Positions 1-64,000 of a DNA stretch of 64,000 nucleotides are shown here, in pieces; position 1 is the stretch's first letter, and the number at the start of each line of letters is the position of its first letter. The stretch lies in assembly GCF_000299935.1 (NCBI RefSeq), contig NZ_AMRL01000009.1, positions 62,001-126,000 on the forward strand. Reading direction: 5' to 3'. Origin of the DNA: Oceanibaculum indicum P24 (GTDB lineage Bacteria > Pseudomonadota > Alphaproteobacteria > Oceanibaculales > Oceanibaculaceae). Position numbers and translations under genes: made by a program. The notes under the pieces are model-generated. The model did no database searches and had not been told where the DNA came from. It worked only from the letters and a program-made list of their open reading frames with translations.

Positions 1-48
1 ATGCTGGAACTCTGTGAATTCAGTTTCACCGAAAGGACATTGTCATGA
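1..48 (+). CDS. C-terminal end of an upstream gene, possibly puhC
   Basis: The frame starting at base 1 is open for 15 codons (ending ...ELCEFSFTERTLS) and stops at TGA 46-48, which overlaps the acsF start as ATGA. Such overlaps are the rule in this cluster, so this is probably the tail of the preceding photosynthesis gene. In related clusters a puh gene (often puhC, a reaction-centre assembly factor) precedes acsF, but too little protein is visible to identify it. The frame begins with an ATG, so a chance short ORF cannot be excluded. Confidence 0.4.
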   Translation: MLELCEFSFTERTLS

Positions 49-1154
49 GCGATCAAGCCATGCTGGCCGATCCGTTCTCCTCTCCCTCCGGTGCAGGGGG
101 ACGAAAGGCAGTGGTCAATGATTCGACGCGCAGCGCGCTGGTCTCCACCATGCTGTCGCCGCGCTTCTACACCACCGATTTCGAGGAGATGGACCGGATC
201 GACATTTCCTCGGTGCGCGAGGAGTGGGACGCGCTGATGGTCCGCTTCCGGGACGACCCCAATCGCGGGCATTTCAAGCGCAACGCCGACTGGGAAGATA
301 TCGATATCGATGAGCTGCCCGACGATCTGCGCGAGGAGTTCAAGGATTTCCTGATCTCCTCCCTGACCTCGGAATTTTCCGGCTGCGTGCTCTACAAGGA
401 GATGAAGCGCCGGGGCACCAACAAGGAAATCTGCGACCTGTTCGGCTATATGAGCCGCGACGAATCCCGCCATGCCGGCTTCATCAACGATGTACTGAAG
501 GATTTCGGCATCGGCGTGAATATGGGCTTTCTCGCCAAGGCGAAGAAGTACACCTTCTTCAAGCCGAAATTCATCTATTACGCGACCTACCTGTCCGAGA
601 AGATCGGCTATGCCCGCTACATCACCATCTACCGGCATCTGGAGAAGCATCCGGAGCAGCGCTTCCATCCGATCTTCAAATGGTTCAAGGAGTGGTGCAA
701 CGACGAGTTCACCCATGGCGAGGCGTTCTCGCTGATCATCCGCTCCGACCCGAAGCTGACGCGCGGGCACAACAAGCTGTGGATCAAGTTCTTCCTGCTG
801 GCCGTGTTCGCCACCATGTATGTGCGCGACCATATGCGCCCGGCCTTCCACAGGGGCCTCGGCGTCGATATCGACGAGTACGACATGCGGGTGCTGCGGC
901 TCACCAGCGAGATATCGAGGCAGTGCTTCCCGCTGGTGCTGGATTTCGACAATCCCGCACTGGTCGAAGGGCTGCGGCGGATGGAGCGCATCAACCAGCG
1001 GGCCCAGGCCGCTGCTGCCTCGGGCGGTATCGGCGGGCGCATCGGCAAGGCCTTCTGGGGTCTGGCCGCCGGGGTGAACTTCCTGCGCCTCTATATGATC
1101 CCCAGCGTGCCGAACACGCTGCCCGAAACCTCGCGCCTGCAGCCGATCTGGTAG
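45..1154 (+). CDS. acsF: Mg-protoporphyrin IX monomethyl ester oxidative (aerobic) cyclase AcsF
   Basis: A 369-residue di-iron monooxygenase that closes the isocyclic fifth ring of bacteriochlorophyll using O2, converting Mg-protoporphyrin monomethyl ester to protochlorophyllide. The ferritin-like iron ligand motifs are visible: an EFSGCVLYKE helix (Glu about 110), DESRH (139-143) and EFTHGE (about 221-226). The length matches bacterial AcsF. The start ATG has a GAAAGGA Shine-Dalgarno sequence and overlaps the stop of the preceding frame. puhE follows after 9 bases in the same direction. AcsF implies bacteriochlorophyll synthesis is possible in air; the O2-independent cyclase BchE is not in this window, though it could lie elsewhere. 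Confidence 0.96.
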   Translation: MSDQAMLADPFSSPSGAGGRKAVVNDSTRSALVSTMLSPRFYTTDFEEMDRIDISSVREEWDALMVRFRDDPNRGHFKRNADWEDIDIDELPDDLREEFKDFLISSLTSEFSGCVLYKEMKRRGTNKEICDLFGYMSRDESRHAGFINDVLKDFGIGVNMGFLAKAKKYTFFKPKFIYYATYLSEKIGYARYITIYRHLEKHPEQRFHPIFKWFKEWCNDEFTHGEAFSLIIRSDPKLTRGHNKLWIKFFLLAVFATMYVRDHMRPAFHRGLGVDIDEYDMRVLRLTSEISRQCFPLVLDFDNPALVEGLRRMERINQRAQAAAASGGIGGRIGKAFWGLAAGVNFLRLYMIPSVPNTLPETSRLQPIW

Positions 1155-1163
1155 GGACGCCCC

Positions 1164-2048
1164 ATGGACCTCGCCCACCCGGTCACCGTCATTCTGATCG
1201 CGATCGCCACCTGGTGGCTGTCGACCGGTCTGGTGCTGGCGATGGTCCACCGCGCCGAGCGGGGCGGCTGGCGGCCGGTGACGGTGCTGGGGCTGATGAC
1301 GCTGGCCGGGGCTGCCGGCGTGGCGCTGATGCTGGAAGGCGGGGCGAATCCCACGCCGATGGGCTCCTACACCGGCTTCATGGGCGCGCTGCTGGTCTGG
1401 GCCTGGCATGAGGTTGCCTTCCTGACCGGCGTGCTGACCGGCCGGCGCGGCGATTGCCCGCCGGGGCTGACGGGCCTCGCCCGCTTCCAGGCGGCCTGGC
1501 GGGCGGTGCGCGACCATGAGCTGGCCATCCTGGCGACCGGCATTGGCCTGTGGCTGCTGCTGGCCGAGGCGCCGAACCGGTTCGGCCTCACCGCCTTCGG
1601 CCTGCTGTGGGGCATGCGGATTTCAGCCAAGCTGCTGATCTTCCTGGGCGCGCCGCACGCAGTCAGCGACCTTATGCCGCGCGGAATTTCGCATCTGAAG
1701 AGTTATTTCAATACCGGGCGGCTGACACCGGTATTTCCTGTGCTGCTGGCGATTGCCGGCGGGCTGTTCCTGGTGCTGGTACTGGGGGCGAGCCGGGCGG
1801 TGCAGGATTATTCCACTGTTGGCCATATTCTGCTGGCGACCTTCATGGCGCTGGCGATCATCGAGCATTTGATACTTGTCGTGCCGGTCTCTGATACAGC
1901 ACTCTGGCGCTGGGCTCTGCCAAGAACACAAGAGGCAAAGCCCCGAAAGGAAGCCCCGCAAGGTTCCCCGCCGCTGGACGAGATGGCGCGTCTTGGCCTC
2001 CCCCGCAAGGAACGGGCGGATGGCCGGCTGGGCATGAGCGAAACCTAG
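1164..2048 (+). CDS. puhE: Photosynthetic complex assembly protein PuhE (DUF3623 family)
   Basis: A 294-residue polytopic membrane protein with hydrophobic segments near residues 5-26, 40-57, 65-88, 118-150, 190-210 and 218-240, and a polar C-terminal tail of about 50 residues. The family is the 'putative photosynthetic complex assembly protein 2', coded between acsF and hemA in many purple alphaproteobacteria. In Rhodobacter it affects reaction-centre and bacteriochlorophyll levels, but no enzymatic activity is established. It starts 9 bases after acsF and ends 13 bases before hemA, so the three are probably cotranscribed. The assignment rests on composition, length and gene order. Confidence 0.88.
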
Positions 2049-2061
2049 GGAGGACGGAGCG

Positions 2062-3279
2062 ATGGATATTCAGCGGCATATGGAGCAGGCGCTTGCCACC
2101 TTGCGGACAGACGGCAATTACCGTGTGTTCGCGGAGCTGGAACGCCAGTGCGATGCCTTCCCGCGCGCGACCGTCCATGAGGGCGAGGGCGGCACCCGGG
2201 AGGTGACCGTCTGGTGCTCCAACGATTATCTGGGCATGGGGCAGCATCCGGTGGTGACGGAGCGGATGACGGAGATCATCCGCAAGTGCGGCGCCGGCGC
2301 CGGCGGCACGCGCAACATCTCGGGCACCAACCACTATCACGTGATGCTGGAGCGCGAGCTGGCCGACCTGCACGGCAAGGAGGCGGCGCTGATCTTCACC
2401 TCCGGCTATGTCTCCAACTGGGCGTCGCTGGGCACGCTGCTGTCGAACATTCCCGGCATCATCGTCTATTCAGACGCGCTGAATCACGCCTCCATGATCG
2501 AGGGCATCCGGCATTCGCGCTGCACCAAGCGGGTCTTCCGGCACAATGACTACCGCCATCTGCGCGAGCTGATGGCCGCCGACGATCCTGCCGCGCCGAA
2601 GATGGTCGCCTTCGAGAGCGTCTATTCGATGGATGGCGATATCGCGCCGATCAAGGAGATCTGCGACGTCGCCGACGAATTCGGCGCCATCACCTATCTG
2701 GACGAGGTGCATGCGGTCGGCATGTACGGCCCGCGCGGCGGCGGCGTTGCCGAGCGCGAGGGGCTGATGGACCGGCTGACCGTCATCGAGGGCACACTTG
2801 GCAAGGCGTTCGGCGTGATGGGCGGCTACATCACCGGCTCCGCCACGCTGATCGATTTCGTGCGTTCCTTCTCTTCGGGCTTCATTTTCACCACCGCCCT
2901 GCCGCCGGCCCTGGCCGCCGGGGCGACCGCCGCGATCCGCCATCTGAAGACCAGCGGCCTGGAGCGCCGGAAGCACCAGGAAGCGGTCGCCAAGGTGCGC
3001 GCCGCGCTGGACCGAAAGGGCATCCCGCACATGCCCAACCCCAGCCATATCGTGCCGGTGATGGTCGGCAATGCGGCGAAGTGCAAATGGCTCTCCGACG
3101 TGCTGATGCGCGACTACGCCATCTATGTGCAGCCGATCAACTATCCGACGGTGCCGGTGGGCACGGAGCGGCTGCGCATCACGCCGACGCCGCTGCACAC
3201 CGACGCGGATATCCGTCATCTGGCCGAGGCGCTGAGCGCGCTGTGGTCGCAATGCGCGCTGTCGCGGGCCGTGGCCTGA
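2062..3279 (+). CDS. hemA: 5-aminolevulinate synthase
   Basis: A 405-residue pyridoxal-phosphate enzyme of the alpha-oxoamine synthase family. It condenses glycine and succinyl-CoA to 5-aminolevulinate, the first committed tetrapyrrole precursor (Shemin pathway). Visible motifs are SNDYLGMG (53-60), [12 protein letters not shown], the [13 protein letters not shown] segment, [15 protein letters not shown], and the PLP-binding lysine in EGTLGKAFG at Lys248, the same number as in the Rhodobacter capsulatus enzyme. A strong AGGGAGG ribosome site precedes the ATG. Its place in the photosynthesis cluster lets precursor supply follow pigment demand; a second hemA or hemT may exist elsewhere. Confidence 0.97.
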
Positions 3280-3310
3280 GCAGAGCCGGCCTGATCGCGG
3301 CGCTATCTCC

Positions 3311-3859
3311 ATGAACGGGGGAGACATCATCATTCCGGCGGTTGCCGGGGATGGTTCCCTCTATCCGGTGGAAAAGATGCAGGCCCATATAGACGGGGTC
3401 CTGCATCTTGCCGTGTCCGTCTTCGTGTTCGACGGTGATTTGTTGCTGGTCCAGCGCCGTGCCGCCGGCAAGTATCACTGCCCCGGCCTGTGGGCCAACA
3501 GCTGCTGCACCCATCCCAACTGGAACGAATCGCTGGAGATGTCCGCCGCGCGGCGCCTGCGGGAGGAGCTTGGCATCACCCTGCCGCTGACCCGCCATGC
3601 CACGGTCGAGTACAACGCGCCGGTCGGCCGCGGGCTGCGCGAGCATGAGCGGGTGACCTTCTTCAGCGGCCAGGCCGACCGCCGGCAGCTGGAGGTCGCG
3701 CCGGCGCCGGCCGAGGTCGAGGCGGTGGACTGGATCGATCGCTTCGAGCTGCGGCGCGCGGTGCTGAACCGGCCTGAGCGTTTCGCGCCCTGGCTGCGGA
3801 TCTATCTGGAGCTGTTCCCCACACTGGATCTCGGGCAGTCCCTGCCGGCCTCCTCCTGA
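3311..3859 (+). CDS. idi: Isopentenyl-diphosphate delta-isomerase, type I
   Basis: A 182-residue Nudix-fold enzyme that interconverts isopentenyl and dimethylallyl diphosphate, feeding both carotenoids and the bacteriochlorophyll tail. The catalytic-cysteine motif LWANSCCTHP (about residues 57-66), the Nudix-like helix AARRLREELGI, and the acidic EHERVTFF region are visible. The sequence aligns with family members from the N-terminal IPAVAGDG segment on, which supports the ATG at 3311 although its ribosome site is weak. It follows hemA by 31 bases and is the last plus-strand gene before the convergent pufC. idi is found in the photosynthesis cluster of Rhodobacter too. Confidence 0.95.
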   Translation: MNGGDIIIPAVAGDGSLYPVEKMQAHIDGVLHLAVSVFVFDGDLLLVQRRAAGKYHCPGLWANSCCTHPNWNESLEMSAARRLREELGITLPLTRHATVEYNAPVGRGLREHERVTFFSGQADRRQLEVAPAPAEVEAVDWIDRFELRRAVLNRPERFAPWLRIYLELFPTLDLGQSLPASS

Positions 3860-3897
3860 GCGCCGGCTTTCTTTTCCCGGTCACAACGAATCTGCAT

Positions 3898-3926
3898 AAA
3901 AAAGGGGGGAGCCCGAAGGCTCCCCC
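3898..3926 (-). terminator. Rho-independent terminator of the puf superoperon
   Basis: A perfect 9-bp stem GGGGGAGCC/GGCTCCCCC (3905-3913 with 3918-3926) closes a CGAA tetraloop. On the minus strand it is followed by a T run (complement of the A tract 3898-3903). It lies 28 bases past the pufC stop, so it should end the long minus-strand transcript. On the plus strand there is no T run after the stem, so it is a poor terminator for idi. Confidence 0.9.
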
Positions 3927-3953
3927 AGAAGGCGACAAGAGGGAGGGAGTTCC

Positions 3954-5114
3954 TCAGTCGCTGGCTGATTTCTGTGCGCCCGGAATGGCGGCCAGGGCCG
4001 TGCCCGCAGGGGCGGGGATGGCACTCTGCCGGCCCGGTGCCAGGGTCTGGGTCGTGCCCGGCTGGTAGGTCGAGAAGTCCGGCACGTCGGTTGCCCCCTT
4101 CTTGCCCAGCGAGTCGCGGTAGGCATCCATCATCGAGGCGCCGTAGAGCGGCTTCTGCACGCCATTGTGGCAGGTGCCGCAGCCGACCTTGAAGACATCG
4201 CCCTCCGGCCCCTTGCGGGTATCCGGGAAGACCGGAGTCAGCCCTTCCATGTAAGTCAGGTTCAGGGCGCGGGTCATCTGGATGCCATGCCAGGCGGTCA
4301 CGCGCTGCGGCGGGCTCTGGTCCCAGTCGTTGAAGGCGCGGGAATTGTGGCAGGTCATGCAGTTGGCGCCGAGCGATTCCGACATGTGCATCATCAGCGA
4401 CCAGGTGCCCTCGGTCTCCTTGACCCCGGCCGGATTGGTGCCGGACGGCAGGGCGGTCAGCGTATGCACGCGGATCGGCTTGTCGTTCAGCAGGTAGTCC
4501 ATCAGCGCGTTCTGCGGCAGCGAGCTGTTGCCGGCGAATTTCGCCACGACATTCTGTCCGGCCCGGTTCTGGGTCATGTTGCCCGCTGGCTTCGGCTCCA
4601 TGTCCTTGTACCAGTAGGACACCGGCACTGCCTGCCCGCGATGGCAGGTGTAGCAGGTCGCCCCGGTGGCGCCGACATGGCTGTTCCAGTCGGTGTTGAT
4701 GGTCTGCGTCATCTGGATCATGCGCCGGGCCACCACCTTGGTATAGACCTCGTCGGAGGCTAGGTTCTCCGGGTTGTGGCAGTAGTTGCAGCCGGCTTCC
4801 GGCGCCACCCATTCGGTGATCGAGGCCATGAACTGGTTGAACTGATCGTCCGACAGGTCACCCAGCACCTGGACATTTTCATAGATGGTGCCGGCCTTGT
4901 CGCCGTCCGGGCTGGCTTCCCAGGGGGCGGGCGGGGCGACATTGGCCGCCTTCAGCGCCTCCTGCTTCTCGACATCGCGGTGGACGAACATGCCCGTGCC
5001 GCGATAGCCGACCTGCTCGGTCTGCACCGGCGGGGCGTCCCAGCCGGCGCCGACGAAGCTGGCAATGGCGAGGAGGGTTCCGGCGGAAGCCGCAAAGGGG
5101 ATCCACAGATTCAT
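3954..5114 (-). CDS. pufC: Reaction-centre tetraheme cytochrome c subunit PufC
   Basis: A 386-residue periplasmic cytochrome that reduces the photo-oxidised special pair. Four CxxCH heme sites are present (CNYCH, CYTCH, CMTCH, CGTCH). Spacing of axial ligands matches the Blastochloris viridis structure: Met 17 residues before the first heme His, Met 26 before the second with the heme-4 ligand His 12 before it, and Met 15 before the third. The start is set at 5114, where AAGGAGA sits 6 bases upstream; an open frame extends 28 codons further into pufM but lacks support. The N-terminus is a hydrophobic segment without a lipobox cysteine, so the protein is probably held by an uncleaved helix. Last gene of the superoperon. 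Confidence 0.96.
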   Translation of the reverse strand: MNLWIPFAASAGTLLAIASFVGAGWDAPPVQTEQVGYRGTGMFVHRDVEKQEALKAANVAPPAPWEASPDGDKAGTIYENVQVLGDLSDDQFNQFMASITEWVAPEAGCNYCHNPENLASDEVYTKVVARRMIQMTQTINTDWNSHVGATGATCYTCHRGQAVPVSYWYKDMEPKPAGNMTQNRAGQNVVAKFAGNSSLPQNALMDYLLNDKPIRVHTLTALPSGTNPAGVKETEGTWSLMMHMSESLGANCMTCHNSRAFNDWDQSPPQRVTAWHGIQMTRALNLTYMEGLTPVFPDTRKGPEGDVFKVGCGTCHNGVQKPLYGASMMDAYRDSLGKKGATDVPDFSTYQPGTTQTLAPGRQSAIPAPAGTALAAIPGAQKSASD

Positions 5115-5125
5115 CGCCTGTCTCC

Positions 5126-6094
5126 TTACCGGGCCGGATCGACGACGCCCGGATAGATATCCGGAAGCGGCGAGACGAGGCCGTGATTGATGCCCCACAG
5201 GTACCAGTTATCCACGACGGTACCGGTGAGCAGGATGCCGATGCCGCCGGTCAGCGGCGTCAGGATGGCGAACCACCAGGCCCAGCGATGGACCGATTCC
5301 ATGGTGGCGTTGAAGCCCATGGTCCAGCGCCAGAACAGCGCTGCCCGCTCCGAGGCCGTGCCGCGGTCGGTGATCTGCTCCAGCTCGCGCTCGCCGCCAT
5401 ATTTGCCGACGGCCAGGATGGTGGCGCCATGCATGGCGAACAGCAGGACCGAGCCGTACAGGAACACGATCGACAGGCAATGGAACGGGTTGTAGTAGAG
5501 GTTGCCGTAGCGGATCGAGAAGGCCGCCGTCCAGTCGAGATGGGGGAAGATGCCGAACGGCACGGCTTCCGAGAAATTGCCCATCAGCAGCGGCCGGATG
5601 AAGCCCAGCACCAGGAACAGCCAGATGGCCGAGGCGAAGGCCCAGGCGATATGGGTGCCCATCTCCAGCTGGCGGGCGCGGCGATAGACCCGGACCCACC
5701 ACAGGATGACCGACAGCGTCAGGAAGAAGCCGGCGATCAGCCACCAGCCGCCTTCCGCCAGCGGCGGCAGTACCTTCAGCCCGTATTCGGCTGCCGGTGG
5801 CTCAAGGCCCAGCCAGAACAGCTGGCGCACGAACTCGATCGGGTCCCAGCCGACCGAGGCCAGCATGTTGAGACCGATGATCTCGAAGCCGATCAGGCCG
5901 AACACCAGCGACAGGGTGCCGAGATAGCCCAGATAGATCGGGCCGATCTGGGCATTGCCGATCTTGCCGATCCAGCGGACGAAGAAGGGTTTGCCGGTGC
6001 GCGGGCTGTCGCCACGCGGCAGGGGCATGCCCTCCTCGGCGGGGCCGCTGACCTGCACGGCGGTGATGATATTCTGATATTGGCTCATGAACAT
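5126..6094 (-). CDS. pufM: Photosynthetic reaction centre M subunit
   Basis: A 322-residue five-helix membrane protein that with PufL binds the special pair, accessory bacteriochlorophylls, bacteriopheophytins, the quinone QA and the non-heme iron. Conserved family segments are [22 protein letters not shown] (special-pair His), [12 protein letters not shown] (iron His) and [10 protein letters not shown] (iron His and QA pocket). Two starts are possible: 6094, 6 bases after AGGAGGGC, and 6088, which gives the typical MSQYQNI N-terminus; I kept the better spaced one. It starts 13 bases after pufL and pufC follows by 11 bases. Confidence 0.97.
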
Positions 6095-6107
6095 GGTACG
6101 GCCCTCC

Positions 6108-6953
6108 TCAGAACCAGACCGGCAGGTTCAGCCACCAGTTCCACCATTGCGGCCAGCCCTGGTTCCAGAACGGCCCGCTGATGACGATGCAGACCGCGCT
6201 CCAGAAGCCGGCATTCAGGGCCAGGATCAGACCCAGCCGGTGAATGCCCAGCGTGCCGATCGAATAGCCAATGATGTCGCGGAAGAAGGTGTCCTCATGC
6301 TCCGGCGTCTTCACCTCGGCGCGGGTACCCGGCTCGTCGCGCGACTCGCCCGGATTGGCGGCCGACAGGATCAGCCCGCCATGCAGTGCCAGCGCCAGCG
6401 TCGTGGTGAAGAAGAACGACACCGCGATCATGTGCGCCGGGTTGTAATGGAAGTGCAGATACTGGTAGCCGACGTTCGACACCCAATCGAGATGACTGAA
6501 GATGCCGTAGGGGAAGCCATGCCCCCAGGCGCCCAGCAGCAGCGGCCGGAAGACGACCAGGGTGGCGTAGGCGAAGATTGCGAAGGAAAAGGCGAAGGGC
6601 ACGTGATAGCCGATGCCCAGCTTCCGGCAGATCTCGACTTCGCGCAGCGCCCAGGAAATGAAGGCGCCCAGCGCGCAGATGGTGATGATCTGCCACAGCC
6701 CGCCTTCCTTCAGTGGGGCCAGAGCCAGGCCATAGGAAATGTCGGGCGGGGCGATGGAAATCTGCCAGATGTTCCAGGTCGGCCCCAGTGCCGCGCCATA
6801 GATGATGAGGGCGGTGCCCAGGGCCGCGAAGAAGGCCGTGGTCACGCCAAAGAAGCCGACGTAGAACGGGCCCACCCAGAAATCGAACAGATCTCCTCCG
6901 AGCAGCGTTCCGCCGCGCACGCGATATTTGCGTTCAAAACTCAGCAGCGCCAT
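6108..6953 (-). CDS. pufL: Photosynthetic reaction centre L subunit
   Basis: A 281-residue five-helix partner of PufM in the quinone-type reaction centre. The N-terminus [20 protein letters not shown] is characteristic of the family. Cofactor-binding segments include [20 protein letters not shown] (bacteriochlorophyll-binding His), NPAHMIAV (special-pair His), LALHGGLIL and LGIHRLGLI (iron and QB-side His). Length and ends match other L subunits with no gap. It sits 111 bases after pufA, across a stable hairpin that probably sets the LH1 to reaction-centre ratio. Confidence 0.98.
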
Positions 6954-7016
6954 GGTGCGTCTCCTCCGGAGCTGTTCAGCCGGCTGGCGATACCAGTCGT
7001 TCTTATTGAGGGCTGA

Positions 7017-7052
7017 TGGCGGGCGGGGCCGATTGCGCGACCGCGCCCGCCA
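7017..7052 (-). promoter_or_regulatory. pufA-pufL intercistronic RNA hairpin
   Basis: A perfect 9-bp stem TGGCGGGCG/CGCCCGCCA (7017-7025 with 7044-7052) with an 18-base loop lies just behind the pufA stop. There is no T run. In Rhodobacter, hairpins at this place block 3'-5' decay and make the pufBA message longer-lived than pufLM, giving many LH1 units per reaction centre. The same role is inferred here from position and stability. Confidence 0.75.
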
Positions 7053-7064
7053 CCATCGCGGTTT

Positions 7065-7262
7065 TCAGCCGATGCGCCGCAGATCCACGTCCTGAGAGAG
7101 GGTCTGCTCCGACATGCTGGACTGAAGGGGCTTGCCTTCCAGCCAGTTGAAGCGGTCCGTGCTCAACAGGATGAAGTGGATCAGGATCGCGAGGGTGAAA
7201 AGAAATGCGGACAGTGCGACCAGCGCCTTGCGCGGATCGAACATGAGCCAGATTCTCCACAT
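7065..7262 (-). CDS. pufA: Light-harvesting 1 alpha subunit
   Basis: A 65-residue single-span antenna protein. The N-terminus [17 protein letters not shown] is typical of LH1 alpha, and the bacteriochlorophyll-binding histidine is His29 in [18 protein letters not shown]. About 22 polar residues follow the usual RFNWLEG end. GGAGGACGGGAC precedes the ATG. It starts 11 bases after pufB, with which it forms the repeating alpha-beta unit of the ring around the reaction centre. Confidence 0.96.
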
Positions 7263-7273
7263 GTCCCGTCCTC

Positions 7274-7495
7274 CTATGCGATCATCGACAGCAGCGTCCG
7301 GGCCGTCTCGGTAGCGCCTTCAAGAGACGCGTAGCCGTTCGGCCCCGGGATCCAGGGGCGCCACATCCAGACCAGGATATGCGCGACGATCGCAATCGCC
7401 GTGAATATCATGAAGCCTTGGATGAAGAAGCCGTGGACCTCGCGTGCTTCACTTTCGGTCAGACCCGAAAGCGAAACGTTTGATGAGTCCGCCAT
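7274..7495 (-). CDS. pufB: Light-harvesting 1 beta subunit with extended C-terminus
   Basis: A 73-residue single-span antenna protein. [18 protein letters not shown], the bacteriochlorophyll ligand His39 in [13 protein letters not shown], and the PGPNGY turn identify it. The start is ATG 7495, preceded by AAGGAGGTGA; an upstream GTG lies inside that ribosome site and is rejected. After the usual end of the protein (about GPNGY) there are about 19 more residues, ending RTLLSMIA, that classical LH1 beta chains lack. First structural antenna gene of the puf part of the superoperon. Confidence 0.95.
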
Positions 7496-7519
7496 CAAAT
7501 TCACCTCCTTGCCTCGAAT

Positions 7520-7538
7520 GCCGCGGCACCCCCGCGGC
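7520..7538 (-). promoter_or_regulatory. pufQ-pufB intercistronic hairpin
   Basis: A 7-bp GC stem, GCCGCGG/CCGCGGC (7520-7526 with 7532-7538), closes a 5-base loop 9 bases ahead of the pufB ribosome site. It lacks a T run, so it is not a simple terminator. In Rhodobacter the pufQ-pufB junction is a processing region that yields the stable pufBA end; this hairpin could protect the 5' end of the processed message. That role is inferred from position. Confidence 0.5.
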
Positions 7539-7613
7539 CGGGTTCGGGATGGTCCTCCAGGGAAGGCCGCCCCGAGGCTTCACCGGCGTCGAGGACACCG
7601 GCGAATGTGCGGG

Positions 7614-7850
7614 CTATGCGTGGAACGCGTAGCCGACAACGGCGTGGGCCGAGGCGCGGGCCTCGGCGAAAACGGATTGGCCGGGGGCATCGTCCCCGTG
7701 CCGGAACACGCGGCCGATCCGGGCCGCCATGGCGACCAGGAGGCACAGCGGATAGACCAGCAGCAGCAGCCTGCCCATCGTGACGCGATCCGATTCGCGG
7801 TCACGGTGGTAACTCCGCACGGATTGTCCGTTTTCTGTCGCAGAGATCAT
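7614..7850 (-). CDS. pufQ: PufQ-like protein
   Basis: A 78-residue protein with one hydrophobic segment (about residues 26-45) and a C-terminal GQSVFAEARASAHAVVGYAF stretch that resembles the end of PufQ proteins. PufQ is required for normal bacteriochlorophyll levels in Rhodobacter and is thought to act as a pigment-precursor carrier or regulator; its biochemistry is not settled. The start ATG 7850 has AGGGAGG 7 bases upstream; the open frame runs further upstream into bchZ but without support. Position between bchZ and pufB is exactly that of pufQ. PufQ is poorly conserved, so gene order carries much of the call. Confidence 0.72.
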   Translation of the reverse strand: MISATENGQSVRSYHRDRESDRVTMGRLLLLVYPLCLLVAMAARIGRVFRHGDDAPGQSVFAEARASAHAVVGYAFHA

Positions 7851-7896
7851 GATGTTGCCTCCCTTCGGATCAGGCCTTCTGTCATCGGGGCGTTGC

Positions 7897-9348
7897 TCAT
7901 GCGTAGGCTCCGATGGATTGCGCGGCATGATCGACATGCCGCTTGGCGACTTCCGCCGCATCGAGGCGACGTGCCTCGCGCTCGGCGGCGTCGCGCAGAC
8001 GTTTGGCGGCGGAAATCCGCGCCAGAACCGGTTCCCTGTTGATGCGGTCGGCCAGTGCCGCATGGGCCTCGTCGGTCCAGGGCAGCTCGCCCTGCGGACG
8101 GGCGGCGGTCGCCTCGATGGCGTCTAGCTCATTGGCGTGCGGCAGGATGTCGAACAGCACGTCGAACAGGGAATTGCAGACTTCCTGGATCATCCAGGAC
8201 GCCCCGGAATAGCCCATGACCGGCGTGCCGGTGTGGCGCCGCACGATGGCACCGGGGTAGGACAACTGGATGAACCGCCCGCGCCCCCTGGTCTCGGCCA
8301 GGTACATGCGCTCGTTGAAGGAGCCGAACAGGATCATCGGCGTCTTCGACAGGGTGAGGTCGCGGACCGACACATTGTCGGTCTTCGCGCCTGGCTTGCG
8401 CGGCACCGCGAAGCTGCAGGGCAGGCCCATTTCCTCTTCCAGGAAGAACCGCACGCCGCGCGTATAGGTCTCGTTGGCGACGATGGCGAAGCTGGCGGTG
8501 GCGAAGAAATCCTGGGTGACGGAGCGCCACAAATCCCACAGCGGCTTCAGCGTGGTGTGCTTCTCGCGCGTGATGAAGGGCTCCGGGTCGAGGCCCAGCA
8601 GTTCGCCCAGCTGGCGCAGGAAGGATGTGGTGGACTGGATGCCGATGGGCGCCTGCAGATAGGGCCGGTCCAGCGTCTCGCACAGCAGCCGGCCGAATTC
8701 GCGGTAGAGGCAGATATTCACCTCGGCATCGGCCAGCCGGCGCACATCGTCCACATGGCTGCCGAGCGGGAAGATCATGTTGATCTCCGCGCCGATGCCT
8801 TCCACCAGCCGGCGGATTTCCGCCAGGTCGGAGGGCATGTTGTAGGTTCCGTAGATCGGCCCGATGATGTTGACCCTGGGCTTTGCCCCTTCCGCGCGCT
8901 TGCGCGCCGCCGGCACCTTGCCGCCCTTGGGTCCGAACTCGGTCCACAGCCATTTCATCGCGCGGTCGGCGCTCTGCCACTGGTCCTCGTCGATGGTGCG
9001 CGGCAGGAAGCGCACGATGTTGGAGCCCTCGGGCGTCACGCCGCCGCCGATCATCTCGGCGATGGAGCCGGTGACGACCACCGCCGGCAGGTCGGGGTCC
9101 AGCGCCTGGCGGGCGCGCTTCATGGCGCCCTCGGTGCCGTGCTGGCCCAGCTCGTCCTCGGACAGGCCGCTGACCACGATGGGCAGTTCATGCGGCGGCA
9201 GCGCATCGGTGTAGTGCAGCACCGAGGTGACCGGCAGATTCTCGCAGCCTACCGGCCCGTCGATGATGACCTGCAGCCCCTTGATCGCGGTGAAGGCATA
9301 GACGCTGCCCCAGTAGCCGCCGGCCCTGTCATGGTCGAGGATCAGCAT
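7897..9348 (-). CDS. bchZ: Chlorophyllide a reductase subunit BchZ
   Basis: A 483-residue nitrogenase-MoFe-like subunit (NifK type). With BchY it forms the catalytic heterotetramer that reduces the B ring of chlorophyllide a, using electrons from BchX. The 4Fe-4S ligand cysteine is Cys35 in [10 protein letters not shown], the same position as in Rhodobacter capsulatus BchZ. The start at 9348 gives the family N-terminus [15 protein letters not shown] and has GGGGAGAG upstream; it overlaps the bchY 3' end by 7 bases, indicating translational coupling. The open frame extends far upstream into bchY but that part is not protein-like. Confidence 0.96.
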
Positions 9349-10892
9349 CCGACGCTCTCCCCACTGTCCACGGCGTTGCGCGACTGTCTGGTGCGCGCGG
9401 CGTATTTCTTGCGGTAGGCGCTGCGATCCTCCGGTACGTCCTGCCAGATGCCCGCCGTGTCGCCGCTGCCCACCCCCTCGAAGAAGGCGTTCATGGCGTC
9501 GAACCGGGACTTGTTGGCGATGGCGGCGTTGATGACCGCCGGCAGGGAGGCGACGCCCGCCGGGCCCATCAGTGGCCGGGCCGAGATCAGGTTGGTGAAG
9601 TACAGCGCCGGGATCGCCGCTTCCTTCGCCTTCTGAACCACCGGGGTGGTACCGATGGCGAGGTCGGGGCGGAATTCCTCGAAGGCGGCGATGTCCTGCT
9701 CCAGCGAGGCGCGGAACCGCAGCTCCACACCCTTTGCCGCCAGCCATTCGGCATCGGCAGCATTGTATTTCGTCTTCGGGCAGGCGGTGCCGACATAGCG
9801 CAGATCGGCGCCCAGCTCGACCAGTAGCCGGCCGACCAGCAGCTCGGAACCTTCATAGCCCGACAGGGTGATCCGGCCCTTGATGCGGTTGCCGGCCAAT
9901 GCGGCCCCGATGGCGCCGCGCATAGCGTTGCGGCTGGCATCGATCTTCGCTTGGGCAACGCCGCAGGCAGCGCCGATGGCCGACAGCCAGGCATCCGTCC
10001 CCTCCAGCCCGACCGGGGCGGAGCCGACGATATCGCGGCCCGCCGCCGTGAATTCGCGGAAGCTGGCGGTGTAGAAGGGATGGATGCCGGCCACCACCGC
10101 GCAGTCCAAAGCACCATAGAGATCGCGCCATTCCCGCACTGGCACGGTCGGTCCGGCGGCCAGCCCCATCGGGTCCAGCATCGCGCCGATGACCACCGGA
10201 TCGGCCGGGAACACCTCGCCCACCAGCGTCACGGTCGGCTTGTCCTGCCGGTTGCCGCGCGGGCGCTGCACCGGCCCGGACGCGGCTTCCTGCCGCGCAT
10301 AGGCCAGCATGGCGCCGGATAGCACATCCTTCGCCTCGGCATGGGTCGGCACGCCGAAGCCCGGCACGTCGATCCCGACGATGCGCACGCCGTTGATATC
10401 CTTCGGCAGCATCTGCAGCGGCACGCCCGAGGCGGTGGGCACACACAGATTGGTGACGATCAGCGCGTCGAACTTCGCCGGATCGGCCATCAGATGGACG
10501 GCATCCACGATGTCCTCGTACAGCTTGCCGGTGACCAGCGTCTCCGAGCTGAAGGGCACATAGCCGACCGACCGCTTCGCGCCATAGAAGTGCGAGGTGA
10601 AGGTCAGGCCATACACGCAGCAGGCCGATCCCGACAGGATAGTGCCGACGCGGCGCATGCGCAGCCCGACGCGCAGCGAGCCGAAGGCCGGGCACATGGA
10701 TTGCGGCTGGTCGTGCGGGCCTTTCGGATAGTCGGTCTCGAACCGGTCCATCAGCGCGTCGTTGCCGGCGGCGCGGGCGGCCGCCCTGGACAGTTCCGCC
10801 CCGCCATGACAGCCGGCAGCGCTGCTGTCCGCGACCGGTGAAGCGGTATCGCGGAGCGTGTCGCGGTCAAGCTGGAGGGTGAGGTCGTCCAT
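9342..10892 (-). CDS. bchY: Chlorophyllide a reductase subunit BchY
   Basis: A 516-residue nitrogenase-like subunit (NifD type), partner of BchZ in the enzyme that turns chlorophyllide into bacteriochlorophyllide. Cysteines in [22 protein letters not shown] and [10 protein letters not shown] are the expected iron-sulfur and nearby ligands. The first about 45 residues are low-complexity and variable, as in other BchY proteins. It starts 15 bases after bchX and overlaps bchZ by 7 bases. No frame interruption is seen. Confidence 0.95.
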
Positions 10893-10907
10893 AAGATGTG
10901 CCTCGGC

Positions 10908-11915
10908 TCAGACGGTGTCGTAGATGACTTCGAGGGACGGCTTGTTCAGCGCGCCGGCCGGGCACATGTCTTCCGCCGTGGCCGGAATGAGCCTGTAATC
11001 GGCACCGGTCTGGCTGGAGTCGAACAGCCCCAGCAGCCCGTCCTGGTCGAGTGGCGTCGGCAGAACCGGCGGGGCTTCCGCGAGGTTGATCGATAATGCC
11101 TCGAACAGCGGGCCCCATTGCGAATCGGGCGAGCCGATGATCTGGTAATTGGCGCTCTTGCGGCGGATATCCTCGTCCTGCGGAATCGCCGCCAGGACCG
11201 GGATGCCGACCGCCTCTGCGAAGGCCTGCGCCTCGCCGGTGCCGTCATCCTTGTTGATGACCAGCCCGGCGACGCCGACATTGCCGCCCAGATTGCGGAA
11301 ATACTTCACCGCCGAGCAGACATTGTTGGCGACATAGAGTGATTGCAGGTCGTTCGAGCCGACGACGACGACCTTCTGGCACATGTCGCGGGCGATCGGC
11401 AGGCCGAAGCCGCCGCACACCACGTCGCCCAGGAAGTCGAGCAGGACATAGTCGAAGTCCCAGTCGTGGAAGCCCAGCTTCTCCAGCGTCTCGAAGCCGT
11501 GGATGATGCCGCGCCCGCCGCAGCCGCGCCCGACTTCCGGGCCGCCCAGCTCCATGGCGAACACGCCGTCGCGCTTGAAGCAGACATCGGAGATGCTGAC
11601 CTCCAGCCCGGCTTCCTTGCGCTGCGAGGCGGTCTGGATGATGGTCGGGCAGGCGCGCCCGCCGAACAGCAGCGAGGTGGTGTCGCTCTTCGGGTCGCAG
11701 CCGATCAGCAGCACCTTCTTGCCCAGCCGCGCCAGCATGTAGGACAGGTTGGCCAGCGTGAAGCTCTTGCCGATGCCGCCCTTGCCGTAGATCGCGATGA
11801 TCTGGGTTTCCTTGGTCACCGGGCCGGTTGCCGGGGCATCGGGCTCGATGGCGGCTTCCGCGCGCAGATCCTGGTGCATGTCACGGCGGGCAGCGGCGCC
11901 TGTGTCGAGTTTCAT
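10908..11915 (-). CDS. bchX: Chlorophyllide a reductase iron protein BchX
   Basis: A 335-residue NifH-like ATPase that delivers electrons to BchYZ. The P-loop is YGKGGIGKSF (about residues 43-52). The two cysteines that bridge the 4Fe-4S cluster between subunits lie in GRGCGGRG and GDVVCGGFG. A leader of about 35 residues precedes the conserved core, longer than in NifH, as usual for BchX. The start has GGAGGAA 6 bases upstream and overlaps the bchC stop as ATGA (11912-11915). Confidence 0.96.
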   Translation of the reverse strand: MKLDTGAAARRDMHQDLRAEAAIEPDAPATGPVTKETQIIAIYGKGGIGKSFTLANLSYMLARLGKKVLLIGCDPKSDTTSLLFGGRACPTIIQTASQRKEAGLEVSISDVCFKRDGVFAMELGGPEVGRGCGGRGIIHGFETLEKLGFHDWDFDYVLLDFLGDVVCGGFGLPIARDMCQKVVVVGSNDLQSLYVANNVCSAVKYFRNLGGNVGVAGLVINKDDGTGEAQAFAEAVGIPVLAAIPQDEDIRRKSANYQIIGSPDSQWGPLFEALSINLAEAPPVLPTPLDQDGLLGLFDSSQTGADYRLIPATAEDMCPAGALNKPSLEVIYDTV

Positions 11916-12850
11916 GCGGCATTCCTCCAGTCGATCACCATTTTCAGGCAGCTTCGGTCGGTGAAGGCTGTCCGATAGGCGGTCTGCGCCTGTTGTGGCG
12001 CTGCGTGATGGGTGATGAGGCCGGCCAGCGACAGGCGCTGCGCCTCGATGAGGCTCAGCACGGCCTGGATGTCGGCGGGCCGGAACTCGGCGGCGATGGA
12101 AACGGAAATCTCGCGCATGAAAGCCGGCACGAAGCCGAAGGACACGCGCTCGCCATAGAAGCCGGCCAGCACCACCTCGCCACCCTTACCGAGGCGGGCG
12201 ATGGCGGCATCGAGGGCGGCCATATTGCCGCTGGCCTCGATGGCGGCGGCATAGCGGCCAGACACATCCTCCGACGGATCGATAACCGGATAGAGCCCGC
12301 CGCTGTCGCGGCGCTCGGAGGCGGTCTCCCAGACGGTCGGCGGCTCGTGGCCCTGCGCGGTGATGATGCGTGCTGCTAGCCGCCCGACGACGCCATGGCC
12401 GATCACCAGCCCCGGTGCCTGGCGGGCCCTGCTGACGGCATTGTGCGCCGTAGCGGCCAGGGCCAGCAGGGTGGCCTCCTCGGCGATCTGCGGATCGACC
12501 GGCACGGTGCGCGCGCCGGCAACGACCAGCCGCGCCGCGTTGGCGCCGAACAGGCCAGCCGCGTCGGTATAGCAGCTGGCGCCGGGTACGAAGATCGTCT
12601 CGCCTACACGCCGCCCGGAAGCGGGGCCGGCCTCGATCACCCGCGCTACCGACTCATAGCCGGGAACCAGCGGGTAGCCCATGCCAGGGAAGCTGGGCAT
12701 GGCGCCTTCATAGAGGAGTTTTTCGGTGCCGGTGGAAATGCCGCTGAACAGGGTTTCAGCAACGACATCGCCTTCACCGGGCCGGCTGAGCGACACGCGC
12801 CGGACGTCGAGCGTCCCAGGCCTCTCGAAAACGATAGCGTCGGTTTGCAT
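11912..12850 (-). CDS. bchC: 3-hydroxyethyl bacteriochlorophyllide a dehydrogenase
   Basis: A 312-residue zinc-type alcohol-dehydrogenase-like protein that oxidises the C3 hydroxyethyl group to acetyl in bacteriochlorophyll a synthesis. Features are the GISTGTEKLLYEG and PLVPGYESVARV segments of the substrate domain and the nucleotide-binding VIGHGVVGRLAARI. AAAGGACA precedes the ATG. It has its own promoter, covered by a pair of PpsR-type palindromes, so it can head a bchCXYZ-puf transcript in addition to read-through from crtEF. It overlaps bchX by 4 bases. Confidence 0.94.
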   Translation of the reverse strand: MQTDAIVFERPGTLDVRRVSLSRPGEGDVVAETLFSGISTGTEKLLYEGAMPSFPGMGYPLVPGYESVARVIEAGPASGRRVGETIFVPGASCYTDAAGLFGANAARLVVAGARTVPVDPQIAEEATLLALAATAHNAVSRARQAPGLVIGHGVVGRLAARIITAQGHEPPTVWETASERRDSGGLYPVIDPSEDVSGRYAAAIEASGNMAALDAAIARLGKGGEVVLAGFYGERVSFGFVPAFMREISVSIAAEFRPADIQAVLSLIEAQRLSLAGLITHHAAPQQAQTAYRTAFTDRSCLKMVIDWRNAA

Positions 12851-12890
12851 GACTTGTGTCCTTTCGGACAGCAGAAACCCAAATGCGTAC

Positions 12891-12934
12891 TGTCATAGTA
12901 AATTTACATTTAAGAGTGTCAATTAATATTTACA
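12891..12934 (-). promoter_or_regulatory. bchC promoter with tandem PpsR/CrtJ palindromes
   Basis: Two perfect TGT-N12-ACA palindromes lie at 12891-12908 and 12917-12934, separated by exactly 8 bp. A sigma70-like promoter reads toward bchC: -35 TTGACA (complement of 12917-12922), 16-bp spacer, -10 TACTAT (complement of 12895-12900). Each palindrome covers one promoter element. This is the layout known for bchC in Rhodobacter capsulatus, where PpsR/CrtJ binds cooperatively and represses under oxygen. Confidence 0.9.
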
Positions 12935-12955
12935 CATTAAGGATGGAATCTGCCG

Positions 12956-14122
12956 TCAACGGCGCGCAACAATCAGCGTTGCGAGTAGCGGATTGGCGGT
13001 CTGTACGATGCGGGGCGCCTGGAATCCGGCCTCTGTCAGCAGGGCCATGATGTCGCCCGTGCCGCGGCAGCGACCGGACCCCATGGCGAGGAAGTAGAGC
13101 GAGAAATAGCTGGCCGCGAGGCGTGCGCCCTCTGACGGGCCGGCCATCGCTTCCGCCACCACCAGATGCGTGCCGGGCTTCAGGGAGCGGTGCAGGTTAC
13201 CGAGGATGCGGCGGGCCCGGTCATCATCATGGTCGCACAGGATGCGGATCAGGGTGACGCAGTCGGAATCATTGGGGAGGGGAGTTTGGACGAAGTCGCC
13301 GCCCTGCACGCGGCTGCGGCCCGCCAAGCCCTGTTCAGCCAGATGCTGTTGCGCCCGTTCCGCGACGGCGGGCAGGTCGAACAGCCGTAATTCGAGCGCA
13401 GGATGCGCCCCGCCGGCCTCGGCCAGGAAGGCGCCATCGCCGCCGCCGATATCCAGCAGGCAGCGATACCGGCTGAAATCATGCGCGCCCAGCACGCAAT
13501 CGGCGATCATCGCCTGGCTGAGCCGCATGAGGGATGAATAGGGGGCCACCGCTGCCGTATCCAGCCCGGCGGCATCCCCGCCGCGCGCATAGGCCCAGAA
13601 GCGGGCAAGCTCGGTGTCGCCTGCCGTGCCGCGCAGCAGCCCGTCGAGATCGCCGAGGTCACGGTAGAAAATGTCATGGTGGCGGATCATCGCGGCCAGC
13701 CCGGCATCGCCCGCGATCACCGCGCCGGCATCGTCCAGCATCCAGAAATCCGGCGCCATCTCGCGGACCAGCGCCAGCCGTTCGGCCTGCTCCAGCAGCA
13801 GCCGCAGCCGCGCGGGATCGAGGCCGCAGGCCTGTGCCAGCGCGCCGGTCGTCTGGCCGCCATCTGCAAGCAGGCCGAACAGGTCCAGCCGCACGCAGCT
13901 GCCGAGGATCTGGCTGTGGACGAAACCGGCGGTCAGCCGGAACAGATGGTTGGCCTTGCGGTTGGCGATCCATCGGGCAACTGGCAGGCGGGCCATCAGC
14001 CGCCGGAAGCCGGGCGAGCCGATCTGGCGATTGCGCCAGTGCCGCAGGCGGATCGCCAGCGACGGTGGCGGGGCCGGTTGCGTCTCCCGCGCGGGTTCCG
14101 CTATGCCGGCGCCGCCTGCCAT
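12956..14122 (-). CDS. crtF: Demethylspheroidene/hydroxyneurosporene O-methyltransferase
   Basis: A 388-residue S-adenosylmethionine-dependent O-methyltransferase that methylates the tertiary hydroxyl groups of acyclic carotenoids (spirilloxanthin series). It has an N-terminal dimerisation/winged-helix region and a C-terminal Rossmann domain with LLDIGGGDGAF (motif I, about residues 235-245), then FDLPAV and the late motif LKPGTHLVVAEAM. It follows crtE by 7 bases. The bchC promoter lies just beyond its stop. Confidence 0.93.
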   Translation of the reverse strand: MAGGAGIAEPARETQPAPPPSLAIRLRHWRNRQIGSPGFRRLMARLPVARWIANRKANHLFRLTAGFVHSQILGSCVRLDLFGLLADGGQTTGALAQACGLDPARLRLLLEQAERLALVREMAPDFWMLDDAGAVIAGDAGLAAMIRHHDIFYRDLGDLDGLLRGTAGDTELARFWAYARGGDAAGLDTAAVAPYSSLMRLSQAMIADCVLGAHDFSRYRCLLDIGGGDGAFLAEAGGAHPALELRLFDLPAVAERAQQHLAEQGLAGRSRVQGGDFVQTPLPNDSDCVTLIRILCDHDDDRARRILGNLHRSLKPGTHLVVAEAMAGPSEGARLAASYFSLYFLAMGSGRCRGTGDIMALLTEAGFQAPRIVQTANPLLATLIVARR

Positions 14123-14129
14123 GGCGGGC

Positions 14130-14999
14130 CTAGGCGGCGCTGGCGGGCAGCTTGGCCGGCATCAGACGCGTCGCCTCCTTGCGGATCATTGCCTTCATGC
14201 TCTCCGCGCCGGGGCAGTCCGGCACATTGTCCGCCGCCGTCTCGACCAGCTTGCGCAGATGTCGCAGCGTATCCTCGACACCCAGCTGGGCGACGATGTT
14301 CGGCTTGCCGTTACGCTGATCCTGCCCGGCCGGCTTGCCCATGCTGCCGGTTTCGCCAACCGTGTCGTAGAGATCGTCGGCCACCTGATAGGCCGCGCCC
14401 AGCGCCTTGGCGAGGGCGATCCAGTCACGCGGATTGCCGGAGGCGGCAATGGCACCGGCCGAGACCGCGCCCACAAACAGGGAGGCCGTCTTGGCCTGGT
14501 GATAACTGCCGAGATGCATGTCCGGCTCGCTCTCCCAGGCTTGACCGGCGACAAGCCCGTGCGGTGATCCAACCGCCGTGGCGATGGTGGCGACCAGCGG
14601 CGCGGTCAGCGCGGGTGTCAGCATGGTCTCCCGCGCCAGCGTCTCGAAGGCGGCCACGATCAGCCCGTCACCGGTCAGCAGCGCGATCTCCTCGCCGAAG
14701 GCGACATGAACGGTCGGCTTGTCACGGCGCACCGCCGCATCGTCGAAGCAGGGCATGTCGTCATGCACCAGCGAGGCGCAATGCAGCAGCTCGATGGCCA
14801 CCGCCGCCGCCGTCGCCGCGCGGGCGTGCCGGTCGCCGCAGGCCAGCGCCACCGCAAGGCACAGTCGGGGCCGGATGCGAGCGCCGCCTGGGAAGACCGC
14901 GTGGCGCAGCGCGCCGGCCAGCTTCGCCGGGCAGCGGCCCGATGTGGAATGATGCAAGGCCATGTGAAGGCCGGTCTCGATGCGCTCAGCGATATCCAT
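14130..14999 (-). CDS. crtE: Geranylgeranyl diphosphate synthase
   Basis: A 289-residue trans-prenyltransferase that builds C20 geranylgeranyl diphosphate for phytoene and for the esterifying alcohol of bacteriochlorophyll. Both aspartate-rich motifs are present: HDDMPCFDD (first) and QVADDLYD (second), plus FPGGARIRPRLCL near the N-terminus. First gene of the minus-strand superoperon, reading away from crtD across a region with two PpsR sites. Confidence 0.95.
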   Translation of the reverse strand: MDIAERIETGLHMALHHSTSGRCPAKLAGALRHAVFPGGARIRPRLCLAVALACGDRHARAATAAAVAIELLHCASLVHDDMPCFDDAAVRRDKPTVHVAFGEEIALLTGDGLIVAAFETLARETMLTPALTAPLVATIATAVGSPHGLVAGQAWESEPDMHLGSYHQAKTASLFVGAVSAGAIAASGNPRDWIALAKALGAAYQVADDLYDTVGETGSMGKPAGQDQRNGKPNIVAQLGVEDTLRHLRKLVETAADNVPDCPGAESMKAMIRKEATRLMPAKLPASAA

Positions 15000-15021
15000 G
15001 GGCGGTCTCCCTGCGCACGTT

Positions 15022-15065
15022 TGTAAATTTACTTATACATAGTGTACTGTAAAAAATAATTGACA
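15022..15065. promoter_or_regulatory. Divergent crtE/crtD control region with tandem PpsR/CrtJ palindromes
   Basis: Two perfect TGT-N12-ACA palindromes at 15022-15039 and 15048-15065 are separated by exactly 8 bp, as at bchC. The region is AT-rich against GC-rich neighbours and holds the start sites of both crtE (minus) and crtD (plus). A weak TTATTT-N16-TATAAG pair could serve crtE; no clear -35/-10 pair is visible for crtD. Repression in air is inferred from the known role of PpsR. Confidence 0.87.
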
Positions 15066-15098
15066 CCTAGACTCAAAATGCCTCGTCCGGAGCGGCCC

Positions 15099-16649
15099 AT
15101 GGTGAAGGCGGATACTCCGAAAATCGTGATTGTCGGCGCCGGGGCCGGCGGGCTGGCCGCGGCCATCGCGCTGGGGGCTGCCGGCTATCGCGTGCTGGTG
15201 CTGGAGGCGGCGGACGGGCCGGGCGGCAAGCTCAGGCAGGTCACGACGGCCGGACAAGCCTATGATGCCGGGCCGACGGTGCTGACCATGAAATGGGTGT
15301 TCGACGCACTGCTCGCGCGCTGCGGGCTGCGGCTGGAAGACGGGCTAGGTCTCACCCGCGCGGATGTGATCGCCCGGCATTACTGGAAGGGCGGGGCCTG
15401 CCTCGACCTGGTCGCCGACCCCGAAGAGAGCCGCCGCGCCATCGGTGATTTCGCCGGCGCGCGCAATGCGGAGGGCTTCCGGCGCTTTGCCGAGGATAGC
15501 GCGCGCGTCTTCGCGCTGCTGCGCGACAGCTTCATCGATGCGGCGCGGCCCAACCCGGTGTCGCTGTCGAACCGCATCGGCCTGCACCGGCCGGGCGCGC
15601 TGTTCGCCCTGCAACCCTTCACCACCCTGTGGTCGGCGCTGGGCCGCTATTTCCCCGATCCCCGGCTGCGCCAGCTGTTCGGGCGCTATGCCACCTATTG
15701 CGGTTCCTCGCCTTTCCTGTCGCCGGCAACGCTGATGCTGGTCGCCCATGTCGAGCAGGACGGGTTATGGCTGGTGGAGGGCGGCATGCATGCGCTGGCG
15801 CGCCGGCTTGCCGCCATTGCCGAGGGGCTGGGTGTTACCTTCCGCTATGGCGCGTCGGTGCGGACGATCCGTGGCGATAGTGCCGGGCGGGCCGTGACGG
15901 GCGTCGAGCTGGAAAGCGGGCAATTCATCCCGGCCAGCCAGGTCATCTATAATGGCGATGCCGCCGCGCTGGGAGCCCTGCTCGGCCAGCCGGCGCAGCC
16001 GCAGCCAGCCGGGCGGTCCCTGTCGGCGCTGGTGGTGTGCGGGCCGGCCAAGCCGCGCGGCGTGCCTCTGGCGCACCATACGGTGTTCTTCTCGGAGGAT
16101 TACCGTGGCGAGTTCGAGGCGATCTTCCGCCATGGCCGCCCGCCCGAGGACCCCACGATCTATCTCTGCGCCCAGGACCGCGACGCCTCCGGCCGGCTGA
16201 AAGCAGGACGGGTGGCGGGCGAGGCCGAGCGGCTCTATGCCCTCATGAACATGCCGGCGGATGGCGACCGGCGCCTCTATCAGGAAAGCGATATCGAACG
16301 ATGCCTTACCGCAATGGACCGCCGGCTGGCGGCGAACGGCCTGACGGCCGGGCGCCTCCGGGAGGCACAGATCGTTACCACGCCGGACCGGTTCGCGGCC
16401 CTCTATCCGGGCAGCGGTGGGGCGCTGTACGGCCGGGCCTCGCACGGCTGGATGGCCTCGTTCAGCCGGCCGGGATCGCGCGGGCCGCTGCAGGGTCTCT
16501 ATCTGGCCGGGGGCAGCGTGCATCCGGGGCCGGGCGTGCCGATGGCGGCGCTGTCGGGCAAGCTGGCGGCGGACCGGCTGATGGCGGATATGGGTTCGAC
16601 CGGCCGGTCCCGGCTGGCGGCTACCGCTGGTGGTATGTCGATGCGGTGA
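15099..16649 (+). CDS. crtD: Methoxyneurosporene/hydroxyneurosporene desaturase
   Basis: A 516-residue FAD-dependent desaturase related to CrtI that introduces C3,4 double bonds in acyclic xanthophylls. The dinucleotide fold VIVGAGAGGLAAAIAL lies near the N-terminus; the C-terminal LYLAGGSVHPGPGVPMAALSG flavin motif is intact. Start chosen at 15099 because CGGAG precedes it; ATG 15078 would add 7 residues but lacks a ribosome site. The last about 18 codons also encode, in another frame, residues that look like the conserved N-terminal part of CrtC. Its TGA overlaps the proposed crtC start GTG. Confidence 0.93.
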   Translation: MVKADTPKIVIVGAGAGGLAAAIALGAAGYRVLVLEAADGPGGKLRQVTTAGQAYDAGPTVLTMKWVFDALLARCGLRLEDGLGLTRADVIARHYWKGGACLDLVADPEESRRAIGDFAGARNAEGFRRFAEDSARVFALLRDSFIDAARPNPVSLSNRIGLHRPGALFALQPFTTLWSALGRYFPDPRLRQLFGRYATYCGSSPFLSPATLMLVAHVEQDGLWLVEGGMHALARRLAAIAEGLGVTFRYGASVRTIRGDSAGRAVTGVELESGQFIPASQVIYNGDAAALGALLGQPAQPQPAGRSLSALVVCGPAKPRGVPLAHHTVFFSEDYRGEFEAIFRHGRPPEDPTIYLCAQDRDASGRLKAGRVAGEAERLYALMNMPADGDRRLYQESDIERCLTAMDRRLAANGLTAGRLREAQIVTTPDRFAALYPGSGGALYGRASHGWMASFSRPGSRGPLQGLYLAGGSVHPGPGVPMAALSGKLAADRLMADMGSTGRSRLAATAGGMSMR

Positions 16650-17530
16650 GCGATTGCGGCCAGCACGCGCTGGTGGTCATCGCCTTTATCGGCTCCGTCT
16701 TCTCGCCCTATTACCATTGGGCGGGCCGGCGCGAGCCGGAAAATCATGTCGCCTTCAACGTGGCCCTCTATGGGCCGGGCGGCGCCTGCTGGGCAATGAC
16801 CGAGCGCGGGCGCGGCAGCCTGTCGCGCGGCCCGGACGGGATTCGGATCGGCGGCAGCAGCCTGCACATGGACGGTTCGGCGCTGCATATCGTCTTTGAT
16901 GAAATGTCCCTGCCCTGGCCCGGCCAGCGCCTGCTGCCGCGCCGCATCGCCGGCAGCATCCGACTGGTGCCGGATACGGTGACGAACGACAGTTTCGCGC
17001 TCGATCCTGCAGGCCATCACCATTGGGCGCCGCGCCTGCCCGCCGGACGCGTAACTGTCGAGGCCGATGCCGTTCCCGCCGGCGGCTGGCGCGGGCACGG
17101 CTATCACGATTCCAACTGGGGCGACCGGCCGCTGGAAAGCGACTTCGCCGGTTGGGACTGGGCGCGCGGGCGGACGGCGGCAGGCGATACCCTCATCCTC
17201 TACGATGCACGGCTGCGCGATGGCACGGGCCGGCATCTGGCCCTGCGGCTTCGCGATGGCGCGCTCACGCCTGTTCCGGTCCTTGCGCGTCAGGAACTGC
17301 CACGCGGTTTCTGGGGTGTGCGGGCCGGAATATCCTGCGACAGCGATGCCACGCCAGAGATGGTATGCACGCTGGAGGACAGCCCGTTCTACCGGCGCAG
17401 CCTCGTGCAAACAGTGCTGGGCGGTGAGCAGGTCGGGATGATGCAGGAAAGCCTGGATTGCCGCCGTCTCGCCAGCCCGATGGTGCGGCTGATGCTGCCC
17501 TTCCGCATGCCGCGCCGGGCCGGTTCCTAG
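16646..17530 (+). CDS. crtC: Hydroxyneurosporene synthase (acyclic carotenoid 1,2-hydratase)
   Basis: A protein of about 294 residues that adds water to the terminal double bonds of neurosporene or lycopene. Family hallmarks are VIAFIGSVFSPYYHWAGR, FNVALYGPGGACWAMTERG, GHGYHDSNWGDRPLE and DFAGWDWARG. The start is uncertain: GTG 16646 overlaps the crtD stop as GTGA, but the frame continues upstream inside crtD and encodes GGYRWWYVDA, which is conserved in CrtC, with no ATG, GTG or TTG nearby. Convergent with the minus-strand small gene at its stop (the two stops overlap). Confidence 0.9.
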   Translation: MSDCGQHALVVIAFIGSVFSPYYHWAGRREPENHVAFNVALYGPGGACWAMTERGRGSLSRGPDGIRIGGSSLHMDGSALHIVFDEMSLPWPGQRLLPRRIAGSIRLVPDTVTNDSFALDPAGHHHWAPRLPAGRVTVEADAVPAGGWRGHGYHDSNWGDRPLESDFAGWDWARGRTAAGDTLILYDARLRDGTGRHLALRLRDGALTPVPVLARQELPRGFWGVRAGISCDSDATPEMVCTLEDSPFYRRSLVQTVLGGEQVGMMQESLDCRRLASPMVRLMLPFRMPRRAGS

Positions 17531-17676
17531 CCTTGCTCCTCGGACGGGGGGCGGGCCTCGCGCTCACGGGCCTCTCGCTTTGCCTTTTTCAAATCGTGGC
17601 GCTGCCAGACATAGAAGGCAATCGCCAGCCCGAAGACGAGCCCGGCCTCGATGAGCCCGAAATAAGTCTCAGGCAA
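17527..17676 (-). CDS. Small single-span membrane protein behind crtB
   Basis: A 49-residue frame starting at TTG 17676 inside the last codons of crtB (8-base overlap, with AAGG upstream) and ending at TAG 17527. The protein begins PETYFGLIEAGLVFGLAIAF, one hydrophobic helix, then YVWQRHDLKK and a charged, Arg/Glu-rich tail. Helix followed by positive residues suggests a membrane peptide with a cytoplasmic tail. It is not a shadow of crtC: the two genes only touch at their stops. I recognise no family. Being in the bchIDO-crtIB transcript suggests a part in pigment or membrane assembly, but that is inference. Confidence 0.68.
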   Translation of the reverse strand: MPETYFGLIEAGLVFGLAIAFYVWQRHDLKKAKREAREREARPPSEEQG

Positions 17677-18835
17677 GTGCTGCTGCCTTGCGCCGTGCGG
17701 CGAGGCGCCGGGCGCGGCTTTCCTCCCGGTCGCTCATCTCCACGCGCATCATGATCAGGGTCACGCGCTCGATGGCCGAGGCGCCGGACGGCCGTGCCGG
17801 ACCCGTGGCGGGTTTGCGGGTCAGTGCGAAGGTGGCTGCCGCCTCCGATACCAGCGCGGCCGCAGCGGGATCGGGCGGTACGTCGAGGTCGATCTTGCCG
17901 GGGCCAGGAAGCCCCCCTGCATCGGCGTGACGGGCGCTCAGCATCAGCGCCAGCTTGCGCGTCAGCGGCGTATGCGCGCGGTGGCTCACACTGTCATGGC
18001 CGTGCGCGGCGATGCGGCTGCCGATCTCGCGATAGACCAGGGCGGCGGTGCGGATCGCCAGCCGGCAGTCGGGCGGCAGCCTCTCGATGCCGGCATGGCC
18101 CAGCCGGTAGTGATGGTCTGCCTCCTCCAGCAGCCGTCGGATCACACTGGCCAGCGCCGGGGAAAAGCCCGGCCGGGGCAGGAAGGCATCCGCGTCGATG
18201 CCGGCCTCGGTGAGCCAGTCGCGCGGCAGGTAGAGCCGCCCGTTGCGGGCATCCTCTCCCACATCGCGGGCGATGTTGGTCAGCTGCATGGCAATGCCGA
18301 GGTCGGCGGCGCGGGCCAGCGCCCGTACATCGCCGGCACCCATCACCATCGCCATCATGATGCCGACGCTGGCCGCCACGCCGGTCGCGTAGCTCTTGAC
18401 CTGCTCGATGTTGTCGTAGCGGCGCCCTTCCATATCCATGGCGAAGCCGCCGAGAAGGGCGAGCGGCACGCTCTTCGGGATGGCATGGTCGCGCACCACG
18501 CGGGCGAAGGCGCGGTCAATGGGGTGGGCGGCAGGCGACCCGGCATAGATCGCCTCCAGCCGGTCATGCAGCCGGGCAAGCGCCTCCGGGCCGGCGCGCG
18601 GATCGTCCACCAGATCGTCGGAATGGCGGCAGAAGCCATAGAGCGCGTGGGTCGCCTGGCGCACCCGCACCGGCAGCAGCAGCGAGGCCAGATGGAAGGA
18701 TTTGGAGCCCCGCCGGATCGCGGCACTGCAGGCGCGCAAATCCGTCCGGTCGCCAGTGAATCCGTAATTCACCGAGGCCGGGCGCGGCTGCGGTGCCAGC
18801 GCCAGCAGGGGTGGTGCGGCGCTATCTCCTGTCAT
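17669..18835 (-). CDS. crtB: Phytoene synthase
   Basis: A 388-residue head-to-head prenyltransferase that joins two geranylgeranyl diphosphates into phytoene. The aspartate-rich motifs HSDDLVDD and NIARDVGED are visible, with LPRDWLTEAGI behind the second. After the catalytic core there is a polar, alanine/arginine-rich extension of about 60 residues ending ARRLAARRKAAALA. The start ATG 18835 overlaps the crtI stop as ATGA; the frame is open upstream but inside crtI. The small gene at 17527-17676 overlaps its end. Confidence 0.95.
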   Translation of the reverse strand: MTGDSAAPPLLALAPQPRPASVNYGFTGDRTDLRACSAAIRRGSKSFHLASLLLPVRVRQATHALYGFCRHSDDLVDDPRAGPEALARLHDRLEAIYAGSPAAHPIDRAFARVVRDHAIPKSVPLALLGGFAMDMEGRRYDNIEQVKSYATGVAASVGIMMAMVMGAGDVRALARAADLGIAMQLTNIARDVGEDARNGRLYLPRDWLTEAGIDADAFLPRPGFSPALASVIRRLLEEADHHYRLGHAGIERLPPDCRLAIRTAALVYREIGSRIAAHGHDSVSHRAHTPLTRKLALMLSARHADAGGLPGPGKIDLDVPPDPAAAALVSEAAATFALTRKPATGPARPSGASAIERVTLIMMRVEMSDREESRARRLAARRKAAALA

Positions 18836-20367
18836 GGCCGTGTTCCTTCCGCCGCCGCCCGGAGTCGCATCGGATCGGGCACGAGGCCGGCCACGATCCG
18901 CGCCGAGCATAGCACGCCCGGCAACCCGGCGCCGGGGTGGGTGCCGGCCCCGCAGAGATAGAGATTGTCCAGCTCTTCGCTGCGGTTGTGCGGCCGGAAC
19001 CAGGCGCTTTGCAGCAGGCGCGGTTCCAGCGCGAAGGCGGCCCCCTGCCAGGACAGCAGCCGGTCGCGGAAATCCAGCGGCGTGGCAATGCGCTGGCTGA
19101 CTATATGCTGCCCGAGGCCGGGCAGTACCGTTTCCTCCAGCCGCTGCTGGATGCGGGCGCGGTAGGTCTCGGCCATTGCCTCCCAATCCGTGTCGCCGGC
19201 CAGATTTGGCACCGGGCTCAGCACATAGAAGCTGTCGCAGCCCTCGGGCGCCAGCGACGGATCGCTGGCCGTGGGCCGGTGCAGATAGAGGCTGAAATCC
19301 TCCGCCAGCTTCTTGCGGCGGAAGATGTCGTCCAGCAGCCCCCGGTAGCGCGGGCCGAACAGCATCAGATGGTGCGGCACCTGCTCATAGCGGCGGTCGG
19401 TGCCGAAATACCAGACGAACAGGCTCATCGAATAATCCGCACGGGCCAGCTTGCGGTCCGTCCAGCGCCGGCGCGGATGGTGCTTCAGCAGCCTGCCATA
19501 GGTGCTGGCGGGGTCCGCGTTCGAGACCACGATATCGGCGGCGACCTCCTCGCCCGACGCCAGGCGCAGGCCGCTCGCCCGGTTGCTCTCGGTCAGGATG
19601 GCCTCGACCGTCTCGCCCAGCCGGATGCTGCCGCCCTGGCGTTCCACGAGGCTGGCGATGCCGCGCACCAGCGCGTTGGTGCCGCCCATCGCGTAATGCA
19701 CGCCATGTTTCGATTCCAGATGCGCGATCAGGCAGTAGAAGGAGGTGGCGGTGAACGGGTTGCCGCCGATCAGCAGCGGATGGAAGGAGAACAGGGTGCG
19801 CAGCTTCTCGTTGCGGAAATGCCGGGCGACCACGTCATGGACCGAGCGGTAGCCGCCCAGCCGCACCATCCGTGCCAGCACCCCCAGCGTGAAGGCGAAG
19901 CTGTGGAATGGCTTGTCGGCCAGCTGGGTGAAGGCGACATCGTAGATCGCCCGGCTTTCTTCCATGAAGCCGCGATATCCTTCGACATCGGCGGGTTCGA
20001 TGCGGGCGACTTCCGCCTCCATCCGCTTGGCATCGCCGGAATAGTTGAAGAGTGTGCCGTCATCGAAGCGGATCGTGTAGAAGGGATCGCAGGCGCGGAG
20101 CTCCAGATCGTCCTGCATCCGGCCGCCGCAATCCTCCCACAGCTTCTCGAACAGCCAGGGTGCCGTGATGATGGTCGGGCCGGCATCGAACACGAAGCCG
20201 TCCTGACGGTGGGCGTAGGCGCGGCCACCCGGCGCGTCCAGCGGATCGAAGAGGCTGACCCGGTAGCCGCGCGCCGCCAGCAGCGCACCGGTCGCCAGCC
20301 CGCCCACACCGGCACCGATGATCGCCGCATGCGGGCGGCTGTCGCGTTCGGGCGGGGCGAGGTTCAT
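18832..20367 (-). CDS. crtI: Phytoene desaturase
   Basis: A 511-residue FAD enzyme that desaturates phytoene to neurosporene or lycopene. The N-terminal Rossmann motif AAIIGAGVGGLATGALLAARGY and the C-terminal LYLCGAGTHPGAGLPGVLCSA region are typical CrtI. Whether it makes three or four desaturations cannot be read from the sequence. It overlaps bchO upstream and crtB downstream by 4 bases each (ATGA), so the enzyme pair CrtI-CrtB should be made in step. Confidence 0.96.
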   Translation of the reverse strand: MNLAPPERDSRPHAAIIGAGVGGLATGALLAARGYRVSLFDPLDAPGGRAYAHRQDGFVFDAGPTIITAPWLFEKLWEDCGGRMQDDLELRACDPFYTIRFDDGTLFNYSGDAKRMEAEVARIEPADVEGYRGFMEESRAIYDVAFTQLADKPFHSFAFTLGVLARMVRLGGYRSVHDVVARHFRNEKLRTLFSFHPLLIGGNPFTATSFYCLIAHLESKHGVHYAMGGTNALVRGIASLVERQGGSIRLGETVEAILTESNRASGLRLASGEEVAADIVVSNADPASTYGRLLKHHPRRRWTDRKLARADYSMSLFVWYFGTDRRYEQVPHHLMLFGPRYRGLLDDIFRRKKLAEDFSLYLHRPTASDPSLAPEGCDSFYVLSPVPNLAGDTDWEAMAETYRARIQQRLEETVLPGLGQHIVSQRIATPLDFRDRLLSWQGAAFALEPRLLQSAWFRPHNRSEELDNLYLCGAGTHPGAGLPGVLCSARIVAGLVPDPMRLRAAAEGTRP

Positions 20368-21269
20368 GGTCCGGCCTCCGGATTGGGGGCAGGCTCCGCC
20401 ATCGCCTGCTCGATCCAGCCGCAGACCTGCGCCGGTTCGCTCTCATGCAGCAGATGCCCGCCATGCCCGGTCAGGATCAGCCTTGCATGCGGCGTGAGTT
20501 TGGCGACGTGGCGGGAATTGTTGTCCGGCACCATCGGGTCGTCGCGCGCCGCGATCAGGATCAGCGGCATGTCGAGTTTTCGCATCCGGTCGTCCAGCGT
20601 GCCCAGATCCCAGGCGGCCATCATGCCCAGTGCGCCCTGGACATGGCCCGGCATCCGCATTAGCCGGCGGTAGATATCCGAACTCTCGCGGTTGATGCGC
20701 GATCCGGTGGAGGCCAGCAGATTGCCGGCCAGTGGGGTGGCCCTGGTCAGCAGGGCGAAGGCTGCCGCCGACAGCGGGTTGGCGAACAGCGCCTTGGCCA
20801 GCGGCGAGAAGATGCGGTTGCCGCGAATCGGCAGATAGGCGCCATTGATGCCGATCACCCGGCGCGGCGGTGGGTCGAGCATGCCGGACAGCACGATGGC
20901 GATGGGACCGCCCGCCGAATGGCCGATCACCGTGTCAGGCACAAGGCCCAGCTGGTCCAGCAGCGCGCGTAGCGCCATGGCCATGCCGTCCAGCGACAGG
21001 TCGGTCCGCCCGCGCGCCGTGGTGAAACCGTGGCCTGGAAGATCGGGGATCATCAGCCGGTAACGCTCTGCCAGCAGCGGCACCAGACGCTGCCAGGAAT
21101 GGCCGCTCGCCCCGGTGCCGTGCAGCAGCAGGATCAGCGGCGCATCTGCGGGTCCATGGAACTGAAGGTGCCAGGTCAGCCTGCCCGACGTGACAAACTG
21201 GCTGTGCTGCCGGTAGGGCCAGCTGTGGCCCTCCGTTTCCCAGTCGAGCCGGCAGCTGGCGGCGCTCAT
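20364..21269 (-). CDS. bchO: BchO, alpha/beta-hydrolase associated with magnesium chelatase
   Basis: A 301-residue alpha/beta-hydrolase-fold protein. LLLHGTGASGHSW forms the oxyanion region, GHSAGGPIA the nucleophile elbow, and TGHGGHLLHE carries the catalytic histidine. BchO is coded with bchD in most purple bacteria and is thought to assist magnesium chelatase, but its substrate is unknown. It overlaps bchD and crtI by 4 bases each. Confidence 0.93.
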   Translation of the reverse strand: MSAASCRLDWETEGHSWPYRQHSQFVTSGRLTWHLQFHGPADAPLILLLHGTGASGHSWQRLVPLLAERYRLMIPDLPGHGFTTARGRTDLSLDGMAMALRALLDQLGLVPDTVIGHSAGGPIAIVLSGMLDPPPRRVIGINGAYLPIRGNRIFSPLAKALFANPLSAAAFALLTRATPLAGNLLASTGSRINRESSDIYRRLMRMPGHVQGALGMMAAWDLGTLDDRMRKLDMPLILIAARDDPMVPDNNSRHVAKLTPHARLILTGHGGHLLHESEPAQVCGWIEQAMAEPAPNPEAGP

Positions 21270-23059
21270 GGCTGGCTCTCGCTCATTGAGGCATAGACCA
21301 CGTCGGACAGGGCCGCAGCACTGGCATGGCGCAGCACATGATGGTCGGCGCCGAGATCGGCGGCCAGTGCGGCCACCTGCTCGCGCGGGCGGCGGGCAAT
21401 GTCGATGCAGATTGTCTTCAGCCGGTGCCCGCGATACAGCGCTGCCGCCTGTCCCAGCTGCTCGCGGGCCAGGGCGCGGTTGGGGCTGCCGTCGCGCGCG
21501 ATGTTGCCGCTGCCATCGGTCAGCAGGACGAGGATCGGCGTACCGCCCTGCCTTCGCACCGACTGGGCGAGGCCGAAGCCTGTATCGAGGCCGGAGACCA
21601 GCGGCGTCGGCCCGCCGCCGGGCAGGCCCGACAGGGTGCGCTTGGCCAGCGTCAGCGAGCGGGTCGGCGGCAGGATGATGCTGGCCCCGGTGCCGCGAAA
21701 GGCGACCAGCGCCACCTCGTCGCGGCGCACATAGCAGCGCGCAAGAAGTTGCTCGATGGCGCCCTTGGTCTCGCCCAGCCGTTCCAGCGCCGTCGATCCC
21801 GAGGCATCCACCAGGAAAATCGCTGTCGAGGGCGCGGCATGGCGCAACCGCCGGTAGCGGAAATCCTCGGGCCGGATCAGCAGGCGCGGGGTGGCCAGGC
21901 TGGCGTCCCGGTGCAGCCGCCGCAAGCGCTGCCAGGGCGCGGCGGTGCGCAGCGTCGCCATCAGGTCCGGCCTTGCGTCGGGATAGGGGGGGGAGGACGA
22001 GACGCCGAAGGGCCGGCCGCGCCGCGCGTTCTTCTGCAGCGCCCCGGCCTTGCCGGCACGGGACCGGGGCGCTGCGGATCGCTCCGCCACGCCGAAGGCC
22101 GGCAGCCCGTCGATGGAGCCGGCTTCAGACTCGCTCAGCCACTCGCTGGTCGGGTCGATGTCGGACGGGCCGGTGGGCTCGGTTTCGGTCCCATCTTCCG
22201 ATGGCGGCGGACAGTCTGCTGGCTGTTGTGCCTGCTGTGTCTGCTCCGCTGGGGATGTCTGTGGGGATTGTTCCTGCTGCGCTTGTTCCTGCTGCGGGTC
22301 GGGCCGTAGCCCCAGACACAGGCGCAGCGCCGCCAGCACGTCCTCTGTCGTGGCGCGCTCCCGCCGCATCAGCGCGGCATGCAGGCGTGCTACAAGGGCC
22401 AGGTGCCGCAGGACGGGCAGGGAGCGGTGCCCGGCGGACTCGGCGGTTTTGGCGAGCAGCCGCAGCAGCGAATCTTCAAGGATACAGCGTCGCCAGTCAG
22501 GCGTGCCTGCGGCCTCCGGCACATCGTCAGTTGCCTCTGTCTCGCGCCAGCTGACCGGGCCGAGATCGACATGCAGGCCCAGCCGGTTGGCCAGCGCAGG
22601 CGGCAGGCTCTCCTCCGGCTCCGCCGATTCGTCGAGGGCGATGACCGTGAAACGATCCTGTCCCCGGTCCATGGCGTCGGCGATGATCGCCGCCGCCGCC
22701 GGCTCCAGCCGTTCCGACATGGGGATCAGCAGCACGCCGCCCTGTGCCTTGGCCAGCAGGCCGCGCTGCGGGATCAGCCTGCCGGCGGCCGCCGAGGCGG
22801 ACAGATCGATGCCGCCGCGCAGCGTGTCCGGCGTCGCGGTGGCAGGCAGCCGGACCCACGGGCAGGTGGCCGGGTATGCCGCGCGCAGCCGTTCCAGAAA
22901 GGCCTCGCGCGCGCCGCCGGCCCGGGCTTTCACCCAGATGCCGCCGATGGCATTCCCGCCCAGCGCCGCGATCCGGATGGCCAGCAGCGCGTCGCGCCAG
23001 TAGGCCACACCCGGATGTGTCGAAATCGCAGCGGTCAGGGCGGCGCCGCCGTCAGGCAT
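21266..23059 (-). CDS. bchD: Magnesium chelatase subunit D
   Basis: A 597-residue subunit that forms the AAA+ motor with BchI and contacts BchH to insert Mg2+ into protoporphyrin IX. The N-terminal AAA+ region lacks a good Walker A, as normal for BchD. A linker at about residues 253-310 is rich in Gln, Pro and acid residues. The C-terminal integrin I domain has the metal site VDASGS (about residue 418) and VLLTDGSGN. The start ATG 23059 overlaps the bchI stop by 8 bases; upstream open frame is inside bchI. Overlaps bchO by 4 bases. Confidence 0.95.
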   Translation of the reverse strand: MPDGGAALTAAISTHPGVAYWRDALLAIRIAALGGNAIGGIWVKARAGGAREAFLERLRAAYPATCPWVRLPATATPDTLRGGIDLSASAAAGRLIPQRGLLAKAQGGVLLIPMSERLEPAAAAIIADAMDRGQDRFTVIALDESAEPEESLPPALANRLGLHVDLGPVSWRETEATDDVPEAAGTPDWRRCILEDSLLRLLAKTAESAGHRSLPVLRHLALVARLHAALMRRERATTEDVLAALRLCLGLRPDPQQEQAQQEQSPQTSPAEQTQQAQQPADCPPPSEDGTETEPTGPSDIDPTSEWLSESEAGSIDGLPAFGVAERSAAPRSRAGKAGALQKNARRGRPFGVSSSPPYPDARPDLMATLRTAAPWQRLRRLHRDASLATPRLLIRPEDFRYRRLRHAAPSTAIFLVDASGSTALERLGETKGAIEQLLARCYVRRDEVALVAFRGTGASIILPPTRSLTLAKRTLSGLPGGGPTPLVSGLDTGFGLAQSVRRQGGTPILVLLTDGSGNIARDGSPNRALAREQLGQAAALYRGHRLKTICIDIARRPREQVAALAADLGADHHVLRHASAAALSDVVYASMSESQP

Positions 23060-24089
23060 GGCCGTTTCCACTGTGGAAGCTGGCGAGCGCGCGTTCGATG
23101 CGCGGCGCGCTGCCGGCATCGTCCAGCGGGTCGCGGCGCAGCCGGTGGCACAGCACCATCGGTGCGATCTCGGCGGCGTCGTCCCAGCTCACCTCGGTCC
23201 GGCCATCCAGCGCCGCCGCCGCGCGGCAGGCCCGCATCAGGGTCAGCTCGCCGCGCATGCCATCGATGCCAAGCCGCAGGCAGAGCTGCGACATGCGGAT
23301 CATCACACTGTCGGGGATCTGCACCTGGCGCAGGATCTTCCGGGCCTTCACGACCTTCGTGCCGATCGCGGCGTCGCGCTTCTCCCAGCTGGCGCGGAAG
23401 GCGTCCGGGTCGGTCTCGTAGGCGTCGCGCCGGCGGATCACCTCGATGCGGGCATCGAGGTCGTCGATGCTCTTCACATCGACGGCGAGGCCGAACCGGT
23501 CGAGCAGCTGCGGCCGGAGGTCGCCTTCCTCCGGATTGCCGCTGCCGACCAGGATGAAGCGCGCGGCGTGGCGGATGCTCAGCCCCTCGCGCTCGACCAT
23601 GTTTACGCCCGACGCGGCGGCATCGAGCAGCAGATCGACCAGATGATCCTCCAGCAGGTTCACCTCATCGATGTAGAGGAAGCCGCGATTGGCGGCGGCC
23701 AGCAGGCCGGGCTCGAAATGCTTTTCGCCGGCGACCAGCGCACGCTCCAGGTCGAGCGCGCCGCACACCCGGTCCTCCGTGGCGCCCAGCGGCAGATCGA
23801 CCATCGGCGCGCGGGTTTTCACCACCGGCGGCGGTTTGGCCCCCTTGGACGGGGTGCAGACCGGGCAGGCTTCCTGCGGCTCGTTCGGCAGGCAGTTATA
23901 ACGGCAGCCCTGGCGGGTTTCGATCTTCGGCAACAGTTCGGCAAGGGCGCGCACCGCCGTCGATTTGCCGGTGCCACGGTCGCCGAAAATCAGTACGCCG
24001 CCCAGCAGCGGCTCCACGGCGGCCATCAGCAATGCCTGCTTCATCGCCTGCTGGGCGACGATGGCCGAGAATGGGAAAGGCTTCGACAT
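23052..24089 (-). CDS. bchI: Magnesium chelatase ATPase subunit I
   Basis: A 345-residue AAA+ ATPase of magnesium chelatase, the first committed step toward bacteriochlorophyll. Walker A is GDRGTGKS (36-43) and Walker B FLYIDEVNLLEDH; GSGNPEEGDLRPQLLDRFG holds sensor 1 and the arginine finger. The start ATG 24089 gives the family N-terminus SKPFPFSAIVAQ; its ribosome site is weak. A PpsR-type palindrome ends 21 bases upstream. First gene of bchI-bchD-bchO-crtI-crtB. Confidence 0.96.
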   Translation of the reverse strand: MSKPFPFSAIVAQQAMKQALLMAAVEPLLGGVLIFGDRGTGKSTAVRALAELLPKIETRQGCRYNCLPNEPQEACPVCTPSKGAKPPPVVKTRAPMVDLPLGATEDRVCGALDLERALVAGEKHFEPGLLAAANRGFLYIDEVNLLEDHLVDLLLDAAASGVNMVEREGLSIRHAARFILVGSGNPEEGDLRPQLLDRFGLAVDVKSIDDLDARIEVIRRRDAYETDPDAFRASWEKRDAAIGTKVVKARKILRQVQIPDSVMIRMSQLCLRLGIDGMRGELTLMRACRAAAALDGRTEVSWDDAAEIAPMVLCHRLRRDPLDDAGSAPRIERALASFHSGNGHA

Positions 24090-24110
24090 GACAACCGCCA
24101 GACCAGTGAG

Positions 24111-24128
24111 TGTCAATTAATATTGACA
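24111..24128 (-). promoter_or_regulatory. Single PpsR/CrtJ palindrome upstream of bchI
   Basis: A perfect TGT-N12-ACA palindrome with almost the same core as the bchC distal site (TGTCAATTAATATT shared). It begins 21 bases ahead of the bchI ATG. I see no second perfect site at 8-bp spacing; the nearest resemblance (24144-24161) has only one correct half. Confidence 0.8.
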
Positions 24129-24235
24129 TCTTTCCGGGGCGGTTTGAAGGGTTAGTTGACAGTCAGCGGTGAAGGCAGGTTTTCCCTCCCGCGCGGAAGC
24201 CCGTCACGGGAGGGGGAACCCGGCTGGGCATCAGG

Positions 24236-24823
24236 TCAGAGCGCCTTGCCCCATGCCGCGCGGAAGCAGAACTCGGCCAGCGGCTTGCGCACGCGCGGCG
24301 CGGTCTCGCGCTGGGCCATCTCCTCAGGCAGGCTTGCTGCGTCGCCCAGCCCGCCGATGGCGAACATGGTCAGCGCGCGCCAGCCTTCCGGCAGGCCGAC
24401 ATGCTCATGCACCTTCTCCGGCAGGAAGCCGGCCATCTGGTGCACATAGAGGCCTTCCTGCTGCGCCTGCAGGGTCAGGAAGGCGACGGCCTGGCCGACA
24501 TCATATTCGGCATGCGGGTTGCGGGTGCCGTCCGGGCGGTTCTCGTTCACCAGCGCGATGCCCAGCAGGGCGGCGTTACGCGCCCAGGGCAGGTTGCCCG
24601 GCTTCAGATAGGTCAGCGTCTGCTCGAAGCTGGCGCTGCCGGCCTCGTCGATGATGAAGCCCCAGGGCTGGATATTGCTGGCCGACGGAGTCCAGCGCGC
24701 GGCTTCCAGCAGGGTCAGCAGCTTGTTTGCCGGAATGGCGGTGTTGGTCAGGGCACGCGGGCTCCAGCGCTCCTGCATGAGGGGCAGGATCGGATGGTCG
24801 ACAGGCGCTTTGCGGTTCGACAT
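24236..24823 (-). CDS. Nitroreductase family protein
   Basis: A 195-residue FMN-dependent oxidoreductase of the nitroreductase fold. SPRALTNTAIPANKLLTLLEAARWTPSASN is the FMN-binding start of the family, and AFLTLQAQQEGLYVHQMAGF and the GxGD turn are also typical. Likely reduces quinones, nitro compounds or similar with NAD(P)H; the true substrate is unknown. GGAG stands 5 bases before the ATG. Between its end and bchI lies only the PpsR site and a GC hairpin (24184-24214). First non-photosynthesis gene. Confidence 0.88.
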   Translation of the reverse strand: MSNRKAPVDHPILPLMQERWSPRALTNTAIPANKLLTLLEAARWTPSASNIQPWGFIIDEAGSASFEQTLTYLKPGNLPWARNAALLGIALVNENRPDGTRNPHAEYDVGQAVAFLTLQAQQEGLYVHQMAGFLPEKVHEHVGLPEGWRALTMFAIGGLGDAASLPEEMAQRETAPRVRKPLAEFCFRAAWGKAL

Positions 24824-24936
24824 GTTGGCTCCTATGGATTTTTTGAAGGCGGCTCCAGAGGGTGTCCGGCAGCCGCCATTGCATGGGTAGCCAAATACGA
24901 TATTGGGCGCGCCGAGGGAATAGCGATTCGGCGGTT

Positions 24937-25323
24937 TCAGGCGATGTCCGCGCCGCGTTCGTTTAGCAGCGCGCGCAGGACGGAGCGGTGGCAGTGTGCC
25001 TCCGTCTCGCAATAGCAGCCCAGCGAAAAGTGGGCGCCCCTCGACAGGGCGGCCAGAAGGTCGAGCGTGCGGCGGGCGGCAGGCTCCTCCATCTCCTTGC
25101 GGAAGGCGCGCACGAAATCGGCCCATTCCCTGTCCGTCTCCGCGCCACGCGCCTTGGCCACCAGATCGGCGCTGGGTGAGAGTTCCGGATACCAGACATC
25201 GAACCAGTCATCGGCGGCGTAGCGTTCCTTGCGCACGCCGCGCGGCAGGCGGCGCACCGCGCCGATGCGCGTTCCTTCACCGGGCAGGCGGGGCGAGCCG
25301 AGGCGGACGATGCGGATGGTCAT
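24937..25323 (-). CDS. DUF488 family protein
   Basis: A 128-residue protein with [26 protein letters not shown] and [17 protein letters not shown], which mark the DUF488 (YeaO-like) family, and a conserved [16 protein letters not shown] near the end. The cysteine/histidine cluster could bind metal, but no reaction is established for the family. Overlaps the ohrR stop as ATGA, so it is translated with the redox regulator; this suggests a thiol- or peroxide-stress role. Confidence 0.82.
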
Positions 25324-25799
25324 GCGGAATCTCCATCGGCGTTCAGCGCGGCGCGCAGCTTGTCGAGGCCGGTCTTCAGCGCCGCCAGTTCCGCTGGACT
25401 CAGACCGAGGGCCACGCCGATTTGCGGCGGGATGCATTGCGCCTCGCTGCGCAGTGCCTTTCCGGCCTCGGTCAGAGTGATGAGCACGCGGCGCTCGTCG
25501 GCGGGGTCGCGAGTGCGGGCGATGCGGCCGGCGCTCTCCAGCCGCTTCAGCAGCGGCGTCAGCGTGCCGGAATCGAGGAACAGCCGCTCGCCGAGCTGGG
25601 TGACGGTCAGCCCGTCGCGTTCCCACAGCACCAGCATGACCAGATATTGCGGGTAGGTCAGGTCCAGCTTTTCCAGCAGCGGGCGGTACAGCCGGTTGAA
25701 GGCATGTGCCGTGGAATAGGCGGCAAAGCACAGCTGCGTGTCCAGCCGCAGCATATCCTGCTGTGGACCTGCCTCTTTTCCGTCCGGTTTCGCGCTCAT
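25320..25799 (-). CDS. ohrR: Organic-hydroperoxide regulator OhrR (MarR family)
   Basis: A 159-residue MarR-type repressor. [24 protein letters not shown] carries the redox-sensing cysteine (Cys24) typical of OhrR; the winged helix spans [25 protein letters not shown] and the wing [11 protein letters not shown]. On oxidation by organic peroxides OhrR releases DNA. It is divergent from ohr, the usual target, across 198 bases with an inverted repeat. GGAG precedes the start. A single conserved Cys near the N-terminus is seen; no second partner Cys nearby except Cys at about residue 122. Confidence 0.9.
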
Positions 25800-25872
25800 G
25801 CTCTTTGCTCCTGTCGTCACGCCTCCTTCATTAGGGATGGCGGGCGGGAATGGCAAGGATTGCCGGCAAATA

Positions 25873-25919
25873 AATTTTACAAAATTAAATTTGACACAAT
25901 ATAAATGGCGCCCTATGTT
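25873..25919 (+). promoter_or_regulatory. ohr promoter and putative OhrR operator
   Basis: A near-consensus sigma70 promoter reads toward ohr: TTGACA (25891-25896), 17-bp spacer, TATGTT (25914-25919). Directly upstream is an inverted repeat AATTTT-AC-AAAATT (25873-25886) in AT-rich DNA, a plausible OhrR operator serving both divergent genes. The 5' leader of ohr would be about 70 bases. Operator assignment is inference from position and symmetry. Confidence 0.72.
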
Positions 25920-25997
25920 CTGTTCATCAGACGGGCATCCAACCCCATTCAGCCAGTTCATCAAGCAACAGGCCCATAGGCAAAAAGGAGAGACATC

Positions 25998-26420
25998 ATG
26001 AAAATCCTCTACACGACGGAAGCGACTTCCACCGGCGGCCGTGATGGCAAGTCGGCCACCAAGGACGGTACCCTTGCCGTCAAGCTGAACACCCCGAAGG
26101 AGATGGGCGGCGCCGGTGGCGACGGCACCAACCCGGAGCAGTTGTTCGCCGCCGGCTATTCGGCCTGCTTCCTGGGGGCGCTGAAATTCGTCGCCGGCAA
26201 GGAGAAGGTGAAGGTGCCGGAAGACACCAGCGTCACCGCCGCGATCGGCATCGGCCCGCGCGATGACGGGCAGGGCTTCGGCATCAAGGCCGACCTCACC
26301 ATCGCCATTCCGGGCATCGACCGGAAGACCGCCGAGGACCTCGTGCAGAAGGCGCATGTCGTGTGCCCTTACTCGCACGCGACCAAGGGCAATATCGAAG
26401 TGTCGCTGACGGTGGCGTAA
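25998..26420 (+). CDS. ohr: Organic hydroperoxide resistance protein Ohr
   Basis: A 140-residue Ohr/OsmC peroxidase that reduces organic hydroperoxides with a thiol (lipoyl) reductant. Both catalytic cysteines are present, Cys57 in [10 protein letters not shown] and Cys123 in [12 protein letters not shown], together with Arg15 and Glu47 expected in the active site. The N-terminal [16 protein letters not shown] is typical of the Ohr subgroup. AAAGGAGAG lies ahead of the ATG. A strong terminator follows. Photosynthetic membranes make lipid peroxides, so this pair beside the cluster makes sense. Confidence 0.95.
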
Positions 26421-26443
26421 ACATCTTCGGCTGCAATAACGAC

Positions 26444-26473
26444 AGGCCCGCGTTTCATGGCGCGGGCCTTTTT
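26444..26473 (+). terminator. Rho-independent terminator of ohr
   Basis: A perfect 9-bp stem AGGCCCGCG/CGCGGGCCT (26444-26452 with 26461-26469) with an 8-base loop, followed by TTTTT on the plus strand, 23 bases after the ohr stop. On the minus strand it lacks a T run, so it does not serve the stress-protein gene that ends at 26493. Confidence 0.92.
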
Positions 26474-26492
26474 CGTTGCGGTGAGCGGCGGC

Positions 26493-27353
26493 TCAGCCCG
26501 GCAGGGGCGACGGCACGGCCAGCACATCGCGGTCGGCCTGGCGCAGTACCCCCTCCGCGACGCTGCCCAGCATCACACGGGACATGCCGGTTTTTCCCTG
26601 CGTTCCGACGACGATCAGGTCAGCGTCCAATTCCCTGGCTGTCGTGCAGATCGATTCGGCGACTGGTCCGGCGGCCGGCTGCGCAACCGGATGGATTGAC
26701 GCGACGCCGGTTTTCTTCAGGAAAGCGCGCAGCGCAGCGCCCGCTGCTTCCGCTTCCTGGTTCATATACTTGCGGATTTCCGTCATCGGCGTTGCGCTGC
26801 GAATCATCAGGCCGGCGGCATGCGCTTCGAACAGGTAAAGTACGGAAACCGCCATATGGCGGTCGAAGCCAAGCCTGATGGCGGCTTTGACAGCCAGTTC
26901 GGAAGCATCGGACAGATCGACAGCGATCAGCATATGACGATAGGGGAGCGCAGGCTCCCTATTGACCATGAGCACGGGAACAGTCGATTGGCGGATGATC
27001 CGCTCGGCGGTGGTGCCGAGGAAGACATCCTTAAGAAGGTGGCGACGATGCGCGCCAATGGCGATGAGATCAGTGCCGGTTTCGGCTGCGGCGGCCAGTA
27101 GCGCCTGGGGCGGGGCGCCGTCGCTTATCATGGTCGATGTCTCAATCCCGTCATCGCGCAGTGTGCGCGCGCGCTCATCAACCAGCAGCGCGGCAGCCTG
27201 ATGCTCGATCTCGACAAGACGGGCAGGGCGGTCGTCGTCGACCACATGGATCAGCGCAAGACCGGCTCCATGCTGTTTAGCCAGAAGCGCCGCGCGCCGC
27301 ACCGCCTGCTCCGAGCGGTTGGAGAAGTCGGTGGCTGCCAGAATCCGCTTCAT
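26493..27353 (-). CDS. Universal stress protein, tandem UspA domains
   Basis: A 286-residue protein of two UspA domains. The first starts KRILAATDFSNRSEQAVRRA and ends with a nucleotide-loop-like IGAHRRHLLKDVFLGTTAERIIRQSTVPVLMV; the second begins RHMLIAVDLSDASELAV and ends VGTQGKTGMSRVMLGSVAEGVLR. The G-x2-G-x9-G-S/T pattern is best in the second domain, suggesting ATP binding. Start ATG 27353 is preferred over 27368 by domain start and ribosome-site spacing. Divergent from the antiporter gene. Role in stress tolerance; partner unknown. Confidence 0.9.
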   Translation of the reverse strand: MKRILAATDFSNRSEQAVRRAALLAKQHGAGLALIHVVDDDRPARLVEIEHQAAALLVDERARTLRDDGIETSTMISDGAPPQALLAAAAETGTDLIAIGAHRRHLLKDVFLGTTAERIIRQSTVPVLMVNREPALPYRHMLIAVDLSDASELAVKAAIRLGFDRHMAVSVLYLFEAHAAGLMIRSATPMTEIRKYMNQEAEAAGAALRAFLKKTGVASIHPVAQPAAGPVAESICTTARELDADLIVVGTQGKTGMSRVMLGSVAEGVLRQADRDVLAVPSPLPG

Positions 27354-27481
27354 GCGCCTGTTTCCCATTCGTCCAAGATCGCATCGAAGCCGGATGCGAC
27401 GAAAAGCAATCAATGCTAATGGTTTGGCGCTGGCCGTGAAAGGGCAGACAGGAATGTGAATCGGCCGCAGGGGAAACAGCC

Positions 27482-29203
27482 TTGATCGAGATTTTCGGGC
27501 AATCCGTTTTCGGCGAGGTGGCGGCACTTCTGGTCATGGCTGCCGTCATCGGCTTCATCGGGATCATTCTGCGCCAGCCGCTGATCGTCAGTTTCATCGC
27601 CGTCGGACTGATTGCCGGGCCGTCCGCCCTGGATGTGGTGCATTCGGACGAGCAGATCGATCTTCTCTCGGAACTGGGCATTGCCGTCTTGCTGTTCCTG
27701 GTCGGCATCAAGCTGGATGTGAAGCTGATCCGCTCGCTGGGCGTGGTCTCGCTGATGACCGGCCTGGGTCAGGTCGCCTTCACCTCGATCTTCGGCTTCC
27801 TGATCGGACTGGCGCTTGGGCTGGACGCGCTGACCAGCCTCTATGTCGCTGTGGCGCTGACCTTTTCCAGCACGATCATCATCGTGAAGCTGCTGTCCGA
27901 CAAGCGCGAGATCGATTCGCTGCATGGCCAGATCGCGCTGGGTTTCCTGATCGTGCAGGACCTCGTGGTCGTCCTCGCGATGATCGTGCTGTCGGCCATC
28001 GGGATTGGCGCAGGCGGCGGCCATGGCGATGGCAATATCATGCTTGTTCTGCTGTCCGGGGTTGCGCTGGTGGGTTTTGTGGCGTTGTTCGTGCGCTATG
28101 TCGCAACGCCCCTGACAGAAAAGCTGGCGCGTGCACCGGAACTGCTGGTCATTTTCGCCATCGCGCAGGCGGCACTGTTCGCGGCCATCGGGGATTTCGT
28201 CGGTCTGGGCAAGGAGGTGGGCGGCCTGCTGGCCGGCATCTCGCTGGCCTCCACCCCCTACCGGGAAACCATCGCGGCGCGGCTTGCGCCGTTGCGCGAT
28301 TTCCTGCTGCTGTTCTTCTTCATTGCGCTGGGTGCCACGCTGGACCTGTCGCTGCTCGGTAGCCATGTGACCGGCGCCATCGTGTTCTCGCTGTTCGTGC
28401 TGCTCGGCAATCCGCTGATCGTATTGGCGATCATGGGGGCGATGGGCTACCGCAAGCGGACCGGCTTCCTGGCCGGGCTCACGGTGGCGCAGATCAGCGA
28501 GTTCTCGCTCATCTTCATCGCCATGGGCGTGACGCTGGGCCATGTCGAAGCCGATGCGCTGGGGCTGGTCACCATGGTCGGCCTCGTGACCATCGCCGCC
28601 TCCACCTACATGATCACCTACTCCCATCAGCTCTATGCCGTGTTCGAGCCGTTTCTCGGCATGTTCGAACGCAAGGGCACGCCGAGCGAGCCAACCGATG
28701 CGACGCACAGCCAGAAGGACCCTTACAAGGTCGTGATCTTTGGCCTGGGGCGCTTCGGCACGGCCATCGGCATGCGGCTGAACAAGCGCGACATCAAGGT
28801 GCTGGGCGTGGATTTCAACCCGGTAGCCGTCCGGCGCTGGCGTATGCTGGGGATGGAAGGCGAATATGGCGACGCCAGCGATCCGGAGTTCATCGGCCAT
28901 CTGCCGCTGGCCGGCGCGCAATGGATCGTTGCGACCATCCCGATGCACATCAAGGGCGTCAGCTACGAAGATACCCAGGCGACGTTGTTGCAGGTCTGCC
29001 GCTCGGCCGGTTTCACCGGCAAGATCGTGGTGACCTCGCACCATGGCGCCGACACGGAAGCGCTGTTGACCTCCGGCGCCGATATCGTGCTGGAGCCGTT
29101 TCAGGATGCTGCTGACCGCGCGGTCGAGCTGCTGACCGGCAGCGAGCCCGAGGAACGCACGGAAATTCCCGAGATCGAATCTGAGGAAAAGGCGGTTCCC
29201 TGA
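27482..29203 (+). CDS. CPA2-family cation/proton antiporter with TrkA-N domain (Kef/YbaL-like)
   Basis: A 573-residue protein: about 12 hydrophobic segments to residue about 390 (Na+/H+ exchanger fold), a short linker, then a Rossmann TrkA-N/RCK domain starting VVIFGLGRFGTAIGMRL (about residues 416-432). IVQDLVVV has the conserved acidic residue of the transport core. Likely K+ (or Na+) efflux in exchange for H+, controlled by a nucleotide at the RCK domain. The start is TTG 27482, needed for the full first helix, with GGGGAAA before it; an internal ATG at 27536 would cut the first helix. Confidence 0.88.
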   Translation: MIEIFGQSVFGEVAALLVMAAVIGFIGIILRQPLIVSFIAVGLIAGPSALDVVHSDEQIDLLSELGIAVLLFLVGIKLDVKLIRSLGVVSLMTGLGQVAFTSIFGFLIGLALGLDALTSLYVAVALTFSSTIIIVKLLSDKREIDSLHGQIALGFLIVQDLVVVLAMIVLSAIGIGAGGGHGDGNIMLVLLSGVALVGFVALFVRYVATPLTEKLARAPELLVIFAIAQAALFAAIGDFVGLGKEVGGLLAGISLASTPYRETIAARLAPLRDFLLLFFFIALGATLDLSLLGSHVTGAIVFSLFVLLGNPLIVLAIMGAMGYRKRTGFLAGLTVAQISEFSLIFIAMGVTLGHVEADALGLVTMVGLVTIAASTYMITYSHQLYAVFEPFLGMFERKGTPSEPTDATHSQKDPYKVVIFGLGRFGTAIGMRLNKRDIKVLGVDFNPVAVRRWRMLGMEGEYGDASDPEFIGHLPLAGAQWIVATIPMHIKGVSYEDTQATLLQVCRSAGFTGKIVVTSHHGADTEALLTSGADIVLEPFQDAADRAVELLTGSEPEERTEIPEIESEEKAVP

Positions 29204-29224
29204 GGCGCGCCTCCGCCAGGGTCA

Positions 29225-30121
29225 TCAGGGCGTGGCGTGGGCAAGGAAAATAGCCAGCGCCGCCGCCACCACCGGCCGGCTGGCCCGGTCGGCGCGCCAC
29301 ACCAGCACCATTTCCCGCCATAGCGGCGGATCGAGTGGCCGGATGGCGACATGGCCGGCCTCCGCATCGCCGCGCGCCACGATCTCCGAGATGATCGTCC
29401 AGCCATAGCCGGCGCGCACGAAGCCGATCAGCGCGTCGGCGCTGCCGATATCGGTGATCCTGAGCCGCGCCGGATCGGCCTCCGTCAGCCAGCCATCGAT
29501 CCCGCCGCGGATGGAGCCGGCGCGGTCGAACAGCACGAGCTGCCGGCCTTCGAGGTCGCGCGGCGTGATGCTGGCCATGCCCGGCGCTTCCGACGCCGGG
29601 GTCACGCAGACCATCCGGTCGCGGAAGAACAGCCGGCTTTCCAGCGCGGGCTGGACGGGCGTGGCGGTCAGCAGGCCGATATCGACGCTGCCCTCCAGCA
29701 GGCCGGGCAGCAGATCGACCGTGTTGCCGGTCAGGATGCGCAGATCGATGCCGGGATGCCGGTCACGCAGGCCGGCGACCACCGGGGGCAGCAGATGGCG
29801 AGTCGCCGTGGCGCCGGTGGCCAGCACCAGCTGGCCGACGATTTCCGCCCGCTGCCGGGCGATGGCGTCGAGCGCGGCCTCGATCTCCCCGGCGGCGCGG
29901 GCGGCGGCGGCGATCAGCATCTCGCCCTCCGGCGTGGGGCGGCTGGTCCTGCCGCTGCGGTCGAGCAATGCCACGCCGACCTGCTGCTCCAGCAGGCGGA
30001 TATGGTTGCTGACCGCCGGCTGGGTCAGGGCCAGCCGGTCGGCGGCCAGCGAGAAACTGCCGGTCCGCGCAACCTCGGCCAGGGTGCGCAGCCGCTCCAG
30101 CGTCGGCAGGTGCCGGGCCAT
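29225..30121 (-). CDS. LysR-family transcriptional regulator
   Basis: A 298-residue regulator with an N-terminal winged helix (LRTLAEVARTGSFSLAADRLALTQPAVSNHIRLLEQQVG) and a periplasmic-binding-like effector domain. GGAG precedes ATG 30121. It is divergent from the TauD/TfdA dioxygenase at 30244, with a LysR-type inverted repeat between them, so that gene is its likely target. The effector is unknown. Confidence 0.9.
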   Translation of the reverse strand: MARHLPTLERLRTLAEVARTGSFSLAADRLALTQPAVSNHIRLLEQQVGVALLDRSGRTSRPTPEGEMLIAAAARAAGEIEAALDAIARQRAEIVGQLVLATGATATRHLLPPVVAGLRDRHPGIDLRILTGNTVDLLPGLLEGSVDIGLLTATPVQPALESRLFFRDRMVCVTPASEAPGMASITPRDLEGRQLVLFDRAGSIRGGIDGWLTEADPARLRITDIGSADALIGFVRAGYGWTIISEIVARGDAEAGHVAIRPLDPPLWREMVLVWRADRASRPVVAAALAIFLAHATP

Positions 30122-30146
30122 GTTCTGCTCCAATGGATAAAAATAG

Positions 30147-30163
30147 TTGATCAAAAATATCAA
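30147..30163. promoter_or_regulatory. Putative LysR operator
   Basis: Interrupted palindrome TTGAT-N7-ATCAA (30147-30151 with 30159-30163) in an AT-rich stretch between the divergent LysR and dioxygenase genes. It fits the T-N11-A dyad that LysR proteins bind. Its position near the regulator's own start suggests autoregulation too. Binding itself is inferred. Confidence 0.55.
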
Positions 30164-30243
30164 AATTCAAAATTTTTAAAATACTGAACTCCATCGGATC
30201 ATAGGGGCCTCGATACCGCATCCGCGACGAAGGGGAGTGAGCG

Positions 30244-31326
30244 ATGGAACAGCGCAGGGAGCCCGCCATGCCGGCCGGGCCGGTTGGCGGCAGCGCCGCC
30301 TGGACAGTGCCGCAGGTGATAATGCGCGACGACTGGATTTGCCGGCTGAGCGACAGCGACGTGGCGGAGATCGATGCGGCGGTGGCTGACAGCCGCGCGC
30401 GCGGCCTCGCCATCACCGAGATCGAGCGCGACGATTTCCCGCTCGACCGGCTGACGGCGCGGCTGGGAGCCTTGCGCGCGCAGATCCGCTCCGGGCTCGG
30501 TTTCGGCTATATCAAGGGGCTGCCGGTCTGGCGCTATGACCGCGAGACGCTGCTGCGCATCTATTGGGGGCTGGGCCGGCATATCGGCGACCCGGTGACG
30601 CAGAACCGCAATGGCCATCTGATCGCCCATGTCATCGATGTCGGCGACCGGGCGGGCGACAATAAGCGGTTGACCCAGAGCAATGCCGAACTGTGCTTCC
30701 ACGCCGATTCCTGCGATGTCGTGGCGCTGTTGTGCATCAACCGCGCACGGGAAGGCGGCGAGAGCATGATCGTCAGCGCGGTCGCCGTGCATGACGAGAT
30801 GATGCGCCGCCGCCCGGATTTGCTGCCGGAACTCTACAAGCCGGTCTATATGGACCGGCGCGGCGAGGTGCCGGACGGTAAGCTGCCCTGGTTCGGTATG
30901 CCGCTGTTCACCTGGCATCGCGGCCAGATCAACGGCTATGCCCCGATCCGGCAATATGTCGAATCGCTGGCGCGCTTCCCTGACGCGCCGCGCATCTCCA
31001 ACGCGCAGATGGCCGCGCTCGACCTGTTCTACGAGATATGCGAGGAGGAGGAGTTCTGCCTGCGCCTGCAGTTCGAGCCGGGCGACATCCAGTTCCTGCA
31101 GAACCATGTCGTGTTCCATTCCCGCACCGGCTTCACCGACTGGGACGAGGCGGAGAAGAAGCGCCATCTGATACGGCTGTGGCTGTCGCTGCCCGATGGC
31201 CGGCTGCTGCCGGATTCCTATGCCGAGAAATGGATCAATATCGAGCGCGGCACACGGCGCGGCGGCGTGCCGACGATGACGCCGCCGGTCATTCCGCTCG
31301 ATCCGATGGCGCGTGCTTATGGATAA
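30244..31326 (+). CDS. TauD/TfdA-family Fe(II)/2-oxoglutarate dioxygenase (first copy)
   Basis: A 360-residue member of the TauD/TfdA fold. The iron triad is visible as His-x-Asp in LCFHADSCD and the distal His in NHVVFHSRTGF; the 2-oxoglutarate-binding Arg is probably in KRHLIRLWL. Long family segments (RRRPDLLPEL, YMDRRGEV, RQYVESLARFPDAPR) are shared with the second copy at 41973-43028, so the two are paralogues. Substrate unknown. GGGGAGTGAGCG precedes the ATG. Controlled probably by the divergent LysR protein; a LysE exporter follows convergently. Confidence 0.88.
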   Translation: MEQRREPAMPAGPVGGSAAWTVPQVIMRDDWICRLSDSDVAEIDAAVADSRARGLAITEIERDDFPLDRLTARLGALRAQIRSGLGFGYIKGLPVWRYDRETLLRIYWGLGRHIGDPVTQNRNGHLIAHVIDVGDRAGDNKRLTQSNAELCFHADSCDVVALLCINRAREGGESMIVSAVAVHDEMMRRRPDLLPELYKPVYMDRRGEVPDGKLPWFGMPLFTWHRGQINGYAPIRQYVESLARFPDAPRISNAQMAALDLFYEICEEEEFCLRLQFEPGDIQFLQNHVVFHSRTGFTDWDEAEKKRHLIRLWLSLPDGRLLPDSYAEKWINIERGTRRGGVPTMTPPVIPLDPMARAYG

Positions 31327-31335
31327 AGCGGGCGC

Positions 31336-31977
31336 TCAGCCCGCCTTGCGCCAGGCCACGGTCATGATGCCCGCGCCGATCAGCAGCGAGCCGCCGACCC
31401 GGTTCACGCCGCGCTGCACCGCCGGCTTGCGGATGGTGCGCCGGGCGGCCTGCGCCAGCAGCGCATAGGCCAGCGCGTTCAGCGTCGCCAGGGTCAGGAA
31501 GGTCGCCCCGAACACCAGCATCTGCGGCACCACCGGCAGGCTGGCGACCAGGAACTGCGGCAGGAAGGCGACGAAGAACACGATGCCTTTCGGGTTCAGC
31601 GCGGTCACCGCATAGGTGTGCGCGAAGATGCGCCAGGGCTTCACGCCGTCGCTGATCTCCACTGGCCGGCCGGCGGAGACGGGGGCGCGCCACAGCTTCA
31701 CACCGAGATAGATCAGGTAGGCCGCGCCCACCCATTTCAGCACGGTGAACAGCGCCGCCGATGTCGCCAGCAGCACGCCCAGCCCCAGCATCGAGGCAGT
31801 CATCGCGGTGAAGTCGCCCAGCGCCACGCCGGCCACCGTCGCGCCGGTCGCCTGCCGTCCATGGCCCAGCGCATAGGAGATCACCAGCAGAATGGTCGGG
31901 CCGGGAATCGCCAGCAGTACGGCGGCGGCGGCAACGAAGGCCAGCCAGTGTTCGACGGAGAAGAGTGTGAGGTCCAT
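31336..31977 (-). CDS. LysE/RhtB-family amino-acid exporter
   Basis: A 213-residue inner-membrane protein with about six hydrophobic segments and the family signature IPGPTILLVISYALGHGRQATGATVAGVALGD near the N-terminus, then LNPKGIVFFVAFLPQFL. Members export amino acids or homoserine lactones with proton motive force; the substrate here is unknown. GGAGACTTCCA precedes the ATG. The gene ends 9 bases from the convergent dioxygenase gene and lies downstream of a TetR gene on the same strand. Confidence 0.9.
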   Translation of the reverse strand: MDLTLFSVEHWLAFVAAAAVLLAIPGPTILLVISYALGHGRQATGATVAGVALGDFTAMTASMLGLGVLLATSAALFTVLKWVGAAYLIYLGVKLWRAPVSAGRPVEISDGVKPWRIFAHTYAVTALNPKGIVFFVAFLPQFLVASLPVVPQMLVFGATFLTLATLNALAYALLAQAARRTIRKPAVQRGVNRVGGSLLIGAGIMTVAWRKAG

Positions 31978-32043
31978 TGGAAGTCTCCTGCCTGTAAAGG
32001 GGAGACTAATCCATGGCCGGCGGGGCCATGCAACTTCTATCCG

Positions 32044-32700
32044 CTATTCCGCGACGGCGGCCAGGCGCGGCGCCTTCTCCCCGCCATAGGCATGGGTCAG
32101 CACGCGCAGATAGGCGGTGTAGAGATGTTCCAGCCGGTCGAAGGAGCCGGCATCGGAGGTGATGGAGCCGGCACTGTCGATGATGGCCACGATCTGCACC
32201 ACGATGTCGCGGGCCGGTGCGTCGGCTGCGATCTCGCCCCTGGCGATGGCCTGGGCGAGGGCGTCGTTCACATAGGCCTCGGCGGTTTCCGAAAAGCCGC
32301 GCAGCGTGTCCTTGGATTTCCGGCTCAGTACGTCGGATTCGAGGCGCATGCGCGAGATGATGCTCCACGGCCGTCCGTCCTTGCCCGCCGGGTTGAAGCG
32401 GCGGTAACGCTGCCGGTTGAACTCCATCATCCGCCGCACGCGCTCGACATAGGCCAGGTTCTCGGCGGTCCAGATCGCCTTCAGCTCCACCGCCGTACCC
32501 TCGACATAGTCCTGGATCACTTCCTCGATCAGGTTCTTCTTGGTGCCGAAATGGTAGTGGATATTGGCGCGCGTCGTGCCCAGCCGGTCCGCGATATCCT
32601 TGAAGCGCAGGCCGCGGTAGCCATGGGTGATCAGCAGCTCCGTGGCGACTTCCTTGATGCGATCGCGCATGCGCGGTTCCGTTCCGTGCTGTTCAGGCAA
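32044..32700 (-). CDS. TetR-family transcriptional regulator
   Basis: A 218-residue regulator with an N-terminal helix-turn-helix (DRIKEVATELLITHGYRGLRFKDIADRLGTTRANIHYHFGTKKNLIEEVI). The C-terminal ligand domain resembles no ligand class I can name. It is 66 bases upstream of the LysE exporter on the same strand and 42 bases after queC, so control of the exporter is possible. A start at the internal Met11 is also possible. Confidence 0.87.
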   Translation of the reverse strand: MPEQHGTEPRMRDRIKEVATELLITHGYRGLRFKDIADRLGTTRANIHYHFGTKKNLIEEVIQDYVEGTAVELKAIWTAENLAYVERVRRMMEFNRQRYRRFNPAGKDGRPWSIISRMRLESDVLSRKSKDTLRGFSETAEAYVNDALAQAIARGEIAADAPARDIVVQIVAIIDSAGSITSDAGSFDRLEHLYTAYLRVLTHAYGGEKAPRLAAVAE

Positions 32701-32742
32701 ATATCTCAGTGGCCGGCAGCCTAGCAGATTTTCATATCTGAT

Positions 32743-33441
32743 TCAGCCGGCCCGGTAGCGCCGCCAGCCCTCGGCGCGCAACTCGCAGGCCGGGCAGCTG
32801 CCGCAGCCATGACCCCAGTCATGGACCTTTGTGCGGTCGCCCAGATAGCAGCTGTGGGTGAGGTCGCGCGTGATTTCCACCAGCGGCGCGCCGCCTAGCC
32901 GCTCGGTCAGCCGCCAGGTCTCTGCCTTGTCGATCCACATCAGCGGCGTATGGATGACCAGCCGCGTGTCCATGCCCAGCGTCAGCGCGACCTGCAGCGC
33001 CTTCAGCGTGTCGTCACGGCAGTCCGGATAGCCGGAATAGTCGGTCTCGCACATGCCGCCGACCAGATGCTTCATGCCGCGCCGGTAGGCGATGGCGGCG
33101 GCGAAGGTGAAGAACAGCAGGTTGCGGCCGGGCACGAAGGTATTGGGCAGGCCATTCTCCTGGAAGGCGATCTCTCCCTCGCCGGTCAGCGCGGTGTCGC
33201 TGATGCCCTTCAGCACGTCCAGCGGCAGCAGATGATCCTCGCCCAGCTTTGTGGCCCAGGTCGGGAAAGTGGCGGCGATGGCGTCACGCACGGTCTGGCG
33301 GCACTCCAGCTCCACCCGGTGGCGCTGGCCGTAATCGAAGCCCACGGTCGCGACCCGCTCGAACCGGTCCAGCGCCCAGGCCAGGCAGGCGGTCGAATCC
33401 TGCCCGCCGGAGAACAGCACGAGGGCGGCGTTGTCCTTCAT
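32743..33441 (-). CDS. queC: 7-cyano-7-deazaguanine (preQ0) synthase
   Basis: A 232-residue ATP-pyrophosphatase-type enzyme that converts 7-carboxy-7-deazaguanine to preQ0 with ATP and ammonia. The PP-loop [15 protein letters not shown] is at the N-terminus. The C-terminal zinc site is visible as four cysteines in HSCYLGD and [13 protein letters not shown]. It overlaps queD as ATGA. Last gene of queE-queD-queC. The epilogue enzyme QueF or QueG/Tgt are not in the window. Confidence 0.96.
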
Positions 33442-33806
33442 GCAGCAGGACCGAAATAGCGGCAGGTTTCGCCGCTGCTGTCGCGCAGCACGGTCACGCA
33501 GGCGAGGCCCGGTACCTGGCCGTCGAGCCGCCGCCAGATCCAGGCGCTGAGATTCTCCATCGTGGCCGGGCCCAGCCCCTCCACCTCGTCGAGGAAATGA
33601 TGGTCGAGCGCCTGCCGTGCATCCTCCATCAGGCGCGACAGCATGCCCAGATCGACGATCATGCCGGTTTCCGGATCGGGCGTGCCGCGCACCGTCACCT
33701 GGGCGCGGTAGGAATGGCCGTGGATGCGCCGGCTGGACTCGGCCTCGATGGCGCGGTTCAGCGTGTGCGCCGCATCGAACCTGAATTCCTTGCTCAACTC
33801 GAACAT
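33438..33806 (-). CDS. queD: 6-carboxytetrahydropterin synthase-like protein with Ser at the catalytic Cys position
   Basis: A 122-residue PTPS-fold enzyme that should convert dihydroneopterin triphosphate to 6-carboxytetrahydropterin. Zinc ligands are His in FDAAHTL and the HGH of RRIHGHSY; the catalytic dyad residues DHHFLDEV and the Glu near the C-terminus are present. In Escherichia coli QueD the motif is KCGRLHGHSF with the essential cysteine; here it is [10 protein letters not shown], so serine occupies that place. The only nearby cysteine is in GETCRYFGP at the end. Its start overlaps the queE stop by one base (TGATG) and its stop overlaps queC. Confidence 0.88.
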
Positions 33807-34438
33807 CACGGGATACCGATCATCTTGTGGGTCTGCACGCTCAGCCGCCAGTCCGGGTGGTCGAGGCAATAGGCCACCGCCGCCGCCGTATTCTCCGCCC
33901 GCGCCGGCCCGTCCATCGGCTGCAGCCAGAAATGCCGGAAGGACAGGGCGGTCATGCCGTCCGGGCCAAGCCCAGGCTGCGGATAGACCAGCTTCAGCTC
34001 GTCGCCCCGACGCAGCACCCAGTCGGCGCCTTCCTTCGGGCTGACGCAGATCCAGTCGATGCCGGGCGGCGGTTCCAGCGTGCCGTTGGTCTCGATGGCG
34101 ATCTCGAAACCGCGCGCATGAACCGCATCCACCAGCGCTTTGTCAAGCTGCAGCAGCGGCTCGCCGCCGGTGAACACGACATAGCGGCGTGCTGTCCCAG
34201 TGCCCCAGCAGGCGGCGATGGCCTCGGCCAGGGCATCGGCATCGCGGAATTTGCCGCCGCCTTCGCCATCGGTGCCGACGAAATCGGTGTCGCAGAACCG
34301 GCACACCGCGCCGGCGCGATCCTCCTCGCGCCCGGTCCATAGATTGCAGCCGGCAAAGCGGCAGAACACGGCGGCGCGGCCGGCCTGTGCGCCTTCGCCC
34401 TGCAGGGTCTTGAACAGCTCTTTCACCGAATAGGTCAT
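33806..34438 (-). CDS. queE: 7-carboxy-7-deazaguanine synthase
   Basis: A 210-residue radical-SAM enzyme that contracts the pterin ring of 6-carboxytetrahydropterin to 7-carboxy-7-deazaguanine. The cluster motif is CX14CX2C (FAGCNLW ... [10 protein letters not shown]), the longer-spaced QueE variant known from Burkholderia, rather than CX3CX2[10 protein letters not shown] and [12 protein letters not shown] are SAM-binding segments. First gene of the operon; the 238-base gap upstream also holds the divergent pstS promoter. Confidence 0.95.
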
Positions 34439-34518
34439 GGAGCCACTTTCTGCCGTGTGGCGGCGTTTCCGGCAAGGCTAGATGATTCTACCGATTTGTT
34501 GGGAGAGAGTCCGCGCAA

Positions 34519-34535
34519 TGTCACCGCCGTGTCAC
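34519..34535 (+). promoter_or_regulatory. Pho box upstream of pstS
   Basis: Direct repeat TGTCAC-N5-TGTCAC (34519-34524 and 34530-34535), an 11-base period, followed by AAAA. This is the half-site layout bound by PhoB. A -10-like TAGGCT lies about 16 bases downstream, with no -35, as expected for PhoB-activated promoters. The pstS start is about 140 bases further on, so the mRNA leader would be long. Confidence 0.78.
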
Positions 34536-34676
34536 AAAACCGCAACGCAAATAGGCTAAGACACGGGGGCGACCAGAACGGTTTCGGGCTTGGGTTTTGG
34601 CGCGCAGGGGGTCAATGCGGCGCCCTACGTTTTTGCCCGAAGCCGCGATGCCACTCAGGAAGATGGAGCCTATAAC

Positions 34677-35645
34677 ATGAAGAAGTTTTCTGCCGCGCTG
34701 GCCGTTGCCGCCGGCCTGCTGGTTTCGACCAGCGCCATTGCGCAGGGGGTCGATCCGAACCTGCCGTCCTACAAGCCGACCAGCGGCGTTTCGGGCAGCC
34801 TGAAGTCGATCGGTTCCGACACGCTGAACAACCTGATGACGCTGTGGGCCGAAGGCTTCCTGGCGCAGTACCCGAACGTGAAGATCGAGATCGAGGGCAA
34901 GGGCTCCTCGACCGCGCCGCCTGCGCTGATCGCCGGCACCGCGCAGTTCGGCCCGATGTCGCGCCCGATGAAGTCGAAGGAAATCGACGATTTCGAGAAG
35001 AAGTACGGCTACAAGCCGACCCCGATCCGCTCGGCGGTCGATGCGCTGGCCGTCTATGCGCACAAGGACAATCCGGTCAACTGCCTGTCCATGCAGCAGA
35101 TCGATGCGATCTTCTCCAAGACCCGCAAGGGCGGCGAGAGCGCCGACATCACCACCTGGGGCCAGGTTGGCGCCACCGGTGAGTGGGCCAGCATGCCGAT
35201 CTCGCTCTATGGCCGTAACTCGGCTTCGGGCACCTATGGCTACTTCAAGGAAGTCGCGCTGTTCGACGGCGACTACAAGGACAGCGTGAAGGAGCAGCCG
35301 GGTTCCTCCACCGTGGTGCAGGGCGTTGCCTCCGACAAGGGCGGCATCGGCTACTCCGGCGTCGGCTACAAGACCGCCGACGTGAAGTTCATCGAGATCA
35401 AGGGTGCCGACGGCAAGTGCTACGGCCCGACCGCCGAGAACGCCTATTCGGGTAACTTCCCGATCGCGCGTTTCCTCTACATCTACGTGAACAAGAACCC
35501 GAACCAGGCGCTTGACCCGGTCCGTGGCGAGTTCATCCGCTACATCTACTCCAAGCAGGGTCAGGAAGCGGTCGTGAAGGACGGCTTCTTCCCGGTTAAC
35601 CAGGGCCTCGCCGCCGAGGACCTGAAGAGCTTCGGCCTGATGTAA
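34677..35645 (+). CDS. pstS: Periplasmic phosphate-binding protein
   Basis: A 322-residue substrate-binding protein. The first 23 residues form a Sec signal peptide (KKFSAALAVAAGLLVSTSAIAQ, cut probably after AIA). Ligand segments are IGSDTLNN, GKGSSTAPPALIAG, MSRPMKSKEI and GRNSASGTYGYF, matching phosphate-binding loops. Start ATG 34677 has GGAG 10 bases upstream and begins the signal peptide; the frame is open further upstream. A terminator-like hairpin just after it should make pstS message much more abundant than pstCAB. Confidence 0.93.
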   Translation: MKKFSAALAVAAGLLVSTSAIAQGVDPNLPSYKPTSGVSGSLKSIGSDTLNNLMTLWAEGFLAQYPNVKIEIEGKGSSTAPPALIAGTAQFGPMSRPMKSKEIDDFEKKYGYKPTPIRSAVDALAVYAHKDNPVNCLSMQQIDAIFSKTRKGGESADITTWGQVGATGEWASMPISLYGRNSASGTYGYFKEVALFDGDYKDSVKEQPGSSTVVQGVASDKGGIGYSGVGYKTADVKFIEIKGADGKCYGPTAENAYSGNFPIARFLYIYVNKNPNQALDPVRGEFIRYIYSKQGQEAVVKDGFFPVNQGLAAEDLKSFGLM

Positions 35646-35655
35646 TCGGCTACGG

Positions 35656-35690
35656 TGCGGGCGGCGTTCGGCGCCGCCCGCATCTCTTTT
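35656..35690 (+). terminator. Partial terminator/attenuator between pstS and pstC
   Basis: A perfect 11-bp stem TGCGGGCGGCG/CGCCGCCCGCA (35656-35666 with 35672-35682), 5-base loop, then TCTCTTTT. The T-rich tail is broken by C, so termination is probably partial, leaving read-through into pstC. It explains unequal expression of binding protein and membrane parts. Confidence 0.85.
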
Positions 35691-35783
35691 GCTTGATCCT
35701 GTATTCTTTTATCCCTTTCTTCCTACGCTCCGGCGTCGCGCTGCTCTGGCGGGCGTCGTTCTGAAATCGGGCTGAGGGTTATC

Positions 35784-38417
35784 ATGGCCAGCGACGCCAA
35801 CGACGCTTCCACCGGAACCGGCAAGACTGCCATCGGCACGGTCCGGCGCCGCAAGGCGACCAGCGCTTCCGTCCTCATCACCGACAAGATCGCCGATTGG
35901 GGCATCACTATCGGTGGCCTGATGGTGATTGTTGCCGTGTTCGGCATCATGGTGTTCCTGGCCCAGGTGGTGGTGCCGCTGTTCCTTGGCGGCGATGTGC
36001 GCGACACGCGCACCTACCAGATCACGCCGGCAAAGCCTGTCGCCTGGATCAGCACCGACGAGTACCAGACCATCGGCATCCGCATTGCCGATGACGGGCG
36101 GATTTCCAGCTTCCATCTCGATACCGGCACGCCGCTGGACAGCGTCGAGCTGGATTTCGGCGGCCGGCAGATCACCGCGATGGGCTCCACCGCGGACGGT
36201 TACAATTTGGCATTCGGTTTCGAGGATGGCACGGTGCAGTTCGGTGTGATCCAGCCGAAGATCGAGATCCTGCCGGGCGATGCGCTGCCGACGGCGGCAA
36301 ACAAGCTGAACGACCGCGACCTGACAGACGGCACTGCCGTCTATTCCCGCATTCCGGGCAACCAGCTCCGCCGCGTCTCGCTGGAAACGAAGCTGGACGA
36401 ACCGCAGGCGATTTCGGAGGCCGGGCGTCCGATCCGCGCCATCGATTATCGCATCGGCGGCACGGCGGAACGGCCGACCCGGTCCTTCGTGACTGTGGAT
36501 GGCGACGGCGTGGCCCGCGTCAGCCGCACGGAAACCACGGTGAACCTGCTCACCCGGCAGGCCAGGACGCGTGTCCTGACCTCCACCCTGCCGGACCTGC
36601 CGGGCGGCATCCGGGTGACCGAGCTGCTGATGACCAGCCGTGCCGACCAGGTCTATGTCGCCGACGAGAACGGCACTATCTACCGCTACGACACGCGCGA
36701 TTTCGCTGCGCCGATCCTGGCCGAGACGATGAAGGCGTTCCCGGGCGCCGAGCGCCTTACGGTGCTGGGCTTCCTGAATGGCGAACAGGGGCTGGTCGCC
36801 GGCGGTTCGGAGGGTTCCGTGCGCATCTTCTACCGGCTGCAGCCGGAGAATGCCGGTACCAAGGACGGGTACAGGCTGACCCTGATCCGCGAGCTGGAGC
36901 CGCACACCGCGCCCGTGGTCAACTTCGCCGCCAGCCAGCGCAACAAGTCGCTGGTGACCATGGACCTCGACGGCAACGTCTGGCTGCGCCACAACACCAG
37001 CGAGCAGACCCTGCTGAAGCTGGAGCGTGATGCGCTAACGGACGAAGACACGCAGATGCTGCTGGCGCCGCGCAACGACGCCATCCTGATCGCCGACCGC
37101 ACGGGGCAGATAAATTACTGGACCTTCCAGGTGCCGCACCCGGAAGTGACCTCGCGCACCATCTTCGGCAAGGTCTGGTACGAGGGTTATGACGGGCCGA
37201 GCTACACCTGGCAGTCCTCCTCCGGCACTGACGTGTTCGAGCCGAAATTCTCGCTGACGCCGCTGATCTTCGGCACCATCAAGGCCACCGTCTATTCGCT
37301 GCTGTTCGCCATCCCGATCGCGCTGCTGGGTGCCATCTACACCTCGGAATTCGTGCATAGCCGCATCCGCGGAACCGTGAAGCCGGTGATGGAGATGATG
37401 GAATCGCTGCCGACCGTGGTGCTGGGCTTCATCGCCGCACTGCTGCTGGCGCCCATCGTCGAGACCTGGATCGCGGCGGTGCTGCTGGCCTTCGGCGCGC
37501 TGCCGCTGTCGCTGATGCTGGCGGCCTATTTGTGGCAGGCACTGCCGTCGCAGATGAAGCTGCGGCTGGATGGTATCCCGAAGTTCGCGATGATGTTCGT
37601 GGTCATCGGCCTTGGCTGCTACATCGCCTATGCCGCCGGCCCGCTGTTCGAGAATGTGTTCTTCTATGGCGACCTGAAAGCCTGGACCAACGGCGATATC
37701 GGCACCGGCCTGCCCTTCCTGTTCCTGGTGCTGCTGCCGCTGTCCTTCCTGGGCGTCAGCTATGTCTTCGGCCGCACGGTGGGCACGACCTACCGGCTTG
37801 CGCTGCGCGACATGCCGCAGAACCGGGCCTCGCTGGTCGATCTCGGCCGCTGGCTCGCCATGCTGGTTGCCGCCGGCATCGTCAGCTACATCCTGGCAGC
37901 GTCGCTGACCGCCATCGGCTATGACCCGCGCGGCGGTGTGGTCGATACTTACGTGCAGCGCAATGCGCTGGTGGTCGGCTTCGTGATGGGTTTCGCGGTC
38001 ATCCCGAACATCTACACCCTGGCGGAAGATGCGCTGAACGCGGTGCCGTCCTCGCTGCGCGCGGCCAGTCTGGCCGCCGGTGCCACACCTTGGCAGACGG
38101 CGATGTGGGTGGTGCTGCCGACCGCCATGTCCGGCGTGTTCGCGGCGGTAATGATCGGCATGGGGCGCGCCGTCGGCGAGACCATGATCGTGGTCATGGC
38201 GGCGGGCAACACGCCGATCCTGGACTGGAACGTCTTCAACGGCCTGCGCACGCTGTCCGCCAACATCGCGGTGGAACTGCCCGAGGCGGTGCAGGGCAGC
38301 ACGCTCTACCGCATGCTGTTCCTGGCGGCGCTGACGCTGTTCGCCATGACCTTCGTCATCAATACCGTGGCGGAAGTGATCCGCCAGCGCTTCCGCAAGC
38401 GCGCCTTCCAGCTTTGA
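35784..38417 (+). CDS. pstC: Phosphate ABC-transporter permease PstC, expanded form
   Basis: An 877-residue permease, far longer than the about 320 residues of E. coli PstC. Order: cytoplasmic start, first membrane helix (about 38-68), a periplasmic region of about 400 residues with repeated short beta-strand motifs ending in phrases like DGRISSFHLD, VYVADENGTIYRYD and LVTMDLDGNVWLRHN (beta-propeller-like), then the permease core from about residue 488. The EAA loop is AASLAAGATPWQTAMWVVLPTAMSG (about 760). Several extra hydrophobic helices lie between the early and late core helices. Long PstC with such an N-terminal region is known in Pseudomonas and Vibrio (DUF3708). Confidence 0.88.
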   Translation: MASDANDASTGTGKTAIGTVRRRKATSASVLITDKIADWGITIGGLMVIVAVFGIMVFLAQVVVPLFLGGDVRDTRTYQITPAKPVAWISTDEYQTIGIRIADDGRISSFHLDTGTPLDSVELDFGGRQITAMGSTADGYNLAFGFEDGTVQFGVIQPKIEILPGDALPTAANKLNDRDLTDGTAVYSRIPGNQLRRVSLETKLDEPQAISEAGRPIRAIDYRIGGTAERPTRSFVTVDGDGVARVSRTETTVNLLTRQARTRVLTSTLPDLPGGIRVTELLMTSRADQVYVADENGTIYRYDTRDFAAPILAETMKAFPGAERLTVLGFLNGEQGLVAGGSEGSVRIFYRLQPENAGTKDGYRLTLIRELEPHTAPVVNFAASQRNKSLVTMDLDGNVWLRHNTSEQTLLKLERDALTDEDTQMLLAPRNDAILIADRTGQINYWTFQVPHPEVTSRTIFGKVWYEGYDGPSYTWQSSSGTDVFEPKFSLTPLIFGTIKATVYSLLFAIPIALLGAIYTSEFVHSRIRGTVKPVMEMMESLPTVVLGFIAALLLAPIVETWIAAVLLAFGALPLSLMLAAYLWQALPSQMKLRLDGIPKFAMMFVVIGLGCYIAYAAGPLFENVFFYGDLKAWTNGDIGTGLPFLFLVLLPLSFLGVSYVFGRTVGTTYRLALRDMPQNRASLVDLGRWLAMLVAAGIVSYILAASLTAIGYDPRGGVVDTYVQRNALVVGFVMGFAVIPNIYTLAEDALNAVPSSLRAASLAAGATPWQTAMWVVLPTAMSGVFAAVMIGMGRAVGETMIVVMAAGNTPILDWNVFNGLRTLSANIAVELPEAVQGSTLYRMLFLAALTLFAMTFVINTVAEVIRQRFRKRAFQL

Positions 38418-38442
38418 TCCGGATATATCAGGGGAACCGGGA

Positions 38443-40179
38443 ATGACCGCGACCGCCGAAAAAGACATGAGCCGGACTGCCGCGAAGCCGCGTTCGGTGC
38501 GCAAATACTCGGCCGATATCTCGGCCGTCGGCGAGCCCTTCCTGTGGGGGCTTGGCGGCGCGCTGGCGCTGGGTATCATCCTGATTGCCGGGTTCCTCAC
38601 GCTGATCTTCTGGAATGGTGTCACTACCTTCTGGCCGAAGCCGGTGGCCGTGGTTACGCTGAATGATGGCGCCAAGGTTGCGGGCGAGCCCTTCCGGTCG
38701 GAGGTGTTCCGCCCCGATGCCGCCTTCCTGCAGGCGCTTACCCCCGCTCAGCGTGCCGAGGTTGCCGCCGATGACGGCTTCGTCAGCCGCACCATGTACC
38801 GGATCGGCAATTACGACCTGTTCGGCGAGGATTTCCGCTGGGTGCCGGAAACCCAGAAGGCCGATGTCTCCTATCCGGAGAATTTCTTCTTCTTCGAGCG
38901 CCAGGAATGGGGCGCTTTCGTCGGCACCATCGCGGCGGTCGATCTGGCCGGCCGCAAGCTGGAAGGGCCGGGGATCGATCTTTCGCTGCTGCATGACGAA
39001 CAGGAGGCGGCGCGCGACCGCTTCGAACGTATCCGCGAGATCGAGCGCGACGAGATCGGCGCCATCAATCATTACCTGAACGAGCTTCGGCTCGATGTCC
39101 GCCGGGCGGAGCTGCGCTATGGCCCGGACAGCCCGGAAGTGCGCGAGGCGAAGGCGGAAGCCGAGGCACGCGCCGCCGAACTGCAGGTCGAATACCGGGC
39201 ACTGGCCGAAACCGCTTCTGCCATCAAGGCGGAGGATGCGCAGTACCGCATCACCCTGGCCGCAGTCGATGGCCAGACCAAGGAGATGCAGCTGTCGCAG
39301 ATCGTGCGCTTCTATGCTGCCAACGACCTGTCCTATTTTGAGAAATGGGGCGTGTACCTGTCGCGCTGGGGCGAGTTCCTGAGCGAAGACCCGCGCGAGG
39401 CCAATACCGAGGGCGGCATCCTGCCGGCAATCTTCGGTACGGTCGTGATGACGCTGATGATGGTCATCGTGGTCGCCCCGTTCGGTGTCATCACCGCGCT
39501 CTACCTGCGCGAATACGCCAAGCAGGGCCGTCTGGTCGCCATCGTCCGCATCTCGGTGAACAACCTGGCCGGCGTGCCTTCCATCGTCTATGGCGTGTTC
39601 GGCGTCGGCTTCTTCGCCTACACGGTGGGCGGCGGCATCGATGCGCTGTTCTTCCCGGAGCGGCTGCCCAGCCCGACCTTCGGCACCGGCGGCATCCTGT
39701 GGTCGGCGCTGACGCTGGCGCTGCTGACCGTGCCGGTGGTCATCGTCGCCTCGGAGGAGGCGCTGGCCGCCGTGCCGCGTTCGATGCGGGAAGGCTCGCT
39801 GGCTTGCGGTGCCTCGAAGTGGCAGACCATCAAGTGGATCGTCCTGCCCCGCGCGATGCCAGGTGTGATGACCGGCCTGATCCTGGCCATGGCGCGCGGC
39901 GCCGGCGAGGTGGCGCCGCTGATGCTGGTGGGTGTGGTGAAGCTTGCGCCGGAGCTGCCGGTTGACGGGTTCTTCCCCTATATCCATCTGGAACGCAGCT
40001 TCATGCATCTGGGCTTCCACATCTTCGACGTGGGTTTCCAGTCGCGCAATTCCGAAGCCGGCAAGCCGATGGTGTTCGTCACCACGCTGCTGCTGCTGGC
40101 CCTGATCGTCCTGATGAATTCCTCGGCGATCTATATCCGCAACCGGCTGAAGAAGAAGTTTGTCGGCAGCCAGTTCTGA
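38443..40179 (+). CDS. pstA: Phosphate ABC-transporter permease PstA, expanded form
   Basis: A 578-residue permease, about twice the E. coli length. Helix 1 at about 34-58; then a periplasmic region (about 60-320) including a strongly charged stretch at about 186-266, rich in Glu, Arg and Ala with heptad character, probably a coiled coil; then the permease core from about 326 with EAA loop EGSLACGASKWQTIKWIVLPRAMPG. The N-terminal part corresponds to the DUF3333 region found in long PstA proteins. It begins 25 bases after pstC; GGGGAACCGGGA precedes the ATG. Confidence 0.9.
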   Translation: MTATAEKDMSRTAAKPRSVRKYSADISAVGEPFLWGLGGALALGIILIAGFLTLIFWNGVTTFWPKPVAVVTLNDGAKVAGEPFRSEVFRPDAAFLQALTPAQRAEVAADDGFVSRTMYRIGNYDLFGEDFRWVPETQKADVSYPENFFFFERQEWGAFVGTIAAVDLAGRKLEGPGIDLSLLHDEQEAARDRFERIREIERDEIGAINHYLNELRLDVRRAELRYGPDSPEVREAKAEAEARAAELQVEYRALAETASAIKAEDAQYRITLAAVDGQTKEMQLSQIVRFYAANDLSYFEKWGVYLSRWGEFLSEDPREANTEGGILPAIFGTVVMTLMMVIVVAPFGVITALYLREYAKQGRLVAIVRISVNNLAGVPSIVYGVFGVGFFAYTVGGGIDALFFPERLPSPTFGTGGILWSALTLALLTVPVVIVASEEALAAVPRSMREGSLACGASKWQTIKWIVLPRAMPGVMTGLILAMARGAGEVAPLMLVGVVKLAPELPVDGFFPYIHLERSFMHLGFHIFDVGFQSRNSEAGKPMVFVTTLLLLALIVLMNSSAIYIRNRLKKKFVGSQF

Positions 40180-40210
40180 TCGCTAACCGCCGCCCCGGAG
40201 TCTAGATCCC

Positions 40211-41022
<812 letters not shown>

Positions 41023-41047
<25 letters not shown>

Positions 41048-41973
41048 TCGCGCAGGGCCGCCGCCAGCCCGGTGAAGGCCGGGTAGGCGGCGTCCAGCAG
41101 GCTGACCGGGATCGCCTCCAGATAGGCGGCGAACGGGCCCTTGTCGGTGAAGCGCCGGATGAAGGCATCGCGGTCGAAGGCCGGGCCCATGCGGCCCGGT
41201 AAATCGCCCGCGATCACCACGCCGCCACGCGCATCGAAGCTCATGGCAAGGTCGCCGGCGATGCCGCCCAGCATCGCCGAATGGGCGGACGCTGCGGCCT
41301 TCGCCTGCGGATCTCCGCAGCCCAGTGCCGCCGCCGTGACCTCCTCCGGCGTCGCCTCCCGCCCCGAGAGAGCCCGATACAGCCGGGCGAGGCCAGGGGC
41401 CGCCAACACATCCTCCGCCGACAGATGCCCGCTGTCCGGGCGCAGCTTTTCCAGCAGCGCCGCCTCCGCCACGTCGCGGGCGGCCAGCGTCACATGGCCG
41501 CCTTCGCTGGAGGCGACATGGAAGCTGCTGCCAGCGGGGATCAGCGCCGCGACCCCTAACCCTGTTCCGGGAGCAACCACCAGCCGCGCAGCAGCGGGGT
41601 TGGCGGTACCTGGCTTCAGCGGCAGGAACGCGCTCTCCGGCAGGTCGGGCAGGGCGCGGGCGATGGCGGCCACGTCATTCATCACGCACACCGGCGCGAA
41701 GCCGAAACGTGCGGCAAGGCCGGAGGCGGAGAAGCGCCAGGGATGGTTGGTCAGCGCCACCTCGTCGCCGGTCACCGGCCCGGCGACAGCCAGCGCCAGC
41801 GCGTCCGGGCGATGGCCGGTGCGGTCCATCCAGTGCTGGATCGCCGCTTCCAGCGTGTCGTGGGCGGCAGTCGGGAACACGTCAGGCGTGCCGATTCGGC
41901 CATCCTGATCCAGCAGGGCAAAGCGCGTGTTGGTGCCGCCGATATCGGCCAGCAGCGCGGTTCCGCTCCGCAT
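41023..41973 (-). CDS. glk: Glucokinase
   Basis: A 316-residue glucokinase of the bacterial hexokinase family (not ROK). [16 protein letters not shown] is the phosphate-1 motif, [20 protein letters not shown] holds the catalytic Asp region, [13 protein letters not shown] is phosphate-2, and [13 protein letters not shown] contacts sugar. Makes glucose 6-phosphate from glucose and ATP. Start ATG 41973 overlaps the stop of the dioxygenase gene by one base (TGATG). Its 3' end overlaps pstB. Confidence 0.93.
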
Positions 41974-43028
41974 CAGATCGGAGTCAGCGGCGCGTGCAGC
42001 CGTGTTTCGGGCAGGATGATGCCGCCGCGCTCGCCCGGCGTCACGCTGCCGTAGCGCTGGGCATAGGCCGGGGGCAGGGCGCGCGCACTTTCCGGCGCCA
42101 GCCACAGCCGCAGCAGGTGGCGCTTTTTGGTGTCCTCCTCCCAATCCTCGAAGCCGGTGCGGTCATGCAGGATGGTGTGGTTGTGCACGAACTGCAGGTC
42201 GCCGGGGCGAAGCACCATGGTGAAGTTGAGGGCGGGATCGTCGGCCAGCGCGTCGAACAGGTCCAGCGCCTCCACCGTCTCCGGTGACAGGCGGGGCGCA
42301 TCCTCGAAGCGCTGCGCCGAATTGATGTATTGCCGCTGATAGATGACGGAGATCAGCCCGTCATGCACGCTGAACACCGGAATCTCGAAAAAGGGTTTCT
42401 GGCCGGGGGAGACCTCGCCGCGCCGGTCGGTGGCGACGGGGCGCAGCAGGTGCGGCAGCAGGTCGGGCCGGCGACGGTGGATCTCGTTATAGATCGTCAT
42501 CGAGCTGACCAGCGCCGAATGGCCGCCGGACTTTGCCGCCTTGAGGCAGAGCAGCCCGACCACATCGCAGGAATCGGTATGGAAGGTCTGGCGCTCGCGG
42601 GTCTGGTAGATGCGCACATTCGGATCGTTGGAGGCGAGGCCCAGATCGCGCACATGGCCCAGGATATGGCCCTTGCCGTTCTGCGACTTGGGATTGCCCA
42701 GATGCCGGCCGATGCCGACGAAGGCGGCGGCGGACAGCTCGATGGGCCAGTCATCGACCGGCAGGCCGCGGAACAGCACGAAGCCGCGTCCGGTCAGCAA
42801 TTCCTCCAGCGCTTCCGCCAGCACCGGCCCCAGTGTCGGCAGCGGGAAGTCCGCCTTGCCTATCCGCGCAATATCGATGCCTTGCGCGAGGGCGGCCCTG
42901 GCGGCCTGCTCCACCTCGGCGACATGGGCGGGGGACAGCGGCAGAATCCACTCCTGCTCGCGGGCCAGCATGTCGGGTCCGTACCAGGCGGAGGGGCCGG
43001 TCATTTCAGGCGGCAGGGGGGCTGTCAT
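41973..43028 (-). CDS. TauD/TfdA-family Fe(II)/2-oxoglutarate dioxygenase (second copy)
   Basis: A 351-residue paralogue of the protein at 30244-31326. His-x-Asp in TFHTDSCDVVGLL, distal His in VHNHTILHDRTGF, and an Arg in KRHLLRLWLA form the iron and 2-oxoglutarate site. It also shares RHLGNPKSQNGKGHILGHVRD with RHIGDPVTQNRNGHLIAHVID of the first copy. Substrate unknown. ATG 43028 has GAGGA about 8 bases upstream. Translated with glk by stop-start overlap, an unusual partnership. Divergent from the PQQ-type dehydrogenase gene. Confidence 0.87.
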   Translation of the reverse strand: MTAPLPPEMTGPSAWYGPDMLAREQEWILPLSPAHVAEVEQAARAALAQGIDIARIGKADFPLPTLGPVLAEALEELLTGRGFVLFRGLPVDDWPIELSAAAFVGIGRHLGNPKSQNGKGHILGHVRDLGLASNDPNVRIYQTRERQTFHTDSCDVVGLLCLKAAKSGGHSALVSSMTIYNEIHRRRPDLLPHLLRPVATDRRGEVSPGQKPFFEIPVFSVHDGLISVIYQRQYINSAQRFEDAPRLSPETVEALDLFDALADDPALNFTMVLRPGDLQFVHNHTILHDRTGFEDWEEDTKKRHLLRLWLAPESARALPPAYAQRYGSVTPGERGGIILPETRLHAPLTPI

Positions 43029-43194
43029 CGGGAAGGCGTCCTCGGTCGCGTGTTCTGATTTTCGCGCAGTATTCCCCGCCGCTTGGCAGGGGTCAACGCA
43101 TAGGACAGCGTCAGGCCGGCGGGTTGACCGGTGGGAATGTGCCCCCACCTCAGAAAGGCACCCCAGAGACGGGGACATGGTTCAAGGAGAGACG

Positions 43195-44331
43195 ATGCGC
43201 CTGCCCCAATACGCCGTTTTCTGCGCCGTCCTGTTGCTGGCACTCCCCGCCGATGCCCAGCAGGCGCAGCGTTTCTCCACGCAGAAGGCGGATATCCTCG
43301 TCGAGACCGTGGCGCGCGGGCTGGAGAATCCATGGTCGCTGGCCTTCCTGCCGGACGGGCGCATGCTGGTGACGGAACGGCCGGGCCGGCTGCGCCTGAT
43401 CGGGCGCGGCGGGGCGGTCTCCGCACCGCTGGAAGGCACGCCGGAAGTCTTTGCCAGCGGGCAGGGCGGGCTGCTCGACGTGATCCTGGGGCCGGATTTC
43501 GAGACCAGCCGGCTGATCTATATGAGCTTTGCCGAACCGGGGGAGGGCGGCGCCAACGGTACGGCAGTGGCGCGCGGCCGGCTGTCACCCGACGGGCGGC
43601 GTATTGAGGGGCTGGAGGTCATCTTCAGCCAGAAGCCGAAGATCAGCAGCCGGCTGCATTTCGGCTCCCGCCTCGCCTTCGGGACGGATGGTACGCTCTA
43701 TGCCACGACGGGCGAGCGTTTCGGCAACCGCGACATGGCGCAGGGGCTCGACAATCATCTGGGCAAGGTCATCCGCATCAATCCGGATGGCAGCGTGCCG
43801 GCGGATAATCCTTTCGTTGGCCAGGCGGGCGCCCTGCCGGAAATCTTCTCCTACGGCCACCGCAACCCGCAGGGCATGACCGTGCATCCGGTGACCGGCC
43901 GGCTGTGGCTGCACGAGCATGGCGCGCGCGGCGGCGACGAGATCAACCTGCCGGAAGCCGGCAAGAATTACGGCTGGCCGGTCATCAGCTATGGCGTGCA
44001 CTATTCCGGCGCGAAGATCGGCGAGGGAACGACGAAGCCCGGCATGGAACAGCCTATCCATTACTGGGACCCGTCCATCGCCCCCAGCGGCATGGCCTTC
44101 TATCATCAGGGTGCGATACCAGCCTGGGAGGGCAATCTGTTCGTCGGCGCGCTGGCCGGGCAGCATCTCGCCCGGCTGGAGATCGAGGGCGAGCGCGTGA
44201 CCAGCCAGGAAAAGCTGCTGGGCGCGCTTGGCGCGCGCTTCCGCGATGTCCGCATGGGGCCGGACGGCCATCTCTATGCGCTGACCGATTCCGACGAGGG
44301 CCGGTTGCTGAGGATCAGGCCGGCGCGGTAG
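43195..44331 (+). CDS. PQQ-dependent sugar dehydrogenase family protein (GSDH fold)
   Basis: A 378-residue secreted protein. The first 22 residues form a signal peptide (VFCAVLLLALPADAQQ). The body is a soluble-glucose-dehydrogenase-like six-blade propeller: GLENPWSLAFLPDGRMLVTERPGRL, FGSRLAFGTDGTLYATTGE, YGHRNPQGMTVHP, HEHGARGGDEIN and YWDPSIAPSGMAFY are family motifs around the PQQ/Ca site. Likely an aldose dehydrogenase (YliI-like). Start ATG 43195 follows CAAGGAGAGACG; ATG 43177 upstream is possible. Whether the host makes PQQ cannot be told here. Confidence 0.9.
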   Translation: MRLPQYAVFCAVLLLALPADAQQAQRFSTQKADILVETVARGLENPWSLAFLPDGRMLVTERPGRLRLIGRGGAVSAPLEGTPEVFASGQGGLLDVILGPDFETSRLIYMSFAEPGEGGANGTAVARGRLSPDGRRIEGLEVIFSQKPKISSRLHFGSRLAFGTDGTLYATTGERFGNRDMAQGLDNHLGKVIRINPDGSVPADNPFVGQAGALPEIFSYGHRNPQGMTVHPVTGRLWLHEHGARGGDEINLPEAGKNYGWPVISYGVHYSGAKIGEGTTKPGMEQPIHYWDPSIAPSGMAFYHQGAIPAWEGNLFVGALAGQHLARLEIEGERVTSQEKLLGALGARFRDVRMGPDGHLYALTDSDEGRLLRIRPAR

Positions 44332-44371
44332 CAGCGCCGCTTTTCTTTGTACCCCCGATGCCCCTGTATTT

Positions 44372-44520
44372 CCCTCTCCCCCCTGCGGGAGAGGGTTGCG
44401 CAGCCTTATCGGGGCATCAGCCGAGATTAGGCGAAGCTGGGTGAGGGGGAATCCCACAGAGTAAGCTACCCCTCACCCGGTTCGCTGACGCTCACCACCC
44501 TCTCCCGCAAGGGGAGAGGG
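44372..44520. repeat. Intergenic palindromic repeat, family A copy 1
   Basis: GC-rich hairpins at both ends (CCCTCTCCC...GGGAGAGGG at 44372-44395 and again at 44497-44520), with GGTGAGGGG and CCCCTCACC facing each other between them. The inner part AGCCTTATCGGGG...GAGATTAGGCGAAGCTGGGTGAGGGG is shared with 53800-53859. It fills most of the 194 bases between two convergent genes and is probably a short mobile intergenic element. Confidence 0.85.
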
Positions 44521-44525
44521 TTCCT

Positions 44526-45539
44526 CTACTCCGTCCGTACCGCGCTTTCGTCGAGGATACGCCGCCACAGCCAGGAAAGCTGCGAGGCGTCGTTCACCCG
44601 TTCCAGCTGCTTTGCCGGCACCATGCCGGTGACCGGGCTGTTGCGCTCCGCGATCTTGAAGGTGAAGACGTAGTTTGGCTCCACCCCCATGCGCAGATCG
44701 GTCAGCAGCACGTCGTGGCCTTTGGCGCTGAGCGCGTAATAGCCGCGGCTGAAGGCGGCGACCTTCTCGACCGGCGTGCGGTCCGGCAGGTCTGCTTCCA
44801 GCGCCATGCCGCGCGGGTGGACATGCAGCGGTGCCGCCGCTTGCTCATCGAAGATCGAGCGATAGACATTCACATAGCGGTCGCCATCGATGGCCAGCCC
44901 GCGCCACAGCAGGCTGTTGAAGGGCATCGGGATCATCGTCAGCCGCTCATAGCCCTGTCCGGCTTCGGCCAGCGCCTGCTTCACCTTGGTCTCGGCGATG
45001 CCCTGGGCGGCAAGGGTCCAGCCCAGATAGGCAGTGCTGAGGATCAGCGCTGTGGTGGCGGTGCGGCGCAACCTTGCCCCCCAGCCGCCGGCAATCAGCC
45101 CGGCGATCATCGCCACCAGCAGCGGCAGCGTATAGAGCGGGTCGATGATGAAGATGGAGGAGATACTGACCGGCACGTCGGAGACCGGCCAGAAGATGCG
45201 CGTACCATAGGTGGTGAAGGCATCCAGCAGCGCATGTGTCACCAGGATCAGCCAGACCCCCAGATAACAGGCCAGACGCGAGTCCTTCAGCCGGGAATCC
45301 AGGCGGCGCAGCCCTTCCGCCAGCAGTGGCGACAGCGCGGTCAGCACGAACAGCGAATGGCTGAAGCCGCGATGCGTCACGAAGGCGTCGATCGGGTCGG
45401 CCGAGGGCAGGAGGACATCGAGGTCGGGCAGGGTGCCCAACAGGCCGCCGACAAGGATCGCCCGGCGCGCGCCGATGCGGGGGGCGAGGGCAACCGCGCC
45501 GATGGTGGCGCCAAGGGCGAACTGGGTGACGCTGTCCAT
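44526..45539 (-). CDS. YdjM/YbcI-like membrane protein (putative metal-dependent hydrolase)
   Basis: A 337-residue protein with four to five hydrophobic segments in the first 190 residues and a soluble C-terminal half. PDLDVLLPSADPIDAFVTHRGFSHSL and LVTHALLDAFTTYGTRIFWP carry the conserved His/Asp residues of the LexA-regulated YdjM / DUF457 family, once called metal-dependent hydrolases. True function is not established. The start 45539 gives the family N-terminus MDSVTQFALGATIG. Divergent from prpE. Confidence 0.82.
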   Translation of the reverse strand: MDSVTQFALGATIGAVALAPRIGARRAILVGGLLGTLPDLDVLLPSADPIDAFVTHRGFSHSLFVLTALSPLLAEGLRRLDSRLKDSRLACYLGVWLILVTHALLDAFTTYGTRIFWPVSDVPVSISSIFIIDPLYTLPLLVAMIAGLIAGGWGARLRRTATTALILSTAYLGWTLAAQGIAETKVKQALAEAGQGYERLTMIPMPFNSLLWRGLAIDGDRYVNVYRSIFDEQAAAPLHVHPRGMALEADLPDRTPVEKVAAFSRGYYALSAKGHDVLLTDLRMGVEPNYVFTFKIAERNSPVTGMVPAKQLERVNDASQLSWLWRRILDESAVRTE

Positions 45540-45713
45540 GCTGTATCCGGGATGAAGGAGACGACTTGCCATAAATGTGCGGCGCACCCCGAATGGCAAG
45601 GGCGGGCCACTCTTGGACAAGCAGCCGCCTTGCCTGTCTCCGCCGCGTTACGCAATATATCCGGGCCTGCTGATGCGGGCGGGAGGAAAACGCCACAAAA
45701 AAAGGCGGACGAC

Positions 45714-47615
45714 ATGTCTGGGCGCTATGACGATATCCATCGCCGGTCCCTCGCGGACCCTGACGCATTCTGGGGCGAGGCGGCGGAGCATATTCACTGG
45801 TTCCGGCGGTGGGACCGCGTGCTGGACCATGACCGGCCGCCTTTCACCCGCTGGTTCGTCGGGGGCGAGACAAACATCGCCTATAATGCGCTGGACCGCC
45901 ATGTCGCGGCGGGCCGGGGCGACCAGGCCGCCCTGCTCTATGAAAGCCCGGTCACCAACACGGAATTGCGGCTGACCTACCGGCAGCTGCGCGACCGGGT
46001 GGCGCTGTTCGCCGGTGCGCTGGCCGCGAAAGGTGTAGTCAAGGGCGATCGGGTGGTCATCTACATGCCGATGGTGCCGGAGGCGGTGGTCGCCATGCTG
46101 GCCTGCGTGCGGCTGGGGGCCATTCATTCCGTGGTGTTCGGCGGCTTCGCGGCGAACGAGCTGGCGACCCGCATCGACGATGCCAGGCCGAAGCTGATCG
46201 TCTCAGCCTCCTGCGGCATCGAAGGGCAGAAGGTCATCCCCTACAAGCCGTTGCTGGACGCCGCCATCGACAAGGCGAGCCACAAGCCCGACGCCTGCAT
46301 CATCCTGCAGCGGTCGATGGAGAAAGCGGCACTGAAGCCCGGCCGGGACACTGACTGGCAGGAAGCTGTCGCCGCCGCCAAGCCCGCCGATTGCGTGCCG
46401 GTGAAGGCGACCGACCCGTCCTACATCCTCTACACTTCCGGCACCACCGGCATCCCCAAGGGCGTGGTGCGCGACACTGGCGGCCACATGGTGGCGCTGC
46501 GCTGGTCGATGGAGAATATCTACGCCATGAAACCGGGCGAGGTGTGGTGGACCGCCTCCGATGTCGGCTGGGTGGTTGGTCATTCCTACATCGTCTATGC
46601 GCCGCTGCTGCATGGCCTCACCACCATCCTGTACGAGGGCAAGCCGGTCGGCACGCCCGACGCGGCGGCGTTCTGGCGGGTAATCGCCAAGCATGGCGCG
46701 GTGGCGCTGTTCACCGCCCCCACCGCCTTCCGCGCGATCCGAAAGGAAGACCCGGAGGGCAGTCTGATCGGCCAGCACGATCTGTCGGAGTTCCGCACCC
46801 TGTTCCTGGCCGGGGAGCGCTGCGACCCGAACACGCTGGAATGGGCGGAGGAGAAGCTGGGGGTGCCGGTCATCGACCATTGGTGGCAGACCGAGACCGG
46901 CTGGCCGATCTGTGCGAACTGCATGGGTATCGAGCGGTTTCCGGTGAAGCCGGGCAGCGCCACCAAGCCGGTGCCTGGCTGGAACGTGCAGGTGGTGGAT
47001 GCCCATGCGCAGCCGGTGAAACGCGGCGAGATCGGCGCGCTGGTGATGAAGCTGCCGCTGCCGCCGGGTAGCCTGCAGACGCTCTGGCACAATGATGCCG
47101 GGTTCGAGAAATCCTACATGTCGGACTATCCCGGCCACTACAAGACCGGCGATGCCGGCTATATCGACGAGGATGGCTATGTCTTCGTGATGAGCCGCAC
47201 CGACGACATCATCAATGTCGCCGGCCATCGCCTGTCCACCGGCGCGATGGAGGAGGTGCTGGCGCGCCATCCCGACGTGGCGGAATGCGCTGTGATCGGC
47301 GTCGCCGACGCGCTGAAGGGTCAGCTGCCGCTGGGCATGATGGTTCTGAAGGCCGGTGTCAGCCGCCCGCATGAGGAGATCGCGCGCGAGGTGGTGCAGA
47401 TGGTGCGCGAGGCTATCGGCCCGGTCGCCGCCTTCAAGACCGCGCTGGTGGTGGACCGCCTTCCCAAGACCCGGTCCGGCAAGATATTGCGCGGCACCAT
47501 GCAGAAGATCGCCGATGGCGAGAGCTATCGCATGCCGGCGACCATCGACGATCCGGCGATCCTGTCGGAAATCGGCGGCCGGCTGAACGATGCCGGCTAT
47601 CCGCAGAAGGAATGA
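45714..47615 (+). CDS. prpE: Propionyl-CoA synthetase (acetyl-CoA synthetase family)
   Basis: A 633-residue acyl-adenylate-forming ligase. SYILYTSGTTGIPKGVVRDTGGH (P-loop-like motif) and WWTASDVGWVVGHSYIVYAPL match PrpE; KTRSGKILRGTMQ near the end holds the catalytic Lys. It activates propionate, perhaps also acetate or acrylate. Length is that of PrpE. Start ATG 45714 has AAGGCGG upstream; the frame is open for a long way further but that part is antisense to the YdjM-like gene. No methylcitrate genes are adjacent. Confidence 0.9.
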   Translation: MSGRYDDIHRRSLADPDAFWGEAAEHIHWFRRWDRVLDHDRPPFTRWFVGGETNIAYNALDRHVAAGRGDQAALLYESPVTNTELRLTYRQLRDRVALFAGALAAKGVVKGDRVVIYMPMVPEAVVAMLACVRLGAIHSVVFGGFAANELATRIDDARPKLIVSASCGIEGQKVIPYKPLLDAAIDKASHKPDACIILQRSMEKAALKPGRDTDWQEAVAAAKPADCVPVKATDPSYILYTSGTTGIPKGVVRDTGGHMVALRWSMENIYAMKPGEVWWTASDVGWVVGHSYIVYAPLLHGLTTILYEGKPVGTPDAAAFWRVIAKHGAVALFTAPTAFRAIRKEDPEGSLIGQHDLSEFRTLFLAGERCDPNTLEWAEEKLGVPVIDHWWQTETGWPICANCMGIERFPVKPGSATKPVPGWNVQVVDAHAQPVKRGEIGALVMKLPLPPGSLQTLWHNDAGFEKSYMSDYPGHYKTGDAGYIDEDGYVFVMSRTDDIINVAGHRLSTGAMEEVLARHPDVAECAVIGVADALKGQLPLGMMVLKAGVSRPHEEIAREVVQMVREAIGPVAAFKTALVVDRLPKTRSGKILRGTMQKIADGESYRMPATIDDPAILSEIGGRLNDAGYPQKE

Positions 47616-47625
47616 GTGGCGGCGC

Positions 47626-49056
47626 TCACTCCGCGCTGAGCGGCCGTTCCTGCCCGCCGGGCATCGTCATCGACGGGTCGTAGAGCCGCACGGCATTGCG
47701 CCCGGAATTCTTCGCGGCATAGAGCGCCATATCGGCCCGGCGCAGCAGTTCGGTCGGATCGACCTGCGCCCATTCCTCGTCATCCTGCTTGCTGGCGATG
47801 CCGATGCTGACGGTGATCGGGATGTCCACATTGCCTTCCGGCGCGTGGAAGGTCTCGCCGGCGATGCGGCTGCGCAGCCGTTCGGCAACGCGTTCGGCAA
47901 TCGCGCGGTCGGCGTCCGGCATGACGATGACGAACTCCTCGCCGCCCAGCCGGGCGACAAGGTCGAAATTGCGCACATTCTTCATGATCCGGTCGGCCAG
48001 TTCGCGCAGCACGGCATCGCCCGCGCTGTGGCCATGCTGGTCGTTCACCTGCTTGAAATAGTCGATATCCATCAGCAGGATCGACATGTCCTTGTGGCTG
48101 TCGCCGCTGCGTGCGGTCAGCCCCTTCAGATGGCTGTAGAGATAGCGCCGGTTATAGAGGCCGGTCAGACTGTCGGTCAGCGCCAGCGACAGGCTCTGCT
48201 GGTAGTTCTCGCGCAGCCGGTCCTGATAGCGCCGCCGGCGGATCTGCGTGCGCACGCGCGCCAGCAGCTCGTTACGGTCGATCGGCTTCAGCAGATAATC
48301 GTTCACGCCGATATCCATCGCCTTGGCGATGCGCTGCATCTCGTCTTCCTCGGCGACCAGCAGGATGGGCAGCTGGCGGCTCTTCTCCTGCGCGCGCAGC
48401 TGCGAGCAGAACCGCAAGGCATCGTCGCCATTCAGGGCGAGGCTGGTGATGACCAGATCGTGGCAGCCATTGCGCACCGCTTCCAGACCGGCGGCGGCGG
48501 TGGCCGCCGTCTCGATATTGTCGGAATCGATCTGCAGCACTTCCTTGATGTTGGCGATGTCGATGGAGTTGTCCTCCACGATCAGCACCGAGGCGCGCCG
48601 CACATCGACGGCTTCGGAGCCTGCGCCCAGCATCAGACCCAGCTGGTGCGAGGTTTCCTCGCGCAGGCGCAGCTCGTCGGTCATCGTCTTCAGCCGGATC
48701 AGCGAGCGCACGCGCGCGAACAGCGCGATGTCGTTCACCGGCTTGGTCAGGAAATCGTCGGCGCCCGCCTCCAGCCCGCGCACGCGGTCGCTGGCATCGG
48801 ACAGGGCGGTCACCATGACGACCGGGATGTGGTGGGTGGTGGCTTCCGCCTTCAGCCGGCGGCAGGTCTCGAACCCGTCCATGCCCGGCATCATCACGTC
48901 CAGCAGGATCAGGTCAGGGGAATCGCCCGCGGCGAGGCGCAGCGCGTCGCTGCCGTTGGTCGCACTGATGACGTCGAAATATTCCGCCGACAGCTTGGCT
49001 TCCAGCAGGCGGATATTCGGTGCGACATCATCGACAACTAGGACACGGCCGGGCAT
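47626..49056 (-). CDS. pleD: PleD-type response regulator diguanylate cyclase
   Basis: A 476-residue protein: receiver 1 (1-125, phospho-Asp in LILLDVMMPGMDG), a degenerate receiver 2 (about 155-275, no phosphorylatable Asp in the LVITSLAL segment), and a GGDEF domain (about 310-455). The active site is GGEEF, with the inhibitory site RNFD five residues upstream, so c-di-GMP synthesis under product inhibition is expected. This is the exact architecture of Caulobacter PleD, which controls the switch from motile to sessile state. Starts 6 bases after divK. Confidence 0.95.
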   Translation of the reverse strand: MPGRVLVVDDVAPNIRLLEAKLSAEYFDVISATNGSDALRLAAGDSPDLILLDVMMPGMDGFETCRRLKAEATTHHIPVVMVTALSDASDRVRGLEAGADDFLTKPVNDIALFARVRSLIRLKTMTDELRLREETSHQLGLMLGAGSEAVDVRRASVLIVEDNSIDIANIKEVLQIDSDNIETAATAAAGLEAVRNGCHDLVITSLALNGDDALRFCSQLRAQEKSRQLPILLVAEEDEMQRIAKAMDIGVNDYLLKPIDRNELLARVRTQIRRRRYQDRLRENYQQSLSLALTDSLTGLYNRRYLYSHLKGLTARSGDSHKDMSILLMDIDYFKQVNDQHGHSAGDAVLRELADRIMKNVRNFDLVARLGGEEFVIVMPDADRAIAERVAERLRSRIAGETFHAPEGNVDIPITVSIGIASKQDDEEWAQVDPTELLRRADMALYAAKNSGRNAVRLYDPSMTMPGGQERPLSAE

Positions 49057-49062
49057 AGCACG

Positions 49063-49428
49063 TCAGTTCAAGAATTTCTGGACGGTCTCAAGAAAGTTCT
49101 GCACCGAAATAGGCTTGGCGATGTAGGCCTCGCAGCCGCCCTCGCGAATCTTTTCCTCATCGCCCTTCATGGCGAAGGCGGTGACCGCGATCACCGGGAT
49201 CGCCTTCAGCCGGTCATCCTCCTTGATCCATTTTGTGACTTCCAGCCCGGATACCTCCGGCAGCTGGATATCCATCAGGATCAGGTCGGGGCGCTTGTCA
49301 CGGGCGATTTTCAGCGCTTCCATGCCGTCCCTGGTCTGCAGGATATTATAGCCGTGTGCCTCGAGCAGATCATGAAACAGTTTCATGTTCAGCTCGTTGT
49401 CCTCGACGATCAGCACGGTCTTCGCCAT
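49063..49428 (-). CDS. divK: Single-domain response regulator DivK
   Basis: A 121-residue receiver domain with no output part. The phospho-acceptor is Asp53 in [13 protein letters not shown]; acidic pocket VEDNE and the KPIS lysine are present. DivK links cell-cycle kinases (DivJ, PleC) to CtrA control in alphaproteobacteria. Start ATG 49428 follows GGGGGGACA; ATG 49443 would add 5 residues. Pairs with pleD in one operon, as in many alphaproteobacteria. Confidence 0.95.
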
Positions 49429-49581
49429 TGTCCCCCCAGTCATGCGCGACCCGACGCCCTGTCCCCTTCGAAGAGACGGATATTTATGAACGCGAAGGTC
49501 AGCTTACAGTAGATTTTACGTAAGACCATCAAGCTTTTCTGACGAAAAAAGACGCTATGCGGTGGATAGGGAAATAGGGCG

Positions 49582-50499
49582 ATGCGGATCGGGATCGATC
49601 TGGGCGGCACGAAAATCGAGATCGCGGCCCTGGACGAGGCGGATGGCGCGGTGCTGGCGCGCGAGCGTATCGCGACACCGCGCGGCGATTATGACGCGAC
49701 CATCGCCGCCATCCGCGATCTGGTGGCCGGCATGGAGGCCAGGCTGGGCCGGGGTGGCACCGTCGGCATCGGCGTTCCGGGCGCGATCTCCCCGGCCAGC
49801 GGGCTGGTGAAGAACGCCAACTCGACCTGGCTGATCGGCCGGCCCTTCGACCGCGATCTGGAGGTGGCACTGGGCCGCCCGGTGCGGTTGGCCAACGATG
49901 CCAACTGCTTTGCCCTGTCGGAGGCGGTGGACGGGTCCGCCGCCGGTGCCGCGATCATGTTCGGCGTTATCCTTGGCACCGGGGTCGGCGGCGGCATCGT
50001 CGTGAATGGCCGGGTGCTGACCGGGGCGAACGCGATCTCCGGCGAATGGGGGCATAATCCGCTGCCCTGGCCCGAAGATACCGAAAGGCCGGGGCCAGCC
50101 TGCTATTGCGGTCGTCATGGCTGTATCGAGACCTTCCTGTCCGGGCCGGGCCTCGCCGCCGATCACCAGCGCGCCACCGGCACCGCGATGAGCGCGGAGG
50201 ATGTCGTGGCGGCGGCAGCGGGGGGCGATGCAGCGGCGGAAGCGACCATGCGCCGCTATGAGGACCGGCTGGCCCGCGCGCTGGCGCATCTGGTCAATAT
50301 CCTGGACCCTGAGGTGATCGTGCTGGGTGGCGGCCTGTCGGGCCTGCCGCGCCTCTATGAGGCGGTGCCGCGCCTGTGGGGGCGGTACATCTTCTCCGAC
50401 CATGTGGCGACCCGCCTGCTGTCGCCGGTGCATGGCGATGCCGGCGGCGTGCGCGGCGCGGCCTGGCTGTGGCCCCCGGAACGGAACGACCGCAGATGA
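49582..50499 (+). CDS. ROK-family sugar kinase (fructokinase/N-acetylglucosamine kinase type)
   Basis: A 305-residue kinase. IGIDLGGTKIEIAALD is the ATP-binding start, NDANCFALSEA carries the catalytic Asp, and GEWGHNPLPWP ... CYCGRHGCIETFLSGPG is the ROK zinc motif (His plus Cys residues). Sequence features are closest to the NagK/Mak subgroup; the exact sugar is not certain. Its stop overlaps the dinB start as ATGA. Confidence 0.9.
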   Translation: MRIGIDLGGTKIEIAALDEADGAVLARERIATPRGDYDATIAAIRDLVAGMEARLGRGGTVGIGVPGAISPASGLVKNANSTWLIGRPFDRDLEVALGRPVRLANDANCFALSEAVDGSAAGAAIMFGVILGTGVGGGIVVNGRVLTGANAISGEWGHNPLPWPEDTERPGPACYCGRHGCIETFLSGPGLAADHQRATGTAMSAEDVVAAAAGGDAAAEATMRRYEDRLARALAHLVNILDPEVIVLGGGLSGLPRLYEAVPRLWGRYIFSDHVATRLLSPVHGDAGGVRGAAWLWPPERNDRR

Positions 50500-51764
50500 C
50501 AGGGCTGTGCCGGGAGTGCGGCCATGTACTGCCGGAGAGTTGGGCGGCGCCGCGCTGCCCCGCCTGCGGCTCGCCGCGGCTGATCCGCCATGCCGAACTG
50601 GACACGCTGTCCATCGCGCATCTGGATTGTGACGCCTTCTATGCCAGCGTGGAAAAGCGCGACGATCCCAGCTTGCGGGACCGGCCGGTGCTGATCGGCG
50701 GCGGCAAGCGCGGCGTCGTCTCGGCGGCCTGCTACATCGCCCGCATCTATGGCTGTCGCTCGGCCATGCCGATGTTCAAGGCGCTGAAACTGTGCCCCGA
50801 CGCCGTGGTCATCAAGCCGAACATGGAGAAGTACAGCGCCGTCGGGCGGCAGGTCCGCGCGCTGATGCTGGACACCACGCCGCTGGTGCAGCCGCTGTCA
50901 ATCGACGAGGCATTCCTCGATTTGTCGGGGACGGAGAAGCTGCACAAGGGCAGCCCGGCGCACACGCTGGTCCTGCTGGTGCGGCGCATCGAGCGGGAGA
51001 TCGGCATCACCGTCTCCATCGGCCTCAGCTATAACAAGTTCCTGGCGAAGATCGCCTCCGACCTCGACAAGCCGCGCGGCTTCGCCATCGTCGGCAAGAC
51101 CGAGGCGCGGGACTTCCTGGCCCGCCAGCCGGTCTCGCTGATCTGGGGTGTCGGGCAGAGCCTGCAGGCGCGGCTGGTGAAGGATGGCATCACCCATATC
51201 GCGCAGCTGCAGGAGCTGGACGAGCGCACGCTGATCGCCCGCTACGGCGCGATGGGGCAGCGGCTGTTCCATTTCGCGCGCGGCATCGATGATCGCAAGG
51301 TGGAGCCGGAACGCGAAACCAAGAGCATCTCCGCCGAGACCACTTTCGATGATGATATCGCAGACCCGGAGGCGCTGCGCCCGATCCTGTGGCGGCTGTC
51401 GGAGAAGCTGGCGAAACGGCTGAAGGGCGAAGGCTTTGCCGCCGCCGGCATCACGCTGAAGCTGAAGACGGCGGATTTCCGGCTGCTGACCCGCAGCCGC
51501 CGGCTCGACAGCCCGACCCTGCTGGCCGAACGGCTCTATCGCGCTGCCCTGTCGCTGCTGGAGAAGGAGGCGACGGGCACCTCCTTCCGGCTGATCGGCA
51601 TTGGCGCCAGCGCGCTGGCCGACCCCGCCGATGCCGATCCGCCCGATCTGGTCGATCCCGACCGCGAGCGGCAGAAGAAGATCGAGGGCGCGATGGACGC
51701 GGTGCGCAAGAAGCTGGGCGATGCGGCCATCCTGAAGGGACGGGGCTTTCCGGGGAAACGGTAG
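50496..51764 (+). CDS. dinB: DNA polymerase IV (Y family) with N-terminal zinc ribbon
   Basis: A 422-residue translesion polymerase. SIAHLDCDAFYASVEKRDDP and LSIDEAFLDLSG contain the catalytic acidic residues; GLSYNKFLAKIASDLDKP is typical. The first about 30 residues form a small metal-binding module with CxxC pairs (CRECGH and RCPACGS) absent from E. coli DinB. The little-finger domain ends about residue 365; the final residues do not show a clear clamp-binding motif to me. Translationally coupled to the ROK kinase by ATGA. Confidence 0.93.
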   Translation: MTGLCRECGHVLPESWAAPRCPACGSPRLIRHAELDTLSIAHLDCDAFYASVEKRDDPSLRDRPVLIGGGKRGVVSAACYIARIYGCRSAMPMFKALKLCPDAVVIKPNMEKYSAVGRQVRALMLDTTPLVQPLSIDEAFLDLSGTEKLHKGSPAHTLVLLVRRIEREIGITVSIGLSYNKFLAKIASDLDKPRGFAIVGKTEARDFLARQPVSLIWGVGQSLQARLVKDGITHIAQLQELDERTLIARYGAMGQRLFHFARGIDDRKVEPERETKSISAETTFDDDIADPEALRPILWRLSEKLAKRLKGEGFAAAGITLKLKTADFRLLTRSRRLDSPTLLAERLYRAALSLLEKEATGTSFRLIGIGASALADPADADPPDLVDPDRERQKKIEGAMDAVRKKLGDAAILKGRGFPGKR

Positions 51765-51785
51765 ACTTACCTCTTCTCACTGCAT

Positions 51786-51886
51786 GTCATTCCCGGCCTT
51801 GTGCCGGGAATCCAGGCCTCCGCTTACTCGACCATCGATCCAGTGGGCTGAAATCTGGACCCCCGGGACAAGCCCGGGGGTGACGG
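51786..51886. repeat. Intergenic palindromic repeat, family B
   Basis: Two arms face each other: GTCATTCCCGGC...GCCGGGAATCCAG (51786-51815) and CTGGACCCCCGGG...CCCGGGGGTGACGG (51855-51886), each itself a hairpin, so the whole can fold as a cruciform. Such elements are common in alphaproteobacterial intergenic DNA. It occupies the middle of the 281-base gap between dinB and the acyl-CoA ligase gene; the rest of that gap shows only the ligase ribosome site. Confidence 0.85.
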
Positions 51887-52045
51887 CCTGTATTAGTGGT
51901 GCCTGTCCGGGGATAGGAATTAAATCGACATCGGGTAAAGGCGTGGCCTGTCGGGCAAACGGTAGGCGCGCCCCGCATTGCCAGCGCCGCCGCCGCCCGC
52001 TAGCCTTGCCGGCAAAGAAGAATCAACACAGGGCAGGAAGCGAGC

Positions 52046-53671
52046 ATGACGAACCCCTATGCGCGGGATATGGACAAGAACGCGGCCAACTACACGCCGC
52101 TCTCCCCACTGTCCTTTCTGGAGCGCACGGCTTCGGTCTACCCCGACCGTATCGGCGTGGTGCATGGAACGCTGAAACGAACCTGGCGGGAAATCTACCG
52201 GCGCAGCCGGCGGCTGGCCTCTGCACTGGCGCAGCATGGCATCGGTAAGGGCGACACGGTGGCGGTCATGGCGCCCAACGTGCCGGAGATGGTGGAATGC
52301 CATTTCGGCGTGCCGATGGCGGGCGCCGTGCTGAACGCGCTGAACACAAGGCTGGATGCGGCCACCATCGCCTTCATCCTGGAGCACGGCGAGGCGAAGG
52401 TGCTGATCACCGACCGGGAATTCGCGGGCACCATCGCCGCCGCCCTGAAGCAGGTGCGGGTCCGGCCGCTGGTGATCGATATCGACGATCCGCTCTATGA
52501 CGGGCCGGGCGAGCATCTGGGCAGCCTGGATTACGAAGCCTTCATCGCCGATGGCGACCCGGATTTCGCCTGGCACTTGCCGGCGGATGAATGGGACGCG
52601 ATCTCGCTGAACTATACCTCCGGCACCACGGGCGATCCGAAGGGCGTGGTCTATCACCATCGCGGCGCCTATCTGAACGCGCTGGGCAATGTGCTGGCCT
52701 GGAACATGCCGCGCCATGCCGTCTATCTGTGGACGCTGCCGATGTTCCACTGCAATGGCTGGTGCTTCCCCTGGACGGTGACCGCCCAGGCCGGCACCCA
52801 TGTCTGCCTGCGCCGGGTGGAGGCGAAGGCGATCTACGATGCCTTTGCCGATCATGGCGTCACCCATCTGTGCGGCGCCCCCATCGTCATGGGACTGCTG
52901 GTGAACGCGAAGCCGGAGGAGCGGCGCGACTTCCCGCAGCAGGTGGAGATGATGACCGCCGCCGCCCCGCCGCCGGCCAGCATCATCCAGGGCATGGAGG
53001 CGCTGGGCATCAAGGTCACCCACGTCTATGGGCTGACCGAGGTCTATGGCCCGGTGGTGGTCTGCGCCTGGCAGCCGGAATGGGATACCCTGCCGGTGGA
53101 GGAGCAGGCCCGCATCAAGGCGCGCCAGGGGGTGAATTATCCGGTGCTGGAAGGGCTCATGGTGGCGGACCCGGAGACGCTGGCCCCGGTGCCGGCGGAT
53201 GCGGCGACCATGGGCGAGGTGTTCATGCGCGGCAATGTCGTCATGAAGGGGTATCTGAAGAACCCGGCCGCGACCGAAAAGGCGTTCAGGGGCGGCTGGT
53301 TCCATACCGGCGATCTGGGCGTGCTGCACCCGGACGGTTATGTCGAGCTGAAGGACCGGTCCAAGGACATCATCATTTCCGGCGGCGAGAACATCTCCAC
53401 CATCGAGGTGGAAGGCGTGCTCTACCGCCATCCCGCCGTGATGGAGGCCGCCGTGGTCGCAAGGCCGGACGAGAAATGGGGCGAGACCCCGTGCGCCTTC
53501 GTCAACCCGAAGCCGGGGCAGAGCGTCACCGAGGCGGAGATCATCGCCTTCTGCCGGCAGCATCTGGCCGGCTTCAAGGTGCCGAAGACAGTGATCTTTG
53601 GCGATTTGCCGAAGACCAGCACCGGCAAGGTGCAGAAATTCGTCCTGCGCGACAAGGCACGGGAATTGTGA
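52046..53671 (+). CDS. Medium-chain acyl-CoA ligase (AMP-binding family)
   Basis: A 541-residue acyl-adenylate ligase. LNYTSGTTGDPKGVVYHHRGAY is the nucleotide loop, HVYGLTEVYGP the second core motif, GWFHTGDLGVLHPDGYVELKDR the hinge, and PKTSTGKVQKF the catalytic Lys. The type with 'TLPMFHCNGWCFPW' includes medium-chain and methylmercaptopropionate (DmdB) CoA ligases; the substrate is not certain. AGGAAGCGAGC precedes the ATG. It faces the mccA gene across a repeat. Confidence 0.88.
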   Translation: MTNPYARDMDKNAANYTPLSPLSFLERTASVYPDRIGVVHGTLKRTWREIYRRSRRLASALAQHGIGKGDTVAVMAPNVPEMVECHFGVPMAGAVLNALNTRLDAATIAFILEHGEAKVLITDREFAGTIAAALKQVRVRPLVIDIDDPLYDGPGEHLGSLDYEAFIADGDPDFAWHLPADEWDAISLNYTSGTTGDPKGVVYHHRGAYLNALGNVLAWNMPRHAVYLWTLPMFHCNGWCFPWTVTAQAGTHVCLRRVEAKAIYDAFADHGVTHLCGAPIVMGLLVNAKPEERRDFPQQVEMMTAAAPPPASIIQGMEALGIKVTHVYGLTEVYGPVVVCAWQPEWDTLPVEEQARIKARQGVNYPVLEGLMVADPETLAPVPADAATMGEVFMRGNVVMKGYLKNPAATEKAFRGGWFHTGDLGVLHPDGYVELKDRSKDIIISGGENISTIEVEGVLYRHPAVMEAAVVARPDEKWGETPCAFVNPKPGQSVTEAEIIAFCRQHLAGFKVPKTVIFGDLPKTSTGKVQKFVLRDKAREL

Positions 53672-53687
53672 GGGGGAGCGTCAATCT

Positions 53688-53859
53688 CCCCTCACCCAGC
53701 CTCGGCTAGGCTCGTTCCTCGCCAAGCCTCGACATCCCTCTCCCCTTCCGGGGCGAGGGATTTCATAAAGGGCTTTTTCCTTTCCCTCGCCCCCTTGGGG
53801 GAGAGGGTTGGTGAGCCTTATCGAGCCAAAGGCGAGATTAGGCGAGGCTGGGTGAGGGG
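53688..53859. repeat. Intergenic palindromic repeat, family A copy 2
   Basis: Bounded by a perfect 17-bp inverted repeat CCCCTCACCCAGCCTCG (53688-53704) / CGAGGCTGGGTGAGGGG (53843-53859). Inside are two hairpins (CCCTCTCCCC...GGGGCGAGGG and CCCTCGCCCCC...GGGGGAGAGGG) and an inner part AGCCTTATCGAG...GAGATTAGGCGAGGCTGGG similar to the copy at 44372-44520. Lies between the convergent ligase and mccA genes. Confidence 0.88.
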
Positions 53860-53893
53860 GTAACTTTGGGTAGAGAAGTCGGGTCCTACCTTC

Positions 53894-55903
53894 CTACCCC
53901 TTCGCCGGCTCGAAGCGCAGCAGTTCAGCACCTTCCTCGACCAGGTCGCCGGTGCCGTAATGCAGCTCCGCGACGGTGCCGTCGGCGGGGGCGGCGATGG
54001 TGTGTTCCATCTTCATCGCCTCCATGACCATCAGGGCGGCGCCCTTGGTGACCTTGGCGCCGGCCTCGATCAGCACCTGCACGATCTTGCCGGGCATCGG
54101 CGCGGTGAAGCGCGCGCCGGCCCCCTCGGCCATCGCCTCGGCCTCCAGCAGCGGGTCGATCAGGCTGAGCCGCCGGTCCGGCTGGCCAGCGCCGGGCAGC
54201 ACCCAGTAATCCAGCCCGTCGCGGATCACCGTTGCCTCGCGGCGCACGCCGTCCAGCAGCACGGTCAGAAGCCCATCCTCCTCGGCCAGAAGCTGGACCG
54301 GCATGCTGCCGCCGGGCAGGTCGAGCACGAAGCCATCGCGGCGGAAATGCAGCGTCACCACCCGTTCGGCCTCGCCATCGCGGAAGGCAAGCCGGTGGTG
54401 GGCATCGTCATTCAGGCGCCAGCCATCGACACGGTGCCAGGGCGAGAAGGGATCGCCGGAGCGCACGGCTTCCTCCCGTGCCTCGCGGGTGCGGGCGGCC
54501 ATGAAAGCCAGCGCGGCCAATGCGAGATGGATATCCCCGGCGGGCTGGGCCGGCGGCAGCAGGTCCGCCTCGTGCTCGGCGATGAAGCCGGTATGGACAT
54601 CGCCGGCGGCAAAGGCGGGATGGCGGGCAAGTGCTGCCAGAAAGCCGATATTGGTGGCAAGCCCGGCAACCCGTGTCGCCTCCAGCGCGCGGGAAAGCCG
54701 GTCCAGCGCCTCGGTCCGGTCGGCGCCATGCACGATCAGCTTGGCGATCATCGGATCGTAATGGACGGAGACGCTGTCGCCCTCGCGCACGCCGGTATCG
54801 ATGCGCACGCCGTCCGTCGGGAAGCGCAGTGCTGCCAGCCTGCCGGTCTGCGGCACGAAATCGCGCGCCGGGTCTTCGGCATAGAGCCGCGCCTCGAAGG
54901 CATGGCCGTTGATGCGCAGCTGGTCCTGTGCCAACGGCAAAGGCTCGCCCGACGCGACGCGCAGCTGCCATTCGACAAGGTCGAGGCCGGTGATCGCCTC
55001 GGTCACCGGATGCTCCACCTGCAGGCGGGTGTTCATCTCCATGAAGAAGAAGTCGCCCGCCGCATCGACGATGAATTCCACCGTGCCGGCGCCGACATAG
55101 GAAATCGCCCTGGCGGCGGCCACGGCGGCGTCGCCCATCTCGCGCCGCCGTGCCTCTGCCATGCCGGGGGCGGGGGCTTCCTCGATCACCTTCTGGTGGC
55201 GGCGCTGGACCGAGCAGTCACGCTCGAACAGGTGCAGGCAATTGCCATGGCCATCGGCGAAGATCTGGATTTCGACATGGCGCGGGCGAACCAGATATTT
55301 CTCGATCAGCACCTTGTCATCGCCGAAGGAGGCCGAGGCCTCGCGTTTGGCGGAGGCCAGCTGGGCGGCGAAATCGACCGGCTGTTCGACAACCTTCATG
55401 CCTTTGCCGCCGCCGCCTGCCGAGGCCTTGATGAGGACGGGATAGCCGATGCGGTTGGCCTGCCTTTCCAGGAAGGCGGGTTCCTGCTTGTCGCCATGAT
55501 AGCCTGGCACCAGCGGCACCTTGGCCTTTTCCATCAGCTGCTTTGCCGCCGACTTGCTGCCCATCGCCTCGATGGCGCTGGCCGGCGGGCCGACGAAGAT
55601 GATGCCCGCATCGGCGCAGGCGCGGGCGAAGTCCGCATTTTCCGACAGGAAGCCATAGCCGGGATGAATGGCATCGGCCCCGGCGCGCTTCGCCACATCG
55701 AGGATGACATCGCCGCGCAGGTAGGAGTCGCGGGCCGATGCGGCGCCGATGGGCCAGGCCTCGTCGCAGCTTTCCACATGCAGGCTGTCGGCATCGGCCT
55801 CGGAATAGACAGCGATGGTGCGGATGCCCAGTCGCCGGGCGGTGCGGGCGATGCGGCAGGCGATCTCGCCGCGGTTGGCGATCAGCAGCGTGCGGATGAT
55901 CAT
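53894..55903 (-). CDS. mccA: Biotin-dependent acyl-CoA carboxylase alpha subunit, probably 3-methylcrotonyl-CoA
   Basis: A 669-residue protein: biotin carboxylase (1 to about 450) with GGGGKGMKVV ATP-grasp loop, FMEMNTRLQVEHPVTE and an RDCSVQRRHQK core; a linker domain; and a C-terminal biotin-carrier domain with the biotinylation site MVMEAMKMEHTI. Overlap by ATGA with an enoyl-CoA hydratase of the LiuC type points to methylcrotonyl-CoA in leucine breakdown; propionyl- or geranyl-CoA cannot be ruled out. The carboxyltransferase beta subunit is not in the window. Confidence 0.87.
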   Translation of the reverse strand: MIIRTLLIANRGEIACRIARTARRLGIRTIAVYSEADADSLHVESCDEAWPIGAASARDSYLRGDVILDVAKRAGADAIHPGYGFLSENADFARACADAGIIFVGPPASAIEAMGSKSAAKQLMEKAKVPLVPGYHGDKQEPAFLERQANRIGYPVLIKASAGGGGKGMKVVEQPVDFAAQLASAKREASASFGDDKVLIEKYLVRPRHVEIQIFADGHGNCLHLFERDCSVQRRHQKVIEEAPAPGMAEARRREMGDAAVAAARAISYVGAGTVEFIVDAAGDFFFMEMNTRLQVEHPVTEAITGLDLVEWQLRVASGEPLPLAQDQLRINGHAFEARLYAEDPARDFVPQTGRLAALRFPTDGVRIDTGVREGDSVSVHYDPMIAKLIVHGADRTEALDRLSRALEATRVAGLATNIGFLAALARHPAFAAGDVHTGFIAEHEADLLPPAQPAGDIHLALAALAFMAARTREAREEAVRSGDPFSPWHRVDGWRLNDDAHHRLAFRDGEAERVVTLHFRRDGFVLDLPGGSMPVQLLAEEDGLLTVLLDGVRREATVIRDGLDYWVLPGAGQPDRRLSLIDPLLEAEAMAEGAGARFTAPMPGKIVQVLIEAGAKVTKGAALMVMEAMKMEHTIAAPADGTVAELHYGTGDLVEEGAELLRFEPAKG

Positions 55904-56691
55904 TCGCTCACCCAGGCCGGCTTGCGTTTCTCCAGAAAGGCGGACAGCCCTTCGCGGCCTTCCTTGCTGGCGCGAATGCGGCCGATGCGCAGCGCCGTCT
56001 CGCGCCGGAGGTTGCCGTCGAATTCCAGCCCGTCCACCAGATGCACCAGATCCTTGGCGGCGCGGGTCGCCTCGGGGCCGGATTTCAGGATGGCATCGAG
56101 AATGCCGTCCACCGTTGCGTCCAGCTGGTCGGCGGGCACCACCTCATGCACAAGGCCGAGGCGCAGTGCGGTCGCGGCGTCGAACCGCTCCCCGGTCAGG
56201 AAATAGCGCCGGGCCTGCCGCGTGCCGATGGCGCGCACCGCATAGGGGCTGATCGCGGCGGGGATGATGCCCAGCCGCACCTCGGAGAAGGCGAAGGTCG
56301 CGCTGTCGGCGGCAATCGCGATGTCGCAGCAGGCCACCAGCCCAACGCCGCCGCCCATCGCCGCCCCCTGCACGCGGGCGACCACCGGCATCGGCAGGCG
56401 GTCGAGCGCCTCCATCATGTCGGTCAGCGCCAGCGCGTCGGTGAAGTTCTCATGCTCGCCGGAGGCCGCCATGCGGCGCATCCAGTCGAGATCGGCCCCG
56501 GCGGAGAAGCTCTTGCCCTCCGAGGTCAGCAGCAGCACGCGGACGAAATCATCCTGCGCCAGCTTCTTGAAGACCGCCGACAGGTCGGCGATCAGCTTCT
56601 CGTCGAAGGCGTTGTGGATGTCCGGCCGGTTCAGGCGCAGCACCGCCACGCCGTCCGGCCGCTTCTCGAAGATAAGGGGCTGATCGGTCAT
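55900..56691 (-). CDS. liuC: Enoyl-CoA hydratase, methylglutaconyl-CoA hydratase type
   Basis: A 263-residue crotonase-fold enzyme. The CoA/oxyanion segments SFSAGADLDWMRRM and VQGAAMGGGVGLVACCDIAIA and the FSEVRLGIIPAAISPYAV stretch agree with methylglutaconyl-CoA hydratase (AtuC/LiuC). This step follows methylcrotonyl-CoA carboxylase in leucine degradation, and the gene overlaps mccA by 4 bases. It starts 17 bases after pepA, so peptide cleavage and leucine use may share a transcript. Confidence 0.85.
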   Translation of the reverse strand: MTDQPLIFEKRPDGVAVLRLNRPDIHNAFDEKLIADLSAVFKKLAQDDFVRVLLLTSEGKSFSAGADLDWMRRMAASGEHENFTDALALTDMMEALDRLPMPVVARVQGAAMGGGVGLVACCDIAIAADSATFAFSEVRLGIIPAAISPYAVRAIGTRQARRYFLTGERFDAATALRLGLVHEVVPADQLDATVDGILDAILKSGPEATRAAKDLVHLVDGLEFDGNLRRETALRIGRIRASKEGREGLSAFLEKRKPAWVSE

Positions 56692-56708
56692 GGCGGGATG
56701 CTTTCTTT

Positions 56709-58190
56709 TTACTCGAAATGTGTGGCGACCAGCCGGTCCAGCAGCCGCACGCCGAAGCCGGACGCGCCCTTCGGAACGGTCGGCTTGTCCTTGTAGGCCC
56801 AGGCAACGCCGGCAATGTCCAGATGCACCCACGGCACGTCGTTGGTGAAGCGCTTCAGGAACATGGCGGCGGTGATGGAGCCGCCGGGCCGGCCGCCGAC
56901 ATTCTTCATGTCCGCCGCGTCGGTGTTCAGTTCCTTGTCGTAGGCATCGCCGATCGGCATGTGCCAGATCGTCTCGCCGATCTCCTTGCCGCAGCCGGCG
57001 ATCTGTTCGGCCAGCGTGTCGTCGCTGGCGAACATGCCGGCATGTTCATGGCCCAGCGAGATGATGATGGCACCGGTCAGGGTGGCGAGGTCGATCATGA
57101 AGCGCGGCTTGAAGCGGTCCTGGCAATACCACAGGCAGTCGGCGAGCACGAGGCGGCCTTCCGCGTCGGTGTTGATGACCTCGATGGTCTGGCCCGACAT
57201 GGAGGTGACGATGTCGCCCGGCCGCTGCGCATTGCCGTCCGGCATGTTCTCGACCAGCCCGACGATGCCGATGACATTGGCCTTCGCCTTGCGGCCGGCC
57301 AGCGCCTTCATCAGCCCGATGACGGTGCCGGAGCCGCCCATGTCCCACTTCATCTCCTCCATGCCGCCGGCCGGCTTGATGGAGATGCCGCCAGTGTCGA
57401 AGGTCACACCCTTGCCGATGAAGGCCAGCGGCTTGTCCTTGGATTTCGGCGCGCCCTTCCACTGCATGATGACCATCTTCGGCTCGCGCACGCTGCCTTG
57501 GGCCACGCCCAGCAGCGCGCCCATGCCCAGCTTCTTCATCTCCTTCTGGCCCAGCACCTCGACCTCGACGCCAAGCTCGGCCAGCTTCTTCGCTTCTTCG
57601 GCCAGAGTCTCGGGGTAGATGATGTTGCCCGGCTCGGAGACGACATCACGGGTCAGGAACACGCCCTCGGCGATGGCCTCCAGCGGGGCGAACAGCTTCT
57701 TCGCGTCGGCGGCGCGCTCGGTCAGCACGGACAGCTTCTTCAGGCTCGGCTTGTCCTCGGCCTTTTCCTTGGTGCGGTACTTGTCGAACCGGTAGCTGCG
57801 CAGCATGGCGCCATAGGCCATGTGGGCGGCGATCTCCGCCTCGGAGGCCGGGCCGGCCTCGACCCAGATCGATGCCTCGCTCTCGCCGCTGCCGGCCAGC
57901 GCTGCATAGATGCCGCCGCCGGCTTCCTCCGCCCAGCGCGGGGTGATGCCGTCGGTCTTGCCGACGCCGTACAGCAGGATGCGCGAGGCATCAATGCCCG
58001 ACGGGGCAAGGATGGCCAGGGTCTGGTGCGCCTTGCCGGTGAAGCGGCTGGCGGCCATGGCGCGGGTCAGCGCGCCGCCGGTGCGATGGTCGAGATCGGC
58101 CGCCGCCGCGCCCATCGTGCGGTCTTCCAGAATACCGACGACGAGGGCGCCCTTCTTGGGCAGGTCATGCTTCGCGAAACCGATCTTCAT
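56709..58190 (-). CDS. pepA: Leucyl aminopeptidase
   Basis: A 493-residue M17 metallopeptidase. The metal and catalytic residues lie in IGKGVTFDTGGISIKPA (Lys and Asp) and VINTDAEGRLVLADCL (Asp, Glu, Arg). It removes N-terminal amino acids such as Leu; some homologues also bind DNA. The N-terminal domain (about 1-170) is variable as usual. The start ATG 58190 gives MKIGFAKHD and has GGGGAATGGAAG before it; an ATG 9 codons upstream is less likely. Divergent from lptF. Confidence 0.93.
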   Translation of the reverse strand: MKIGFAKHDLPKKGALVVGILEDRTMGAAAADLDHRTGGALTRAMAASRFTGKAHQTLAILAPSGIDASRILLYGVGKTDGITPRWAEEAGGGIYAALAGSGESEASIWVEAGPASEAEIAAHMAYGAMLRSYRFDKYRTKEKAEDKPSLKKLSVLTERAADAKKLFAPLEAIAEGVFLTRDVVSEPGNIIYPETLAEEAKKLAELGVEVEVLGQKEMKKLGMGALLGVAQGSVREPKMVIMQWKGAPKSKDKPLAFIGKGVTFDTGGISIKPAGGMEEMKWDMGGSGTVIGLMKALAGRKAKANVIGIVGLVENMPDGNAQRPGDIVTSMSGQTIEVINTDAEGRLVLADCLWYCQDRFKPRFMIDLATLTGAIIISLGHEHAGMFASDDTLAEQIAGCGKEIGETIWHMPIGDAYDKELNTDAADMKNVGGRPGGSITAAMFLKRFTNDVPWVHLDIAGVAWAYKDKPTVPKGASGFGVRLLDRLVATHFE

Positions 58191-58306
58191 CTTCCATTCC
58201 CCTTGGGCTTCGGCCATCGATGTTGAACTGCAGGCCAGGGCCAGCCGGCCCCGGCACCTATGGGTCTATAGCACAGCGGCCATCGCCGCTGCAGTCCCCC
58301 ATACTG

Positions 58307-58318
58307 CATTACGTAATG
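58307..58318. promoter_or_regulatory. 12-bp palindrome in the pepA-lptF divergent region
   Basis: CATTACGTAATG is a perfect 12-bp palindrome, about 117 bases from each start. The 242-base region otherwise shows no clear promoter elements. It may be a regulator site, but no known consensus is matched with confidence. Confidence 0.3.
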
Positions 58319-58432
58319 GCCCAGAAAACCAGCGAAAAGCCTTTACGGACAGGGTAAACTCGGATACCCCGACAACGAAGCCCCGCCGGGGCAATGAGAA
58401 ATCGCCCGGAATCCAAGGCAACAGCGCTCAGC

Positions 58433-59551
58433 ATGGTACGTCGCATCGATCGCTACATTGTCCGGCAGCTGGTCGTCGCGATCTTCTTCGTGCTGATCTG
58501 CCTGACAGCGGCGATCTGGCTGACGCAGTCGCTGCGCCTCATCGACCTGATCGTCAATCGCGGGCTGCCGATCACCACCTTCCTGTATCTCACTGTGCTG
58601 TTGCTGCCGCAATTCCTGGCGCTGGTGCTGCCGGTCGCCTGTTTCGCGGCGATCCTGTTCACCTACAACCGGATGATGAGCGACAGCGAGATGGTGGTGA
58701 TGTTCGGCTCCGGCGTGGGGCCGTTGTCGCTGGCCCGGCCGGCGCTGGCCTGTGCGTTGGGCGTGACCGTCATCGGCTATGCCATCATGCTGTACTTCAT
58801 GCCGGCGGCCTATCGCGACTTCAAGGATCTGCAGTTCCAGATCCGCAACAATTATTCCAACGTGCTGCTGCGCGAGGGTGTGTTCACCAGCGTCGGCGAC
58901 CGGCTGACCGTGTTCATCCGCCAGCAGAACAGCGACGGCCAGCTGTTCGGCATCCTGATCCATGATGGGCGCGACCCGGCCAATCCGGAAACGCTGATTG
59001 CCGAGCAGGGCGCGCTGGTCATCACCGACGAGGGGCCTCGCGTGGTGATGGTGAACGGCAACCGCCAGACGCGTGACACGCAGGGCCGCCAGACCACGCT
59101 GTATTTCGACCGTTACACCGTCGAGATCGGCACCATGCAGCAGGAATTCGCCGGGCGCTGGCGCGAACCGCGCGAGCGTTTCCTGATGGAGCTGCTGGCA
59201 GAAAGCGACAATCCCGACGATGTGCGCTTCCGCAACCGGCTGATCACCGAGGTGCATAACCGGCTGGCCAGCCCGCTGCTGACCATCGGCTTCGCCATGA
59301 TCGGGCTGGCGGCACTGTTCAGCGGTGAGTTCTCGCGCCGCGGGCGCACCGCGCGCCTGCTGGCCGCGGTGGTCATCATGCTGGCCTGCCAGGCGCTTTA
59401 TTTTGCCGCCATGTCGCTGGCGCAACGCAATGTCGCGGCGGTCGGGCTGCTCTATCTGCCGTCGCTGCTGCCGTTGGTGCTCGGGCTCTATGTACTGGTG
59501 CGCCGGCGGCGGCGACCGCCGGCCTATGCCGATCCGGCGACGGCGGGCTGA
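58433..59551 (+). CDS. lptF: Lipopolysaccharide export permease LptF
   Basis: A 372-residue YjgP/YjgQ permease. Three helices near the N-terminus, a periplasmic beta-jellyroll domain (about residues 120-255) and three C-terminal helices. RIDRYIVRQLV is the usual start. With LptG and the ATPase LptB it pulls lipopolysaccharide out of the inner membrane. Start ATG 58433 chosen by homology; ATG 58394 adds 13 residues. lptG begins 3 bases after its stop. Confidence 0.9.
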   Translation: MVRRIDRYIVRQLVVAIFFVLICLTAAIWLTQSLRLIDLIVNRGLPITTFLYLTVLLLPQFLALVLPVACFAAILFTYNRMMSDSEMVVMFGSGVGPLSLARPALACALGVTVIGYAIMLYFMPAAYRDFKDLQFQIRNNYSNVLLREGVFTSVGDRLTVFIRQQNSDGQLFGILIHDGRDPANPETLIAEQGALVITDEGPRVVMVNGNRQTRDTQGRQTTLYFDRYTVEIGTMQQEFAGRWREPRERFLMELLAESDNPDDVRFRNRLITEVHNRLASPLLTIGFAMIGLAALFSGEFSRRGRTARLLAAVVIMLACQALYFAAMSLAQRNVAAVGLLYLPSLLPLVLGLYVLVRRRRRPPAYADPATAG

Positions 59552-59554
59552 CCG

Positions 59555-60664
59555 ATGGCTGCGATGCGAACCCGCCTTTCCCTGACGCTGTCGCTCTATT
59601 TCGCGCGGAATTTCCTGCTGCAATTCGCGGGCGTGTTCCTGTCGATCCTGCTGGTCGTACTGATCGGCGATACGGTGGAACTGCTGCGCCGCTCCGCCTC
59701 GCACGAGGATGTGGGGCTGCAGACCGTGCTGGCCATGGCGCTGCTGAAGCAGCCGAACATGGCGCAGATCATCCTGCCCTTCGCCATGCTGTTCGCGGCC
59801 CTGCTGTCCTTCACAAGGCTGACGCGGACGCAGGAGCTTGTGGTCACCCGCGCGGCCGGCATCTCGGTCTGGCAGTTCCTGTTTCCGGCGCTGATGTGCG
59901 CGCTGCTGATCGGCGGATTCCGGGTAACCCTGTTCAACCCGTTCGCCTCGATCCTGACGGCACGCTACGAGTTCCTGGAGCGCACGCATCTGGACTGGAG
60001 CAGCAATCTGCTGGCGGTGTCGGATACCGGACTGTGGCTGCGGCAATCGACGCCGGACGGCAGCTCTATCCTGCATGCCCAGGGGGTGGACCAGACCAGC
60101 CAGGAATTCCAGGGCATCATCGTCTTCCTCTATAACAAGGAAGAACGCTTCACCGGACGCATCGACGCCATGCGCGGGCGTCTGGTGCCCGGCGCCTGGG
60201 AATTCAGCGATGTGTCGATCCGCGACGAGGGGCAACAGGCCCGGCTGCTGGAGAGCTACCGGCTGCCCACCGACCTGACGCTGGAGAACCTGCAGGAAAG
60301 CTTCGCCGCGCCGGAAACCATGTCGTTCTGGGAGCTGCCGCGTTTCATCGAGATTCTGGAACATGCCGGCTTCTCCGCGCAGAAGCACAGGCTTTACCTG
60401 CATTCGCTGCTGGCCAGCCCGTTTCTGCTGTGCGCGATGGTGCTGGTGGCGGCGACCTTCTCGCTCAGGCTCACCCGGCATGGCGGAACGCTCGCCATCG
60501 CATCCGGCGGCTTGCTTGTTGGCTTCATTCTGTATTTCTTTAGCGACCTGATCTATGCGCTCGGCCTGTCCGGACGTATTCCCGTGACCCTGTCCGCCTG
60601 GACGCCGGCGACTGTCAGCCTGCTGTTCGGGGTGTCCATGCTGTTCCATCTGGAGGATGGCTGA
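59555..60664 (+). CDS. lptG: Lipopolysaccharide export permease LptG
   Basis: A 369-residue partner of LptF with the same fold: three helices, periplasmic jellyroll (about 125-265) and three helices. LSLYFARNFLLQFAGVFLSILLVVLIGD is the first helix. The coupling-helix segment and length agree with LptG. Starts 3 bases after lptF; its last 8 bases overlap lptD, so the export bridge components are made together. Confidence 0.92.
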   Translation: MAAMRTRLSLTLSLYFARNFLLQFAGVFLSILLVVLIGDTVELLRRSASHEDVGLQTVLAMALLKQPNMAQIILPFAMLFAALLSFTRLTRTQELVVTRAAGISVWQFLFPALMCALLIGGFRVTLFNPFASILTARYEFLERTHLDWSSNLLAVSDTGLWLRQSTPDGSSILHAQGVDQTSQEFQGIIVFLYNKEERFTGRIDAMRGRLVPGAWEFSDVSIRDEGQQARLLESYRLPTDLTLENLQESFAAPETMSFWELPRFIEILEHAGFSAQKHRLYLHSLLASPFLLCAMVLVAATFSLRLTRHGGTLAIASGGLLVGFILYFFSDLIYALGLSGRIPVTLSAWTPATVSLLFGVSMLFHLEDG

Positions 60665-62861
60665 TCCCGTGCCGCGCCGCCGATTTGCTCTTCCCCTGAT
60701 GCTTGCCCTGGGCGCGCTGCTGCTGGCGCCGGGGATCGGGCATGCCCAGCAGCAGGGCCAGACCGCGCAGCAGGAAGAACCGCCGGTCCTGTTTACCGCC
60801 GACCAGATGGAGTATGACGAGACGCTGATGACGGTCACCGCGCGCGGCAATGTCGAGCTGTCGCAGAATGACCGTGTGCTGCGCGCCGATGTCGTGACGT
60901 ACAACCAGAAGACCGACATCGTGACGGCAACCGGCAATGTCGTGCTGGTGGAGCCGAGCGGCGAGGTGGCCTTCGCCGACTACGCCGAACTGACCGGCGA
61001 CCTGCGCGACGGCTTCATCGACCAGCTGCGCGTCCTGCTGACCGACAATTCCCGCCTGGCCGCCAATAGCGCCCGGCGCATCGACGGTAACCGCAAGGAG
61101 ATGGAGCGGGCGGTCTATTCGCCCTGCGACCTGTGCGCCAAGGACCCGACGCGCCCGCCGCTGTGGCAGATGAAGGCGCGCCGCGTTGTGCATGACGAGG
61201 AGACGAAGGACCTCGTCTATAACGACGCGGTGATGGAGATTGCGGGCTTCCCGGTCGCCTACCTGCCCTATTTCAGCCATCCGGACCCGACGGTGGACCG
61301 GCGCAGCGGCGTGCTGGTGCCGCGCATCGGCTATTCGGACGATCTGGGCGCGGTGCTGGGCGTGCCCTACTATTATACCTTCTCACCGCAGAACGACATG
61401 ACCGTGGAGCCGATCTACATGTCGGAGGAGGGCGGCATGCTGCTGGGCGAGTACCGTCACCGCTTCTATTTCGGGGAGGTCACGCTGGCCGGCAGCCTTG
61501 GCTATCTCGATGAGCGCGAGGTCGGGCGGGAAACCGGCGACCAGGTCGCCAAGGGCCATATCGACAGCGAGGGCATCTTTCACCTGACCGACCGCTGGCG
61601 TGCCGGCTTCGATGTGGAGCGGGTCAGCGACCGCACCTATCTGAAGCGCTACCGGCTGGATTCGCGCGACGTGCTGACCAGCCGCGTCTATGCCGAGCGT
61701 TTCGCGCCGATGGCCTATACCTCGGTCGCCTCCTATTCCTTCCAGGGCCTGCGCTCTTTCGACGTGGATGAGCAGATGCCGCTCGTCGCCCCCTATGCGC
61801 AGCACCGCATGCGCACCGCGCCGGACCCGAATGGCAGCTATTTCTCGCTGGATGCGACCGCCCTGTCGCTGACGCGGGAGATTGGCGCCGACAGCCGGCG
61901 CGTCTCCTTCCTGTCCGGCTGGCACCTGCCCTATTACGCGCCGTCAGGCGAGATCTACACGCTATCGGCCACGGTGCAGACCGACTTGTATTCGGTGGAT
62001 GATCTGGCTGATCCGACGAACCCGAACCGCGACCTCAGCGGCGAGACGGGGCGCGTCTTCCCGCAGGTTAGCCTGGGCTGGCGCTATCCCTTCGTGCGCG
62101 ATGCGGGATCGGTCCGCCAGCTGGTCGAGCCGATCGTGAATTTCGTTGCCAGCCCGAATGGCAGCAACCCGGACGACATCGCCAACGAGGACAGCCAGGC
62201 GCTGATCTTCGATGCGACCAACCTGTTCCGCTCTAACCGCTATTCCGGCACCGACCGGGTGTCCAGCGGCACGCGCGTCGATTACGGCATGAATTTCGGC
62301 CTGTATGGCGATGGCGGGGGGCATAGCAGCCTGTTCCTGGGGCAGAGCTACCGGCTGCGCGAGGACACCACCTATGACCGCGGCACCGGGCTTGAGGATA
62401 ATTTCTCCGACTATGTCGGGCGCCTGCAGATTTCGCCCTCGCGCTATTTCGACCTGGTCTATCGCTTCCGGCTGGACCATGAGGCGCTGGACGTCACCCG
62501 CAACGAGCTGTCGCTCTATGGCGGGCCGCAGCGTTTCCGCGTGAACCTGAATTATGTGAAGCTGCCCGAGCAGGCGGAGACGCCGGAATTCGGCAAGCGC
62601 GAGGAAATCTCCGGCGGGTTCGTCTCACAGATCGACCGCAACTGGCGGTTCGGCTCGCGCGTCGTGCGCGAAATGGGCGACGATGCCGGCATGCGCGAGG
62701 TCCAGGCGACGCTGGCCTATGCCGACGAATGCCTGCTGATCGGCGTCAGCTACCGCAAGACCTTCACCAACGATGTCGGGCTGGAGCCAGATAACAGCAT
62801 CTTCTTCCGCATCGAATTCAAGAATCTCGGCGCCATCGGCAGCAACCAGTCCCTTTTCTGA
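60657..62861 (+). CDS. lptD: LPS-assembly protein LptD
   Basis: A 734-residue outer-membrane protein. A signal peptide (about 1-30, ...LLLAPGIGHAQ) leads into the N-terminal OstA/jellyroll domain (VTARGNVELSQNDRVLRADVVTYNQ) and a C-terminal beta-barrel of many amphipathic strands ending NQSLF, with terminal Phe as BAM substrates have. The cysteines are fewer than in E. coli: a CDLC pair at about residues 158-161 and one near the C-terminus. Inserts lipopolysaccharide into the outer leaflet with LptE, which is not seen. Confidence 0.93.
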   Translation: MADPVPRRRFALPLMLALGALLLAPGIGHAQQQGQTAQQEEPPVLFTADQMEYDETLMTVTARGNVELSQNDRVLRADVVTYNQKTDIVTATGNVVLVEPSGEVAFADYAELTGDLRDGFIDQLRVLLTDNSRLAANSARRIDGNRKEMERAVYSPCDLCAKDPTRPPLWQMKARRVVHDEETKDLVYNDAVMEIAGFPVAYLPYFSHPDPTVDRRSGVLVPRIGYSDDLGAVLGVPYYYTFSPQNDMTVEPIYMSEEGGMLLGEYRHRFYFGEVTLAGSLGYLDEREVGRETGDQVAKGHIDSEGIFHLTDRWRAGFDVERVSDRTYLKRYRLDSRDVLTSRVYAERFAPMAYTSVASYSFQGLRSFDVDEQMPLVAPYAQHRMRTAPDPNGSYFSLDATALSLTREIGADSRRVSFLSGWHLPYYAPSGEIYTLSATVQTDLYSVDDLADPTNPNRDLSGETGRVFPQVSLGWRYPFVRDAGSVRQLVEPIVNFVASPNGSNPDDIANEDSQALIFDATNLFRSNRYSGTDRVSSGTRVDYGMNFGLYGDGGGHSSLFLGQSYRLREDTTYDRGTGLEDNFSDYVGRLQISPSRYFDLVYRFRLDHEALDVTRNELSLYGGPQRFRVNLNYVKLPEQAETPEFGKREEISGGFVSQIDRNWRFGSRVVREMGDDAGMREVQATLAYADECLLIGVSYRKTFTNDVGLEPDNSIFFRIEFKNLGAIGSNQSLF

Positions 62862-62940
62862 TGCCTGGGACCATTCGCCACCCTACTGTGCGCATGTCGC
62901 GACTTGCACCGAATCGATTGCAGGGATACCTGTGCTAGCC

Positions 62941-64000
62941 ATGATGCATCGACTGTTCCGACCCTCCCTTGCAGTAATGTCCATGAACGCGCTTACCCGG
63001 CGCCTGGTGGGCGGGCTGCTCTGCCTGTGCATGGCCGTCGGGCTGACGCTTGGCAGCGCCCAGCCGGCCCCGGCGCAGAGCGGCAGCCTGCGGATCGCCG
63101 CCGTGGTGAATGACGAGATCATCTCGCTGTTCGACCTGGAGGTGCGGCTGTCCCTGACGCTGCTGGGCGCCAGCCTGCCCAACACGCGGGAGAACCGGCA
63201 GCGCCTTGCCGGGCAGGTGCTGCGCGCCATGATCGACGAGAAGCTGCAGATGCAGGAGGCCAAGCGCATCGGCATCACGGTATCCGACCAGGAGATCGCG
63301 GAGGCGATCCGCCGTATCGAGATGCAGAACCAGATGCCGCAGGGGGGGCTCGACCGGATGCTGGCCGGGCAGAATATCCCCCGGCAGACGTTGGAGGAAC
63401 AGTTGCGGGCCGCCCTGGCCTGGCGCCGCGTCGTCGCCCGCCGCTTTTCCAGCGGAGCCGAGATCAGCGACGAGGAGATCAACGAGCAGCTGGCGCAGAT
63501 CGAGGCGCGGCGCGGCCAGCCGGAAGTGCTGGTGAAGGAGATCCTGCTGCCGGTGGATACGCCCGAACGCGAGGCCGAGGTCCGCAGCTTCGCCGAGCGG
63601 CTGGTGTCGCAGTACCGCGAGGGCGCTCCCTTCGAGGGGCTGGCCCAGCAGTTCAGCCAGAGTGCGTCGGCCCGTGTCGGCGGCGATATCGGCTGGATCG
63701 GCGCGGATGCGCTGGATGAGCCGCTGGCCCAGGCCATTGCCGATCTGCCGGCGGGACAGATCACCGAGCCGATCCGCACCGTTCTTGGCTTCTATATCCT
63801 AAAGGTCGAGGATCGCCGCATCCGTGAGCAGGCACCGCCCAGCGATGCCATGGTGTCGCTGCGCCAGATCGCCCTGCCGGTGCCGCTCGATGCCCCGCCG
63901 GAGCGCCTGCAGGAAGTTGCCGGCCGCATGCGTGAAGCCGTCGCCCAGACCGCGGGGTGCGAGACCCTGCCTGATGTCGCGAAGAGCCTCGACGCGCCCG
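62941..64000 (+). CDS. surA: SurA-like periplasmic peptidyl-prolyl isomerase chaperone, 3' end cut
   Basis: The frame is open from ATG 62941 to the right edge (353 codons). A signal peptide (LLCLCMAVGLTLGSAQPAPAQ) is followed by the SurA N-terminal domain (VVNDEIISLFDLEVRLSLTL ... RAMIDEKLQMQEAKRIGI) and a parvulin domain (VLVKEILLPVDTP ... GGDIGWIGADALDEPLAQAI ... VLGFYILKVEDRR). It helps fold outer-membrane proteins such as LptD, whose gene lies 79 bases upstream. Several Met codons (62941, 62944, 62977, 62983) could start it. Confidence 0.88.
   Translation, partial: MMHRLFRPSLAVMSMNALTRRLVGGLLCLCMAVGLTLGSAQPAPAQSGSLRIAAVVNDEIISLFDLEVRLSLTLLGASLPNTRENRQRLAGQVLRAMIDEKLQMQEAKRIGITVSDQEIAEAIRRIEMQNQMPQGGLDRMLAGQNIPRQTLEEQLRAALAWRRVVARRFSSGAEISDEEINEQLAQIEARRGQPEVLVKEILLPVDTPEREAEVRSFAERLVSQYREGAPFEGLAQQFSQSASARVGGDIGWIGADALDEPLAQAIADLPAGQITEPIRTVLGFYILKVEDRRIREQAPPSDAMVSLRQIALPVPLDAPPERLQEVAGRMREAVAQTAGCETLPDVAKSLDAP

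Follow-up and report, generated by a model that had tools for sequence, protein, structure and literature searches.

The four-gene operon at 34677-41047 in the window (the whole analysed stretch of DNA, 64 kb) most likely encodes a PstSCAB-type phosphate importer, with phosphate import as its predicted function. Both permease subunits of this importer carry large inserts: in PstC, residues 71-449 are predicted with confidence to form a seven-bladed WD40-type propeller closed in a ring, and in PstA, residues 65-312 are predicted, again with confidence, to form a beta domain interrupted by an antiparallel helical hairpin. The features are as follows.

34519-34535, plus strand: Pho-box-like tandem TGTCAY-N5-TGTCAY, about 140 bases 5′ of the pstS start
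34677-35645, plus strand: pstS, phosphate-binding protein, 322 aa, ATG at 34677 (TIGR02136, 258.9 bits, cut-off 206.6)
35784-38417, plus strand: pstC, extended permease, 877 aa (TIGR02138, 181.9 bits, E 1.4e-53, cut-off 196.45)
35874-35984, plus strand: PstC helix 1, residues about 31-67 (hydropathy and model)
35991-37142, plus strand: PstC predicted periplasmic seven-bladed WD40-type propeller, residues 70-453 (AlphaFold model and structure comparison)
37254-37466, plus strand: PstC canonical helices 2-3, residues 491-561
37467-37658, plus strand: PstC extra-helix pair 1, residues 562-625, common to P. aeruginosa and Aeromonas
37704-37946, plus strand: PstC 81-residue insertion with extra-helix pair 2, residues 641-721, not in P. 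aeruginosa or Aeromonas
37947-38414, plus strand: PstC canonical helices 4-6 and EAA loop, residues 722-877
38443-40179, plus strand: pstA, extended permease, 578 aa (TIGR00974, 235.7 bits, cut-off 193.45)
38635-38976, plus strand: PstA, opening portion of the predicted periplasmic beta domain, residues 65-178, running into a putative Sm-like barrel
38977-39243, plus strand: PstA predicted antiparallel helical hairpin within the barrel, helices 180-226 and 231-266
39244-39378, plus strand: PstA predicted final barrel strands and helix 298-312, residues 268-312
39379-40176, plus strand: PstA permease core, residues 313-578
40211-41047, plus strand: pstB, ATPase subunit, 278 aa (TIGR00972, 394.2 bits, cut-off 343.2)

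The genes lie in the order pstS-pstC-pstA-pstB with small intergenic gaps, and the pstC and pstA reading frames are intact, which bears out the lengths of 877 and 578 residues given by a first-pass annotation of this DNA. PstS is 56% identical to PstS of P. aeruginosa. PstA, PstB, and PstS score above their curated cut-offs, whereas PstC stays slightly under its own. As PstC of P. aeruginosa also misses the TIGR02138 cut-off (188.6 bits), the shortfall is, to judge from the sequences, a limit of a model built on small PstC proteins and does not define what a Pst protein is; PstC is assigned as a Pst permease because of the operon in which it lies and its three companion subunits. The genome (3.95 Mb, 71 contigs, 98% complete) has no Pst permease pair besides this pstC/pstA.

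The first-pass annotation had also remarked that phoU is not adjacent. Indeed, no phoU adjoins the pst operon, while in several orthologous operons this gene lies directly after pstB. The absence is nevertheless no oddity but a matter of gene order rather than loss, because phoR, phoU, and phoB form a cluster on another contig (L042:5989-8985), with no pst gene in between. Upstream of pstS, TGTCAC-N5-TGTCAC at 34519-34535 is the single exact match to TGTCAY-N5-TGTCAY in 64 kb, against 0.01 expected, for a pattern picked after inspection of the sequence 5′ of pstS. A similar tandem precedes pstS in 4 of the 23 orthologous loci checked (L013, L027, L029, and L035), some of the 23 having little upstream sequence. 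A search with the E. coli-type Pho box consensus, allowing up to three mismatches, gave no excess over chance. The tandem is a plausible candidate PhoB site, and the pst operon is probably under PhoB control.

A Na+/Pi cotransporter of 632 aa with C-terminal PhoU domains is encoded elsewhere in the same genome (L043:5800-7698). It may provide a low-affinity phosphate route, since no Pit (PHO4) match was found in the genome. The pst operon is flanked by genes for two similar proteins on opposite strands (30244-31326 and 41973-43178), apparently TauD-like dioxygenases to judge by their sequences only.

On which side of the membrane do the inserts lie? According to hydropathy, each large loop connects helix 1 to helix 2 and measures 420 aa in PstC and 258 aa in PstA. 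The orthologues have loops of 415-432 aa and 255-260 aa, respectively, so that insert sizes are stable at about 50% sequence identity; such near constancy argues against random or disordered sequence. The helix count and the distribution of K and R (positive-inside rule) place the inserts outside, and we predict with confidence that both are periplasmic, while the N-termini, the loop past helix 2, and the C-termini are cytoplasmic. The earlier proposal that both inserts follow the first helix and face the periplasm agrees with these two lines of evidence.

Single-chain AlphaFold models contain both the propeller and the hairpin. In the AlphaFold2 model of PstC, based on 25 orthologues, residues 71-449 are all-beta, with 29 strands and pLDDT of about 77-91 per ten-residue block. 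The strands group into seven four-stranded blades, with strand 1 (71-79) completing the last of them; the blades were assigned and counted manually on the strands listed by DSSP. Every blade has a turn glycine between its strands 2 and 3 (G105, G149, G242, G297, G344, G397, and G441), and five of these, G105, G149, G297, G397, and G441, are invariant across the 25 orthologues. Comparison with solved WD40 structures by VIA-align gave Z of 24-25.6 over roughly 290-320 residues. The approximately 400 residues of beta-rich repeats which had been noticed in the sequence thus correspond to a predicted propeller. No Pfam model, WD40 families included, reaches its cut-off on this insert or on that of PstA. 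Only 8% of propeller positions are invariant versus more than 50% in the permease core, and this weak conservation fits a scaffold but does not point directly to a binding site.

Extra helices within the PstC permease had likewise been noticed, and there are four, all between the third and the fourth canonical helix; Pseudomonas shares two of them and lacks the two in residues 641-721. Helix positions from the model and from hydropathy add up to ten transmembrane helices for PstC; a simple hydropathy scan counts eight or nine, as neighbours merge. In both the PstC and the PstA model the permease part has low to middling confidence, and we took from it no more than the helix positions.

In PstA, the ten-residue blocks of residues 65-312 have pLDDT of 77-96 (AlphaFold2), and the hairpin, helices 180-226 and 231-266, reaches 90-96. 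Here the earlier reading of a charged, probably coiled-coil insert found its counterpart in the model. In Foldseek, Sm-like proteins rank first for the beta domain, at probabilities of up to 0.94 and weak E-values, 0.06 or worse. Structural matches of the hairpin include MacA (5nik_D, Z 7.9), but with helical hairpins a Z value near 8 does not discriminate. Many unrelated long-helix proteins appear in the Foldseek list for PstA beyond the barrel and in the VIA list for the hairpin, and no function was drawn from them.

How widespread is this architecture, and do its two parts occur together? We counted open frames of at least 700 aa as long PstC and of at least 520 aa as long PstA. Long PstC was detected in 59 of 398 Pseudomonadota genomes (about 15%) and long PstA in all 59 of those, which are related to one another and do not represent independent events. 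With the window's own excluded, the PstC frames among them measure 707-817 aa (median 756), so the PstC subtype of the window is the rarer one. The full forms have PstC and PstA loops of 420 and 258 aa in the window and 385 and 254 aa in P. aeruginosa. In reduced relatives, the corresponding pairs are 244 and 217 aa (G383), 15 and 168 (G395), 9 and 167 (G050), 7 and 115 (G397), and 4 and 121 (G154).

Both parts are present in reduced form in G383 and both are missing from G154 and G397. G050 and G395 have no propeller; compared with the window, their PstA loop is short of about 90 residues, which is the size of the hairpin. The exception is G086 (L079:2208-5035), where the propeller is gone (PstC loop of 15 aa) and the PstA loop of 219 aa keeps the hairpin; the two are therefore not strictly interdependent. 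The sequences thus indicate that propeller and hairpin tend to come and go together, and since the lineages without a propeller are mostly without a hairpin, with this one exception, the inserts probably work together. This joint occurrence lends indirect support to the suggestion in the first-pass annotation that the two could meet each other. Their loss in several lineages indicates that they are dispensable for transport as such.

A single scan across 85,000 species genomes revealed 29 related loci, with the same operon and sizes wherever the locus was long enough. By their record titles, these belong to Alphaproteobacteria, Rhodocyclales, Burkholderiales, Gammaproteobacteria, and Thermodesulfobacteriota. 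In a tree of PstA these groups are intermixed, and the window is placed with L013 and Telmatospirillum, next to Rhodocyclales; many entries are metagenome-assembled genomes, for which single placements may reflect binning errors. Because the tree mixes the groups, it suggests that the operon, with the subtype carrying two helices in residues 641-721, has spread horizontally.

What could the two inserts do together? The explanation which we consider best, and to which we give an even chance, is a high-affinity PstSCAB importer, probably PhoB-controlled, with a periplasmic platform for docking of PstS and gating. The propeller and the barrel with its hairpin would lie side by side where the PstC-PstA pair faces the periplasm, and there they would receive and position phosphate-loaded PstS. 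Docking would be coupled to opening of the permease and thereby also to the PstB-PhoU-PhoR signal, while the four extra PstC helices would widen the transmembrane part and carry the propeller. We prefer this explanation because of the joint presence of the inserts, their constant size, their position on the PstS-docking face, and the role as interaction platforms that WD40 propellers usually have.

That same role would also suit inserts tethering the importer to the envelope, whether to peptidoglycan, the outer membrane, a phosphate porin, or a periplasmic phosphatase, with phosphate handed over locally and not by free diffusion. The long charged hairpin has the general shape of the periplasm-spanning hairpins of other machines, as in the MacA match, but a Z of this size does not discriminate; moreover, we recognised by eye no porin or phosphatase gene beside the operon, and the hairpin and the propeller, which covary, are each other's first candidate partner. 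Such a tether seems unlikely to us. A periplasmic sensor or adaptor acting mainly on PhoR-PhoU signalling, and less on transport, is quite improbable. Pst systems do signal phosphate status via PhoU and PhoR, as is established for E. coli, and the position of phoU after pstB in several orthologous operons agrees with such a role; to our knowledge, however, E. coli signals without such insert domains, and Pst subunits of E. coli size have no insert.

The poor conservation of the insert sequences, together with their loss in several lineages, where the two parts disappear largely together, would be in line with mainly structural inserts that keep the PstC-PstA heterodimer stable, with no docking or signalling role of their own (constructive neutral drift). 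Near-constant size and fold over wide divergence, and the apparent horizontal spread of the operon, suggest a benefit instead, and we regard this explanation as distinctly unlikely.

Which part of this picture is new? The kind of protein is already named in databases, and the long Pseudomonas PstC is annotated. The propeller and barrel-hairpin architecture, widespread in Proteobacteria, is undescribed within the open-access literature searched, and the window adds a two-helix subtype. The passages considered from PMC7250820, on periplasmic phosphate buffering, hold nothing on these domains. The lack of any account of Pst permeases with a propeller or hairpin in the open-access papers searched is weak evidence of novelty, as subscription papers mostly lie outside that literature.

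The Pst system is the standard model of bacterial phosphate uptake and sensing, and this model is based on the small permeases of E. coli; in the 59 of 398 sampled Pseudomonadota genomes, the permeases are roughly twice as large. If the inserts control docking or signalling, models of uptake and Pho regulation for Pseudomonas and its relatives need a new element. Tentatively, and with rather less than even confidence, we propose that many Proteobacteria, P. aeruginosa included, import phosphate by a hitherto undescribed type of ABC importer. Its periplasmic docking tower, made of a propeller on one permease and a barrel-hairpin on the other, would control both PstS delivery and the phosphate signal, the window representing the subtype with two more helices. 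Natural relatives without one or both parts, such as G086, are test cases for their separate roles.

Comparison with known systems can be made at several levels. At the level of fold, the WD40 propellers of Sec12, WDR33, and G-protein beta are the same as the predicted PstC propeller (Z about 24-25.6); the identity is 8-14%, and the fold likeness is no evidence of function. The small Pst with solved structure (PDB 9k3s, 9k3x, and 9k3y), of E. coli size, matches the window by sequence in the permease cores. Its subunits of 319 and 296 residues are 558 and 282 residues shorter, and the inserts have no sequence match in it.

Another enlarged Pst, with DUF3708 (PF12501) in PstC and DUF3333 (PF11812) in PstA, is alphaproteobacterial and likewise extended in the N-terminal parts of both permeases. 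Its PstC frames are mostly of 460-500 aa and its PstA frames mostly of 430-460 aa, and about half of the 96 genomes sampled from the window's class have this enlargement. The first-pass annotation had proposed a length comparison with proteins of these families, and a link to them is not supported: there is no match to either protein even at E = 1, none of either family in the window's genome, and when the inserts were compared by profile with 14 proteins from each family, on shallow alignments, the probabilities stayed below 1%. The DUF3708/DUF3333 type thus appears to be a separate kind of enlargement from the propeller and hairpin, the shallow alignments leaving room for a very remote link.

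The PstC and PstA of Aeromonas caviae match those of the window end to end, helix 1 and the propeller loop included, but lack PstC residues 641-721. The record containing this pst operon with phoU (L046:1-12190) is filed as a plasmid; at 4.9 Mb, it looks by its size like a mislabelled chromosome.

In P. aeruginosa (L045:1516-3801), PstC is annotated with 677 aa from position 1768, past helix 1. Upstream ATG codons in the same frame give 753, 758, or 761 aa, and the added part aligns with helix 1, so the annotated start looks too late. The public name of this protein, "ABC transporter permease subunit", fits with its missing the TIGR02138 cut-off.

The Pst of P. aeruginosa (PstC WP_003123734.1, PstA WP_003096667.1) has phoU after pstB, and its PstC lacks the 81-residue insertion and about 30 propeller residues. 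It has the same pstSCAB order, and the kinship with Pseudomonas-type transporters which had been surmised from the sequence is confirmed by end-to-end alignment of PstC and PstA. Common to both systems are helix 1, the propeller-sized PstC loop, the PstA loop bearing the hairpin, and extra-helix pair 1. With such a loop, a hairpin, and alignment over the whole length, the importer of the window belongs to the propeller type of Pst.
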